Assembly (NCBI GenBank): GCA_021295755.1
Contig: JAGWBT010000028.1
Location: forward strand, 4,414-53,607
From: Candidatus Poribacteria bacterium
GTDB lineage: Bacteria > Poribacteria > WGA-4E > PCPOR2b
Length of the DNA: 49,194 bases
Direction: 5' to 3'
The first letter of the stretch is position 1. Every line of letters starts with the position of its first letter. The position numbers and the translations under genes are program-made. Below are positions 1 through 49,194 of this stretch, in pieces. The notes beneath the pieces were generated by a model. It did not search any database, was not told the origin of the DNA, and saw nothing but the letters and a program-made list of their open reading frames with translations.

Positions 1-2542
1 CCCTAGCAAAGCGATTTTCCAGACGAACATCTTGCGGAAAGGTCGCCGTCCATCCCTCCGGCAGCATAATCTGGATTGTTTTCTTCATCTGCATCGGGTA
101 ACTCAAATCCAGTAGGTGTTGACGTTCAGCCGCTGCAAAAATCTCCGCATAGTCTGAAAACTCATCGCTCGGCAACGGAAACACCAAGCGGTTATCAATT
201 GGCTCAGCGTAATTCTCGGCGGTAAAAGCAATGTTGAGCTGCACGGGTACGTTGAGATCCGCCAAATCGGAAATTTGCACCGAATCAACTCGGACGCCGG
301 GAAATTGTTTGCTAAGTCCAACAGCGAGGGTATCCTTCCACGCACTTGGCGGCACCTGCTTGTACTCTAACCGCGCCTCGATATTGTATTGCCCAAGGGT
401 ATCAACCCGCATGGTCCCCTGAACCGTCCCATCCTCTGTCAACACGATTTCCGTGTCAACGATTAACTGATTGGATTCTGGTGTAGAGATGGGAATATCA
501 ACAAACTCACCCCGCTCGTTTCGGAGGATAAACCCTGTGCGCCCCCTATTCCGTACAGGAAGATCGCCGTAGCTGCAGGTGTCGGCGGTTGGATCGAGCC
601 AAATATAGTAGCCGTCACCACGTGGAATCGCAGCAATCAAGTGGCTAAACTGTCCGAGCGAGGGGATTTCAAGATTGATGCGTTGATACGGCGCGGGGTT
701 CAGCATCACCGGAAACGCCTCAACACCAACCAGATCAAGCATCGAAATCATCAAGGTAGTTTTGTCCTTGCAATCGCCGTATCGGACCCTGAGGACCTGA
801 TCGGCGGGTGTGGGCTGATATGCACCTTGCCCCAGTTCAATCCCGACGTAGCGAATCTGCGATGCCACAAAGTGGTATATCGCCCGAATTTTGTCGTCCT
901 CCGTGAGAAGATCTGCGGTGAGTTCCTCGACGGTTTCCTCAATCGCTTGATCAACGGTGTATCGGTCCTTTGCGGTTTCCCTGTACCAATTGTAAACGGC
1001 ATCCCAAGATTCCACAGACGAATAACTCAAGCGTGGCACAATATCGTTGGTCGCCGGCATATTGTACTCCGTCTTGAGCGCGGGTGTTTCGCCGTGGGTC
1101 CAGAGATATGTGCTAGTCTCCTCTTCGTGTAATATCTGGGGATTAAGCTGGCAATGGATCGTCTTCCACTTGAAGTCCGTCTCTTTGGGCACACGTAAAG
1201 CATATGCGGATTGCAGGGTCGGATCTGTGGATTGAAAACTGTAGCCACCCCAAAACCACGAGGTGCTCCCAACCGACTCCGCTCCTGCGTCTTCAAGCGT
1301 AACCTGATACTCAATACACACCCCCGGTTTTAGGGCAGGCATTGAGATAACTCGCCACATCGAATCGGAATATAGGTTGTAGGCGAGCAGCCCCGGCGGT
1401 GTCACATCATTGAACGCTTCCTCCGGCGGCTCAATAACGGAACCATCAGGGGTGATAGTCCGCGCGATGTTGACAGTGATATATTGTGCCTTGGGTGTGT
1501 GCGGGATAGCGATGTCATCATAGTTCTGCACCCCTCTTTCCGTCAGAATCTTGACCACCTGATGGGTAGTGTAACGGGATTTTCCCGATGGGGTGACTTC
1601 GTGACTAAACTGGTTGAGTAGGATGATCGCGTCAGCATCAGGATAATCTGCCGCATCAGGGGCCGCAGCGATCACCGCTTCAATGTCAACGTCAATTAGA
1701 TCCACAGGCGCAACTTCAATAGATACTGAGACAGATCGGTCTAACTGTGCAAGTGCTTGGAGGCGTGTCGGAGCCAGCAGATTTTGTGGATCGATCTCCA
1801 AAATTTTATGGTACTGGAGCTGCGCTTCGTAGTAACGTCCATGCGCTTCGTAGAGAGAAGCAAGGTTTTGGCGGGACCAGATATCCTTTGGGAAAAGCCG
1901 AATTGACTCCCTAAATTCGGCGATGGCTTCGCCGATGTCCCCTTTTTCCAAGTAAATCAAGGCGAGATAGTTACGCAGATTCTTGCTGTCAGGTCGTGCA
2001 GATTTTGGATCAACTTCCACCGCCTTTCGTAAAACCCGTTCGGCATCGTCGACCCTGCCCAGTTGCTTGTAAGCCAAACCGAGATGGTTAAGTGCGTACA
2101 GGTTATGCGGCTCAACCTTCAGAGTATTCTCGTAAACCTGCGCTGCAGCTTCATAGTTGTTCAGTTGCTCATAGATGTAGCCCAAAGAATTGCGCGCATC
2201 CATATTCTTGGGATCAAGCGTTACTGTGGCGGCGAAGGCGTCCCTCGCTTTTTCGTATGCCCCGTGTTGGAAGTACAGCTTGGCAATTTGGAATTGGATC
2301 TGACTAGTCTTCGGTTTAATCGTCAGTGCGGCTTGGTAGGCTTCGAGGGCACCCGTCAAGTCCCCATCTTGGAGTGCCAGATTTCCCGCCTCGACCTGTT
2401 TGCGCCATGCCTTATTTCGTTCGATCAGCGGATCGACAATCACCTTTTCGCCGGGTTGATTTCGACTGAAGATTGAGCAACCGCTCAACAATAACAGGAT
2501 CGCAATCAGAGAAACACTTGTCTCGAAATGTCGGATTGCCAC
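1..2542 (-). CDS. TPR / DUF3857 / transglutaminase-like lipoprotein (3' end beyond window)
   Basis: An uninterrupted reading frame runs from a GTG at 2542 to base 1 (847 codons, no stop), so the C-terminus lies outside the window. AAGGAG sits 7 nt before the GTG. The N-terminus is a lipoprotein signal with lipobox L-S-G-C (Cys22), so the protein is probably anchored in the envelope. Residues about 35-285 are tandem TPR helices (repeated Y-x-x-A and L-x-P spacing). Residues about 300-560 look like DUF3857, and a transglutaminase-like core follows. A papain-type triad is visible: Cys591 in G-D-C-K-D-K, His634 in F-S-H-L and Asp650 in L-D-P-T. Proteins with this architecture are common in FCB-type bacteria and their substrate is unknown. 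The gene lies 79 nt downstream of dprA, with a perfect hairpin between. Reading frame and domain order are read directly; function is inferred from domains only. Confidence 0.88.
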   Translation of the reverse strand, partial: MAIRHFETSVSLIAILLLLSGCSIFSRNQPGEKVIVDPLIERNKAWRKQVEAGNLALQDGDLTGALEAYQAALTIKPKTSQIQFQIAKLYFQHGAYEKARDAFAATVTLDPKNMDARNSLGYIYEQLNNYEAAAQVYENTLKVEPHNLYALNHLGLAYKQLGRVDDAERVLRKAVEVDPKSARPDSKNLRNYLALIYLEKGDIGEAIAEFRESIRLFPKDIWSRQNLASLYEAHGRYYEAQLQYHKILEIDPQNLLAPTRLQALAQLDRSVSVSIEVAPVDLIDVDIEAVIAAAPDAADYPDADAIILLNQFSHEVTPSGKSRYTTHQVVKILTERGVQNYDDIAIPHTPKAQYITVNIARTITPDGSVIEPPEEAFNDVTPPGLLAYNLYSDSMWRVISMPALKPGVCIEYQVTLEDAGAESVGSTSWFWGGYSFQSTDPTLQSAYALRVPKETDFKWKTIHCQLNPQILHEEETSTYLWTHGETPALKTEYNMPATNDIVPRLSYSSVESWDAVYNWYRETAKDRYTVDQAIEETVEELTADLLTEDDKIRAIYHFVASQIRYVGIELGQGAYQPTPADQVLRVRYGDCKDKTTLMISMLDLVGVEAFPVMLNPAPYQRINLEIPSLGQFSHLIAAIPRGDGYYIWLDPTADTCSYGDLPVRNRGRTGFILRNERGEFVDIPISTPESNQLIVDTEIVLTEDGTVQGTMRVDTLGQYNIEARLEYKQVPPSAWKDTLAVGLSKQFPGVRVDSVQISDLADLNVPVQLNIAFTAENYAEPIDNRLVFPLPSDEFSDYAEIFAAAERQHLLDLSYPMQMKKTIQIMLPEGWTATFPQDVRLENRFAR

Positions 2543-2566
2543 GATTATTCTCCTTACGTTTCACGT

Positions 2567-2604
2567 AGCGGTATCATACCCTTCTTCATGGGTATGATAC
2601 CGCT
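2567..2604. repeat. Perfect 15-bp inverted repeat between dprA and the TPR lipoprotein
   Basis: The arms 2567-2581 (AGCGGTATCATACCC) and 2590-2604 are exact reverse complements around an 8-nt loop. No T-run follows on the minus strand, so it is not a textbook intrinsic terminator for dprA. It may instead be an mRNA-processing or stabilising hairpin, or a dispersed palindrome. Confidence 0.75.
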
Positions 2605-2621
2605 TTCTTGTGCTCATAAAT

Positions 2622-3797
2622 CTACTTCTTCATAAACTGTTTCCCCGGCAGCTGCTGAACAATCCCTTTCAACTCAAGCATGACCAGGAGTGAGGAAACT
2701 TTTCCGATCGGCAGCTGCGTCACCCGCGTAATCTCATCAATATGGACGCTATCAGCCCCCATCGCTGATAGCACAGTCTGTTCATCGGGGGTTAGATTGA
2801 GGTTTGTCTTTGGCTGAGAGGTGGGGGTCGATCTTTTTTCGACCGATTGAGGGCGGGCAATTTTGTCGGGTTGTTTTGCGGAAGGTGGTTCGAGCGATTT
2901 TCCACCTAAGATCTGCGTGTAGTTTTGGGGTAGGGCATCAAGCAGGTCATCAACGCTATTAATCAACGTCGCACCTTGATTGATGAGGGAATGGGTGCCT
3001 CGTGACACCCCGGAAAAGATCTGCCCCGGCACGGCAAACACCTCACGTCCCTGTTCGGCGGCGTGACGTGCTGTAATGAGCGAACCGCTCCGCTCAGACG
3101 CCTCAACAACAAGCGTGCCTAACGTTAAACCACTAATCACACGATTGCGGCGGGGAAAGTTTTTTCCACGGGGCGGCATCGTCATTGGAAACTCGGAAAC
3201 CAATGCACCGGACTCGATGATTTCCGCTGCAAGTGCCCGATTCGTTTCCGGATAGATAATACTCAAACCACATCCGAACACAGCGACCGTGCGCCCACTC
3301 GCTTCAAGGGCACCACGATGCACACAGGTATCAATGCCGCGGGCGAATCCGCTCACGATAGTTATACCGCGTTCTGCGAGTTGATAGCTTAACTGCTGGC
3401 TGGTCGTTTTGCCGTATTTGGTCGGGCTGCGCGATCCAACGATTGCGATGCTCGGTGTGTCCTGTAAGGGAAAGTCACCGGTGATATAAAGCAATACGGG
3501 TGGGTCATCAATCTGCTTGAGGAGCGGTGGGTAGGTGTCGTCGTTGATAGTGACGATGTGGCATTGATGCTGATCGATCAGTTCAAGTTCCTGCGCGAGA
3601 GGAGCGCGCGATCTACCATCAATTAGCTGTTGCCGAACATCGGGAGTCAACCCATCGATCTGGGCTAACTCCGCGGATGTCGCAGCAAGCGATTTCTCCG
3701 CGGATCCAAAAGCCGCTAACAGGCGTCGGATGGTATGATTTCCGATACCCGGAATCAGGTTGAGATGAATAAGACTTTTCGTATCAGCGGATAGCAT
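2622..3797 (-). CDS. dprA: DNA-processing protein DprA (Smf)
   Basis: DprA binds incoming single-stranded DNA and loads RecA during natural transformation; it acts in the cytoplasm. The 391-residue product has an N-terminal helix-hairpin-helix-like stretch (G-I-G-N-H-T near residue 17) and a central Rossmann-like DprA core. The core carries I-V-G-S-R-S-P, S-G-F-A-R-G-I-D and F-P-R-R-N-R-V-I-S-G-L, followed by V-E-A-S-E-R-S-G-S-L-I-T-A-R. The last 65 residues or so form a DprA-type winged helix. A low-complexity linker rich in Pro, Lys and Ser (about 300-335) separates core and winged helix. The ATG at 3797 is the first Met of the frame and lies 12 nt after the upstream lipoprotein gene, suggesting co-transcription. 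Other competence genes are not in the window, so competence itself cannot be claimed. Confidence 0.96.
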   Translation of the reverse strand: MLSADTKSLIHLNLIPGIGNHTIRRLLAAFGSAEKSLAATSAELAQIDGLTPDVRQQLIDGRSRAPLAQELELIDQHQCHIVTINDDTYPPLLKQIDDPPVLLYITGDFPLQDTPSIAIVGSRSPTKYGKTTSQQLSYQLAERGITIVSGFARGIDTCVHRGALEASGRTVAVFGCGLSIIYPETNRALAAEIIESGALVSEFPMTMPPRGKNFPRRNRVISGLTLGTLVVEASERSGSLITARHAAEQGREVFAVPGQIFSGVSRGTHSLINQGATLINSVDDLLDALPQNYTQILGGKSLEPPSAKQPDKIARPQSVEKRSTPTSQPKTNLNLTPDEQTVLSAMGADSVHIDEITRVTQLPIGKVSSLLVMLELKGIVQQLPGKQFMKK

Positions 3798-3809
3798 AAT
3801 CGGCGAATT

Positions 3810-4409
3810 TTACTGTTCCGTTGCCGGCTGTGCTGCCGGTTCTTCAGGCGGCAGGGCATAGTACACTTGAATATCGCGGATCGGCTTAAAAATGTCAACC
3901 TCTGCGCCGCCTTCGCCTCTCGTTCTACGCTTCTGCCCTCCTACACGCCGGGATTCCCATTTTTTAGGGACCTTCAGACGCAACTTTTGGGTGTGAATTG
4001 GCTCCGGTAACTTTAACTTGAACTGGTCCTGATAGTGATTCTTGACACTTCTAATCGTCTTCCATTCCCCGGATTCATCCACAACTTGGACCTCAAAGAA
4101 TTCAAGTTTACCTTTATCTGCTACCACAACGATACGCTGAACGGGCTGTGGTTTTGCCCATGTAAGCGTTGCCTGCGTAAAGTTCTCTTCTTCTTCTTGG
4201 TCTGCCTTGGTGAGCATCGTCTGTTTCTCAATAATGAGCCTTGAAGTTTCCCCAACTGAGAATGTATTATCATCATTCAGCTTTGGATCCTGACACTCCG
4301 CAAATGGAGCGATGTTTTGACTCCACTGTATCGGAGGTCCGCTCGGACCCAAACATCCCAGTGTGGAAACTAACCCTAGTATTAGAAAAGTTACTCCTAT
4401 AAAACGCAT
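3810..4409 (-). CDS. Discoidin-like lipoprotein A
   Basis: This 199-residue protein begins with a lipoprotein signal ending S-T-L-G-C (Cys19), so it is predicted to be lipid-anchored in the envelope. The rest is beta-rich, with a central V-Q-R-I-V-V-V-A-D segment, a W-K-T-I-R strand and a closing I-R-D-I-Q-V-Y-Y. This is the pattern of F5/8 type C (discoidin-like) sandwiches that bind carbohydrate or surface ligands. A basic insertion (R-R-V-G-G-Q-K-R-R-T-R) precedes the last strands. It lies immediately upstream of dprA and downstream of a related lipoprotein (4494-5108); a third relative is at 17555-18625. The fold call rests on pattern only and the ligand is unknown. Confidence 0.72.
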   Translation of the reverse strand: MRFIGVTFLILGLVSTLGCLGPSGPPIQWSQNIAPFAECQDPKLNDDNTFSVGETSRLIIEKQTMLTKADQEEEENFTQATLTWAKPQPVQRIVVVADKGKLEFFEVQVVDESGEWKTIRSVKNHYQDQFKLKLPEPIHTQKLRLKVPKKWESRRVGGQKRRTRGEGGAEVDIFKPIRDIQVYYALPPEEPAAQPATEQ

Positions 4410-4493
4410 ATCTTGCCTCCTTAATTTTTAGTTTAGTAAAACGCAGAACATGCGGCGTGATAATCTGTCCATCACACCTCACTCCTATTAATC

Positions 4494-5108
4494 CTATTTC
4501 AACAACTGATCAAGCTCTGCTTCGCTTTGACCCTTCGGGTCTTCTGCATCCCCTGCACCTGCAACTTTCGCTGACTGATAACCGTATAACTCAATTTCGT
4601 AAATCTTGGCTGGTGCGCGGCGATTTCCGCTCGCCCAAAAGTTCCGTCTCCGTTGACCCCGACGCAGTGAGGCGTCGTCGGTTGTGCCGAGCACACGAAC
4701 ACGGATTTTGTCAGTGGGAAACGGTGCATTCACGGATAAATCAATGGGGTTCGACGTGACATTGTTAACCTCTTTGATGACCTCCCAATCCTCGCTCCCT
4801 TTATCCGCATATACGGTGAATTTCTTCAAATTGTCCGAATGAATGACAACTCGGCGAATCACCTTTCTTTCGGGGAGCATGACGATTGCCTGCGAGGTCG
4901 GGGCGGGACCGAAACCGTCCTGCGATCCTTCACGAAATGCTGATTCCCCGAACGTCCTGATGTTGCCGTCAATCATCCTTGCGTTCGTTGCCCTTACCCC
5001 CTCTATCGAAGCGTAATTGCTGCTCCACTCCTGTTTCGCTACAAGTGCACAACCAAACAATGATAAAAGATAAAGACAGACAGATAATAGTCCCAAATAA
5101 CGATCCAT
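4494..5108 (-). CDS. Discoidin-like lipoprotein B
   Basis: The 204-residue product has a signal peptide with lipobox L-F-G-C (Cys20). The mature part starts with an N-Y-A-S-I-E-G motif and M-I-D-G-N-I, typical of discoidin-like domains in which an Asp-Gly-N turn follows the first strand. Further strands follow (V-I-R-R-V-V-I-H-S-D, F-T-V-Y-A-D, W-E-V-I-K-E-V) and the domain closes with I-Y-E-I-E-L-Y-G. The C-terminal 25 residues are polar and acidic. It resembles its neighbour at 3810-4409 in size and layout and is probably a paralogue. The likely role is an envelope-anchored binding module. The short gap upstream to cysS contains one copy of the TGCGTAATACG repeat. Confidence 0.74.
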   Translation of the reverse strand: MDRYLGLLSVCLYLLSLFGCALVAKQEWSSNYASIEGVRATNARMIDGNIRTFGESAFREGSQDGFGPAPTSQAIVMLPERKVIRRVVIHSDNLKKFTVYADKGSEDWEVIKEVNNVTSNPIDLSVNAPFPTDKIRVRVLGTTDDASLRRGQRRRNFWASGNRRAPAKIYEIELYGYQSAKVAGAGDAEDPKGQSEAELDQLLK

Positions 5109-5231
5109 CGTTATACCCCCGAAAAAACAGTGCGTAATACGTAATGCGTTAGGTGCTCATCCGATAAATCGGAACTCGTTTTTTCTCACTTTCTCACTCT
5201 CACACCTGCTCACTTTCAGCTTTTGCCGCTT

Positions 5232-6683
5232 CTACCCTTTGATAATCTTCCAAGTTGTTCCCGCCCGACTATCCTGCAGCTCAACGTTGAGTTGCTCTAA
5301 CTGATCGCGGATTTTATCCGCTGTTTCCCAATCCTTGCGTTGTCTCGCATCCTGACGCACCTCCAGAATAAGATCCATCAGTTGCTCTGTCAAGGCTGCA
5401 TGGGCATCGTTAGGGACTTCCTCCTCCGCGTATATGCCAAGCACACTACAAACCTCAACCAAACTTTTGTACGCTTGACCTAGGACGCTGCTTTTCCCAT
5501 CCGAAGATGAGTCTTCGGTCGATGCGAGAAATTGATTTACTTCGCCGGCGAGCTTAAAAATCGCCCCCAACGCCCCGGCGGTATTAAAATCGTCGTCCAT
5601 TGCCCACTCAAAGCCTTGACGCATCGTATTGATAGATTGGAATAAGGCGGCTTCAGCGTCGTTCAACGCCTCAGAGGCGTCGCCGTTTACATCTCGATAC
5701 GGTTTGAGGGCATCAAGACAGTTATTCAACCGTCGAACAGCACTGCTCGATTCACTCAAGCTAGTTGGGTTATAATCTAACGGGTGACGATACTGTGCGG
5801 AAATTAGAAAATGGCGGATCGCTTCAGGAGCATATTTCTGCAAGGCATCGTGGACGAAGATGAAATTGCTTTCTGATTTGCCCATCCGTCGTCCATCAAT
5901 CTGCAAGAATGCGACGTGCATCCAATATCGGACAAAGGGTTTTTCCGTCGCCACCTCGCTCTGGGCGATCTCGTTTTCATGGTGGGGGAATATGAGATCA
6001 TGCCCACCGGTGTGAATATCAATCGTTTCGCCGAGATGTTTCATCGCCATGGCAGAACACTCAATATGCCACCCGGGTCTGCCCTTCCCCCAAGGGCTAT
6101 CCCACCACGGTTCCTCTGCTTTCGACTTTTTCCAAAGATCGAAATCCCGTGGATCTTCCTTCCGTTCATCAACCTCAACGCGAGCACCGGCAAGCAGATC
6201 CTCCGGCTTACGATGAGAGAGTTTGCCATATTCCGCAAAGTGGTTGACGCGGTAATATACGTCTCCATCAATTTCGTAAGCTGCCTGCTTGTCAATTAAC
6301 GTCTGAATCAGGGAAACTATCTCCGAAATATGCTCAGTCGCCTTGGGATGGACATCAGCGGCACGGATCCCTAGGTTGCTTGAGTCCTCAAAATAGGCAT
6401 CCACATATTTCTGAGCAAGTTCAGAAGTTTCAATCCCTTGCTCATTGGCACGATTGATGATTTTATCGTCAATATCCGTCAGATTTTGAGCCATCGTGAC
6501 GGTGTAACCCTTATATTCGAGATACCGACGAATGATATCAGAAATTAGAAACGTGCGCGCGTTACCGATATGAAAATAATCGTAGACCGTGGGCCCACAA
6601 CTGTACATCAAAACTTTTCCCTCATATAACGGCACAAACTCTTCCAACTGCCTTGTGAGGGAATTGTAAATCTTTAATGCCAT
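5232..6683 (-). CDS. cysS: Cysteinyl-tRNA synthetase
   Basis: This enzyme charges tRNA-Cys with cysteine using ATP. The class I signatures are present: H-I-G-N at 38-41 and the KMSKS equivalent R-M-G-K-S. The zinc-site residues are also present (Cys29 in Y-S-C-G-P-T, the Cys of H-I-E-C-S, and H-H-E-N-E). The C-terminal helical DALR-like and anticodon parts continue to W-K-I-I-K-G. The frame is open upstream to a TTG at 6710, but the ATG at 6683 (protein M-A-L-K-I-Y-N) matches the usual family start and gives 483 residues. It follows ispF by 61 nt on the same strand. The order radA-yacL-ispD-ispF-cysS resembles the Firmicute arrangement, supporting an ancestral operon. Confidence 0.97.
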   Translation of the reverse strand: MALKIYNSLTRQLEEFVPLYEGKVLMYSCGPTVYDYFHIGNARTFLISDIIRRYLEYKGYTVTMAQNLTDIDDKIINRANEQGIETSELAQKYVDAYFEDSSNLGIRAADVHPKATEHISEIVSLIQTLIDKQAAYEIDGDVYYRVNHFAEYGKLSHRKPEDLLAGARVEVDERKEDPRDFDLWKKSKAEEPWWDSPWGKGRPGWHIECSAMAMKHLGETIDIHTGGHDLIFPHHENEIAQSEVATEKPFVRYWMHVAFLQIDGRRMGKSESNFIFVHDALQKYAPEAIRHFLISAQYRHPLDYNPTSLSESSSAVRRLNNCLDALKPYRDVNGDASEALNDAEAALFQSINTMRQGFEWAMDDDFNTAGALGAIFKLAGEVNQFLASTEDSSSDGKSSVLGQAYKSLVEVCSVLGIYAEEEVPNDAHAALTEQLMDLILEVRQDARQRKDWETADKIRDQLEQLNVELQDSRAGTTWKIIKG

Positions 6684-6744
6684 CAGTTTTCTTTCTAATT
6701 TAGATCCCAATCCAATCGGGGGCCGAGGTGTTATCCACTAACAC

Positions 6745-7218
6745 CTACCTTAATTCACTGAGACAAACAACAGCTTCAGCGGCAGCCGCCTTGCCTTCGC
6801 CAATGAAGCCAAGTCCTTCCGATGTTGTCGCTTTGACATTCACCCGATTGCTTGGAATACCTAGCGTCTCGGCAAGGCGTTGGCGCATGGAAGGGATATA
6901 AGGCGCCAGTTTGGGGCGTTGCATAATCACCGTGCTGTCCACGTTCTGAATTGCGTAATCTGCAGAAATTAACGCCTTCACCTTACCCAGCAGGATTAGG
7001 CTATCAATTCCGGCATACGCTGCATCCGTATCAGGAAAATGTTGACCAATGTCACCCAGACCTGCTGCCCCTAGCAGTGCATCGCAGATGGCATGGGTCA
7101 GTACATCTGCATCGGAGTGTCCAATCAAACCTAAATCGTATGGGATCGTTACCCCACCGAGTATTAATTTACGATTTACCCCTAATCGGTGAACATCGTA
7201 ACCAATTCCTACACGCAT
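6745..7218 (-). CDS. ispF: 2-C-methyl-D-erythritol 2,4-cyclodiphosphate synthase
   Basis: IspF converts CDP-methylerythritol 2-phosphate to the cyclic diphosphate in the MEP isoprenoid pathway. The 157-residue length is typical. The metal ligands Asp8, His10 (G-Y-D-V-H-R) and His42 (H-S-D-A-D-V-L-T-H) are at the same positions as in E. coli IspF. The C-terminal [12 protein letters not shown] signature is complete. It is 41 nt downstream of the ispD moiety, which makes its substrate two steps earlier; the intervening kinase gene ispE is not in this window. The ATG at 7218 gives the canonical M-R-V-G-I-G-Y-D start. Confidence 0.97.
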
Positions 7219-7259
7219 GGTAGTTTATAGACCTGTAGATGTCTATTATTCCTGATTTT

Positions 7260-8924
7260 TTATCCTTTATTCATCAACGCTTCAGCAACAATCAGATCTT
7301 CCGGCGTCGTGATCTTCAGATTGTCATAGCTTCCCATGACACACTTCACTTTGAAACCCAGTTGCTCAACCAGCGCTGCGTCATCGGTCAACTGGATCTG
7401 ATCTCGCTGGGCATGTCGGTGGGCTTCGATCAACAAATCCTTCCGAAACACCTGCGGTGTCTGTACCGCCCAAAGTTGGTTCCGATCCGGTGTATCGACG
7501 ACAAATCCGTCCCTATCCGTGATTTTGATGGTATCCTTGACAGGGACTCCGGCGACTGCTGCTCCGGAATCTGCTGCCGCTTCGAGACAGGTAAAAATCA
7601 TGTCATCGGTCACAAAAGGGCGGACCCCATCATGAACGACGACGAAATCCGTATCCTCCGGGAGCGCCTTCAACCCGTTAAAGACAGAATCTTGCCGTGT
7701 TTCGCCACCGGGGATAAGCCGAGCAATCTTTTGGAAGTCGTACGGCTCGATTACCGCAGATCGGCAGGCGTCGAAATCCATTTCACCCACAATCACAAAG
7801 ATCGCGTCGACAACAGGGCTCTGATCAAATACGCCGATCGTATGCGCAAGGATCGGCTTGTCAAGAAGCTCTAAGTACGGCTTCTTAGTACGATGACGAC
7901 CCATCCGGTTTCCGCGGCCAGCTGCGGGAATAAGAACGCACGTCCTCTGGTTCATCAGTGTCCATTTCATCAGTCTTCGTACGCGTAACAATGTTTGGGT
8001 GACAATCGCATCGATTGTCTGTCCAACATATTGCCTACCATACTCAACAATGACCATTGTCCCGTCATCAAGATAGCCAACACCTTGGTTCGGTTCTTTA
8101 CCTTCGCGAAGAACACGTACCTGAATAACCTCACCGGCAACGACGACCGGACGAACGGAATTCGCAAGCTCGTTGATGTTGAGCACAGTCACACCCTGAA
8201 GTTCAGCGACCTTATTCAAGTTAAAATCATTGGTAATGATTTTCGCACCAATCTCTTGAGCGAGATGGATTAACTTGGCGTCCACTTCTGGAACTTCGGG
8301 AAAATCTTCCTCTGTTACCTCAACATCGATGTCAGGATTGTTTTGCATCAAACGTAAAATCTCGAAGCCACGTCGTCCTTTGTTGCGACGAAGTAGATCG
8401 GAAGAATCCGCGATGTGTTGTAATTCATTTAAGACAAATCGGGGAATTACAAACACGCCATCAATAAATCCTGTTTGGCAAATATCCAAAATCCGTCCAT
8501 CAATAATCACACTCGTATCCAAGACCTTAATTGTTGGAGACTTGGATTGTATACCGTGTGTTGTGAGGGAAAATAGCGCAAACGCATCTCGCCTGCGATA
8601 GACAATCATTGTCCCTGCATAAGCGCATGAAAGCACAATGCCCCCTGTCAGTGCTAGGCTAATTGCGCCGGTTGTTGCTCGAATAATATAAATGATAAGA
8701 CCGGCCACAATCAAACCGAATGTCAGTCCAGCGAAGCAGGCGAAAAAATCCCGTAGTAGCGGGCGCGGAATTGAGAATTCAATTCCTACCAGAATGATAG
8801 TAGCAAGAAAACCGATAGCGCCTCCTGTGATATCACCGGTAGCACCTCCTGTGGCATCACCGATGATAAATCCCAACGCTGCACCAAACAATGTAAAAGC
8901 AATGCGGATAATCCAAATTTGCAC
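7260..8924 (-). CDS. ispD: Fusion of YacL-like membrane PIN-TRAM protein and MEP cytidylyltransferase IspD
   Basis: One open frame encodes two normally separate proteins. Residues 1 to about 110 carry four hydrophobic segments rich in Gly, as in YacL. A PIN nuclease domain follows (V-L-D-T-S-V-I-I-D-G-R-I, then I-I-T-N-D-F-N-L-N-K) and then a TRAM domain (residues about 255-320). After a short linker, IspD begins at N-Q-R-T-C-V-L-I-P-A-A-G-R-G-N-R-M-G. It continues with the CTP-binding G-G-E-T-R-Q-D-S-V, V-V-H-D-G-V-R-P and T-P-Q-V-F, ending with I-T-T-P-E-D-L. IspD transfers CMP to methylerythritol phosphate. A TTG at 8975 is possible, but the GTG at 8924 with AGGGGG 8 nt upstream gives the normal YacL N-terminus (554 residues). 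A frame-restoring sequencing error or a true gene fusion are both possible at about 7955-8005. Confidence 0.88.
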   Translation of the reverse strand: MQIWIIRIAFTLFGAALGFIIGDATGGATGDITGGAIGFLATIILVGIEFSIPRPLLRDFFACFAGLTFGLIVAGLIIYIIRATTGAISLALTGGIVLSCAYAGTMIVYRRRDAFALFSLTTHGIQSKSPTIKVLDTSVIIDGRILDICQTGFIDGVFVIPRFVLNELQHIADSSDLLRRNKGRRGFEILRLMQNNPDIDVEVTEEDFPEVPEVDAKLIHLAQEIGAKIITNDFNLNKVAELQGVTVLNINELANSVRPVVVAGEVIQVRVLREGKEPNQGVGYLDDGTMVIVEYGRQYVGQTIDAIVTQTLLRVRRLMKWTLMNQRTCVLIPAAGRGNRMGRHRTKKPYLELLDKPILAHTIGVFDQSPVVDAIFVIVGEMDFDACRSAVIEPYDFQKIARLIPGGETRQDSVFNGLKALPEDTDFVVVHDGVRPFVTDDMIFTCLEAAADSGAAVAGVPVKDTIKITDRDGFVVDTPDRNQLWAVQTPQVFRKDLLIEAHRHAQRDQIQLTDDAALVEQLGFKVKCVMGSYDNLKITTPEDLIVAEALMNKG

Positions 8925-9007
8925 CCGAGCCACCCCCTTTCTTGTAATAGTACACTTAGTACGTGGATAACTCAAAAATTACATTGATGCTTCGCATCAC
9001 CCCTTTC

Positions 9008-10366
9008 CTATAGTAGTGCACTTAGTGCACCGTAGAGATCTTTGACACCAACCAAGTCAATATCTTCCTTCAACTCTAAGCCTTTACGATTGGATTCGGG
9101 GAAAACTGCACGATTAAAACCTAACTTTGCAGCCTCCAGTAGCCGTTTCTCAATATGCGCAACGGCACGAACTTCCCCACCCAGACCGACTTCGCCAATA
9201 ACAACAGTTCGCGAATCAATTGCTATATCTCGGTGACTCGATGTTATCGCAATGGCAGCACCTAAGTCAATACCCGGTTCTTCAACGCGCATCCCGCCTG
9301 TAATATTGACAAATACATCCGAATCACCGATGTCAAGCCCGATTCGTTTCTGTAGGACCGCTATCAACAGTGCAATGCGTTGGCGATCCACCCCCGCTGC
9401 TGTGTTGCGGGGAAAACCAAAGTTTGCGGGAGAAACCAACGCTTGGAGTTCTAGCAGGAGCGGGCGGGTGCCTTCAATACTCGACACCACTACCGATCCG
9501 GAGGTATTCTCCTGTCGCTCACTGATAAACATCTCTGATGGATTCTTGACCTCGACAAGACCGCGACTTAACATCTCGAAGATCCCGATTTCGTTGGTCG
9601 AACCAAATCGGTTCTTCACAGAACGCAGAATACGGTAGATATGCTGCTTCTCACCCTCAAAGTAGAGGACCGTATCAACCATGTGTTCTAAAACACGGGG
9701 ACCTGCCAGCGAACCCTCTTTGGTTACGTGTCCAACGAGGATGATTGGGATATTTTTACTTTTAGCGATAACCAATAATTGTGCTGCGCTCTCACGAACC
9801 TGTGCGACGCTACCCGGAGCAGATTGTAACCCGGGGAGGTAGACCGCTTGGATCGAATCAATAACAACCATACGGGGATCGACCTGTGTGATTTGTGATT
9901 CTATCTGCTCCAGGTTATTTTCGCACAGAACGTACAACGAATCAGAGGTGATGCCGAGCCGGTTTGCCCGCAACTTTGTTTGGGCAACTGACTCCTCGCC
10001 CGACACATACAGCACTCCCCCATAAGTGCGGCTCAACGCATCGCTCACTTGCAACAGTATTGTCGATTTACCAATTCCCGGATCGCCACCGATCAACACC
10101 ACAGACCCCGGCACAATCCCACCGCCAAGGACTCGGTCAAATTCACCAATCCCCGTGAGTTGCCGGTCTGATTCGCTCGCACTAATCCGCGTAATAGGCG
10201 CAGGATCGCTCGCAGGCTGCGCTGCGAGTCGGGGATGTACAGATGCCGCTTCCTCTATCTCCTCTACGAAAGTGTTCCAGTTATCACACCCCGGACAGCG
10301 CCCAAGCCATCTGATAGAGGAGTGACCACATTCCTGACAAACAAACTGTCGACTCTCTTTTGCCAT
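9008..10366 (-). CDS. radA: DNA repair protein RadA (Sms)
   Basis: RadA is a RecA-like branch-migration helicase acting in recombination and in processing of transformation intermediates. The 452-residue product has the N-terminal zinc finger (C-Q-E-C then C-P-G-C), a RecA-type ATPase with Walker A G-G-D-P-G-I-G-K-S-T and Walker B M-V-V-I-D-S-I-Q, and the RadA-specific K-N-R-F-G motif. A Lon-like C-terminal domain follows, with G-G-M-R-V-E-E-P and an E-V-G-L-G-G-E-V-R motif. The length is normal. It precedes the yacL-ispD gene by 83 nt and follows mlaD by 31 nt, all on one strand. Confidence 0.97.
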   Translation of the reverse strand: MAKESRQFVCQECGHSSIRWLGRCPGCDNWNTFVEEIEEAASVHPRLAAQPASDPAPITRISASESDRQLTGIGEFDRVLGGGIVPGSVVLIGGDPGIGKSTILLQVSDALSRTYGGVLYVSGEESVAQTKLRANRLGITSDSLYVLCENNLEQIESQITQVDPRMVVIDSIQAVYLPGLQSAPGSVAQVRESAAQLLVIAKSKNIPIILVGHVTKEGSLAGPRVLEHMVDTVLYFEGEKQHIYRILRSVKNRFGSTNEIGIFEMLSRGLVEVKNPSEMFISERQENTSGSVVVSSIEGTRPLLLELQALVSPANFGFPRNTAAGVDRQRIALLIAVLQKRIGLDIGDSDVFVNITGGMRVEEPGIDLGAAIAITSSHRDIAIDSRTVVIGEVGLGGEVRAVAHIEKRLLEAAKLGFNRAVFPESNRKGLELKEDIDLVGVKDLYGALSALL

Positions 10367-10397
10367 TTTAGGTATTCGTCCCAGTGTCTAAGCCAGT

Positions 10398-11963
10398 TTA
10401 CCAGTTTTTCGACAAGAACCGAAGTCCCGCTGTATAGCGAATATTACCCGATGTCAAATCCTCTGCGCCGATAATAATCTGTCCATTCCGAAAAAACCGC
10501 CACGCCACTTCCGCGCCGAGTTCTGGATTTTTGCTAGTCAGATGTGTGCCCTCTAAGCTAATGCCAAGTCTTCGGGCGAGCAGCCACACATCGAATCCCA
10601 CACCAACCTTGGAGCGCATGAACCCAACGCGACCTCGCAGATGGTCGGTGAAGTCATAACCGTACTGGAAGTCTACCTTTATCTCCTCTGCACGCGTTCC
10701 TAAACCGAGACGGTATCGCTGCTTATTCCGGGGAAATAACAAAACACCTAACTCGTTGTGCAGACTCTCCTCAAGGCTTAAATATCTGAGTTCGTAATCC
10801 CAGCCAAATTCAGGTATCTTGATTTGCTCCGAGCCCTGATCCAACGTCCGAGATAAATCTTGAAATGCGAGCATTGTCTCGTCTACCGTTTTCATCGTTT
10901 TCCGCATTTCATTGAGCGCATCCGGTTCATTCAACAACTGAGCGATGCTGCCCTCCCCACCCTGCACGGTATAAAGCAGTTGGTTCACATTATCGCGCAG
11001 CCCATCCAACCCTTGGGTCGAACTGGTAAGGCTTTCGAGCAGTTGGTCGACTTTAGGTGTTTCAGTGGCAATGACCTCCTTGCTCTGTGCAATCAGATCC
11101 GAAAGTTCGGAAGTCAATTCAGCGAGATTTTGATCTAATTGCTGAGACAACTGGTGAAAATTTGTAGCACTTGCCTGCAAGTCAGCGATTACCTGTTCTA
11201 CAGGGGACGTATTACGATTTACCAAATCAAGCACCGCTCGATTAATGTCGCCGATCTGACTACTGATTAGTAAAGTATCACTTTCTAATCTATCCATCAG
11301 ACGATTAAACCGTTTATAGGTCTGCGCCAAGCGAAAATCGTTTTCCTGTGCGATACGGTTCAGATTTTGTACAGCGTCCTGCGTAGCACCTACTACCTCC
11401 GTTAAAGCGCGGCTAGTTTGCTCAATGAGCGCCCCCATTTCCACAACACTTGCGCTAAGGTTCTCCTGATTCGCTTCCATAAACTGGTTCACGGATTCAA
11501 GAAATTGTGTGCCTTGTCTAACAATATAGTCCCCTCGTGTAGCGAGTTCCGAAAGGTCAAGCGGATCTGTGCCTATCAGCGGAAGATCCACTGTTTTCAA
11601 GTTTGGATTCCCAACGGGACCATTCGTCAAATGAATATACGCTTCGCCGACAAAGCCGATGACTCCCACTTTTACCTGACACCCTTGGCGCAGCCGTTGA
11701 AAGGCGTCCTTGACCCGCATCTGAACTTCAACACGGGTTCCGTCTTGATTCAGTTCAACACCCGTGACTTTGCCGACCTGTACACCGGCAAGCTGAACCT
11801 TCGCACCAACGCGGAGATCACCAGCATTATTAAAGCTGACACGTACCAGTTCGCCACTCACACTCCAAGGGGAGTTAGCGGCATTCACTATCAAAATCAC
11901 AAGGAGAACAACACCAATAATGACAACAAGTCCCACCTTGAGCTGCACACTCCACGCCCCCAT
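10398..11963 (-). CDS. mlaD: MCE/MlaD-family lipid-transport protein with beta-rich C-terminal domain
   Basis: This is the substrate-binding subunit of an MCE lipid-transport system. Residues 8-27 form one inner-membrane helix, so the bulk is periplasmic. The MCE domain spans about 38-130 (V-S-F-N-N-A-G-D-L-R-V-G-A-K-V, then G-V-I-G-F-V-G-E-A-Y-I-H). A long heptad-rich coiled coil runs from about 150 to 385. The last 120 residues are different: alternating hydrophobic/polar strands with glycines and aromatic ends, such as R-Y-R-L-G-L-G-T-R and V-D-F-Q-Y-G-Y-D-F, closing near the C-terminal Trp. That pattern resembles a small outer-membrane beta-barrel and makes the protein far longer than E. 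coli MlaD (183 residues). mlaF lies 21 nt upstream. SD-like GAGGTG precedes the ATG. A separate MlaC or MlaB is not seen. Confidence 0.9.
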   Translation of the reverse strand: MGAWSVQLKVGLVVIIGVVLLVILIVNAANSPWSVSGELVRVSFNNAGDLRVGAKVQLAGVQVGKVTGVELNQDGTRVEVQMRVKDAFQRLRQGCQVKVGVIGFVGEAYIHLTNGPVGNPNLKTVDLPLIGTDPLDLSELATRGDYIVRQGTQFLESVNQFMEANQENLSASVVEMGALIEQTSRALTEVVGATQDAVQNLNRIAQENDFRLAQTYKRFNRLMDRLESDTLLISSQIGDINRAVLDLVNRNTSPVEQVIADLQASATNFHQLSQQLDQNLAELTSELSDLIAQSKEVIATETPKVDQLLESLTSSTQGLDGLRDNVNQLLYTVQGGEGSIAQLLNEPDALNEMRKTMKTVDETMLAFQDLSRTLDQGSEQIKIPEFGWDYELRYLSLEESLHNELGVLLFPRNKQRYRLGLGTRAEEIKVDFQYGYDFTDHLRGRVGFMRSKVGVGFDVWLLARRLGISLEGTHLTSKNPELGAEVAWRFFRNGQIIIGAEDLTSGNIRYTAGLRFLSKNW

Positions 11964-11984
11964 TAATCACCTCACCTGCAATCG

Positions 11985-12722
11985 TTAATTTTGATGATGG
12001 TTTTCATGAGCAATAAATTGCTGTAAAACCGGGTTATCAATCTTCCAAATTTCATCCGGGGTTCCGTGAGCAATAACTTGACCTTGGTGTATCATTGCCA
12101 TCCTTGTGCCGACTGAAAAGGCACTCGCCATATCGTGCGTAACAACAACAGAAGTCACTTGGAGCTTCTGATGCAGATCGCGTATGAGTCGGTTGATTTC
12201 TAAGGCTGTAATCGGATCTAACCCTGTCGTCGGCTCATCGTATAGTATCACTTCTGGATTGCACGCAATAGCACGGGCGAGTCCGACCCGCTTGCGCATA
12301 CCCCCACTGAGTTCTGCTGGTCTCAGGTCCTGAGTGCTGTCGAGTTGGACTAAATGCAGCTTTTCGGCAACAATTTCGTCAATTTCACGTTTACTGAGTT
12401 TCATGTGCTGGGAAACCATAAACCCAACATTTTCCGCAACAGTCATCGAGTCAAAAAGGGCTGCCGATTGGAAAAGCATGCCGAGCTTTCGACGGGTCCG
12501 GTTCAATGCTTTTCGTGTGAACTGGGTGATATCTTCGCCATCAATCCAGATTTGTCCTTGATCCGGTTTCATTAGCCCGGTAATCATTTTGAGCAGAACA
12601 CTTTTCCCACAGCCACTCTGTCCCATAACGACCAATGTCTCGCCACGTGGGATATAAAGTTCAAGGCCGGTGAGAACCTCTTTGTTTTCAAAGTTTTTCC
12701 AAAGATCTTCAATCCAAATCAT
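11985..12722 (-). CDS. mlaF: MCE/Mla lipid transporter ATP-binding protein
   Basis: This cytoplasmic ATPase energises MlaE-MlaD-dependent phospholipid movement between the membranes. The 245-residue product has Walker A G-Q-S-G-C-G-K-S, the ABC signature E-L-S-G-G-M-R-K-R (the M-R-K-R form is typical of MlaF/TTG2A), Walker B V-I-L-Y-D-E-P-T-T-G-L-D-P and the switch V-V-T-H-D. The C-terminal extension of some MlaF proteins is short here (A-H-E-N-H-H-Q-N). It lies between mlaE (100 nt upstream) and mlaD (21 nt downstream), the expected EFD order. A 20-bp tandem duplication sits directly upstream of the start. Confidence 0.96.
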   Translation of the reverse strand: MIWIEDLWKNFENKEVLTGLELYIPRGETLVVMGQSGCGKSVLLKMITGLMKPDQGQIWIDGEDITQFTRKALNRTRRKLGMLFQSAALFDSMTVAENVGFMVSQHMKLSKREIDEIVAEKLHLVQLDSTQDLRPAELSGGMRKRVGLARAIACNPEVILYDEPTTGLDPITALEINRLIRDLHQKLQVTSVVVTHDMASAFSVGTRMAMIHQGQVIAHGTPDEIWKIDNPVLQQFIAHENHHQN

Positions 12723-12729
12723 TTCACTT

Positions 12730-12769
12730 ACCGTAGAGTCACGACACAGACCGTAGAGTCACGACACAG
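12730..12769. repeat. Tandem 20-bp duplication upstream of mlaF
   Basis: Two exact head-to-tail copies of a 20-bp unit beginning ACCGTAGAGTCACG occupy 12730-12749 and 12750-12769, in the 100-nt gap between mlaE and mlaF, 8 nt before the mlaF start. The duplication pushes any ribosome site or small operator into two copies; alternatively it is simple replication slippage. Confidence 0.9.
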
Positions 12770-12822
12770 TTAGGGACCAAGTGTAATATTGATAGACCTC
12801 GCCCCTTATTGCGTTCCGCCGG

Positions 12823-13671
12823 TTATTGCAACCCCCAAACCGTATAAAGGAAATGGTTCAAAAATGCATCCAGAGCCAAGATAGAAACTAACGACGTTAC
12901 CGCTGATCCTGTTGTCGATTTGCCAACCCCTTCGGCACCGCCCGCTGAAGAAATTGTAAAACCTTTGTAGCAACCTATCGAAGCAATTGCCATCCCAAAC
13001 GCTGATGCTTTAACAAGACTGATAACAATACTGTTAATAAACAAATTTGCTTGGGCTAGTTTAAGGAAAAAGAGACCATTCATATCAAACAGGATAATGG
13101 CTGCGAGATAGCCACCGGCAATGCCAAAAACAATCGCAAAAAGGGTCAGGATCGGCAGCATGATTGCACAAGCAAGAAAACGGGGAACAACGAGGTATTT
13201 GACCGGATTAGTTGCCATAACCTCAAGGGCATCTATCTGTTCCGTCACCTTCATGGTCCCCAGTTCCGCCGTAATCGACGCCCCGATTCGTCCGGCAAGT
13301 ACAAATGCAGTGACCATCGGTCCCAGTTCTTTAACGACAGATACGGTGACAAATTTACCAAGTGTACCCTCTGCCGAAAGCTGGATAAGCTGATGGTAGC
13401 CCTGTGTCGCTAAGACCATGCCGGTAAAAAGTCCAGAAATCAGCACCACCGATATCGAGTTGACACCAATCAAATACAACTGATGGACTAGCAGTTTAAG
13501 TTGAAGTGGAGGCCTAAAGGCTAACGCCCAAGTCTCCCACACCAGCATGGTCGCACTCCCAAGCCCAGATATCCAGTTCAAGGCTCGGCTGCCTGCAAAA
13601 TCGATAAAGCGGATTAAGAAGTTGCGGGAATCGTATAGCGTCTGGCGTTGGATAGGAGATTGGTCATTCAT
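12823..13671 (-). CDS. mlaE: MCE/Mla lipid transporter permease
   Basis: MlaE is the inner-membrane permease of the MCE transporter. The product has the MlaE pattern: an N-terminal amphipathic region and several membrane segments (for example S-I-S-V-V-L-I-S-G-L-F-T-G and A-I-M-L-P-I-L-T-L-F-A-I-V-F-G). The conserved cytoplasmic loop E-L-G-P-M-V-T-A, G-R-I-G-A-S-I-T-A-E-L-G-T-M and Q-I-D-A-L-E-V-M is the ATPase-coupling region. C-terminal G-A-E-G-V-G-K-S-T-T-G-S-A-V is also typical. A GTG at 13683 is in frame, but the ATG at 13671 gives a usual 282-residue protein; no strong Shine-Dalgarno is seen for either. It heads mlaE-mlaF-mlaD. Confidence 0.95.
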   Translation of the reverse strand: MNDQSPIQRQTLYDSRNFLIRFIDFAGSRALNWISGLGSATMLVWETWALAFRPPLQLKLLVHQLYLIGVNSISVVLISGLFTGMVLATQGYHQLIQLSAEGTLGKFVTVSVVKELGPMVTAFVLAGRIGASITAELGTMKVTEQIDALEVMATNPVKYLVVPRFLACAIMLPILTLFAIVFGIAGGYLAAIILFDMNGLFFLKLAQANLFINSIVISLVKASAFGMAIASIGCYKGFTISSAGGAEGVGKSTTGSAVTSLVSILALDAFLNHFLYTVWGLQ

Positions 13672-13746
13672 AGCGGGACACACGGGATAAAGGTCGCAAA
13701 AAACTTAAGGATGCCTACATAAGGGATTTAACGATCCTATCCCTAA

Positions 13747-15078
13747 CTAATAGGACATGTTGGCAAACCGCATCTGTGTTTTATTGAATTCTAATCTGAC
13801 TGTACCTGTGGGCCCATTACGTTGCTTTTTGATAATCAGATCGGCAGTTCCTTGGTCATCTGCAGCTTCATCGTAATAGTCTTCCCGATACAAGAATGCA
13901 ACTAGATCAGCGTCCTGCTCAATAGCTCCAGATTCCCGTAAATCGGATAATAGCGGACGTTTATCCGGACGTTTCTCAACCTCACGGCTCAACTGGGAAC
14001 ATGCAATAATCGGTGTATCCAGTTCCCAAGCAAGGGTCTTGAGCGCACGTGAAATATCAGAAATCTCTTCTACCCGTCCGGAATATCGACCCGACCCACT
14101 CAGCAGCTGCAAATAATCAACGATAATTACCGCGAGATCGTTGTGTTCGCCTTTCAAACGGCGCCCCTCTGCACGCAGCGTCTGTACGGTCACCCCCCTT
14201 GTATCATTAATAAAAATTGGCACGGACATTAGGCTACTGACCGCCTGCGTCAAGCCTGTCCAGTCCTCGCCCGTCAAATTGCCAGTGCGAAGGTGACCAA
14301 AGTTAATCTGGGCTTCAGCAGCCAACATCCGCAATAGCACCTGCTGCGTGGGCATTTCAAGGCTGAATATCGCAACTGGCAATTCCTGCTCAATAGCAAT
14401 ATTCTGAGCCATATTCAATACTAACGTACTTTTGCCCATGCTGGGCCGCGCCGCAATAATAATCAAATCACCACGCTGCAGCCCCGAAGTCATTAGATCA
14501 AAATCAGTAAAGCCCGTCGGTATACCGACGTATTGGTCCTGTTTATGGAAGAGTTGCTCGATCCCTGCCAAGGTTTCCTTGACAATCGAGCCAACCGATA
14601 CAAATCCTTGGTCATCCTCCGCTTGACCGAGACGAAAGACTCCTTCTTGGGCTTGATCCAGCACATCCCGGAGTTCCTGATCCTGGTCACGCGCTAGATT
14701 GCTGATCTGCTCTCCCGTTTGCACTAACTGCCGGCGTGTCGATTTCTCTCGAACAATCTGTGCATAGAACTCGGTGCTTTCCGTTTCGACAATACGGGCT
14801 TGCAGATCATAGAGGTAAAGATCGCCACCCGCTCGATTGAGTTCATTTTTTCTTTCGAGCTCATCCGACACAAGGAGCGGATCCACCTTGTTATGACGCT
14901 CATAGACCGCAAGAATCGCCGCACAAATGAGCTGATGATCTGCAGTAAAAAAATCCTCCGAAGTATGACCGAGAATAGCGATCACGCGGGGAATCACTGC
15001 GCTATCTACCATCATGGATCCAAGCACAGCTTGCTCTGCTTCCCTGTCGTGAAGGAGTTCCGTAGTTTTGGTATTCAT
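13747..15078 (-). CDS. dnaB: Replicative DNA helicase DnaB
   Basis: DnaB is the hexameric helicase that unwinds DNA ahead of the polymerase. The 443-residue product has the N-terminal primase-interacting domain (R-E-A-E-Q-A-V-L-G-S-M) and a linker. The RecA-fold C-terminal domain follows, with Walker A A-R-P-S-M-G-K-S-T, Walker B I-I-V-D-Y-L-Q-L-L, and S-R-E-V-E-K-R-P-D-K-R-P-L-L-S-D-L-R-E-S-G-A-I-E-Q. No intein is present. It follows rplI by 38 nt; the S6-SSB-S18-L9-DnaB order is a widely conserved cluster. A loader, probably the DciA-like protein at 26253-26765, is encoded elsewhere in the window. Confidence 0.97.
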   Translation of the reverse strand: MNTKTTELLHDREAEQAVLGSMMVDSAVIPRVIAILGHTSEDFFTADHQLICAAILAVYERHNKVDPLLVSDELERKNELNRAGGDLYLYDLQARIVETESTEFYAQIVREKSTRRQLVQTGEQISNLARDQDQELRDVLDQAQEGVFRLGQAEDDQGFVSVGSIVKETLAGIEQLFHKQDQYVGIPTGFTDFDLMTSGLQRGDLIIIAARPSMGKSTLVLNMAQNIAIEQELPVAIFSLEMPTQQVLLRMLAAEAQINFGHLRTGNLTGEDWTGLTQAVSSLMSVPIFINDTRGVTVQTLRAEGRRLKGEHNDLAVIIVDYLQLLSGSGRYSGRVEEISDISRALKTLAWELDTPIIACSQLSREVEKRPDKRPLLSDLRESGAIEQDADLVAFLYREDYYDEAADDQGTADLIIKKQRNGPTGTVRLEFNKTQMRFANMSY

Positions 15079-15116
15079 CGTTCAACCCGGAGTTTATGAC
15101 TAGCGAAGTCTGTTCG

Positions 15117-15569
15117 TCAAGATGACTCTTCACGAACAACAACAATCTGAATATCTGCGGCAACGTCAGCGTGAAAGCGGATAGGAACTGTGAAAACACC
15201 TAGCTCTCTAATCGGTTCGTCTAGTTCAATATTCCGCCGATCTACTTCAATATCCTGGCTCGCCAGTGCTTCCGCGATATCCATTGAGGTAATCGATCCA
15301 AAAAGTCGATCGTTTTCCCCAGCGCGTCTTTGGATTGTACAAGTGACTTCTGCGATACGGCTTGCGAGTTCTTCAGCTTTTACTTTCGCTTTTTCACCTT
15401 GGGTTGCTAGTAAATGTCGTTCATGCTCAAGCATCCGTCGGTTTTTTTCTGTTGCTCGAACTGCTAGTTGCATGGGGATGAGATAGTTACGGGCATAACC
15501 GTTGGCAACTGTTAAAATGTCCCCCTCATCTCCAAGCGTTTCAACTCTTTTTTTGAGAATAACTTCCAT
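15117..15569 (-). CDS. rplI: 50S ribosomal protein L9
   Basis: L9 binds 23S rRNA and helps control mRNA translocation. At 150 residues it has the normal length and the two-domain form: an N-terminal M-E-V-I-L-K-K-R-V-E with G-D-I-L-T-V-A-N-G-Y-A-R-N-Y-L-I-P, a long central helix, and a C-terminal domain with L-F-G-S-I-T. GAGAGG precedes the ATG at 15569. It lies between rpsR and dnaB, separated from rpsR by a 358-nt gap that may hold its own promoter. Confidence 0.97.
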   Translation of the reverse strand: MEVILKKRVETLGDEGDILTVANGYARNYLIPMQLAVRATEKNRRMLEHERHLLATQGEKAKVKAEELASRIAEVTCTIQRRAGENDRLFGSITSMDIAEALASQDIEVDRRNIELDEPIRELGVFTVPIRFHADVAADIQIVVVREESS

Positions 15570-15927
15570 AAAATGCCTCTCAATTTTTTTGACTAAGCAT
15601 ATTTACAATTGGTTTATTGGTTCATCACACACCGGTACGATTCCGAGATTTGTCAGGGCACTGACAGGTCAAAAAAAATTTCAACCTTACATCGGGGGGT
15701 CATCATTGGCGGGTGTCTCTCTGAACCCCGATGGACCCTAGCTTCAGAGCGTTTGTAGATTTGTACCACGCAGCAGAAGGGGCGTGTAGACAGCTTGCTG
15801 ACCTGACATATACGCACTGTTTATGAACCGTTTTTTCACTGAAATGGCAACATAACCTCGCCAAATGTCAGGAATTTGTCAGGGCACTAACAGGTCTAAA
15901 CTCTGAAGTGCGTAAGTTCTGACTAAT
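15570..15927. repeat. 358-nt gap between rpsR and rplI with a repeated hairpin motif
   Basis: No gene is seen here. A 23-nt motif, beginning ATTTGTCAGGGCACT and ending ACAGGTC, occurs at 15648-15670 and again at 15874-15896 with one difference. In the first copy TGTCAG and CTGACA form a 6-bp stem around GGCA. CATCGGGG at 15690-15697 and CCCCGATG at 15726-15733 can pair over a 28-nt loop; on the minus strand an 8-T run follows shortly after. These could form a weak attenuator between rpsR and rplI, or be remnants of a dispersed repeat. Confidence 0.6.
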
Positions 15928-16227
15928 CTACTGTTGTGTTGTAAAAGGCACTAAGGCAATGTTACGCGCACGTTTGATGGATCGTGTTACTTCCCTTTGA
16001 TGCTTTGCACAGTTTCCCGAAACCCGTCGTGGCAGAATTTTACCACGATCCGTCATAAAATTTCTGAGTATTTCAATACTCTTATAATCAATGAAATCGA
16101 CTTTATCCATGCAAAATCGACACCGTTTGCGACGTCCTCTTCGATAGGGCGTCTCACGGTTATCTCTTAAGTTGTCACGGTTATCTCTTGTGTTACCCCG
16201 TCTGTCACCCCGTTGTTCCCTTGCCAC
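15928..16227 (-). CDS. rpsR: 30S ribosomal protein S18
   Basis: S18 pairs with S6 on the platform of the small subunit. The 99-residue product starts at a GTG (16227) preceded by GGAGG with a 9-nt spacer; a longer frame upstream is not supported. The N-terminus is Arg/Asn/Asp-rich low complexity. The conserved part contains C-R-F-C (a zinc-ribbon S18 form), [19 protein letters not shown] and [18 protein letters not shown], ending V-P-F-T-T-Q-Q. It lies downstream of ssb behind a hairpin. Confidence 0.96.
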
Positions 16228-16257
16228 AATTTTAGTCCTCCAATTTGTAATACAGAA

Positions 16258-16288
16258 GAAAAGCGGGCATTGACCGCGCCCGCTTTTC
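16258..16288 (-). terminator. Stem-loop between ssb and rpsR (attenuator or terminator)
   Basis: An exact 11-bp stem (GAAAAGCGGGC at 16258-16268 with its complement at 16278-16288) encloses a 9-nt loop. Read on the minus strand the second arm ends in a T-rich run (CTTTTCTTCT). This is the form of an intrinsic terminator and would reduce transcription from ssb into rpsR, or act as a processing site. Confidence 0.7.
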
Positions 16289-16325
16289 ATTCCTCATGTT
16301 CGTTAATTTTATACAGCGGTTAATC

Positions 16326-16775
16326 TCAGAAAGGAATGTCGTCGTCAGTCGTCGACGGTCCCTCTTCCCCGGAAAATTCGGGTGATGAAGGCATCGATCC
16401 GGGTGACGCTTGGTCGTAAGCACCAACACCGTCATCATCTTGACGACCGCCTACAAATTCAAACCGATCAACCATAACGCTATGTTTACTTCGTCTTTGA
16501 CCATCATCGGTTTCCCATGATTGGAATCTCAGGCGCCCCTCAACTAATATGGGACGACCTTTCTGAAAGTATTCGTTGATAACTTCAGCAGTTCTTCCAA
16601 AAGCATCAAGATCTACAAAACAAACTTCTTCCTTCTTCTCGCCAGACTGACGATCGTTGTAAACACGATTAACAGCGATACCAACTCTTGCCACAGCCGT
16701 TCCGCTCGGAAGATACTGCAACTCCGGATCACGGGTAAGGTTTCCCATAAGTATGACCTTGTTGTAGCTTGCCAT
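16326..16775 (-). CDS. ssb: Single-stranded DNA-binding protein
   Basis: SSB coats single-stranded DNA during replication and repair. The 149-residue product has the OB fold (N-K-V-I-L-M-G-N-L-T-R-D-P-E-L-Q-Y, then V-E-G-R-L-R-F-Q-S-W), a Gly/Ser/Pro-rich linker and the acidic interaction tip D-D-D-I-P-F. It lies between rpsF (58 nt upstream) and rpsR, the standard position. Start ATG 16775 follows a GGAGACAAT leader. Confidence 0.97.
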   Translation of the reverse strand: MASYNKVILMGNLTRDPELQYLPSGTAVARVGIAVNRVYNDRQSGEKKEEVCFVDLDAFGRTAEVINEYFQKGRPILVEGRLRFQSWETDDGQRRSKHSVMVDRFEFVGGRQDDDGVGAYDQASPGSMPSSPEFSGEEGPSTTDDDIPF

Positions 16776-16833
16776 GATTATTGTCTCCTTATGCTTTGGC
16801 TGATGCTATCTTTATCAGCCGTATCAATAAGCA

Positions 16834-17247
16834 TTAAATGTATTTATCCTCGTTTGCATCTTCGTCTTCGCTCTCAACATCTTTAAAAGAACGAGCATCT
16901 GTCGAGTCGCTTTCTTCTTCCTGTGCTGCCGACGGATGGCCCGGCGTAGGTGCGGTTAGATCCCCTTCAAATTGCACAACGATATGCTTGATAATCAGTT
17001 CCGTAATTCGATAGTGACCATTCAGTTGAGTTACAAACTCAGGGCTACTTTCAAACACGATAAGCACATAATAGCCATCATTGTGCTGCTTCACTGCATA
17101 AGCGAGCCTTTTCTTCCCCCATGGATCTACCTTTAGGACCTTACCTCCACCAGATTCGATAGCCGTCTTGACGCCTTCAATAACGCCATCTGCTTGGCTT
17201 TCATCTATATCTGGGTTAATAATAAAAATAGTTTCGTATTGACCCAC
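16834..17247 (-). CDS. rpsF: 30S ribosomal protein S6 with acidic C-terminal tail
   Basis: S6 forms a heterodimer with S18 on 16S rRNA. Residues 1 to about 95 are the normal ferredoxin-like fold (Y-E-T-I-F-I-I-N-P-D, W-G-K-K-R-L-A-Y, Y-Y-V-L-I-V-F-E-S). The remaining 40 residues are an acidic, Ser-rich tail ending D-E-D-A-N-E-D-K-Y-I, longer than in many S6 proteins. The start is a GTG at 17247 with GGGAGG 10 nt upstream. It is the first gene of the rpsF-ssb-rpsR-rplI-dnaB cluster, and a strong promoter lies about 145 nt upstream. Confidence 0.95.
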   Translation of the reverse strand: MGQYETIFIINPDIDESQADGVIEGVKTAIESGGGKVLKVDPWGKKRLAYAVKQHNDGYYVLIVFESSPEFVTQLNGHYRITELIIKHIVVQFEGDLTAPTPGHPSAAQEEESDSTDARSFKDVESEDEDANEDKYI

Positions 17248-17391
17248 TGCTCTCGTACCTCCCTTTGGACGAATGGCTCCAATCTAAATTTTGACCGATA
17301 TTTACTCGCAGCGAAAAAATCTCCTGCATCTCCCTCATAATAACAATACCAAAATTCATAATCAGTCAATGATGGAGCAGAGATTGGTTAA

Positions 17392-17420
17392 ATTATACCA
17401 TAATTCGCTTGCTTTATCAA
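17392..17420 (-). promoter_or_regulatory. Sigma70-type promoter of the rpsF cluster
   Basis: On the minus strand TTGATA (17415-17420) and a perfect TATAAT (17392-17397) are separated by exactly 17 nt. Transcription would start near 17385, leaving a leader of about 138 nt before rpsF, room for S6:S18 autoregulation. No specific leader structure was identified. Confidence 0.75.
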
Positions 17421-17466
17421 CCGTTTTTCGCTGAACGTAGAAATATGTATCAAGAGCAGATTCTTA

Positions 17467-17495
17467 TGGACAACATCGGGTGCGTTGACTATAAT
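17467..17495 (+). promoter_or_regulatory. Sigma70-type promoter of discoidin-like lipoprotein C
   Basis: TGGACA (17467-17472, one mismatch to TTGACA) and TATAAT (17490-17495) are separated by 17 nt. Predicted start is near 17502, just before the palindrome at 17509-17530. It diverges from the rpsF promoter; the two -10 boxes are about 95 nt apart. Confidence 0.65.
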
Positions 17496-17508
17496 TTGTG
17501 TGGATGCA

Positions 17509-17530
17509 ATGGTATGGATCCGCATACCAT
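17509..17530. promoter_or_regulatory. Perfect 8-bp inverted repeat just downstream of the promoter
   Basis: ATGGTATG (17509-17516) and CATACCAT (17523-17530) are exact inverted copies around a 6-nt centre. It lies between the predicted transcription start and the ribosome site (AAAGGAG at 17540-17546), a position suited to an operator or a 5'-UTR hairpin. No regulator is known. Confidence 0.5.
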
Positions 17531-17554
17531 CTTTAGTTGAAAGGAGTAGCCACA

Positions 17555-18625
17555 ATGTTATCCAAAATCTGTTTCCGTTTTGGCACTGGGCTTTTGCTTA
17601 TTACTGTAATCGGTTGCCAAACCCAAACGCTACAAAGCCCGCTCTTTGAACCGCCCCCAGAACTCAACAATTTTGCTCTCCTCAGCAAGGGGGCAGCCGC
17701 TGAAGCCTCACAACACCTCCCCAATCACCTGCCCGAAGAGGTGATTGATGGAGACATCTCTTCGGAAACATGGGATGAAGGCAGCGGTTGGGGGTGTACT
17801 CTGGAACATCTACGCACCTCAGATCTAAACAGACGACCGTATGTGCGAATCAATCTGCCCGAACCCGTTGACATCCGGCAAATTGTTATGTACACAATCG
17901 ATTCCGAACAGTATCCCGCTGCAAAGTACGGGCTCAAGGACTACCGGATTGAATATTGGCACGGAACAGGCTGGGGATTGATTCCAACAGGCGATACGAA
18001 AGATAGGCAGTACACAGCAAGGGATAACACCAAAGGGAAACGGGTGCACGACATTCGTGGCAAGCTGTTTGCCCAACACATCCGCCTTGTACCTGTGTCA
18101 ACTAATGATACGGAACGGGTTTATCAGTATATGTCGCGGGAAAAACCTGTCTATGAAGTAAAAGGACTTGGGCGGGTCATGGAACTAGAAGTGTGGGGAT
18201 ATCCAATAGCAACGGGTCAGACAGCACAGAAGTTGGCTCAGGCACTTGCCCCACAGGCAGAGGTGTCATCGCGTGACGAGGAATTGATAAAGATGGTGTT
18301 AAAGCAATATGAAGAGGGATACGACAATGCCAATCTTGAGAAGGTCATGTCTTGCTTCTCAGCAAACTATAATTCCAATGGGCGAACATATAAGGATATC
18401 CAAACCAGAGCCGCTGATTTTTTTCAAAAACATCATCAGATCAACATGACACTGACAGAGATTCACATCCACCGGAACGTGATTGATGAAACTGTTGTTG
18501 TCAACGGAATCTACCTACTCCAGTATACACCGAGAGACAATGGAAAAGCCGAACGGATTTTTGGTGAACTTTCGTTGGTCTTAGCAGACACAGAGGAAGG
18601 GTGGAAAATCATCCGCGCTAACTAG
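17555..18625 (+). CDS. Discoidin-like lipoprotein C with SnoaL/NTF2-like C-terminal domain
   Basis: The ATG at 17555 is preceded by AAAGGAG with an 8-nt spacer; an upstream in-frame TTG at 17537 overlaps this site and is unlikely. The 356-residue product has a lipobox ending T-V-I-G-C (Cys21). Residues about 35-205 form a discoidin-like domain (E-V-I-D-G-D-I-S-S-E-T-W, I-R-Q-I-V-M-Y-T, E-L-E-V-W-G-Y). Residues about 230-356 look like an NTF2/SnoaL-like alpha+beta domain (Y-D-N-A-N-L-E-K-V-M-S-C-F, closing with E-E-G-W-K-I-I). It is the only plus-strand gene in the left arm and stands alone with its own promoter. The two-domain reading is by pattern; substrate unknown. Confidence 0.75.
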   Translation: MLSKICFRFGTGLLLITVIGCQTQTLQSPLFEPPPELNNFALLSKGAAAEASQHLPNHLPEEVIDGDISSETWDEGSGWGCTLEHLRTSDLNRRPYVRINLPEPVDIRQIVMYTIDSEQYPAAKYGLKDYRIEYWHGTGWGLIPTGDTKDRQYTARDNTKGKRVHDIRGKLFAQHIRLVPVSTNDTERVYQYMSREKPVYEVKGLGRVMELEVWGYPIATGQTAQKLAQALAPQAEVSSRDEELIKMVLKQYEEGYDNANLEKVMSCFSANYNSNGRTYKDIQTRAADFFQKHHQINMTLTEIHIHRNVIDETVVVNGIYLLQYTPRDNGKAERIFGELSLVLADTEEGWKIIRAN

Positions 18626-18650
18626 CCAGAGCGGAAACTTTCCTAATTCG

Positions 18651-19907
18651 TTACGGATCGAAGCCTTCATCGTCCCGGTAGGGCGCAAGAACATCATCGA
18701 CAGGAAGGGTTTGGGGAAACCACGAGACAACTTTGCACAGCACCTCATCGAGCAAGGCATCGGGACAAGAAGCACCCGCGGTCAGGATAATATCAACGGG
18801 TTTGTCATCACGAGGGTTCATCGGCAGCCAGTCGGTCGTTTCGCACATAGTTTTTGCGTGAATGTCCCAGTGCCGGATCGACCGAGGTGATTCGATCTCC
18901 CCGGCATCACGGACGAAGTACGTCGGCATTTTACCTTCACACAACTCGACAAGGTGGCTGGTATTGGAGGAATTGTACCCACCCACCACCAAGGCTAAGT
19001 CGCCGCGGTCGTCAATGAGAGCGAGTGTGGCATCCTGATTTTCTTTAGTCGCGTAGCAGAGGGTGTCCTTGGTATCGGCAAAATGTTCGTCAATGTGTTC
19101 CTCACCGTATCGATCCATCATCGCCTGCCGAAGTAGATTAGCGATTGCCTGTGTTTCGGTTGCTAGCATCGTCGTCTGGTTGACAACACCAATACGCTTC
19201 AGGTCACGACCCGGCTCAAAGCCGGGGGAGTAACTATCCGCGAAATATTCAAAGAAAAACGCTCGGTCAGCTTCTCCGCATATCACTTTAGCAAGGTTCT
19301 TTGCTTCAGCCAAATCCAGTACAACCACTACGGGCGCTCCCGATTTCGCATGGGAAAATGTCGCTCGCGTCTCCTCGTGGTATCGCCTGCCGTGCACCAC
19401 GATAGTGTAATTCTGCTTGCCAATCTCCTCACTTTTTTTCCACACCTTTTCTACAAAAGGACAGGTTGTGTTGTAGGCGTAGGGATTAATGCCGCGTTTA
19501 TTCAGTTCAGATTGTATTTCCAGTGTTGTACCAAAGGCAGGCACAATAACCACATCTGCAGGCGTCAATTCATCGAAAGGGATTAATTGCTTACCCGACG
19601 TTTCGCAGAGGAATTGCACCCCCCGCTCACGGAGGTCTGTGTTGACGTGAGGATTGTGGATTATCTCAGACAGCAGAAAGATCCGCTTATCCGGATTTTC
19701 GTCCAGTGCCCGGTAGGCAATTTCGATTGCGTTCTCCACACCGTAGCAGAACCCAAAGTGGCGCGCAATCTTGAAACGCACCGGACCAAAGTCCAAGATA
19801 GAAGGGGCGAGGTCACGCTTACGAGGGTCGATCCCCCGGCGGGCTTGCTTCACCACAGAAATGATGGGGCTTCGGTAAAAAAGGGGGACGTTAAATTCTC
19901 TTGGCAT
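18651..19907 (-). CDS. ispH: 4-hydroxy-3-methylbut-2-enyl diphosphate reductase (plant/cyanobacterial-type IspH)
   Basis: IspH is the last enzyme of the MEP pathway; it reduces HMBPP to IPP and DMAPP with a [4Fe-4S] cluster. The three cluster cysteines are visible in H-F-G-F-C-Y-G-V (Cys54), T-T-C-P-F-V and A-S-C-P-D. E-I-I-H-N-P-H and N-Q-T-T-M-L-A-T-E are also conserved. At 418 residues it is the long form with an N-terminal extension, as in cyanobacteria and plants, rather than the about 315-residue E. coli form. The ATG at 19907 follows a TPR lipoprotein gene by 22 nt on the same strand. It converges with the lipoprotein at 17555-18625, leaving a 25-nt gap. Confidence 0.95.
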   Translation of the reverse strand: MPREFNVPLFYRSPIISVVKQARRGIDPRKRDLAPSILDFGPVRFKIARHFGFCYGVENAIEIAYRALDENPDKRIFLLSEIIHNPHVNTDLRERGVQFLCETSGKQLIPFDELTPADVVIVPAFGTTLEIQSELNKRGINPYAYNTTCPFVEKVWKKSEEIGKQNYTIVVHGRRYHEETRATFSHAKSGAPVVVVLDLAEAKNLAKVICGEADRAFFFEYFADSYSPGFEPGRDLKRIGVVNQTTMLATETQAIANLLRQAMMDRYGEEHIDEHFADTKDTLCYATKENQDATLALIDDRGDLALVVGGYNSSNTSHLVELCEGKMPTYFVRDAGEIESPRSIRHWDIHAKTMCETTDWLPMNPRDDKPVDIILTAGASCPDALLDEVLCKVVSWFPQTLPVDDVLAPYRDDEGFDP

Positions 19908-19929
19908 TTCTCACCGTTCCCACGGATGG

Positions 19930-20499
19930 CTACTTAGGTCGAGACTCCCACTTGCGAGGTACACCTATTTTACCCGGATCTTCAAAAAATTCAGGAGGGA
20001 GTTCTATTATCTCTTCAGACCTTATAACGGCAGGTGGAGTCGATCCTATAATAGTATGAGTCCTATCTATTGTCCCTATCGTAGTATCAATAATGTAGCT
20101 CCCTTCCAAAGCCATCGCTGTCTCAAGCGATTTGCGTGATAGAATCCCTTCACCTTTGAGGGAATAGACATCAGTGAGCAGGTAATGTGCTTCAACGAAG
20201 CCCGGGTTAGCTTGGACTGCCTTTTTGAATTTTACAATCGCTTTATCAAGTTCACCCTGCTCCAAGTAGAGTTTACCTGTCCCAAGATTCCAATATGTTT
20301 CTGCAGATGCAGGATCCTGTTTGGAGGCAACTGCTGTTTCATCTTTCTCTATATTATCAACATAGCCTTCCCCGTCGATATAATAGCCTTTCTCATAAAA
20401 GTCGATAGTAATCGGCTCTTGATCATTCCTTGTCCGAACATCACAGGCAGACAGAAAACAACAGATCCCAACTAAAAAAGCAATAAACAACGTTTTCAT
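19930..20499 (-). CDS. TPR-containing lipoprotein
   Basis: The 189-residue product has a signal peptide ending F-L-S-A-C (Cys19), so it is predicted to be membrane-anchored. Two TPR units are visible at about 64-135 (Y-W-N-L-G-T-G-K-L-Y-L-E-Q-G-E-L, A-I-V-K-F-K-K-A-V-Q-A-N-P-G). The C-terminal third is Pro/Glu-rich and has no recognised domain. GGGAGG lies 7 nt before the ATG. It is 15 nt downstream of the AIR-synthase-like gene and 22 nt upstream of ispH, so probably co-transcribed. No specific role can be read. Confidence 0.8.
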   Translation of the reverse strand: MKTLFIAFLVGICCFLSACDVRTRNDQEPITIDFYEKGYYIDGEGYVDNIEKDETAVASKQDPASAETYWNLGTGKLYLEQGELDKAIVKFKKAVQANPGFVEAHYLLTDVYSLKGEGILSRKSLETAMALEGSYIIDTTIGTIDRTHTIIGSTPPAVIRSEEIIELPPEFFEDPGKIGVPRKWESRPK

Positions 20500-20514
20500 T
20501 TCGTCGCCTCCCTC

Positions 20515-21522
20515 TCATTCGCTAAAGACCTTCGTAATCTCGTCCGTCTCAAAAATAGGGAGTGGACAGCGTTGGCTATCCGTCTCGATCCAACAACCGC
20601 TCTCCGGCGGTAGTAACTGGCCAATAATTTGACAGGGAATATTGCGTTCAATAATCGCCGATACGATCTCGTTGCTTTTCGTTGGGTCCGCCGCAATCAG
20701 CAACGCACCAGAGGAGATAACTCCTAGCGGATTCAGATCCAACTCACAACAAAGTTGCGCTGTTTCATCCGATATGAGCAGCGCATTGTGCCAGACGACC
20801 ACCCCCAAGTTCGCAGCATGTGCAAGCTCGTGGATGGCTGTTGTGACGCCGCCTTCCGTTGGATCGTGCATTGCATGGACACCGCCCGTTTCGACAGCAA
20901 TCAGTGCCTCTTCCAGCACTGAGATTCCCGGTGAGGTCAAATACCCCTTTGCTCGATCAAGAAAAGTGGGAGAAAACTTCGCCAATAGATCCGCTTCACA
21001 CTCACGGGCGATGATTGACGTAGCTTCAATGCCAAGCCCTTTCGTCAATATTAGATCATCCCCCGCCTGCGCCCCTGATGAAACGATTAGCTTGTCCTTG
21101 GCAACTTCACCGAGCATTTGCCCAATAACAATTGGTCTATCTAGACCGTAAGTAATCTCAGTGTGGCCGCCACACAACGTAATGCCAAAATGATTACATG
21201 CGGCGTTAATCTGTTCCATGATACGGCGAACCGACGCTTCAGTCGTCCGGTTTTCCGGTAGAAGAATCGTCGTCAACAGCCATTTGGGAACTGCCCCCAT
21301 TGTTGCAATATCGTTGCTGTTGACGCAGATAAGATACCAGCCAATCTCATCGGTTGCAAAGGTAATCGGATCCGTCTTAGCAACCAGATACGATTCGCCG
21401 AAGTCTATTACAGCAGCGTCCTCGCCGATTTTCGGTCCAACAATGACACGAGTATCCCGATCCGGTTGAGGTAGAAGCTGCTCCAACAGATCAATCTTGA
21501 GTTTTCCGAGGGGCAACACCAT
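20515..21522 (-). CDS. AIR synthase / HypE-like protein (PurM superfamily)
   Basis: This 335-residue protein has the two-domain PurM/HypE/ThiL fold. N-terminal features are G-E-D-A-A-V-I-D-F and N-S-N-D-I-A-T-M-G-A-V-P, and a middle G-G-H-T-E-I-T is typical of the HypE branch. The C-terminal domain has H-D-P-T-E-G-G-V-T-T-A-I-H-E-L and I-S-S-G-A-L-L-I-A. HypE normally ends in a Cys that is carbamoylated for the hydrogenase CN ligand; this protein ends T-K-V-F-S-E, so that chemistry looks absent. No other hyp gene is nearby. It may be an ATP-dependent PurM-type enzyme of unknown substrate. It lies 14 nt downstream of rpmH. Confidence 0.85.
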   Translation of the reverse strand: MVLPLGKLKIDLLEQLLPQPDRDTRVIVGPKIGEDAAVIDFGESYLVAKTDPITFATDEIGWYLICVNSNDIATMGAVPKWLLTTILLPENRTTEASVRRIMEQINAACNHFGITLCGGHTEITYGLDRPIVIGQMLGEVAKDKLIVSSGAQAGDDLILTKGLGIEATSIIARECEADLLAKFSPTFLDRAKGYLTSPGISVLEEALIAVETGGVHAMHDPTEGGVTTAIHELAHAANLGVVVWHNALLISDETAQLCCELDLNPLGVISSGALLIAADPTKSNEIVSAIIERNIPCQIIGQLLPPESGCWIETDSQRCPLPIFETDEITKVFSE

Positions 21523-21536
21523 TGGTGTATATCCTG

Positions 21537-21671
21537 TTAAGCGGTGAGGATCTTTCGACCTCTTGCACGACGCTGAGAGAGAATCTTCCGGCCATCCCGC
21601 GTAGACATCCGTTTACGAAAGCCAAACTTATTTTTTCGTTTGCGACGGTGAGGTTGATATGTACGTTTCAT
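21537..21671 (-). CDS. rpmH: 50S ribosomal protein L34
   Basis: A short frame of 44 codons encodes a typical bacterial L34: [27 protein letters not shown] and [10 protein letters not shown]34 is a late-assembly protein of the large ribosomal subunit. It diverges from dnaA across the upstream DnaA boxes, as in most bacteria. Unlike the usual case, rnpA does not follow it; the next gene is the AIR-synthase-like protein. GGAG lies 9 nt upstream of the ATG. Confidence 0.97.
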
Positions 21672-21726
21672 CAGTACCTGCTCCTAACTAATTTTAGTTT
21701 TTAAACAATCAACTCAAAGCGAAGGA

Positions 21727-21756
21727 ATGATAGTCTATCAGGTTAGGATTTGTCAA
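21727..21756 (-). promoter_or_regulatory. Promoter of rpmH
   Basis: On the minus strand a perfect TTGACA (21751-21756) and TATCAT (21727-21732) are 18 nt apart. The start site would be near 21720, about 50 nt before rpmH, and could also serve the three genes downstream. Confidence 0.7.
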
Positions 21757-21788
21757 GCCTTTTTCCCGCGGATAGATCGGATTTTGGC

Positions 21789-21818
21789 TTGATTTTACAC
21801 CATGTTTTATGATATACT
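21789..21818 (+). promoter_or_regulatory. Promoter of dnaA
   Basis: TTGATT (21789-21794) and TATACT (21813-21818) are 18 nt apart on the plus strand. The predicted transcript would have a 5' leader of about 285 nt that contains the three DnaA boxes at 21882-21912, so DnaA could repress its own synthesis. Confidence 0.6.
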
Positions 21819-21881
21819 ACAGCAGACCTTCTGACGGATAGAAACTAAATCTAATCCCCGTCTCACTATAGTCAAACAAAT

Positions 21882-21912
21882 TGTGGACAAATTGTGGATA
21901 ACCTGTGGATAA
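21882..21912. other. Upstream DnaA-box cluster (rpmH-dnaA gap)
   Basis: Three boxes in one orientation: TGTGGACAA at 21882-21890, and perfect TGTGGATAA at 21893-21901 and 21904-21912. They lie in the 440-nt rpmH-dnaA gap, which otherwise shows only the two promoters and AT-rich DNA. This corresponds to the upstream half of a bipartite oriC. Confidence 0.85.
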
Positions 21913-22111
21913 CTTGCGATTAGAGCAGATAGTTTTTGTCCTTAAGTAGTGCGCTGTTAATTTTGTAGTTATGATTTTTTCCTCATTTTGGTTTCCAGTT
22001 GTTTAGCGGACACACCGGTTAGGGAACCCAACCTTTTTATATCAATAGTTGATTGCTATATCGCTTGAATTTCCCTGAAAGCCCCCTCCAATTATTATAG
22101 GAATTAATATA

Positions 22112-23461
22112 ATGCGGTATACCCCGGATCAAATCTGGTTGAAAATTCTGTCCGAGTTGGGCGACACCATTCGTGAAGATGTTTATCTCCGTCAAGCCAA
22201 ACCAATGGCTCTGACAGAAAGTGAACTGACAGTTTCAGTTCCGAGTGTGTATACACAGGAGCAAATTGCAAGCCGTTTTCTTCCTGATATCAACGGTCTC
22301 TTAGAGAAACAGATTGGCGCAAATTGTCGGCTCAAAATCATCGCTGCACAGCCCGACGGAAAAAGACAACCTGAATCTTCGGCATCAGCTGCTCCTGATG
22401 CTCCTGATGATGATGCCCCCTCAACTGATACAACCCTTAATCCCGAATATAGTTTTGATCGGTTCGTTGTAGGAACTGGAAATCGTTTGAGTCATGCGGC
22501 TTCACTGGCTGTATCGGAAAACCCAGGCAAGATTTACAACCCACTTTTCATCTATGGTGGTGTTGGATTGGGTAAGACTCACCTGCTGCACGCAATCGGT
22601 AACCGAATCCAAGAGGTTCATTCCAAGCAGAAAGTGCTCTATATCTCTTCTGAAACCTTTATGAATGAATACATTGATTCTATCATCACTCGCACAACCG
22701 CCTTCGACTTCCGAAGCAAATATCGGACAGTCGATGTGCTTCTTATTGATGATATTCAATTCTTACAACGTAAGGAGGGCACCCAAGAAGAATTTTTCCA
22801 TACTTTTAATGAACTTCACCAAAATTCAAATCATATTGTGATGACAAGCGACCGCCCGCCGAAAAATCTTGAAACCGTTGAAGAACGATTACGCTCCCGT
22901 TTTGAGTGGGGAATGGTTGCAGACATCAGTCCACCACAATTTGAAACAAGGATTGCTATCCTTCGCCAGAAATGTGAAGACCAAAACTTGGAAAATGTTC
23001 CCGACTCTGTTTTAAGCTACATTGCCGAAGCGATTCAAACAAACATTCGGGACCTAGAGGGATCGCTCATTAGGGTCGCCGCAGAAGCAAGCCTTTTCAA
23101 TGAGGAGTTGACAGTCGATTTTGCGCGCAATGTGTTAAACGACTTCACCGCACCACCGCCCCGGATTAACTCTAAAGCTATCACAGCAGAAGATATTCAA
23201 AAAGCGGTGGCAGGCTATTTTCGCCTCAAAATCAGTGACCTCAAATCCTCTACACGCACAAAAGCGGTGGTTGTGCCTCGACAGATTGCTATGTATATTT
23301 GCCGTCAACTAACCAATCTGTCCCTTATGGAAATTGCTGATGCTTTCGGGAGGCAAGATCACACGACCATTTTGCACGCTAATAACCGAATTGAAGAGAG
23401 CATCCGAACAGATGCGGAGCTGTACCAAACAATTAACTTTTTAATCGAAGATATTAAATAA
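22112..23461 (+). CDS. dnaA: Chromosomal replication initiator protein DnaA
   Basis: DnaA binds TTATCCACA boxes, melts the origin and recruits the helicase. The 449-residue product has domain I (I-W-L-K-I-L-S-E-L) and a short Pro/Asp-rich domain II (about 88-110). The AAA+ domain carries Walker A G-V-G-L-G-K-T-H, Walker B V-L-L-I-D-D-I-Q-F and an arginine-finger region E-E-R-L-R-S-R-F-E-W-G. The box-binding domain IV contains P-R-Q-I-A-M-Y-I-C-R, F-G-R-Q-D-H-T-T-I-L-H-A. AGGAATT precedes the ATG. DnaA boxes flank the gene on both sides, and dnaN follows after the main origin. Confidence 0.99.
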   Translation: MRYTPDQIWLKILSELGDTIREDVYLRQAKPMALTESELTVSVPSVYTQEQIASRFLPDINGLLEKQIGANCRLKIIAAQPDGKRQPESSASAAPDAPDDDAPSTDTTLNPEYSFDRFVVGTGNRLSHAASLAVSENPGKIYNPLFIYGGVGLGKTHLLHAIGNRIQEVHSKQKVLYISSETFMNEYIDSIITRTTAFDFRSKYRTVDVLLIDDIQFLQRKEGTQEEFFHTFNELHQNSNHIVMTSDRPPKNLETVEERLRSRFEWGMVADISPPQFETRIAILRQKCEDQNLENVPDSVLSYIAEAIQTNIRDLEGSLIRVAAEASLFNEELTVDFARNVLNDFTAPPPRINSKAITAEDIQKAVAGYFRLKISDLKSSTRTKAVVVPRQIAMYICRQLTNLSLMEIADAFGRQDHTTILHANNRIEESIRTDAELYQTINFLIEDIK

Positions 23462-23487
23462 TAGAAATATATTTGTTAAATCGTTAA

Positions 23488-23683
23488 TGTGGATAACCTG
23501 TGGATAACCCTGTGGATAACCTGTGGATGGTTTGTGGATAGATGTGGATAACTTTGGGGCTGTGGATAGATTGTGGATAAGTCAAAAAGTTATCCACAAG
23601 TTATCCACAGGCTTCCAGCCAGTCGTGGCGCGGGTTTAGGGGAGTTATACACATATCCACATCCCCTACTACTACTATTATTA
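23488..23683. other. oriC: oriC: DnaA-box array plus DnaA-trio element
   Basis: The 331-nt dnaA-dnaN gap carries about twelve DnaA boxes. Boxes in TGTGGAT orientation start at 23488, 23499, 23511, 23522, 23533, 23543, 23561 and 23572; five of these are perfect TGTGGATAA. The orientation then reverses: TTATCCACA at 23590 and 23601, TTATACACA at 23645, and a one-mismatch box at 23653-23661. After four C residues comes (CTA)4(TTA)2 at 23666-23683, whose complement reads 3'-GAT/AAT repeats. AT-rich DNA follows to about 23760. In B. subtilis this order (box, GC-rich spacer, trios, AT-rich DNA) is the basal unwinding element. Confidence 0.93.
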
Positions 23684-23792
23684 ATATATAAATTAATAGA
23701 ATAGAGAGTAGATAAGGAATATATAATGATAAATCGTCAAAAAGTATTTATGAAGATTTAACTTAGAAACATAATTTTTTAGGAGAAAGAAG

Positions 23793-24896
23793 ATGCAATT
23801 AGTTTTTGCAAAAGAAGATCTGTTTAGATGTATTCAAGTATTACAAGGTGTAGCTGCTGGAAGGAACACACTTCCCATATTGTCGAATATCCTGATTCGT
23901 GCAACGGACGGACAAATCGAGATTGCAGCAACCGATCTTGAAGTTAGCATTCAAACCGTGGTTCCCGGTACTATCGTTGAGGAGGGTGCCATTACCGTAT
24001 CGGCGAGAAAGCTTTCTGAAATTGTACGTGAGTTGCCAGACCAAGAGATAAGGCTTGCAACAACGGCAAACGATCGAATCGAAATTACCTGTGGAGAAGG
24101 CGTTTATAAAATTATCGGACTTCCTGATGATGAGTTCCCGGATCTTCCCTCAATTACGGGAGCGTTTTTCACTATTGATGGTGACTTGCTCTGTTCGATG
24201 ATTGATAAAACCGAGTTTTCTGCTTCCACTGAGGAAACGCGATACTTCTTGAATGGACTCTATTTTGATTTGACACCCGAAATAACTCAGATTGTCGCAA
24301 CTGATGGCCGACGACTTGCTGTCGCATCGAGTGATACACTGATGCCACCACCTCAAGAACCGATAGGGGTTATCATTCCACTCAAAGCGGTCCGGGAGAT
24401 TACCAAGACCTTTGCAGAATCAGCGGAGGTTAAAGTCTGCTTGCTAGAAAACCAGATCATTTTCGCTGATGATGATTCCACTTTGGCCTCTCGATTGGTT
24501 GAGGGAGAATACCCCAAGTATCAACAGATTATCCCTAGCGATAACGAGGTCCACCTGACACTTAATGTCGACAAAATGCTAGGAGGGCTGAGGCGAGTAT
24601 CGCTATTATCCAACCCGAAAACCTACTCAATCCGTTTGGACGTTCAGGACGGCAAAGTGCGCATCTCTGCGAAGACACCCGAACTTGGCGAGGCGTATGA
24701 AACAGTAGATGTCACAAGCGGCGACGGAGAAATCCAGATTGCTTTTGATGCGCGTTTCCTCGTGGAAGCTGTGGGACATATCCAAGCCGAAGATTTCCGT
24801 TTGGAACTCAAAGATTCCCTCAGTGCGGCTGTCTTAAAGCCTGTTGACGATGATGGGCATCTCTGCTTAATCATGCCGATGCGGCTTGACTCATAA
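23793..24896 (+). CDS. dnaN: DNA polymerase III beta subunit (sliding clamp)
   Basis: The clamp encircles DNA and tethers the polymerase. The 367-residue product has the standard length and three-domain form, with T-L-P-I-L-S-N-I-L-I near the start, I-V-A-T-D-G-R-R-L-A-V-A in domain II, and the C-terminal L-C-L-I-M-P-M-R-L. AGGAG lies 8 nt before the ATG. It is the first gene beyond oriC. A 200-nt gap without a clear gene separates it from recF; it holds a short duplicated word (GACTCATAACAG, twice). Confidence 0.98.
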   Translation: MQLVFAKEDLFRCIQVLQGVAAGRNTLPILSNILIRATDGQIEIAATDLEVSIQTVVPGTIVEEGAITVSARKLSEIVRELPDQEIRLATTANDRIEITCGEGVYKIIGLPDDEFPDLPSITGAFFTIDGDLLCSMIDKTEFSASTEETRYFLNGLYFDLTPEITQIVATDGRRLAVASSDTLMPPPQEPIGVIIPLKAVREITKTFAESAEVKVCLLENQIIFADDDSTLASRLVEGEYPKYQQIIPSDNEVHLTLNVDKMLGGLRRVSLLSNPKTYSIRLDVQDGKVRISAKTPELGEAYETVDVTSGDGEIQIAFDARFLVEAVGHIQAEDFRLELKDSLSAAVLKPVDDDGHLCLIMPMRLDS

Positions 24897-25096
24897 CAGT
24901 TGCGATTGTCTGCCCAATCGTGAGAGGACTCATAACAGAAGATGTCATAGGGTCCACGCTTTAACGGTTTTAACGCAGGGATGGTATTACTCTGGTCCAC
25001 GGCTTTGCCCGAAACATTGACTATTGACCGTAATCTAAGTATGACACAGATGCAACTGAACAGGCTCTCCGCGCCCGCTAAAAGCACCTCACGACA

Positions 25097-26272
25097 ATGA
25101 GACTAAACCAACTTGTGTTGCGTAATTTTCGTAGTTATACTGATTGTGAAGTTGAATTCACCGATCGAGTGAACTTGATTGTTGGGGAAAACGCGCAGGG
25201 GAAAACAACACTACTAGAAGCAATTTATTTTCTCAGTACGGCGAAATCACACCGCACCTACCCTGATAATGAATTGATACGGCACAACGAGAGTTGGTTT
25301 TACCTCAAAGGGGAGATTGCCGCTGCAGATGATGCGCGGCCGGATCCAGAACCCCACAATCTGCAGCCACTAGACTTGATGACGGTTGAAGTCTCAAATG
25401 AGTTGAGTGGCAAGAAGCGTTTCAAGTTCAATGGGATTATTCAGAAAAAACTTTCTCAGTGGATTGGTCAGTTCAATGTTGTCTTTTTCTCCCCTGAGTC
25501 ACTCACTTTAGTCAAAGGGTCTCCCGCAGACCGTCGGCGTTTTATCGATCTTTTGATTTCCCAGATCAATTCGGCGTACTTGAATTCTCTCCAAAACTAC
25601 CAATTTGCGCTGAAGCAGCGCAACGAGTTGCTGAAACAAGTTCGGTCGAAACAGGCCAGGCCAGACTTCCTCGATCCGTGGGATGATACACTCATTGCCG
25701 AAGGAATCTCTATCGTCCAAACACGTGCGAGACTTTTTGACCAATTAAAGGCTTACGTTGGAGCCAAGCACGCCGAATTGACCGGAGATCGTGAGATACT
25801 CGAATTGAAATACCAACCTTCTCCTGAAAAGATTAATGACGCGATCGAGCAGGAGGCGACAGAACTATTTCGCAAGGGGCTACAATCTTCCCGATCTTAC
25901 GATATTCTGCGGGGTATGACTTCGGTGGGGCCCCACCGGGACGATTTCAAATTAATACTGGAATCGCAGTCTGCCGGAGCGATGTATTTTCAGGAAGCAA
26001 AGGCTTTTGGATCGCAGGGGCAACAACGAACAATTGCCTTAGCCCTCAAACTTGGGGAATTGGAATTAATACGTGAAACCACAGGTAAAACTCCTATCGT
26101 TCTATTGGATGACGTTTTCTCAGAATTGGATGAGGAGCGTTCGTCCTTTTTATTTCACTTGCTCGGACGATTGAATGCACAAACATTCATCACTTCAACG
26201 CGGCAGGAGGCATGGGTGCCAGAGTTAGGTGATTGCCGCGTATTTACGGTGCATGATGGACAAGTCAACTGA
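25097..26272 (+). CDS. recF: DNA replication and repair protein RecF
   Basis: RecF is an SMC-like ATPase that helps load RecA at gaps. The 391-residue product has Walker A G-E-N-A-Q-G-K-T-T-L-L-E-A-I, the signature region F-G-S-Q-G-Q-Q-R-T-I-A-L-A-L-K, and Walker B P-I-V-L-L-D-D-V-F-S-E-L-D. All family motifs are intact and the length is typical. The dciA-like gene overlaps its 3' end by 20 nt, so the two are translationally coupled. Confidence 0.98.
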   Translation: MRLNQLVLRNFRSYTDCEVEFTDRVNLIVGENAQGKTTLLEAIYFLSTAKSHRTYPDNELIRHNESWFYLKGEIAAADDARPDPEPHNLQPLDLMTVEVSNELSGKKRFKFNGIIQKKLSQWIGQFNVVFFSPESLTLVKGSPADRRRFIDLLISQINSAYLNSLQNYQFALKQRNELLKQVRSKQARPDFLDPWDDTLIAEGISIVQTRARLFDQLKAYVGAKHAELTGDREILELKYQPSPEKINDAIEQEATELFRKGLQSSRSYDILRGMTSVGPHRDDFKLILESQSAGAMYFQEAKAFGSQGQQRTIALALKLGELELIRETTGKTPIVLLDDVFSELDEERSSFLFHLLGRLNAQTFITSTRQEAWVPELGDCRVFTVHDGQVN

Positions 26273-26765
26273 GAAAACAGAACGGATCGATCTGCTGCTT
26301 GATGGGCTGATTCGTGATTATGGATTGGATCACAAAGTTCTTGAAACACAAGTCTTTGCCGCTTGGAAAGGAGCGGTGGGTGCGCTGATCGCTCGCAACA
26401 CTCAGCCGATTTCACTCGTTAATGGGAAATTAACAGTTTATGCTCTCGCCCCTGTCTGGGTCAACGAACTCCAGGTATCGAGAGGGAAAATAATTCCCAA
26501 GATCAACAAAGCTGTCAATTTTCCTGCGGTGAAAACCTTGGAATTTTCTGTTAAGCCGATTCATTCGACAAAATATTCAAAAAGTCAACGTTTTCACCGT
26601 CCAAAACGTCTTAAATTAGAGACTGTTGAATTAGATAGGGAGACATTAAAACGCATTGATCAGATCGTCGCATCGGTCGAGGATCCAGATCTGAAAGCGC
26701 ACTTAAAGCGACTCTTTATCAAACAGAGCCAACGCGCTTTAGTTAAAGATAACCTAAGTTGCTAG
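26253..26765 (+). CDS. dciA: DUF721 / DciA-like helicase-loading protein
   Basis: DciA-type proteins (DUF721) help load DnaB in bacteria lacking DnaC/DnaI. The 170-residue product has the N-terminal KH-like DUF721 region: W-K-G-A-V-G, then I-A-R-N-T-Q-P-I-S-L-V-N-G-K-L-T-V-Y-A, with W-V-N-E-L-Q in the following helix. The C-terminal half is basic. The ATG at 26253 (or 26256) overlaps recF by 20 nt; a GTG at 26229 is in frame but less likely. recF-dciA-gyrB is a common order in DciA-bearing genomes. No dnaC or dnaI gene is seen. Confidence 0.82.
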   Translation: MMDKSTEKTERIDLLLDGLIRDYGLDHKVLETQVFAAWKGAVGALIARNTQPISLVNGKLTVYALAPVWVNELQVSRGKIIPKINKAVNFPAVKTLEFSVKPIHSTKYSKSQRFHRPKRLKLETVELDRETLKRIDQIVASVEDPDLKAHLKRLFIKQSQRALVKDNLSC

Positions 26766-26792
26766 TTATTAAAAATCCATTAGAACCTGTAG

Positions 26793-26812
26793 GTCGAGAT
26801 TCACATCTCGAC
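26793..26812. repeat. 8-bp hairpin upstream of gyrB
   Basis: GTCGAGAT (26793-26800) and ATCTCGAC (26805-26812) pair around TCAC in the 183-nt gap between dciA and gyrB. No T-run follows. It could be a dispersed palindrome or a weak transcript-end structure. A lone TATAAT at 26905-26910 without a good -35 is the only promoter-like hint for gyrB. Confidence 0.5.
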
Positions 26813-26915
26813 ACAAAACCGTCGATTGTACGGGGATTAGGGGTTGTTGGTTTGAATATGCCGACAACTAGCAACTTGCGTTAAAGATAAGTAATAGAGG
26901 TTAGTATAATAGTAG

Positions 26916-29402
<2,487 letters not shown>

Positions 29403-29403
29403 G

Positions 29404-29871
29404 ATGTCAAATGATGTCGTGGATTGGCGTGACAGTGGCGTGAGAATTGTCCGCAGCGATCGGCTTGATATCAATACGCCGCAGACCCCCGGTATGACCC
29501 GTGCCGCTGCCATCAATCGTGCGACCGCTGGAGCTAACAAGCTCTGGGCTGGCACGGTGAATATTCAACCGAACGCAAAAACCGGCGCACACCATCATGG
29601 CGCGTTGGAGAGTGTGATTTATGTGGTGAAGGGGCGCGCACGTATGCGGTGGGGAGAGCAGCTTGAATTTGTCGCAGAGGCGGGTCCCGGTGATTTCATC
29701 TATGTGCCGCCTTTCGTGCCACACCAAGAAATTAACGCCAGCACGGACGAACCTCTCTCCTGTGTTTTAGTGCGGAGCGATCAAGAGCCAATTGTCGTCA
29801 ACTTGGATATTGAACCGGTAGAGCCACCGGAGGAAGTCTATTGGGTTGACCCAATCCACCCTGAACCGTAA
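29404..29871 (+). CDS. Small cupin-2 domain protein between gyrB and gyrA
   Basis: The ATG is 1 nt after the gyrB stop, so the gene is probably translated with gyrB. The 155-residue product has cupin motif 1 (G-A-H-H-H-G-x4-S, His63-65, Glu69) and motif 2 (G-D-F-I-Y-V-P-P-F-V-P-H-Q-E-I-N, His107). These are the usual metal ligands, so a metal-bound small-molecule enzyme or sensor is likely. N-terminal residues 1-40 are variable. Substrate is unknown and nothing links it to gyrase function beyond position. Confidence 0.85.
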   Translation: MSNDVVDWRDSGVRIVRSDRLDINTPQTPGMTRAAAINRATAGANKLWAGTVNIQPNAKTGAHHHGALESVIYVVKGRARMRWGEQLEFVAEAGPGDFIYVPPFVPHQEINASTDEPLSCVLVRSDQEPIVVNLDIEPVEPPEEVYWVDPIHPEP

Positions 29872-29884
29872 AGGGAACAGAGAA

Positions 29885-30103
29885 ATGATTAAAGTAAAGA
29901 TCCCTAGAGAAACATGGCACAAAACTTGGAAGTCATTGCTCCAAGAAGGACCTATCACGCGAGTGTCAAAGGATTACATCTATCTGATTTCAAATCGGCA
30001 TCTACAAATACTACAGGAAAAACAACTTCCATTTGAGGAGATAGACACTGTTGTTAGTCCGAGTGAAAAAATACGACATTTACTTGCCTCTCCGCTACAA
30101 TGA
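29885..30103 (+). CDS. Small hypothetical protein, first of an overlapping pair
   Basis: The ATG at 29885 gives 72 residues (M-I-K-V-K-I-P-R-E-T-W...S-P-L-Q); the frame is open upstream to a TTG inside the cupin gene, which is less likely. The protein is charged, with an N-terminal W-H-K-T-W-K-S-L and a C-terminal P-S-E-K-I-R-H-L-L. The next gene overlaps its 3' end by 41 nt. The pair has the size and overlap of a toxin-antitoxin or similar two-gene cassette, but I recognise no named family for this half. Confidence 0.6.
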   Translation: MIKVKIPRETWHKTWKSLLQEGPITRVSKDYIYLISNRHLQILQEKQLPFEEIDTVVSPSEKIRHLLASPLQ

Positions 30104-30380
30104 TGGAAGACAAATTGAAGATGAAAGATCTGATCAAGTTGATGATGTCCTTTACGAACGCTTTGGTGGATTGACTACTGTCCTGTGTGAATTTCCATTG
30201 CGTGGCTTATGGAGTGGAGAAAGTGAAGCCTATCGCGATCTCATCGTCATTTATACTACCATCGACTTTGAACCTTCCGAGTCAACAACCCGATTTTTTG
30301 AGGAATACAAAGAGATTTTAAAGTCTCAATTTCAGCAAGAAGATATACTAATCACGGTTCAAGAAATTGGAGTATTTTAG
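30063..30380 (+). CDS. Small hypothetical protein, second of an overlapping pair
   Basis: A GTG at 30063 gives 105 residues that start like related small proteins (M-K-K-Y-D-I-Y-L-P-L-R-Y-N-D-G); a TTG at 30051 is also in frame. The sequence continues with V-L-Y-E-R-F-G-G-L-T-T, P-L-R-G-L-W and E-Y-K-E-I-L-K-S-Q-F-Q-Q-E-D-I-L-I. I recall similar orphan proteins in cyanobacteria and other bacteria, often behind a short partner, but no function is known to me. It overlaps the preceding gene and precedes gyrA by 44 nt. Confidence 0.65.
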   Translation: MKKYDIYLPLRYNDGRQIEDERSDQVDDVLYERFGGLTTVLCEFPLRGLWSGESEAYRDLIVIYTTIDFEPSESTTRFFEEYKEILKSQFQQEDILITVQEIGVF

Positions 30381-30424
30381 AACATACATTTGCCGATAAA
30401 TTATACCAAGGAGTAAAGCAGAAC

Positions 30425-32884
30425 GTGCTAACACGAAACGATGAAAATACCAATATTGTCACGCGATATATTGAAGATGAGTTAAGGGAATCCTACCTCA
30501 CCTACGCGATGAGCGTGAACACCAACCGGGCGATTCCGGACCTCAGAGATGGATTGAAGCCCAGCACGCGACGCATCCTCTATGCCATGGGAGAGATGAA
30601 CCTCACGGCAGGACGCTCCTATGACAAGTGTGCGGCTGTCGTTGGTGAGGTCATGAAGAACTTCCATCCACACGGCGACGGTCCAATCTACGATACGTTG
30701 GTTGGACTGGTTCAAGAGTTTGCCATGCGTTACCCTTTGGTGGACGGACAGGGGAATTTTGGGTCCATTGACGACGACCCACCGGGAGCAATGCGCTACA
30801 CAGAGTGCCGTTTGATGCGGATTGCGGATGAGATGTTGGCAGACATCCACAAAAATACCGTTGACTTTCAGCCCAACTACAAGGAATCGACAACCGAACC
30901 GACCGTACTTCCGGCACGGTTACCAAACTTGCTAGTCAACGGGACAACCGGTATTGGCGTGGGATACCTGACACGAATTCCGCCGCATAACTTGGGGGAA
31001 ATCGTTGATGGGTTAATTCTATTGCTGGAGAATCCAGAAGCAACCCTTGAAGATCTCATGGTGCATATCCCTGGTCCCGACTTCCCGACAGCAGCCGAGA
31101 TTGTCGGACGCACCGGTATTCGTGACATATACGCCAATGGTAGAGGCTCAATCACCGTCCGAGGAAAAGCGGTTATTGAGCGAACCAAAGAAGGCAGAGA
31201 ACGCATCCTCATCACAGAGATTCCGTACCAAGTTAAGAAAAATCACTTACTCCAGAAGATGTATGATCTTGTCGCCGGTAAGACAATCACAGGAATCTCC
31301 GATATCCGGGATGAGTCCGATCAAAACATACGGGTTATTGTTGAGCTCAAACGGGGTGAGATTGCACAGGTGATATTGAACCAGCTATACAAGCATACGC
31401 AGATGCAAACCAACTACAGCGCGATTATGCTATGCCTCGTTGATGGGTTGCCCAAAGTGCTGTCTCTGACGGAGATCATGAGTTACTATCTCGAACATCG
31501 TCGAGAGGTCATTCGCCGTCGGACGCAATACGATCTTGACGTCTGTGAACGACGAGCACATATTCTGGAAGGGTATCGTATCGCCTTAAACAACATTGAA
31601 GATGTGATCGACACTGTTCAAACCGCGGAATCTCCCGAAGAGGCTCGAAACCTATTAATAGAAAATTATGATCTGTCGGAGGTGCAAGCAAGTGAGATCT
31701 TAACCATGACGCTCCGCCAATTGACAGGGCTGGAGCGACAGAAAATTAATGATGAGTACGCAAACCTTCTCGAACAGATTGAAGAGTTGCGGACAATCCT
31801 TGATAGTGAAATCCTCATTACTAACATTATCAAAGAGGAATTATTAGAACTAAAAGCCAAATACGCTGACGAACGACGGACCGAAATCGTTGATGCGGTG
31901 ACCGAGTTTGAGATTGAAGACCTCATCGCTGATGAAGAGATGGTTGTCGCTATTTCTCACGAGGGTTACATCAAGCGAGTGCCAATTACCACCTATCGTC
32001 GTCAGCATCGAGGCGGGGTGGGTGTAATTGGGATGCAGAGCAAGGAAGGGGATTATCCCGAACATGTCTTTATCGCATCAGCCCATCAATATATCCTCTT
32101 CTTTACCGATCGCGGCAAATGTTATTGGCTGAAAGTCTTCGAGATTCCAGAACGGAGTCGTACTGCATCGGGGCAAGCAATTGTCAATCTGCTGCGAATA
32201 GAAAACGATGAGAAGATCACAGCGTTTGTACCTGTGCGTGAGTTTGATGAAGATCGGTCTGTTTTTATGGCAACGGAGAAAGGCGTTGTCAAGAAATGCA
32301 GCCTTGAAGTTTTTAGTAGGCCATATTCTGCCGGTATTATTGCGATCAATCTCGACGAAGGTGACAAACTTATCGGGGTGCATTTGACCGAAGGTAATCA
32401 CAATATCCTATTGGTCACACGATCTGGGTTATCCATCCGGTTCAATGAAGGGGAAGTTCGTAGGATGGGACGGACGGCAGCGGGCGTTCGTGGAATCCGT
32501 TTGGCACAAGACGATTTCGTTATTGGTATGATTGCTGCGGCCGATGAGAGCGAGACCGTGTTGGTCGTGACGGAAAATGGTTACGGCAAACGTACGTTGT
32601 TGGCGAATTATCGTTTGCAGGGACGCGCTGGAAAAGGTGTGATTGCGATTAAAACAAGCACCCGTAACGGACCTGTTGTTGCAACGAAAATGGTGTCGAA
32701 CGATGACGAGCTAATTATTGTGAATTCAAACGGCATGTTGACACGCATGGCAGTCAACGATATCCGCACGATTGGGAGAAATACGCAGGGCGTGCGTTTG
32801 ATGTCCTTGCGGAAAGAGGAGAGTGTTGTTGATGTTGGAAAAATCTCCCAAAATGGTAACGAACCCGAAGTTGAGGAAAGTTGA
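30425..32884 (+). CDS. gyrA: DNA gyrase subunit A
   Basis: GyrA cuts and rejoins DNA and wraps it for supercoiling. The 819-residue product starts at a GTG (AAGGAG 11 nt upstream). The catalytic tyrosine is Tyr125 in M-R-Y-T-E-C-R-L. The GyrA box Q-H-R-G-G-V-G-V lies at the start of the C-terminal beta-pinwheel, and the last residues are acidic (E-P-E-V-E-E-S). In the quinolone region H-P-H-G-D-G-P-I-Y-D the residue at the E. coli Ser83 position is Gly86, while Asp90 (Asp87) is kept. gyrA is separated from gyrB by the cupin and two small genes. Confidence 0.98.
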   Translation: MLTRNDENTNIVTRYIEDELRESYLTYAMSVNTNRAIPDLRDGLKPSTRRILYAMGEMNLTAGRSYDKCAAVVGEVMKNFHPHGDGPIYDTLVGLVQEFAMRYPLVDGQGNFGSIDDDPPGAMRYTECRLMRIADEMLADIHKNTVDFQPNYKESTTEPTVLPARLPNLLVNGTTGIGVGYLTRIPPHNLGEIVDGLILLLENPEATLEDLMVHIPGPDFPTAAEIVGRTGIRDIYANGRGSITVRGKAVIERTKEGRERILITEIPYQVKKNHLLQKMYDLVAGKTITGISDIRDESDQNIRVIVELKRGEIAQVILNQLYKHTQMQTNYSAIMLCLVDGLPKVLSLTEIMSYYLEHRREVIRRRTQYDLDVCERRAHILEGYRIALNNIEDVIDTVQTAESPEEARNLLIENYDLSEVQASEILTMTLRQLTGLERQKINDEYANLLEQIEELRTILDSEILITNIIKEELLELKAKYADERRTEIVDAVTEFEIEDLIADEEMVVAISHEGYIKRVPITTYRRQHRGGVGVIGMQSKEGDYPEHVFIASAHQYILFFTDRGKCYWLKVFEIPERSRTASGQAIVNLLRIENDEKITAFVPVREFDEDRSVFMATEKGVVKKCSLEVFSRPYSAGIIAINLDEGDKLIGVHLTEGNHNILLVTRSGLSIRFNEGEVRRMGRTAAGVRGIRLAQDDFVIGMIAAADESETVLVVTENGYGKRTLLANYRLQGRAGKGVIAIKTSTRNGPVVATKMVSNDDELIIVNSNGMLTRMAVNDIRTIGRNTQGVRLMSLRKEESVVDVGKISQNGNEPEVEES

Positions 32885-32910
32885 TAAGTCACCTATAGAA
32901 AGGTCTTAAT

Positions 32911-34356
32911 ATGATACGTCTATCAGCGATATCGCTCGCTACCCTGATAGTGGTGAACTTAAATGCACAACTGAACGCTTCTGACGCAGCAGCATCAGAG
33001 TCAATGGTGGACAACGTTCGGGTCGTTGATAAGCCATTGGGTCCCGAATATAAACGTGCGATGCGGGTTTATGCCCATTTGATCTCCGCCACCTATTTCC
33101 GGGTAACGGCTAAACTGTCCCCTGCAAAAAAAGAGTATCAACAGATTCTGCGTGAACATGAAGCTTCCGCCTTTGTCCATACTCAATTGGCGCGCCTTAG
33201 CATGGAGATGTTCGACCTTCCAGCTGCGGAGGAACACTGCCGGAGAGCGATTGAAATTGCCCCTGGAGAACCAATGCCCTATTACCTGCTCGGACAGGTT
33301 ATGATTTGGCGATACGGAAATGCAAAGCACAAAGATAAATGGGATGATATTGTTGCGACATTCCAAAAAGTCGTCGAACTAGATCCCGATCATTACGGAT
33401 TTGAGAAAAATGGACGGCCGTTCAGCGCGTATAACTACCTTGGCGACATTGGGGAACAGATGGGAGACTACCAATCTGCTGCGAACGCTTTCAAAGAGCT
33501 GATTCGTATCATGCCCTATCAGCCGCTGTATTATCTACGGTTGGGCAGTCTCTATAACCAGTTGGGGGATAAACAGGAAGCAATCACCACTTACGAACGT
33601 GCAATCAAAATCAACCGCGACCTATGGCGAGCACATGACGCACTGTGGAAATTGGGTGTTGAGCAGCACGATCGGTTATATCAAGAAGACCAGTTAGAGG
33701 CTGCAGCAGAAAACCTCCAGAAAGCAATTTACTCTTATTCTCAACTGCAACGACTAGCCCCACCTGCTAATCACAAACACGACCACGACAATGATTTGCT
33801 AGCACAGTTCCGGGCACGTCTTGGGAGCCTCTACGTCGTCTTGGAGCGGGAAAACGAGGCAATTGAAATTTTAAAGGAAGCATTAGAAACAACTCCCAAT
33901 AACCCTGATGCAAACTACTGGCTCGGAATTGCTTACCAAGAGATTGGGAATTTTGAACAAGCGGAACACTATCTCAGAACAACAATTGCGCTCTCACCCG
34001 AACGTGAAGAGGCTTACAACGCGCTCGGATATTTCTTTGCCGAACTTGGAACCAACTTAGACGAAGCTGTGAAACTAATCCAGAAAGCTTTGAAAAAATC
34101 TCCAGCAAATGGTGCCTATTTGGATAGCCTCGGTTGGGCATATTTCAAGCAGGGCAAGTTGAATGACGCATTGAAACAACTCGAAAAAGCCGTTATCTAC
34201 ATGCCGAATAGTGTAGAAGTCCAAGATCATCTAGGAGAGGTTTATCTAAAAAAAGGACTTAAGAAGGAAGCAGTTGCAGCGTGGCAAAAAGCGATTCAAC
34301 TATCACCCGGTGATACCACGATTCTAGAGAAACTGAAAAAGCATGGACAGGAGTGA
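32911..34356 (+). CDS. Secreted TPR-repeat protein
   Basis: The 481-residue product has a signal-peptide-like N-terminus (residues 1-23, L-A-T-L-I-V-V-N-L) and a soluble body of tandem TPR units throughout. Repeats show A-x-x-x-Y-x-x-x-L and A-I-x-L-x-P endings, for example Y-Y-L-R-L-G-S-L-Y-N-Q-L-G-D and G-A-Y-L-D-S-L-G-W-A-Y-F-K-Q-G. At least seven units are visible. It is probably a periplasmic scaffold. GAAAGG lies upstream of the ATG, 26 nt after gyrA. The M30-like peptidase gene follows after 26 nt, suggesting one transcript. Specific partner unknown. Confidence 0.85.
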   Translation: MIRLSAISLATLIVVNLNAQLNASDAAASESMVDNVRVVDKPLGPEYKRAMRVYAHLISATYFRVTAKLSPAKKEYQQILREHEASAFVHTQLARLSMEMFDLPAAEEHCRRAIEIAPGEPMPYYLLGQVMIWRYGNAKHKDKWDDIVATFQKVVELDPDHYGFEKNGRPFSAYNYLGDIGEQMGDYQSAANAFKELIRIMPYQPLYYLRLGSLYNQLGDKQEAITTYERAIKINRDLWRAHDALWKLGVEQHDRLYQEDQLEAAAENLQKAIYSYSQLQRLAPPANHKHDHDNDLLAQFRARLGSLYVVLERENEAIEILKEALETTPNNPDANYWLGIAYQEIGNFEQAEHYLRTTIALSPEREEAYNALGYFFAELGTNLDEAVKLIQKALKKSPANGAYLDSLGWAYFKQGKLNDALKQLEKAVIYMPNSVEVQDHLGEVYLKKGLKKEAVAAWQKAIQLSPGDTTILEKLKKHGQE

Positions 34357-34382
34357 ACTCCGAAAAATGAGGACATGGGAAA

Positions 34383-36176
34383 ATGAGAAAATGGGGAAAT
34401 GGTGCGTTCATGAGTTCATGGGTCCATGGGTTTATTCAGGGTATATGGAATAGACAATCTGTTTCACGTTTCACGCTTCACGTTTTACGGATTACGCTTT
34501 ACGTTCTGCTGGGAGTGTCGACCGCTTATGGTTGGATCGATGGCACTCCCTATTTTTATGAACACTTTGGGTCTATCCTCAAGGAGGCTTCTGAAGTTCC
34601 TTCTGCACCTGCTCAACCAAATGCACGTCAACTGACACTCGGAGATCGCAGGGATTTCTTCTCGGTCAATTTTAACACCCACGAACAATATATCGTTCAA
34701 GCTACATTGCGAGCGATTGGTGAGTTCTGTTACATCTTCGTTGAGGATTCGCAGTGGTTACGAACAGTGAATGAACAAACAGTTCGCTCCGTGCGCCGTG
34801 CATTTGATGAAACGACACCGGCTGATTCAAATCGTGGGATCTATGAAATCGAAACGGAGCTTTTTGGGGCACCGCCAGATATTGATGGCGATAAGCGAAT
34901 CTATTTGCTTTTATTGAATATCCGTGACAAAGCAACACGAGGCAGCAATTTCGTCGCAGGGTTTTTCAGCCCCGTGAACCAGCACCGAGGCATTCTGAGA
35001 CACCCGGAGATAGGTATTCCGGTGCGTAGCAACGAACTCGATATGCTCTATCTGGACACCGATCCCCTAAACGCAGGGAGCGAGAAAGCCTTCGGTGTGC
35101 TTGCCCACGAATTTGAGCATCTCATCCACTGGCGGCATGATGTAGATGAAGCAATCTGGGTCAATGAAGGCTGTGCTGAATACGCTATGTTCGTTTGTGG
35201 CTATCGAGTAAGAAGCCATATCTCATCATTTCAACAGAATCCGCGTATCTCGCTAATAGATTGGCCCCAAGGAGCGCGCAGCCAACTCGCTCATTACGGT
35301 GCAGTCTACTTATGGATGCTTTATCTCCATGAACACTACGGCGGTTCACAAACAATCGCCGCAATCGTGAAAGATCGAGCAAACGGAATCTCCGGCATCA
35401 ATAATGCCTTGCACTCGCGTGGTGTAGAAGCGGCGTTCCCCGTTATCTATGCCGATTGGAAGGTCGCGAATTATCTAGATGATACCGAATTTGCCGATGG
35501 GCGGTACGGTTATCAGAATGAGCAACTAAGGCTCCGGTACCACCGTGAGCATCGCTCATATCCTGTGTCTGTTGAAAACAACGTACTTGCTGGCTATGCA
35601 TCAGACTATATTCCCTTCTACCCTAACGCTAAGAATGGTAGTCTGAGTCTTGCCTTTGAAGGCGATGATCTTCTCCCTTATGATGTCAAAGTAATTGAGT
35701 TTCAAGGCGAACAACCGATGACAGTGCACGATATGTCGTTGACTGAGATGGGAAAAGGGAGTCTATTTATCCTAGATTTTGGGCAGGAGGTCGGGAAAGT
35801 CACGCTTATCCCAAGTGTCCAGCCCGATCACGATTTATCAGGACACAACATATCATCTTACACCTATGGCGCCCAGCAGATTATTGAAAAGGTAGAGTTT
35901 AACGCAACAGTCTTGCCCAATCCTGTTCATCCAAGATATTGGGATATCATCGCCATTCCAAATCACTCAATTGGTGGCAGTCCGCCACAAATCACAGTTG
36001 CGCAAAATGCAGAACGCATTATATCAGCAACCCCAATGAAAGTTGTACAAGATGGAGCGATTTACACATATTCGCTTTATCTTTCTCCGGAGGTCACCCC
36101 TGAAAGCATCCGATGGGAGATTTTCTTCTTGGGGGAATCGGTTGGATCCGGTGAACTACAAAAACACAACGAGTAG
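34383..36176 (+). CDS. Secreted M30-like zinc metallopeptidase
   Basis: The 597-residue product has a hydrophobic N-terminal segment (about residues 31-51). The zinc motif H-E-F-E-H is at residues 242-246 in V-L-A-H-E-F-E-H-L-I-H-W, followed by W-V-N-E-G-C-A-E-Y with the third ligand Glu262. This is the form of hyicolysin (M30) peptidases. The C-terminal 200 residues are beta-rich and may be a binding or sorting domain. The gene starts in ATG-rich DNA: ATG at 34383 or 34410, both without a clear ribosome site, so the start is uncertain. The presumed signal peptide is encoded within the TTTCACG/TTACG repeat at 34461-34506, an odd origin for a signal sequence. Confidence 0.78.
   Translation: MRKWGNGAFMSSWVHGFIQGIWNRQSVSRFTLHVLRITLYVLLGVSTAYGWIDGTPYFYEHFGSILKEASEVPSAPAQPNARQLTLGDRRDFFSVNFNTHEQYIVQATLRAIGEFCYIFVEDSQWLRTVNEQTVRSVRRAFDETTPADSNRGIYEIETELFGAPPDIDGDKRIYLLLLNIRDKATRGSNFVAGFFSPVNQHRGILRHPEIGIPVRSNELDMLYLDTDPLNAGSEKAFGVLAHEFEHLIHWRHDVDEAIWVNEGCAEYAMFVCGYRVRSHISSFQQNPRISLIDWPQGARSQLAHYGAVYLWMLYLHEHYGGSQTIAAIVKDRANGISGINNALHSRGVEAAFPVIYADWKVANYLDDTEFADGRYGYQNEQLRLRYHREHRSYPVSVENNVLAGYASDYIPFYPNAKNGSLSLAFEGDDLLPYDVKVIEFQGEQPMTVHDMSLTEMGKGSLFILDFGQEVGKVTLIPSVQPDHDLSGHNISSYTYGAQQIIEKVEFNATVLPNPVHPRYWDIIAIPNHSIGGSPPQITVAQNAERIISATPMKVVQDGAIYTYSLYLSPEVTPESIRWEIFFLGESVGSGELQKHNE
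34461..34506 (+). repeat. Dispersed TTTCACG/TTTACG repeat (coding here)
   Basis: A run of near-identical 8-10-nt words (GTTTCACG, TTTCACG, CTTCACG, TTTTACG, ATTACG, TTTACG) occupies these bases and encodes F-T-L-H-V-L-R-I-T-L-Y-V-L of the M30-like protein. Related words occur at 2552-2570, 5131-5150, 36228-36249, 40981-41008 and 42211-42240, mostly within about 50 nt of a gene start. Confidence 0.7.
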
Positions 36177-36265
36177 ATGTTAAAACAAACAGAACCAGTG
36201 CTTAAAAGATAGGTTCTGTCGTTTTCCTTTTACGCATCACGCTTTACGATTCAAGGAGGTTACAC

Positions 36266-37234
36266 ATGGCAACACCAACTTTTTACGCAGGAACAGTAGG
36301 TCAAAGTGTATGGCGCAGCAATGATGGTGGTGATTCATGGGATCGAGCAAGTAGCGGAATGTTTCCGGAAGCTGATATTCGTGCCCTCGCTGCAAATCCC
36401 AATGATTCATCAATTCTCTTTGCAGGAACAGAAACCGGCATTTTCCGCACACAAAATGGTGGAGATGATTGGGAACAGATCAATTCCCCTATGGATGGGC
36501 TCCAAATCTGGGCAATTGCAATCAACCCCAATAACCCCGATATTCTCTACGCAGGTACCTGTCCGTCCGCCCTTTTCAAATCAAGTGATGGGGGCGATAC
36601 ATGGAACCGGTTGGATGTTGAGCTTGCTGAGGAGTGCGAGGGTGTGCCAATCATACCGCGCGTAACGTCGATCTCAATTGATCCGGAAGATGATCAGACC
36701 ATCTATGCAGGGATTGAGATTGACGGGTTACGTCTCTCCACCGATGGGGGTGAGACATGGGTAGAGCGAAGTGATGGACTAAGCAGCCTTGACATTCATG
36801 GGCTGACGGTTGTCCCCGGCGATCGCAAGGCACTCGTTGCTGCGACAAATAACGATGTATGTGTTACGACAGACATGAACGAATGGACACCACTCAGTGT
36901 CGGGGACGGGTTCCCTTGGCCCTATTGTCGCGCGGCGATGTATGTTCCGATGAACGGTACAGGCCGAGTTTATATTGGAGCCGGAAACGGTCCTCCTGGA
37001 GATGAAGGCGGACTGTTCTACACCGATAACCTCGGCAAATCGTGGGAACGCGCCGATCTTGGATTGACAGCCAACAGCACAATCTGGTGTTTGGCACGTC
37101 AGCCGGAGGTGCCCGGCTGGTTGTTCGCTTGTAGCGTCAACGGTCAGCTTTTCCGCAGCGCCGATGATGGTGCGTCGTGGTCCAAGCTTTCACATGAATT
37201 CGGTGAAGTCCGTGCGCTAGCAATTGTGGCGTAA
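36266..37234 (+). CDS. BNR/sortilin-like beta-propeller protein
   Basis: The 322-residue product consists of repeated Asp-box motifs (S-N-D-G-G-D-S-W, T-Q-N-G-G-D-D-W, S-S-D-G-G-D-T-W, S-T-D-G-G-E-T-W, S-A-D-D-G-A-S-W). Each is followed by a hydrophobic strand such as I-L-F-A-G-T and I-L-Y-A-G-T, the pattern of VPS10/BNR seven-bladed propellers. Such proteins commonly bind or process glycans or other ligands; no sialidase catalytic set is visible. No signal peptide is present, so it may be cytoplasmic or use another export route. AAGGAGG lies 6 nt before the ATG. Confidence 0.85.
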   Translation: MATPTFYAGTVGQSVWRSNDGGDSWDRASSGMFPEADIRALAANPNDSSILFAGTETGIFRTQNGGDDWEQINSPMDGLQIWAIAINPNNPDILYAGTCPSALFKSSDGGDTWNRLDVELAEECEGVPIIPRVTSISIDPEDDQTIYAGIEIDGLRLSTDGGETWVERSDGLSSLDIHGLTVVPGDRKALVAATNNDVCVTTDMNEWTPLSVGDGFPWPYCRAAMYVPMNGTGRVYIGAGNGPPGDEGGLFYTDNLGKSWERADLGLTANSTIWCLARQPEVPGWLFACSVNGQLFRSADDGASWSKLSHEFGEVRALAIVA

Positions 37235-37282
37235 GGAGAGTTAGTGCGCTTACTGAAACTCCCTCTGAATCTAAACCAAAAC

Positions 37283-37310
37283 GTAGGGAACAGCAATCGT
37301 TGTTCCCTAC
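37283..37310. terminator. Hairpin downstream of the BNR gene
   Basis: GTAGGGAACA (37283-37292) pairs exactly with TGTTCCCTAC (37301-37310) around an 8-nt loop, 48 nt beyond the BNR stop. It is followed by TTGGATACTTGGG rather than a T-run, so it may be a transcript-end hairpin or a dispersed palindrome. Confidence 0.5.
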
Positions 37311-37348
37311 TTGGATACTTGGGTTATCAAATCTCCTCAGTGGAGATT

Positions 37349-37932
37349 CCGTTCTTTAGAGCGGGGAGGAAATTGCACCTCTTTTTTGTTGAAAAAAACA
37401 GTGTGAATCGGGTACAATCGCATTGGCTTTTGTGGAAGAGTGTTTGCGGAACCAGAAAGTTGAATCGCAATGGTTAAAACATACCAATACCGAATCTATC
37501 CGACGACTAAACAACGTAAGACGCTTGATGCTATTCTTGAAGGATGTCAAACGCTTTACAACCAAGCTCTGGCTATGTGGAAACAAGCCTACCAAAAGCA
37601 TGGCGAATCCTTGAGTTACAAGATACAAGCCAATCACCTAACACCTTGTTGACGAAAGTGAATCCCAAGGATACCTCTCAGAAATGCTCAGGTTGTGATA
37701 CGGTTGTCAAGAAATCACTATCCGTTAGAATACCTAATTGTCCAGATTGTGGTCTCCAGTTAGACCGTGACCACAATGCTGCGATAAACATCAAAAAGGC
37801 GACTGTCGCCTTGCGTGGAGGTGCGGTGGTAGCAAACACCCCCGAAAAATCCCGATTTATCGGGAACAGAAGCGCGAAACCTTGTAAGTCCCGGGAAACG
37901 GGCAACAAGCCTCAATCCTTTAGGGAGGGGTA
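37349..37932 (+). mobile_element. Decayed IS200/IS605-type (TnpB) element
   Basis: The block holds a collapsed tnpB and ends in CCTTTAGGGAGGGG (37917-37930), the kind of stem-TTTA-stem sequence found at the right end and guide-RNA 3' end of IS605-type elements. A similar word, CCGTTCTTTAGAGCGGGG, is at 37349-37366 before the tnpB start and may be a second, older end. Short hairpins (CCCGAT/ATCGGG near 37851-37864, CCCG/CGGG near 37890-37902) sit in the tnpB 3' region where an omega-RNA would lie. No tnpA transposase is present, so it is immobile. Confidence 0.75.
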
Positions 37933-37933
37933 A
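37470..37933 (+). pseudogene. tnpB: tnpB remnant (internal deletion plus frameshift)
   Basis: The first 57 codons from the ATG at 37470 encode the N-terminal helix-turn-helix part of TnpB (Y-Q-Y-R-I-Y-P-T-T-K-Q, C-Q-T-L-Y-N-Q-A-L). Near 37630-37650 the frame jumps, and the rest, in a different frame, is the C-terminal zinc ribbon: N-P-K-D-T-S-Q-K-C-S-G-C, C-P-D-C-G and D-R-D-H-N-A-A-I-N-I. The large RuvC-like middle (roughly 250 residues) is missing. The zinc-ribbon cysteines and the last RuvC Asp (D-R-D-H-N-A) survive, but nuclease activity is impossible. The stop is followed by the element end and then a promoter for ftsH. Confidence 0.88.
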
Positions 37934-37938
37934 CTGAC

Positions 37939-37967
37939 TTGATATTTAGAGGTAGATTTGGTATACT
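37939..37967 (+). promoter_or_regulatory. Sigma70-type promoter of ftsH-folP
   Basis: TTGATA (37939-37944) and TATACT (37962-37967) are 17 nt apart. It starts 6 nt after the tnpB frame ends, so the element end abuts the promoter. Predicted leader is about 110 nt. Confidence 0.7.
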
Positions 37968-38082
37968 TCAGCTGCGCGGAGTGATATTGATTCAAGAAAA
38001 ATAAACTTTTAGCCATCAAGAAACGTCACTCCCTAAGTATCACCCGGAATCTTTTGTAGATATAGAAGAGAGGTTAAGTGCT

Positions 38083-39975
38083 GTGAATAAGAGTGCGAAA
38101 AGTATTGTGGTTTGGTTGATTATGGCGTCATTTGTTGCCTATGCCATGTACCACTTTTTAAGTTCAGGTAAGGAAAAGGTACATCAGCTTGCGGCATCGG
38201 AATTTTATGCCTATCTGCGACAACCAAATAGCAAGGACCTATTTGAAGGAAAAATCGAAATCGGTAAAGAGTGGATCAAAGGAAAATTCAAGGATCCACA
38301 GCCCATTCTAGATCTGGATGAAATGCGTGGAGGTAGAGGAGAACCAGCAACGTTTCAGGAATTTCGGACCAGTCGTGATATTTACTCTGAATACCCACTT
38401 CAAGAAAAACTTGTTGAGTACCAAATTCCATTTGATAACGAACGTTCATCGGCTGTTCCCCAGTGGATTGTAATCTTCGGTTCGACAATCTTGCCGATCT
38501 TGCTCTTCCTAGGGATCATGATCTTCATTTCAAGGCAGATGCAAGGCACAGGTAATCGAGCGTTATCGTTTGGAAAAAGCCGCGCTCGGCTTCATTCTGA
38601 AAGCGAATCGAAAATTACCTTTGCCAATGTCGCTGGCTGCGATGAGGCGAAAGAAGGGCTAGAAGAAGTAATCCAGTTCCTGAAAGATCCGAAGAAATTT
38701 CAGCGACTCGGTGGACGTATTCCAAAAGGGGTTCTGTTGATGGGACCGCCGGGCACCGGAAAAACCTTACTTGCGCGTGCTGTCGCCGGGGAAGCTAATG
38801 TCCCATTCTACAGTATCAGCGGATCCGATTTCGTTGAAATGTTTGTAGGGGTCGGTGCTTCCCGGGTTCGGGATCTGTTTGAGACGGGAAAGAAGAATGC
38901 ACCCTGCATCATCTTTATTGACGAACTAGATGCCGTTGGACGACATCGTGGCGCAGGCATCGGTGGTGGGCATGATGAGCGCGAACAGACCTTAAACCAG
39001 CTTCTCGTGGAGATGGATGGATTCGATACTTCCGAGGGTGTGATTCTCATTGCTGCAACAAACCGCCCCGATGTGTTAGATCCGGCGCTCCTCCGACCGG
39101 GACGTTTTGATCGCCAAATTGTCGTTGACCTCCCTGATGTCAAAGGGCGTGAAGATATTTTCAAAGTCCATACAGCGAACATTGAAACGGACCCAGATGT
39201 GGACTTGGAGAGACTCGCGAAGGCGACCCCCTACTTTTCGGGGGCAGACATCGAGAATATGGTGAACGAAGCCGCTTTGCTTGCAGCCAAAGAGGACAAA
39301 GATTCTGTTGAAATGATTTTCTTTGATGAGGCCAAAGACCGTGTACTGATGGGACCCGAACGTCGTAGCCTCATTATTAGTGATGATGATAGACGGGTCA
39401 CCGCATACCATGAGGCAGGACATGCCTTATTGCGACACGTTATTCCCGAAAATGACCCGAACTATAAAGCCACCATTATTCCTCGTGGGCGATCGCTCGG
39501 TGTTTCAGTGGCGCTTCCGATTCAAGAACGTCGTAACTTCAACAAAAAATATCTCCTTGGCAGTATTACCACCGCGCTCGGTGGACGCGTTGCCGAAGAA
39601 CTCATCTTTGGTGAATTGACCACGGGGGCGCAGAACGACTTTGAACAAGCAACCGATATTGCCCGTAAGATGGTTACGCAATGGGGCATGAGCGATCTTG
39701 GACCGCTCTCCTTCGGACGACGTGAAGAGCAGGTTTTTTTGGGCAAAGAGATCGCGCATCACCAAGATTATAGCGACAAGACAGCCATTGAAATTGATGA
39801 AGCTGTCCATGGCATTGTTATGGAGTGCTATAATAGGGCGAGAAACCTCATTGAAACGCACCTTGATGGGTTGAAGAAGCTAGCTGATGAGTTGCTCGAA
39901 CGCGAAACACTCATCACAGAAGATATTGAAGAGATACTTGGGCCCCGTCCTCAACTTTCTCCGATTGCATCATGA
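38083..39975 (+). CDS. ftsH: ATP-dependent zinc metalloprotease FtsH
   Basis: FtsH is a hexameric membrane protease for quality control and regulated turnover. The 630-residue product has two transmembrane helices (about 7-25 and 125-147) flanking a short periplasmic domain. The AAA module has Walker A G-P-P-G-T-G-K-T, Walker B I-I-F-I-D-E-L-D, and the second-region-of-homology arginines in R-P-G-R-F-D-R. The zinc protease has H-E-A-G-H at 443-447. The length is normal. GAGG lies 9 nt before the GTG start. folP overlaps its stop by 4 nt (ATGA). A promoter follows the tnpB remnant. Confidence 0.98.
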
Positions 39976-40805
39976 ATTGTCGAGGAAAATCGATTACTTT
40001 CGGGGAACGTACATGGATCATGGGCATCCTCAACGTCACCCCGGATTCCTTCTCTGACGGTGGTCGCTATCTCGATACCAACCGCGCGATTGCCTACGCC
40101 CACCAGATGATCGAAGATGGTGCGGACATTATCGACATCGGCGGCGAATCTTCTCGCCCGGGAGCCTTACCTGTCTCCACAGATGAAGAGTTAGCCCGTG
40201 TCCTACCCGTGATTGAAGCCCTTGCAAACGGAACGGAAGCACTGCTTTCGATTGACACCTATAAACCCATTGTTGCACGTAGTGCGCTTCAAGCAGGCGC
40301 ACATATTGTCAACGATATTACGGCGCTAAGTGACGCAGATATGGCGGGAGTTGTTATGGAGATGGGCGCTGGGTTGATTCTCATGCACATGAAAGGCGTT
40401 CCCCGCACAATGCAGCGCTCGCCGGTGTATAGCGATCTAATCCCTGAGGTCTTGACTTTTCTCCGACAACGGATTGATAAAGCGCAAGCAGAGGGAGTTT
40501 GTCCCGGTCGGATTATGATTGATCCCGGTATCGGATTTGGTAAAACCGCCGAACATAATCTGGAGATTTTACGCTGTCTCGATGCGTTTCAGAGCCTAGA
40601 TAAGCCCATCCTTATTGGTACTTCCAGAAAATCATTCATTGGCAAGATTCTTAATCTGCCCAATCCGGATGATCGGGTGGAAGGCACCGCTGCGACGGTC
40701 GCGTGGGCGATTGCCCACGGTGCAGATGTCGTTCGCGTCCACGATGTAAAGGCAATGTGTCAAATTGCCCAAATGACAGATGCGATTCATCGTCGAACAG
40801 ATTAA
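39972..40805 (+). CDS. folP: Dihydropteroate synthase
   Basis: FolP joins pABA to dihydropterin diphosphate in folate synthesis and is the sulfonamide target. The 277-residue product has the pterin-binding signatures I-M-G-I-L-N-V-T-P-D-S-F-S-D-G-G and D-I-G-G-E-S-S-R-P-G. M-I-D-P-G-I-G-F-G-K and G-T-S-R-K-S-F-I-G follow, with a C-terminal R-V-H-D-V. All are typical and complete. The ATG overlaps the ftsH stop (ATGA), so the two are translationally coupled; the ftsH-folP pairing is widespread. Confidence 0.97.
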   Translation: MNCRGKSITFGERTWIMGILNVTPDSFSDGGRYLDTNRAIAYAHQMIEDGADIIDIGGESSRPGALPVSTDEELARVLPVIEALANGTEALLSIDTYKPIVARSALQAGAHIVNDITALSDADMAGVVMEMGAGLILMHMKGVPRTMQRSPVYSDLIPEVLTFLRQRIDKAQAEGVCPGRIMIDPGIGFGKTAEHNLEILRCLDAFQSLDKPILIGTSRKSFIGKILNLPNPDDRVEGTAATVAWAIAHGADVVRVHDVKAMCQIAQMTDAIHRRTD

Positions 40806-40956
40806 AATCCCTCCCAAAAAACTGAAGATTCGGTTGTCTACATACAACGAATCAAAGGCGCAACATACGAAAATTGATTATAGGTATTGATATTGTTGAG
40901 GTCAATGTGCCGGGAATCTGTGTGCACGAATACCTCCCTGATGAGCAACTACAAAT

Positions 40957-42114
40957 ATGAATAAAAGCCAATCGTACGACTTTTCACGTTTCGCGTCTTA
41001 CGCAATACATGACTTCGCAGTCGTGCTTATCACACTGTTACTTCTCTTCGGTGGGACAAATCTCGCCTCAGCCCAAGCCGTCAACGAAGAGTTTCACGCA
41101 TCAACAAATACGTTCCTCAGAAGGCTTGCATCAGCAAAACACCTGAGGCTGGGGGATAACTCTGTCAGTTCAATTTCGGGGACAAATGCCCTTAACAGCA
41201 ATCCTGCCGGACTTAGTTTCATCAATAGTAACCGTCTCGTCACAAACATTTCACGATTTCCGCGCACTGTTGCCATCATCACAAAATTGAACGATCTTGA
41301 ACGATACGAGGATCACAATCAATACGCGCTTCGCGCATCAGGACTTGAGGTTATAAACTACAGCAAGCCTTTGGATGCCGCAGGAGGCTTTGGGTTCGAT
41401 TTCGCGGTCGGACATGAAGGACGATTCAGCCGCGTTAATCACCTTGGAAAAGCGACGAACAGTTTCCCTGAGACTGACTTTGCGGTTGGAGTCAGTTATG
41501 CAGTTAAACTGTTTCGAGGATTCGCTATCGGTGCTGATGCCAGATGGCTGCGATCTAAAGTACAGGATGCCGAGAACAATCGGCATATCGGACACGGTTA
41601 CGCTTATAATTTAGGACTAATCCAGCAATTAGGCGAATCCCTGCGCATCGGTGCCGTGATTAGAAACTTGAGTAACGGATTATCATTCACTGATAACTCT
41701 ATTCCCGATAGGATTCGCCGAGATGTCCTTCTGGGCGGGAGTTATCAATTCCATTATAGAAATGTAGATATCCAGATTGGTTTGGATCTGAACCCACCCT
41801 TTGAGGATGGTGTCCGAACCAACTTTGGTGGAACTGTCTGGTATCGTGATTTCATCGGTGGACGGATAGGTTATCTGCGTCACATCGAAAAACGATTCGG
41901 CTCGGTCCTCAGTCTCGAAACTGGGCAAGTTGAGTTCGAGGATAGACTCTGGAAGACTGAAGGACTGACATTGGGTCTTGGCCTGCAGATTAGCGGGATT
42001 TATATAAACGTAGCCTATACACCGCAGATTCGGCCGACGGGAAATGACGGGGAGCAGGTCCGCATCGAAAATGGTAAATCGGTGTATTCATTTTCAATTG
42101 AGCAGCGTTATTGA
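40957..42114 (+). CDS. Outer-membrane barrel-like protein (PorV/UPF0164-like)
   Basis: The 385-residue product has a signal peptide (hydrophobic F-A-V-V-L-I-T-L-L-L-L-F, cleavage near A-S-A/Q-A). The rest is a series of short amphipathic beta-strands with N-P-A-G-L early on. This is the motif of PorV/PorQ-type and UPF0164 barrels that pass proteins or hydrophobic substrates across the outer membrane. The C-terminus ends in the aromatic pattern F-S-I-E-Q-R-Y. The ATG at 40957 sits in an ATGA overlap with a tiny open frame that I do not accept as a gene. The first codons after the start (F-S-R-F-A-S-Y-A) lie in the dispersed TTTCACG repeat. Confidence 0.75.
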   Translation: MNKSQSYDFSRFASYAIHDFAVVLITLLLLFGGTNLASAQAVNEEFHASTNTFLRRLASAKHLRLGDNSVSSISGTNALNSNPAGLSFINSNRLVTNISRFPRTVAIITKLNDLERYEDHNQYALRASGLEVINYSKPLDAAGGFGFDFAVGHEGRFSRVNHLGKATNSFPETDFAVGVSYAVKLFRGFAIGADARWLRSKVQDAENNRHIGHGYAYNLGLIQQLGESLRIGAVIRNLSNGLSFTDNSIPDRIRRDVLLGGSYQFHYRNVDIQIGLDLNPPFEDGVRTNFGGTVWYRDFIGGRIGYLRHIEKRFGSVLSLETGQVEFEDRLWKTEGLTLGLGLQISGIYINVAYTPQIRPTGNDGEQVRIENGKSVYSFSIEQRY

Positions 42115-42246
42115 GGAAAAGTAAAGAAAGAGGCATCTAAGCGGTGACAAACGAGAGATACGACAGCACTAAGATGATGGATTAACCTCCACCAACCACG
42201 GATGCTCTGTCGTATTACGCCCCACGTTTCGCATATCACAACCACT

Positions 42247-42861
42247 ATGTCAGACGAATACAAAACGATCGTTGGGATGGCGGAATCAAAGCTGGTTGTC
42301 AAGAAATCCCGCTTTTTTGGGCTTGTCACATCAGTTGATACGATACAGAGATCTAAAAGATTTCTGGCACTCGTCCAAGAGAAATATCCCAACGCCTCAC
42401 ACTACTGCTGCGCATACAGTATCGGATGGGGGCGCGAAAAGCGCGAATATGCTACTGATGCCGGTGAGCCGAGAAAGTCCGCAGGTCCCCCGATTTTAGC
42501 AGCGCTAACCGCGTCTCAACTCTCAAATGTTGTCTGCATCGTCGTCCGTTACTACGGCGGCATCAATCTTGGCGTCGGTGGACTTATTCGGGCTTATGGT
42601 CGATGTGCGAGGGAATGTTTAGCGAGCGCAAAAATTGAAACTCAGATTTTTTATAAGACACTACAGGTGAGGACACCTTATGAACAGATTGGTTCGGTCC
42701 TCAAACTGTGCAGCAGATTAGGAGGAAAGGTGATTAACGTCGAATATGATCAACATGCAACCGTACATCTGCAGATTCGTCAACGGGAAGTTGAAAACTT
42801 TCAAGAGAATCTGCGAGGAATCAACGCTGATATTGACGTGATTGATCCTGTAACTGTATAA
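42247..42861 (+). CDS. YigZ / IMPACT-family protein
   Basis: The 204-residue product has the UPF0029/IMPACT domain: K-K-S-R-F-F-G, the D-A-G-E-P turn, G-P-P-I-L, and the strand V-V-R-Y-Y-G-G-I-N-L-G-V-G-G-L-I-R-A-Y. The C-terminal 60 residues form the ferredoxin-like DUF1949 portion. An open frame extends upstream to 42202, but the ATG at 42247 (M-S-D-E-Y-K-T) fits the family start. The region upstream contains another copy of the TTACG/TTTCGC repeat. Function in bacteria is not settled; the family is linked to translation in eukaryotes. Confidence 0.9.
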   Translation: MSDEYKTIVGMAESKLVVKKSRFFGLVTSVDTIQRSKRFLALVQEKYPNASHYCCAYSIGWGREKREYATDAGEPRKSAGPPILAALTASQLSNVVCIVVRYYGGINLGVGGLIRAYGRCARECLASAKIETQIFYKTLQVRTPYEQIGSVLKLCSRLGGKVINVEYDQHATVHLQIRQREVENFQENLRGINADIDVIDPVTV

Positions 42862-42917
42862 TCTATTGGTATTGAATCTTGAGTGTGTAGACATTAAGCA
42901 ATACAGGAGGAATAATC

Positions 42918-43352
42918 TTGAACGAGGTAAAAAAATTCACAACTACACATGAATGGGTTGAAGTTGGAGAGAACGACGGGGTCGTTGGGATCACCGAGCG
43001 CATCCAACTAGAGTATGGTGATATTATCTTTGTTGAGCTGCCCACAGTTGGCGATGAATATGAACAGGATGAGCCGCTAGGCAGAGTAGAAGTGACTGAT
43101 GGTAATACTTTTCCTATCCATGCACCAGCAACCGGAGAGATTAAAGAAATCAACACCACGCTGGATGAGGATCCGGATCTAATTAATCATTCGCCTGAGG
43201 GGGATGGCTGGATCTGTCGGATAAGCATCGAGAGTCCCAGGGAGCTTGATGTATTGATGGATGTCGATGCGTACACTGACTATGAGGAAGAAGAACTCGA
43301 CGATGAATACATGGATGAGGAAGATTTTTACGACGAGGATGAGGCTTATTAA
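42918..43352 (+). CDS. GcvH-like protein lacking the lipoyl-lysine, with acidic tail
   Basis: The 144-residue product starts at a TTG with AGGAGGA 6 nt upstream. Residues 1 to about 110 resemble glycine-cleavage H protein: T-T-H-E-W-V-E, V-G-I-T-E-R-I-Q-L-E-Y-G-D-I-I-F-V-E-L-P, and A-P-A-T-G-E-I-K-E-I-N. But the lipoylation segment E-S-V-K-A of true H proteins is E-V-T-D-G (58-62), with a one-residue insertion before A-P, and there is no Lys in it. The last 30 residues (115-144) contain 18 Asp/Glu. So it cannot carry lipoate at the usual site, and its role is unknown. gcvT and gcvP are not in the window. Confidence 0.85.
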   Translation: MNEVKKFTTTHEWVEVGENDGVVGITERIQLEYGDIIFVELPTVGDEYEQDEPLGRVEVTDGNTFPIHAPATGEIKEINTTLDEDPDLINHSPEGDGWICRISIESPRELDVLMDVDAYTDYEEEELDDEYMDEEDFYDEDEAY

Positions 43353-43440
43353 CTGGAGTAATCTACCTCAAAAGTCTTTTGTTACACTCCCCCGCCTCAA
43401 ATAGATCCCCTATTCTTCTTCTGCGATACAAAGGATCTCT

Positions 43441-45186
43441 ATGTCATTAGTCAGATTGGACCAAGTCACAAAATCGTATGACCCTTACCTCATTCTGGAC
43501 GAAGTCTCTTTGTCAATTGAACATGGCGATCGGATTGGATTGATTGGAAAGAACGGAACTGGTAAAACTACGCTCATAGAAATTGTTGCCGGTATAATCG
43601 AGGATTTCAAAGGGAACATTGGGTACGCGAAACGACTACAAATCGGGTATCTGAGCCAAGAGCCCAATTTGGAAGCCGATTGCTCACTCCGGCAAGAGAT
43701 GTTCAAAGTCTTTCAGAAGCGGCGAGACCTCGAAGATGAGATGCTGCTGCTCAGTGAAGAGATGGTAGAAGATCCAAATCTGCTAGATAGATATGCCCGG
43801 TTGCAAGAACAGCACGAACGCATGGGTGGCTACGACTATGAGTATCAAACAAATCGAACACTGGGCGGATTAGGATTTCGTGACAGCGATTTTAATTTGA
43901 AGACTGGTGTCTTGAGCGGCGGACAGAAAAGTCGTGCCGCGCTCGCAAAATTGCTGCTCGAAGATCCCGATCTGTTGTTGCTGGACGAACCTACTAACCA
44001 TCTGGACATCAAAGCGATTGAATGGTTGGAAAACTTCCTGAATACCGAATATCAAGGGGCAGTCATCATCGTCTCACATGATCGCTACTTTTTGGATCGC
44101 GTTGCCCGTAAGATTATCGAGTTACGAAACCACAAGCTCACGGAGTACCCCGGAAACTACACCAAATATCTCGAAATCAGACAAACTGAAAAAATAGCGC
44201 AGGAACGTGAATATAAAAAGCAAAAACGGTATATCGCTCATGAAGAGGACTTTATCCGTCGCAATATGGCTGGGCAACGCACACGGGAGGCACAAGGACG
44301 GCAAAAGTTGCTCGACCGTCTTGAACGCGTGGAGAAACCAGAGACCGATGAGAAAACAATCAAACTCCGTTTCACGCCGGATGTACGGGGTGGAAACGAC
44401 ATCTTGCAGTGTCAGGGTTTGGGAAAGCGATATGGCGATAAGCAGATCTTTGAGGACATGAATATGGAAATCTATCGTCAGGATGTTGTCGGTGTCATCG
44501 GTCCCAACGGCGTTGGAAAAACCACACTGTTCCGAATGATGCTCGGAAACGAACTGCCGACTTCAGGGAAGTTGAAGGTTGGGCACAATCTCCATTTTGG
44601 GTATTACGACCAAGAGCTTGTCGGGCTAAACCAAGACAACACAATTATTGATGAGATTTGGGCGTTGCGTCCGACACAAAAACAGGGCGAGATTCGCAGT
44701 TTTCTCGGACGGTTCCTGTTCTCTGATGATGAGGTCTTCAAATGGATTGGCGACCTCAGCGGCGGCGAACAGAGCCGCGTCATGCTCGCCAAGCTGCTCC
44801 TCGAAAATGCAAATGTGCTCCTACTTGATGAACCGACAAATCACCTAGACATACCGTCGCGTGAAGTCCTTGAGGAGGCATTGGCAGCATATCCGGCAAC
44901 CATTTTTATGATCTCTCATGACCGTTATTTTCTGAACAGTCTCGTCAACAAACTGCTGATCTTTGAGAACGGAACGGCGAATCTATTTTTCGGAACTTAC
45001 GCCGAGTATGAAGCCCACGTTCGAGAGCAAAAGCGGCAAGCGATGCAAGCAAAAGAGGAAGCCGAGAAGGCAAAAAAGGTAGAGCGGCAGGAAAAACAGC
45101 GGAGGGAGAGGTTGCGAGTTGCTTCAACTTCAAAGAAATCGAAAAAGAAACGGCGGGTGAAAGCACAGCGGGTGGCTGATGTGTGA
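43441..45186 (+). CDS. ABC-F family ATPase
   Basis: ABC-F proteins lack membrane domains and act mostly on ribosomes or translation. The 581-residue product has two ABC modules. The first has G-K-N-G-T-G-K-T-T, L-S-G-G-Q-K-S-R and L-L-L-D-E-P-T-N-H-L-D. The second has G-P-N-G-V-G-K-T-T, L-S-G-G-E-Q-S-R and the same D-E-P-T-N-H-L-D. The linker between them (about 235-310) is charged and fits a P-site tRNA-interaction motif. The C-terminal 55 residues are a basic coiled coil (K-E-E-A-E-K-A-K-K, R-R-E-R-L, K-K-S-K-K-K-R-R), more Uup-like than EttA-like. Which subfamily it belongs to cannot be settled by eye. Confidence 0.92.
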   Translation: MSLVRLDQVTKSYDPYLILDEVSLSIEHGDRIGLIGKNGTGKTTLIEIVAGIIEDFKGNIGYAKRLQIGYLSQEPNLEADCSLRQEMFKVFQKRRDLEDEMLLLSEEMVEDPNLLDRYARLQEQHERMGGYDYEYQTNRTLGGLGFRDSDFNLKTGVLSGGQKSRAALAKLLLEDPDLLLLDEPTNHLDIKAIEWLENFLNTEYQGAVIIVSHDRYFLDRVARKIIELRNHKLTEYPGNYTKYLEIRQTEKIAQEREYKKQKRYIAHEEDFIRRNMAGQRTREAQGRQKLLDRLERVEKPETDEKTIKLRFTPDVRGGNDILQCQGLGKRYGDKQIFEDMNMEIYRQDVVGVIGPNGVGKTTLFRMMLGNELPTSGKLKVGHNLHFGYYDQELVGLNQDNTIIDEIWALRPTQKQGEIRSFLGRFLFSDDEVFKWIGDLSGGEQSRVMLAKLLLENANVLLLDEPTNHLDIPSREVLEEALAAYPATIFMISHDRYFLNSLVNKLLIFENGTANLFFGTYAEYEAHVREQKRQAMQAKEEAEKAKKVERQEKQRRERLRVASTSKKSKKKRRVKAQRVADV

Positions 45187-45217
45187 TAGGGGATTGTCAC
45201 CATCAGATCTGTGTACT

Positions 45218-45579
45218 TCAATGAAGTTGAGTCAACAATTCCGCTGGTGTCCAGACAGGTATGGTTGCAGTCTTGAAGCCGTCTTTGTCGCGGGTCACAA
45301 TCGCGTCAATTCCTGCAATGCTTCCGCTTGCTCTAGAGCCTGACGATCGACTGTACAAATCTCGAAGGCTTCCAAACAGGTGCGTACCGTCGTACGAGCA
45401 ATTTCCAATCCAGCCAATCGACGCGCAATATAAAAAATATCGGTCATCGCGGAAGCCAAAATGTATCCGATAATTTGTCCCTCATCGTTGGCCCGCCAAA
45501 CGGCTATAGCTTCTGTGACCCAAGGTTTACGTTTCAAAAGGACATCCAGCACGACGTTGATATCAAATAAAATGTGCAT
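45218..45579 (-). pseudogene. PIN-domain toxin, broken by an internal deletion
   Basis: From the ATG at 45579 the frame starts as a PIN nuclease (M-H-I-L-F-D-I-N-V-V-L-D-V-L-L-K-R, Asp6 conserved) and runs to Q-A-L-E-Q-A-E-A-L-Q, then stops after four unrelated codons. The missing C-terminus continues in another frame at 45218-45313: G-I-D-A-I-V-T-R-D-K-D-G-F, then V-W-T-P-A-E-L-L and a stop. The stretch normally between them, which carries the second acidic site (D-F-E-D-A-L-Q-type), is absent. A deletion of roughly 13-17 codons with a frameshift explains this. The toxin should therefore be inactive. Its ATG overlaps the antitoxin stop by 1 nt. Confidence 0.8.
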
Positions 45580-45827
45580 CAACCGTACTTCTCCATACGA
45601 TGTTCGTCAAGCCACTGTTGAACTTCTACATCCGACGGTGCTGCTTGGTTTGTTGATAGGAGACCGAGAGCCTTTTCCAAGGTATTGCGTTTAGATCGAG
45701 ATTTTTCTACTTCTTCTAGTACAAGTGTTTTTAGAACATCTTGCACGAGTGAGAAGCGGCTAGCAGGTGGCCAGTCGCGAACAATTTTGATGACTGCCTT
45801 GTAGTTGGTTGGTTCAACGGTTGGCAT
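45579..45827 (-). CDS. Antitoxin-like protein paired with the broken PIN toxin
   Basis: The 82-residue product has a charged helical N-terminus and the C-terminal pattern V-Q-Q-W-L-D-E-H-R-M-E-K-Y-G, found in small antitoxins that precede PIN toxins. The stop overlaps the start of the toxin frame (TGATG), as in intact type II modules. The frame is complete, so the antitoxin seems to have outlived its toxin. It is oriented toward the ABC-F gene, opposite to its plus-strand neighbours. Confidence 0.75.
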   Translation of the reverse strand: MPTVEPTNYKAVIKIVRDWPPASRFSLVQDVLKTLVLEEVEKSRSKRNTLEKALGLLSTNQAAPSDVEVQQWLDEHRMEKYG

Positions 45828-45942
45828 AATTCTTTCCCCTTCAGTCAGATATTAAGGTGGCCACTACTATACCATTTTGACGAACGAATCGTCAATAGCA
45901 AGATTCAACCGGAGCCTCTTCTAGGATAAGGAGACCATAGCT

Positions 45943-46986
45943 TTGACATCAGAATTGTCGTCTATCGACTTTCATAATGAAGCCCTCGTCATTGATTCTC
46001 ACAACGATACGATTGTCGGGCATATCCGTCGGGGAAACGTCAGTATTGCGGATAAGGAGACCCCTGACCGCGTCCGGCACGATGGAACAATTGCATATAT
46101 GCGTGGCCCTCTAGACCGGGTAGCTAGCCAGATGGATATCCAGATCAACCTGCCAAAGATGCGTCAAGGTGGGGTGGACGCTGCCTTTTTTGCCATTGAT
46201 GTGACGCGAGCGTGGAAGAACCATCTTAGCTACGCCCTAGATGCCATCGGCTTTTTTAAGGCGGAGGTCGAGACGCACGCCGATGAAATCATCATCGCGG
46301 AGACAGCGGAAGATATTCGAGAGGCAAAAGCGGCGGGCAAACTTGCTGCAATTTTGGTCATTGAGAACAGTGACGGTGTGGAGCGGAGCCTGAACATCCT
46401 GAAAAGCCTCCACCACTTGGGTGTCCGATCTGTTGGGTTGACCCACGACCCAACCTCATGGGCGGCCGCTGGCAACGCCGAAACAGATAGCGGTGGTGGA
46501 CTCACCCGATTTGGCGTCCAACTGGTGAAAGAGATGAATCGACTGGGGATGCTTGTCGATGTCTCCCACATCAGTGAACGCGGCTTTTGGGATGTGCTGG
46601 AAATTGCCGAACGCCCTGTAATCGCTTCCCACAGCAACTGTAAAGCACTCTGCGGTCATCCGCGCAACCTAACTGACGAACAGATTAAGCGCATTGCCGA
46701 AAACGGCGGGGTCATCGGTGCGACCTTTGTAACGTGGTTCATTGACGACGATGCACCCTCATTTTCCCGTTATATCGATCATATCGATCACATCGTCAAT
46801 CTGGTCGGAGATGACCACGTTGGTATCGGATCTGATTTCGATGGTGGCGGCGAACAACTCAGGGATGCGACAGAGTTTCCGAAAATTACCGAAGCGTTGT
46901 TGGAGCGAGGTTATTCGACGGCATCAATCAGGAAGATTCTAGGCGAAAATCATCTGCGGGCGTTCGCAGAGGCGTGTCCCGGATAA
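45943..46986 (+). CDS. M19-family membrane-type dipeptidase
   Basis: M19 (renal-dipeptidase-like) metallopeptidases hydrolyse dipeptides using two zinc ions. The 347-residue product has the first zinc motif D-S-H-N-D (18-22) and a bridging Glu in V-I-E-N-S-D-G-V. L-T-H-D-P-T, D-V-S-H-I-S-E-R-G-F, I-A-S-H-S-N-C-K-A-L and I-G-S-D-F-D-G-G follow. All are in the usual order. It starts at a TTG with AAGGAG upstream. No signal peptide is seen, so it is likely cytoplasmic. Confidence 0.95.
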   Translation: MTSELSSIDFHNEALVIDSHNDTIVGHIRRGNVSIADKETPDRVRHDGTIAYMRGPLDRVASQMDIQINLPKMRQGGVDAAFFAIDVTRAWKNHLSYALDAIGFFKAEVETHADEIIIAETAEDIREAKAAGKLAAILVIENSDGVERSLNILKSLHHLGVRSVGLTHDPTSWAAAGNAETDSGGGLTRFGVQLVKEMNRLGMLVDVSHISERGFWDVLEIAERPVIASHSNCKALCGHPRNLTDEQIKRIAENGGVIGATFVTWFIDDDAPSFSRYIDHIDHIVNLVGDDHVGIGSDFDGGGEQLRDATEFPKITEALLERGYSTASIRKILGENHLRAFAEACPG

Positions 46987-46997
46987 ATATTGCTCCC

Positions 46998-47762
46998 CTA
47001 CAACTCTCCACGCAGCAACAGACGATCCGTCATTGGCTCACCCTTACCGTTAAGCGTGCCGGTCGGCATATAGTGAATAACCATCGCCCGGCGCCTGCGC
47101 TGTGACCGATTCGGATTGGTCTGGTGCAGCATCAGACAATGATGCACCATTGCGTATCCCGCTTTGAGCGGTATAGGTGCCGCACGATTTTCATCCACGT
47201 CTGCCTGCAGCAACGCAGGAAGTTTCCCCTTCTCTGATACGGCGCGGTCATGATCTGGCGCGCTTTCCAAATGGCTGCCGGGGACGACGTTCATACACCC
47301 ATTCTCTTCATCGGCATCGTCGAGTGCCATCCAGATACTCACGAGGTTCGCCGGCGTACAACGCCAATAGCCGTTGTCCTGATGCCACGGCACTTCGCCA
47401 CCGTGGCGGGCAGGCTTATAGAGGGCTTGATCATGGAACAACTGGATATTAGGACCAATCAAGCTCTCGGCGATGTCCAATAGTGGCTCGTGATAGAGCA
47501 GTTGACGGTACATCTCATCATAGCGCCACATCTCCATGATCTGTAGCATCTCCTCCGAACGGTCTGCGGTTTCGTCCTGCTCCGCCTCACCGACGACGGC
47601 GAGGTTGCGCAACCCCTCACCGCTTGTCCCACGTTTTTTCGCAAACAGCGCATCATAATGCTCGCGCAGCAAATCGAGGTGATTTTCTGCGATGAGGCGA
47701 TGTGGAATTTTGAGATACCCTTTCTCTTGAAACTGTTCAACCTGTTGTGGCGTGAGTTTCAT
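46998..47762 (-). CDS. Phytanoyl-CoA dioxygenase (PhyH) family protein
   Basis: PhyH-type enzymes are Fe(II)/2-oxoglutarate oxygenases. The 254-residue product has the iron motif W-H-Q-D-N-G (His127, Asp129), the distal His213 in M-L-H-Q-T-N-P-N, and the Arg cluster R-S-Q-R-R-R-R that would bind 2-oxoglutarate. V-P-G-S-H-L is also present. The N-terminus Q-F-Q-E-K-G-Y-L matches the family start. AAAGGAG precedes the ATG. The substrate cannot be deduced. It diverges from the small gene at 47860 and converges with the dipeptidase, leaving 11 nt. Confidence 0.92.
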   Translation of the reverse strand: MKLTPQQVEQFQEKGYLKIPHRLIAENHLDLLREHYDALFAKKRGTSGEGLRNLAVVGEAEQDETADRSEEMLQIMEMWRYDEMYRQLLYHEPLLDIAESLIGPNIQLFHDQALYKPARHGGEVPWHQDNGYWRCTPANLVSIWMALDDADEENGCMNVVPGSHLESAPDHDRAVSEKGKLPALLQADVDENRAAPIPLKAGYAMVHHCLMLHQTNPNRSQRRRRAMVIHYMPTGTLNGKGEPMTDRLLLRGEL

Positions 47763-47791
47763 AGGATTCTCCTTTGATATTTCAATTTCGC

Positions 47792-47821
47792 TTTACTCGT
47801 ACTCGCATTTGATGGTATACT
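47792..47821 (+). promoter_or_regulatory. Candidate promoter of the 60-residue gene
   Basis: TTTACT (47792-47797) and TATACT (47816-47821) are 18 nt apart, with the start codon at 47860. The -35 match is modest. Confidence 0.45.
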
Positions 47822-47859
47822 TCGCATACAATAAGGTTTTGATTTCTGACGAGGTCGCT

Positions 47860-48042
47860 ATGAAAACACTAGATGATTACGTCAAAGAATTAAAAACTGA
47901 AGATCTCATCGAATCCGCGCATACAGCCAAAGTGCAAAGCCACGTGCTGCTAGAGGATCAAGGGATTTCTACGCTTGCCCTTGGCAGTACTGAAACTGCT
48001 GTGTCCTCTGCTTCAGGTCGTGCTACTGCTGACGAGAAATAA
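47860..48042 (+). CDS. Small orphan protein
   Basis: The ATG at 47860 has GAGG 5 nt upstream and lies 39 nt downstream of a possible promoter; a longer in-frame start at 47752 would run over that promoter. The 60-residue product is hydrophilic, with an N-terminal helix K-T-L-D-D-Y-V-K-E-L-K-T-E-D and a Ser/Ala/Thr-rich C-terminus. No membrane segment, signal or recognised domain is visible. It stands alone between phyH and the oxidoreductase gene. Confidence 0.55.
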   Translation: MKTLDDYVKELKTEDLIESAHTAKVQSHVLLEDQGISTLALGSTETAVSSASGRATADEK

Positions 48043-48089
48043 TCGTCTCATCTATGAACACTACTTCAACATAGTTCTCCTTCTGAATC

Positions 48090-49073
48090 CTACAGTTTAA
48101 CTGGCTCCCCAATCTCTGCTGACCGCTTCACCGCACGGCAAATCGCCACCGCTTTCATACCCGCTTCACCACTTGCCCGTGGTTCGCTCCCCGTTTGAAT
48201 GCACTCGATAAAATGCTCAATCTCTGCACGAAAAGAATCAAAATCCGGGTAGTTTTCCTCCTGCAAAGTCTCCGGATCATTTCGGAAGGAATAATGCAAA
48301 GTGTCCACGCGGTCGAATCCGCCTGTCACTTCAGCGACGCCGTTTTCGTTAGCGACGTAGAAATCCTCAAAACTGAACCCTCCCATCGAAACCATGCCGG
48401 CATTAACAACCCCAATCGCGCCGCTTTTGAAGCGCAGCGTGAACATCGCACAGTCAATCTGTGGCTTCCGATGTGGTGCAAAGAAGGTCCCGCCCTCGGC
48501 GTAAACTCGTTCGACATCTCCCATCAAAAAGCCGAGAATGTCTGCGGCGTGCACAGCGTTTTCGAGGATAGGTCCACCGCCGTCGTCCTCTGCCCAGAAC
48601 CAATCTTTATTCGACATCCCCGGATGCGGATACCGGTGAACCATGTACTGAATCGGTCCAAATTCACCTTCCGTCAGTTCCTTCAAACGTAGGAGTGGTG
48701 GGATAAATCGTTTCTTATGCCCAATCTGCAAAACGACACCCGCGGACTTGCACACATCGATCATCGCCTGACAGTCCGAAACCGTGCTTGCCATCGGCTT
48801 CTCGCACAGTACGTGGATGCCACGCTCGGCCGCTGCGCGTGTTAAAGCGAGATGAATTTTCGGGGGTGTACAAATGCTGATTGCCGTCAGATCCTCCGTA
48901 TCCAGCATCGCCTCCGCAGAGGTATATCCTTGGACACTGTACTGTGACGCGAAATCGTCTGCAATTTGTGGGACGATGTCACATACGCTGACCAACTCGG
49001 CGTCAGGATTACCCGCCCACCGATCAACATGGGCGCGACCAACGCCCGCTAACCCAATCACTGCAACTTTCAT
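48090..49073 (-). CDS. Gfo/Idh/MocA-family oxidoreductase
   Basis: These NAD(P)-dependent enzymes act on sugars, inositols and related compounds. The 327-residue product has the N-terminal Rossmann fold (V-A-V-I-G-L-A-G-V-G-R-A-H, then I-C-T-P-P) and the hallmark E-K-P-M-A. The C-terminal alpha/beta domain carries H-A-A-D-I-L at the expected catalytic His region. GAGGAG lies 6 nt before the ATG. Substrate is not readable. Together with PhyH and the dipeptidase it suggests a catabolic accessory segment. Confidence 0.95.
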   Translation of the reverse strand: MKVAVIGLAGVGRAHVDRWAGNPDAELVSVCDIVPQIADDFASQYSVQGYTSAEAMLDTEDLTAISICTPPKIHLALTRAAAERGIHVLCEKPMASTVSDCQAMIDVCKSAGVVLQIGHKKRFIPPLLRLKELTEGEFGPIQYMVHRYPHPGMSNKDWFWAEDDGGGPILENAVHAADILGFLMGDVERVYAEGGTFFAPHRKPQIDCAMFTLRFKSGAIGVVNAGMVSMGGFSFEDFYVANENGVAEVTGGFDRVDTLHYSFRNDPETLQEENYPDFDSFRAEIEHFIECIQTGSEPRASGEAGMKAVAICRAVKRSAEIGEPVKL

Positions 49074-49194
49074 ACGGTACTCCTCTAAGTTGCCATTTTT
49101 GCTTTAGCCTGCGTAATCTTTGACCTACTCCCAACCCTCAAGGATTGGGATTCTCGCATTGCTTTGAGAATATCCGTCTCCCGTATAGACACAC
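49074..49194. other. Terminal 121 nt, no feature recognised
   Basis: Besides the ribosome site of the Gfo/Idh/MocA gene at its start, the stretch holds only a short inverted pair (CCCAA near 49132 and TTGGG near 49145). No gene or complete promoter is seen before the window ends. Confidence 0.5.

Follow-up and report, generated by a model that had tools for sequence, protein, structure and literature searches.

A lysine-less relative of the glycine-cleavage H-protein with an acidic, aromatic-ended tail in Poribacteria

H-proteins are regarded as lipoate carriers; their relative GcvH-L, found in a sirtuin operon, is likewise lipoylated. In the E. coli H-protein, the lipoate arm is contacted by Ser-67, Asp-68 and Tyr-70, located just behind the lipoyl lysine (PMC7733448). 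In the literature we consulted, H-protein relatives with non-glycine roles keep lipoate, as does LbpA, which works through the bound cofactor (PMC6067878). The eukaryotic protein Simiate/Abitram (FAM206A) is described as about 20% identical to the H-protein, from which it is proposed to descend; it reportedly binds actin and is reported absent from bacteria and archaea (PMC3859600, PMC3986562). Here we describe how an uncultured phylum keeps an H-protein version that is unable to carry lipoate at the known site. Our literature search, which was not exhaustive, did not turn up an account of any bacterial GcvH family lacking the lysine.

The gene and its predicted protein

The gene lies on the plus strand at 42918..43352 of the window, the whole stretch of 49,194 nucleotides from Candidatus Poribacteria that was analysed. 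It encodes 144 amino acids from a TTG start, and an AGGAGG ribosome-binding site recognized from the sequence (42905..42910, plus strand) precedes the start by 7 nt. The sequence-only reading had called this site strong and the gene not obviously decaying; the open frame and the low dN/dS values given below agree with the latter. A TTGACG-18-TATAAT match at 42833-42862 was considered as a promoter of its own and rejected, since such matches are no commoner in the sequence than in shuffles. Scans of the window against Rfam and for tRNAs gave no matches.

The proposed full-length homology to GcvH is borne out. Pfam GCV_H matches with 100.2 bits (E 9e-29, cut-off 22.2) over residues 6-125, spanning the full core. 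The protein nevertheless stays below the cut-offs of two NCBIfam gcvH models (109.1 vs 117 and 100.7 vs 115.85) and far from those of TIGR03077 not_gcvH (55.1 vs 144.05) and NF045810 GcvH_rel_desulf (23.5 vs 150). Its best sequence matches among solved structures are Thermotoga (T. maritima) H-proteins with E 2e-27. An AlphaFold2 model has a mean pLDDT of 88.4, with 109 of the 144 residues at 90 or above. The superposition on H-protein that had been suggested as a check gives H-proteins as the best Foldseek matches, with target TM-scores of 0.91-0.95 for the first seven and, among the best hits, an rmsd to the model of 1.0-2.7 Å. The input alignment of the model includes H-proteins, and the modelled protein is in this sense compatible with the H-protein fold, which is not independent evidence for it.

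Two features depart from this scaffold. The lipoyl motif ESVKA is replaced by EVTDG at residues 58-62 (43089..43103, plus strand, assigned by alignment), where D61 (43098-43100) occupies the canonical lipoyl-lysine position. The alignment agrees with the earlier claim that no lysine falls in the loop and adds a one-residue insertion, residue 64 (43107..43109), that canonical H-proteins do not have. The second feature is an acidic C-terminal extension, residues 120-144 (43275..43349, plus strand). A helix is modelled at 116-131, followed by a distal tail of low confidence (pLDDT ~50) with Tyr as last residue. As previously counted, 18 of the 30 residues 115-144 are Asp or Glu, and the computed pI of the whole protein is 4.05. 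Homology annotation could label such a protein glycine cleavage protein H, and a GCV_H match alone calls for caution against inferring glycine cleavage.

Genomic context and independence from lipoate genes

GCV_H occurs twice in this genome. The lysine-less copy lies on the contig studied here (C28). A canonical copy with ESVKAAF lies on contig C3, between gcvT, which immediately precedes it, and the P-protein gene. A conventional H-protein gene beside gcvT/gcvP, for which a genome search had been proposed, is present besides the lysine-less one. The same pairing is found across the order, where almost every genome carries two GCV_H copies, one scoring high and one lower, and the lysine-less copy is kept in nearly every Poribacteria genome examined.

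This pairing, together with the preservation of most of the H-fold, speaks for a regulator or decoy of glycine cleavage or lipoylation, in which a dead H-protein would occupy GcvT, GcvP, LipA or a ligase and tune their activity. Most genomes with the lysine-less protein indeed also have a canonical gcvH. Against this stand three genomes, G060, G065 and G067 (95, 91 and 95% complete), in which the lysine-less protein is the only GCV_H protein. Searches of these genomes for GDC-P, for LipA over the cut-off, for an LplA/LipB-family ligase and for a 2-oxoacid-dehydrogenase E2 acyltransferase found none of them, with the lipoate search limited to the families named here and with the provision that absence from incomplete genomes is not proof. 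Incompleteness is an unlikely cause because the absence is shared by three genomes; GDC-P is found in G062-G064, from the same family as G065 and G067. The lysine-less protein is independent of glycine cleavage and of the lipoate genes searched. In none of the loci examined does its gene lie beside gcv genes. With the gene kept where none of the supposed partners is found, a regulator or decoy is unlikely.

The lysine-less gene has no genomic link to gcvT/gcvP in the present genome, and its context is ftsH-folP-PorV-yigZ, all on the plus strand. The ftsH gene (38083..39975) and folP, encoding dihydropteroate synthase (39972..40805), are conserved neighbours in families f1-f4 and f7. They are followed by a gene for a PorV/PorQ-family outer-membrane protein (40957..42114; 84.4 bits, just under the cut-off of 90) and by a YigZ/IMPACT-family gene (42202..42861), which in relatives is usually directly upstream of the lysine-less gene. 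The order ftsH-folP-PorV-(yigZ)-lysine-less gene is found in most loci of the order, in f7 without yigZ. PorV-yigZ precedes the lysine-less gene in f8 and f10, and yigZ does so in f9; the full context was not seen in f5, f6 and f9. In most relatives the gene on the 3' side is on the opposite strand. Here, an ABC-F ATPase gene of the ribosomal protection-like type, above its NCBIfam cut-off, lies directly downstream (window 43441-45186). A link to this gene was rejected, as such a gene is found downstream in only 7 relative loci. Elsewhere in the window, at 7260-8975, a 571-aa ORF combines a membrane/PIN-TRAM-like start with an IspD-like end, as judged by eye, and is possibly a fusion.

A PorV-family gene recurs in f1-f4, f7, f8 and f10, either next to the lysine-less gene or separated from it by one gene. 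This and the high acidity of the protein would suit a chaperone of the PorV-family outer-membrane protein or of secreted proteins, or a factor that targets them, with the acidic tail shielding a basic client. Against this, in f5 the lysine-less gene has no PorV-family neighbour in the stretch read, and G046 and G069 contain ftsH-folP-PorV-yigZ without the lysine-less gene. G016 keeps the same block, and no GCV_H was found in it. Loss of the gene has occurred in one genus and in at least one further genome, and its absence from these three intact blocks indicates that it is dispensable in some lineages. Other apparent absences are of a different kind: the contig of G007 stops at yigZ, and G004 and G033 also lack FolP, which makes an assembly gap likely there. 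The gene order itself may be inherited rather than functional, and we regard the chaperone role as improbable. In G069 we also noted folP and a neighbouring ORF twice in tandem (L248:9347-12000).

Loop, tail and selection in the family

The relatives were compared in an alignment of 65 lower-scoring GCV_H copies from 10 families. It consists of the copies from 53 genomes of the order, the present one, and 11 from other families in the class and phylum. A lysine at the lipoyl position is absent from all 65 and present in all 35 canonical poribacterial copies. The hairpin glycine G62 is conserved in 64/65, and the residue before it is D, T, E or S. Behind this position, the canonical Asp/Glu in second place after the lysine corresponds, by alignment, mostly to Tyr or Pro (residue 66), and the canonical Tyr mostly to Tyr or His (residue 68).

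The tight conservation of scaffold and hairpin glycine could be taken to mean that the protein is still a carrier, with its group on another residue. Such a substitute lysine was sought and rejected. None is invariant among the 65 copies, and the two most frequent, K6 (85%) and K101 (80%), are otherwise mostly Arg. No single nucleophile is kept at the lipoyl position either, because the residue there varies among Asp, Thr, Glu and Ser. With the gene also kept in genomes without detected lipoate ligases, we consider continued carrier function very improbable. Lipoylation at the known site is impossible in the lysine-less family, which has no fixed link to glycine cleavage.

The acidic tail is as constant as the lysine loss, and relatives were found to keep both. 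It is present in 65/65 copies, where Tyr119 is followed by 17-31 residues, 55% of them acidic on average, compared to 7-11 residues at this position in canonical copies; a recurring form in the order is, for example, EEYLPETDFYENIEDY. The chain ends in Tyr or Phe in 59/65 lysine-less copies compared to 0/30 canonical ones, and 63/65 have at least three acidic residues among the six before the last residue. F137 is aromatic in almost all copies. This, together with the strong codon-level selection on the tail, argues that it is not a chance run.

For most pairs dN/dS is about 0.02-0.16, in core and tail alike, with dS saturated in some; purifying selection acts on both parts. In a tree of 83 proteins, built without loop and tail columns from a short alignment that leaves the inner forks unsure, the lysine-less poribacterial proteins fall on one side of a branch with support 100/99 and the canonical poribacterial copies on another branch (98/86). 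That the gene is a gcvH duplicate in decay or altered by chance, or the product of a sequencing error, was rejected. Nothing beyond the missing lysine speaks for it, and it has a negligible chance of being correct, given the same loss in all 54 copies from the order and all 11 from other families, the open frame, dN/dS far below 1 and the single clade. We propose that the protein would be an old paralogue of the H-protein of glycine cleavage, one that stopped attaching lipoate early in Poribacteria and may have been retained for its fold.

Outside the clade, the lipoyl lysine is kept in 40 of 41 matches among the best 80 of a contig-collection scan with two short peptide patterns, from which restriction to Poribacteria is not to be read. 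On a Deltaproteobacteria contig (tree label Myxococcota), a GcvH above the NCBIfam cut-off (L145:2003-2395) has IEAEGMLS in place of IESVKAAS and no lysine. Genome G068 encodes two longer GCV_H-domain ORFs of 254 and 289 aa (L226 and L228), in which Asp or His is seen by eye at the lysine position; the N-terminus of L226 is hydrophobic. A plasmid search with the lysine-less gene gave only matches below 60% identity, and the named ones are gcvH.

Proposed role and comparison with known systems

The lysine-less protein probably has a different, non-carrier job. This follows from its phylum-wide retention, purifying selection on a single clade, the lack of an invariant alternative lysine and its persistence in genomes where the searches for glycine-cleavage and lipoate genes found none, and it is in line with the repurposed lipoyl-domain fold first suggested, with a binding or scaffold protein as an example. 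From these observations we infer a small cytoplasmic binding or adaptor role with docking through the tail. For the protein studied here, the reading we favor and consider reasonably likely is a repurposed, non-lipoylated H-fold that would serve in binding or as an adaptor and would dock through its acidic tail. More tentatively, and a little short of even confidence, the same could hold for a phylum-wide lipoate-independent H-fold family with a docking or adaptor role, in which the acidic, aromatic-ended tail would be the working part.

In such an adaptor, the H-fold core would recognize one partner, and a second partner would receive the docking acidic helix and tail, with the C-terminal Tyr/Phe, in a basic or hydrophobic pocket. 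A resembling case would be SSB, whose acidic C-terminal tip is disordered and aromatic-ended and docks to many partners. First partner candidates would be the products of the neighbouring genes, namely the PorV-family protein, YigZ, FtsH and FolP. The question of a cofactor-free H-fold function becomes testable.

Compared to SSB, the likeness is restricted to the acidic, aromatic-ended tail. It is a resemblance for which we claim no homology, as the folds are unrelated and our model matches the H-protein fold and not the OB-fold ssDNA-binding domain. The comparison with Simiate/Abitram is by published description only. Two further systems are H-protein relatives outside glycine cleavage. The GcvH-L of SirTM/macrodomain operons (PDB 5a35; PMC4518038) shares the H-fold; the poribacterial protein differs in lacking the lysine, and we noted no sirtuin gene near it. 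The LbpA lipoate-binding proteins of Hdr-like sulfur oxidation (PMC6067878) share a non-glycine role, and here again the difference is the missing attachment lysine at the known site. The comparison also includes GcvH itself (PF01597, TIGR00527, NF002270), with full-length homology, the predicted fold and the core motifs THEW, GIT, P-x-x-GE and DGW, among others. From GcvH, the poribacterial protein is set apart by the absent lipoyl lysine, the one-residue loop insertion, the longer stretch after Tyr119, scores under both curated gcvH cut-offs and a gene position away from gcvT/gcvP.
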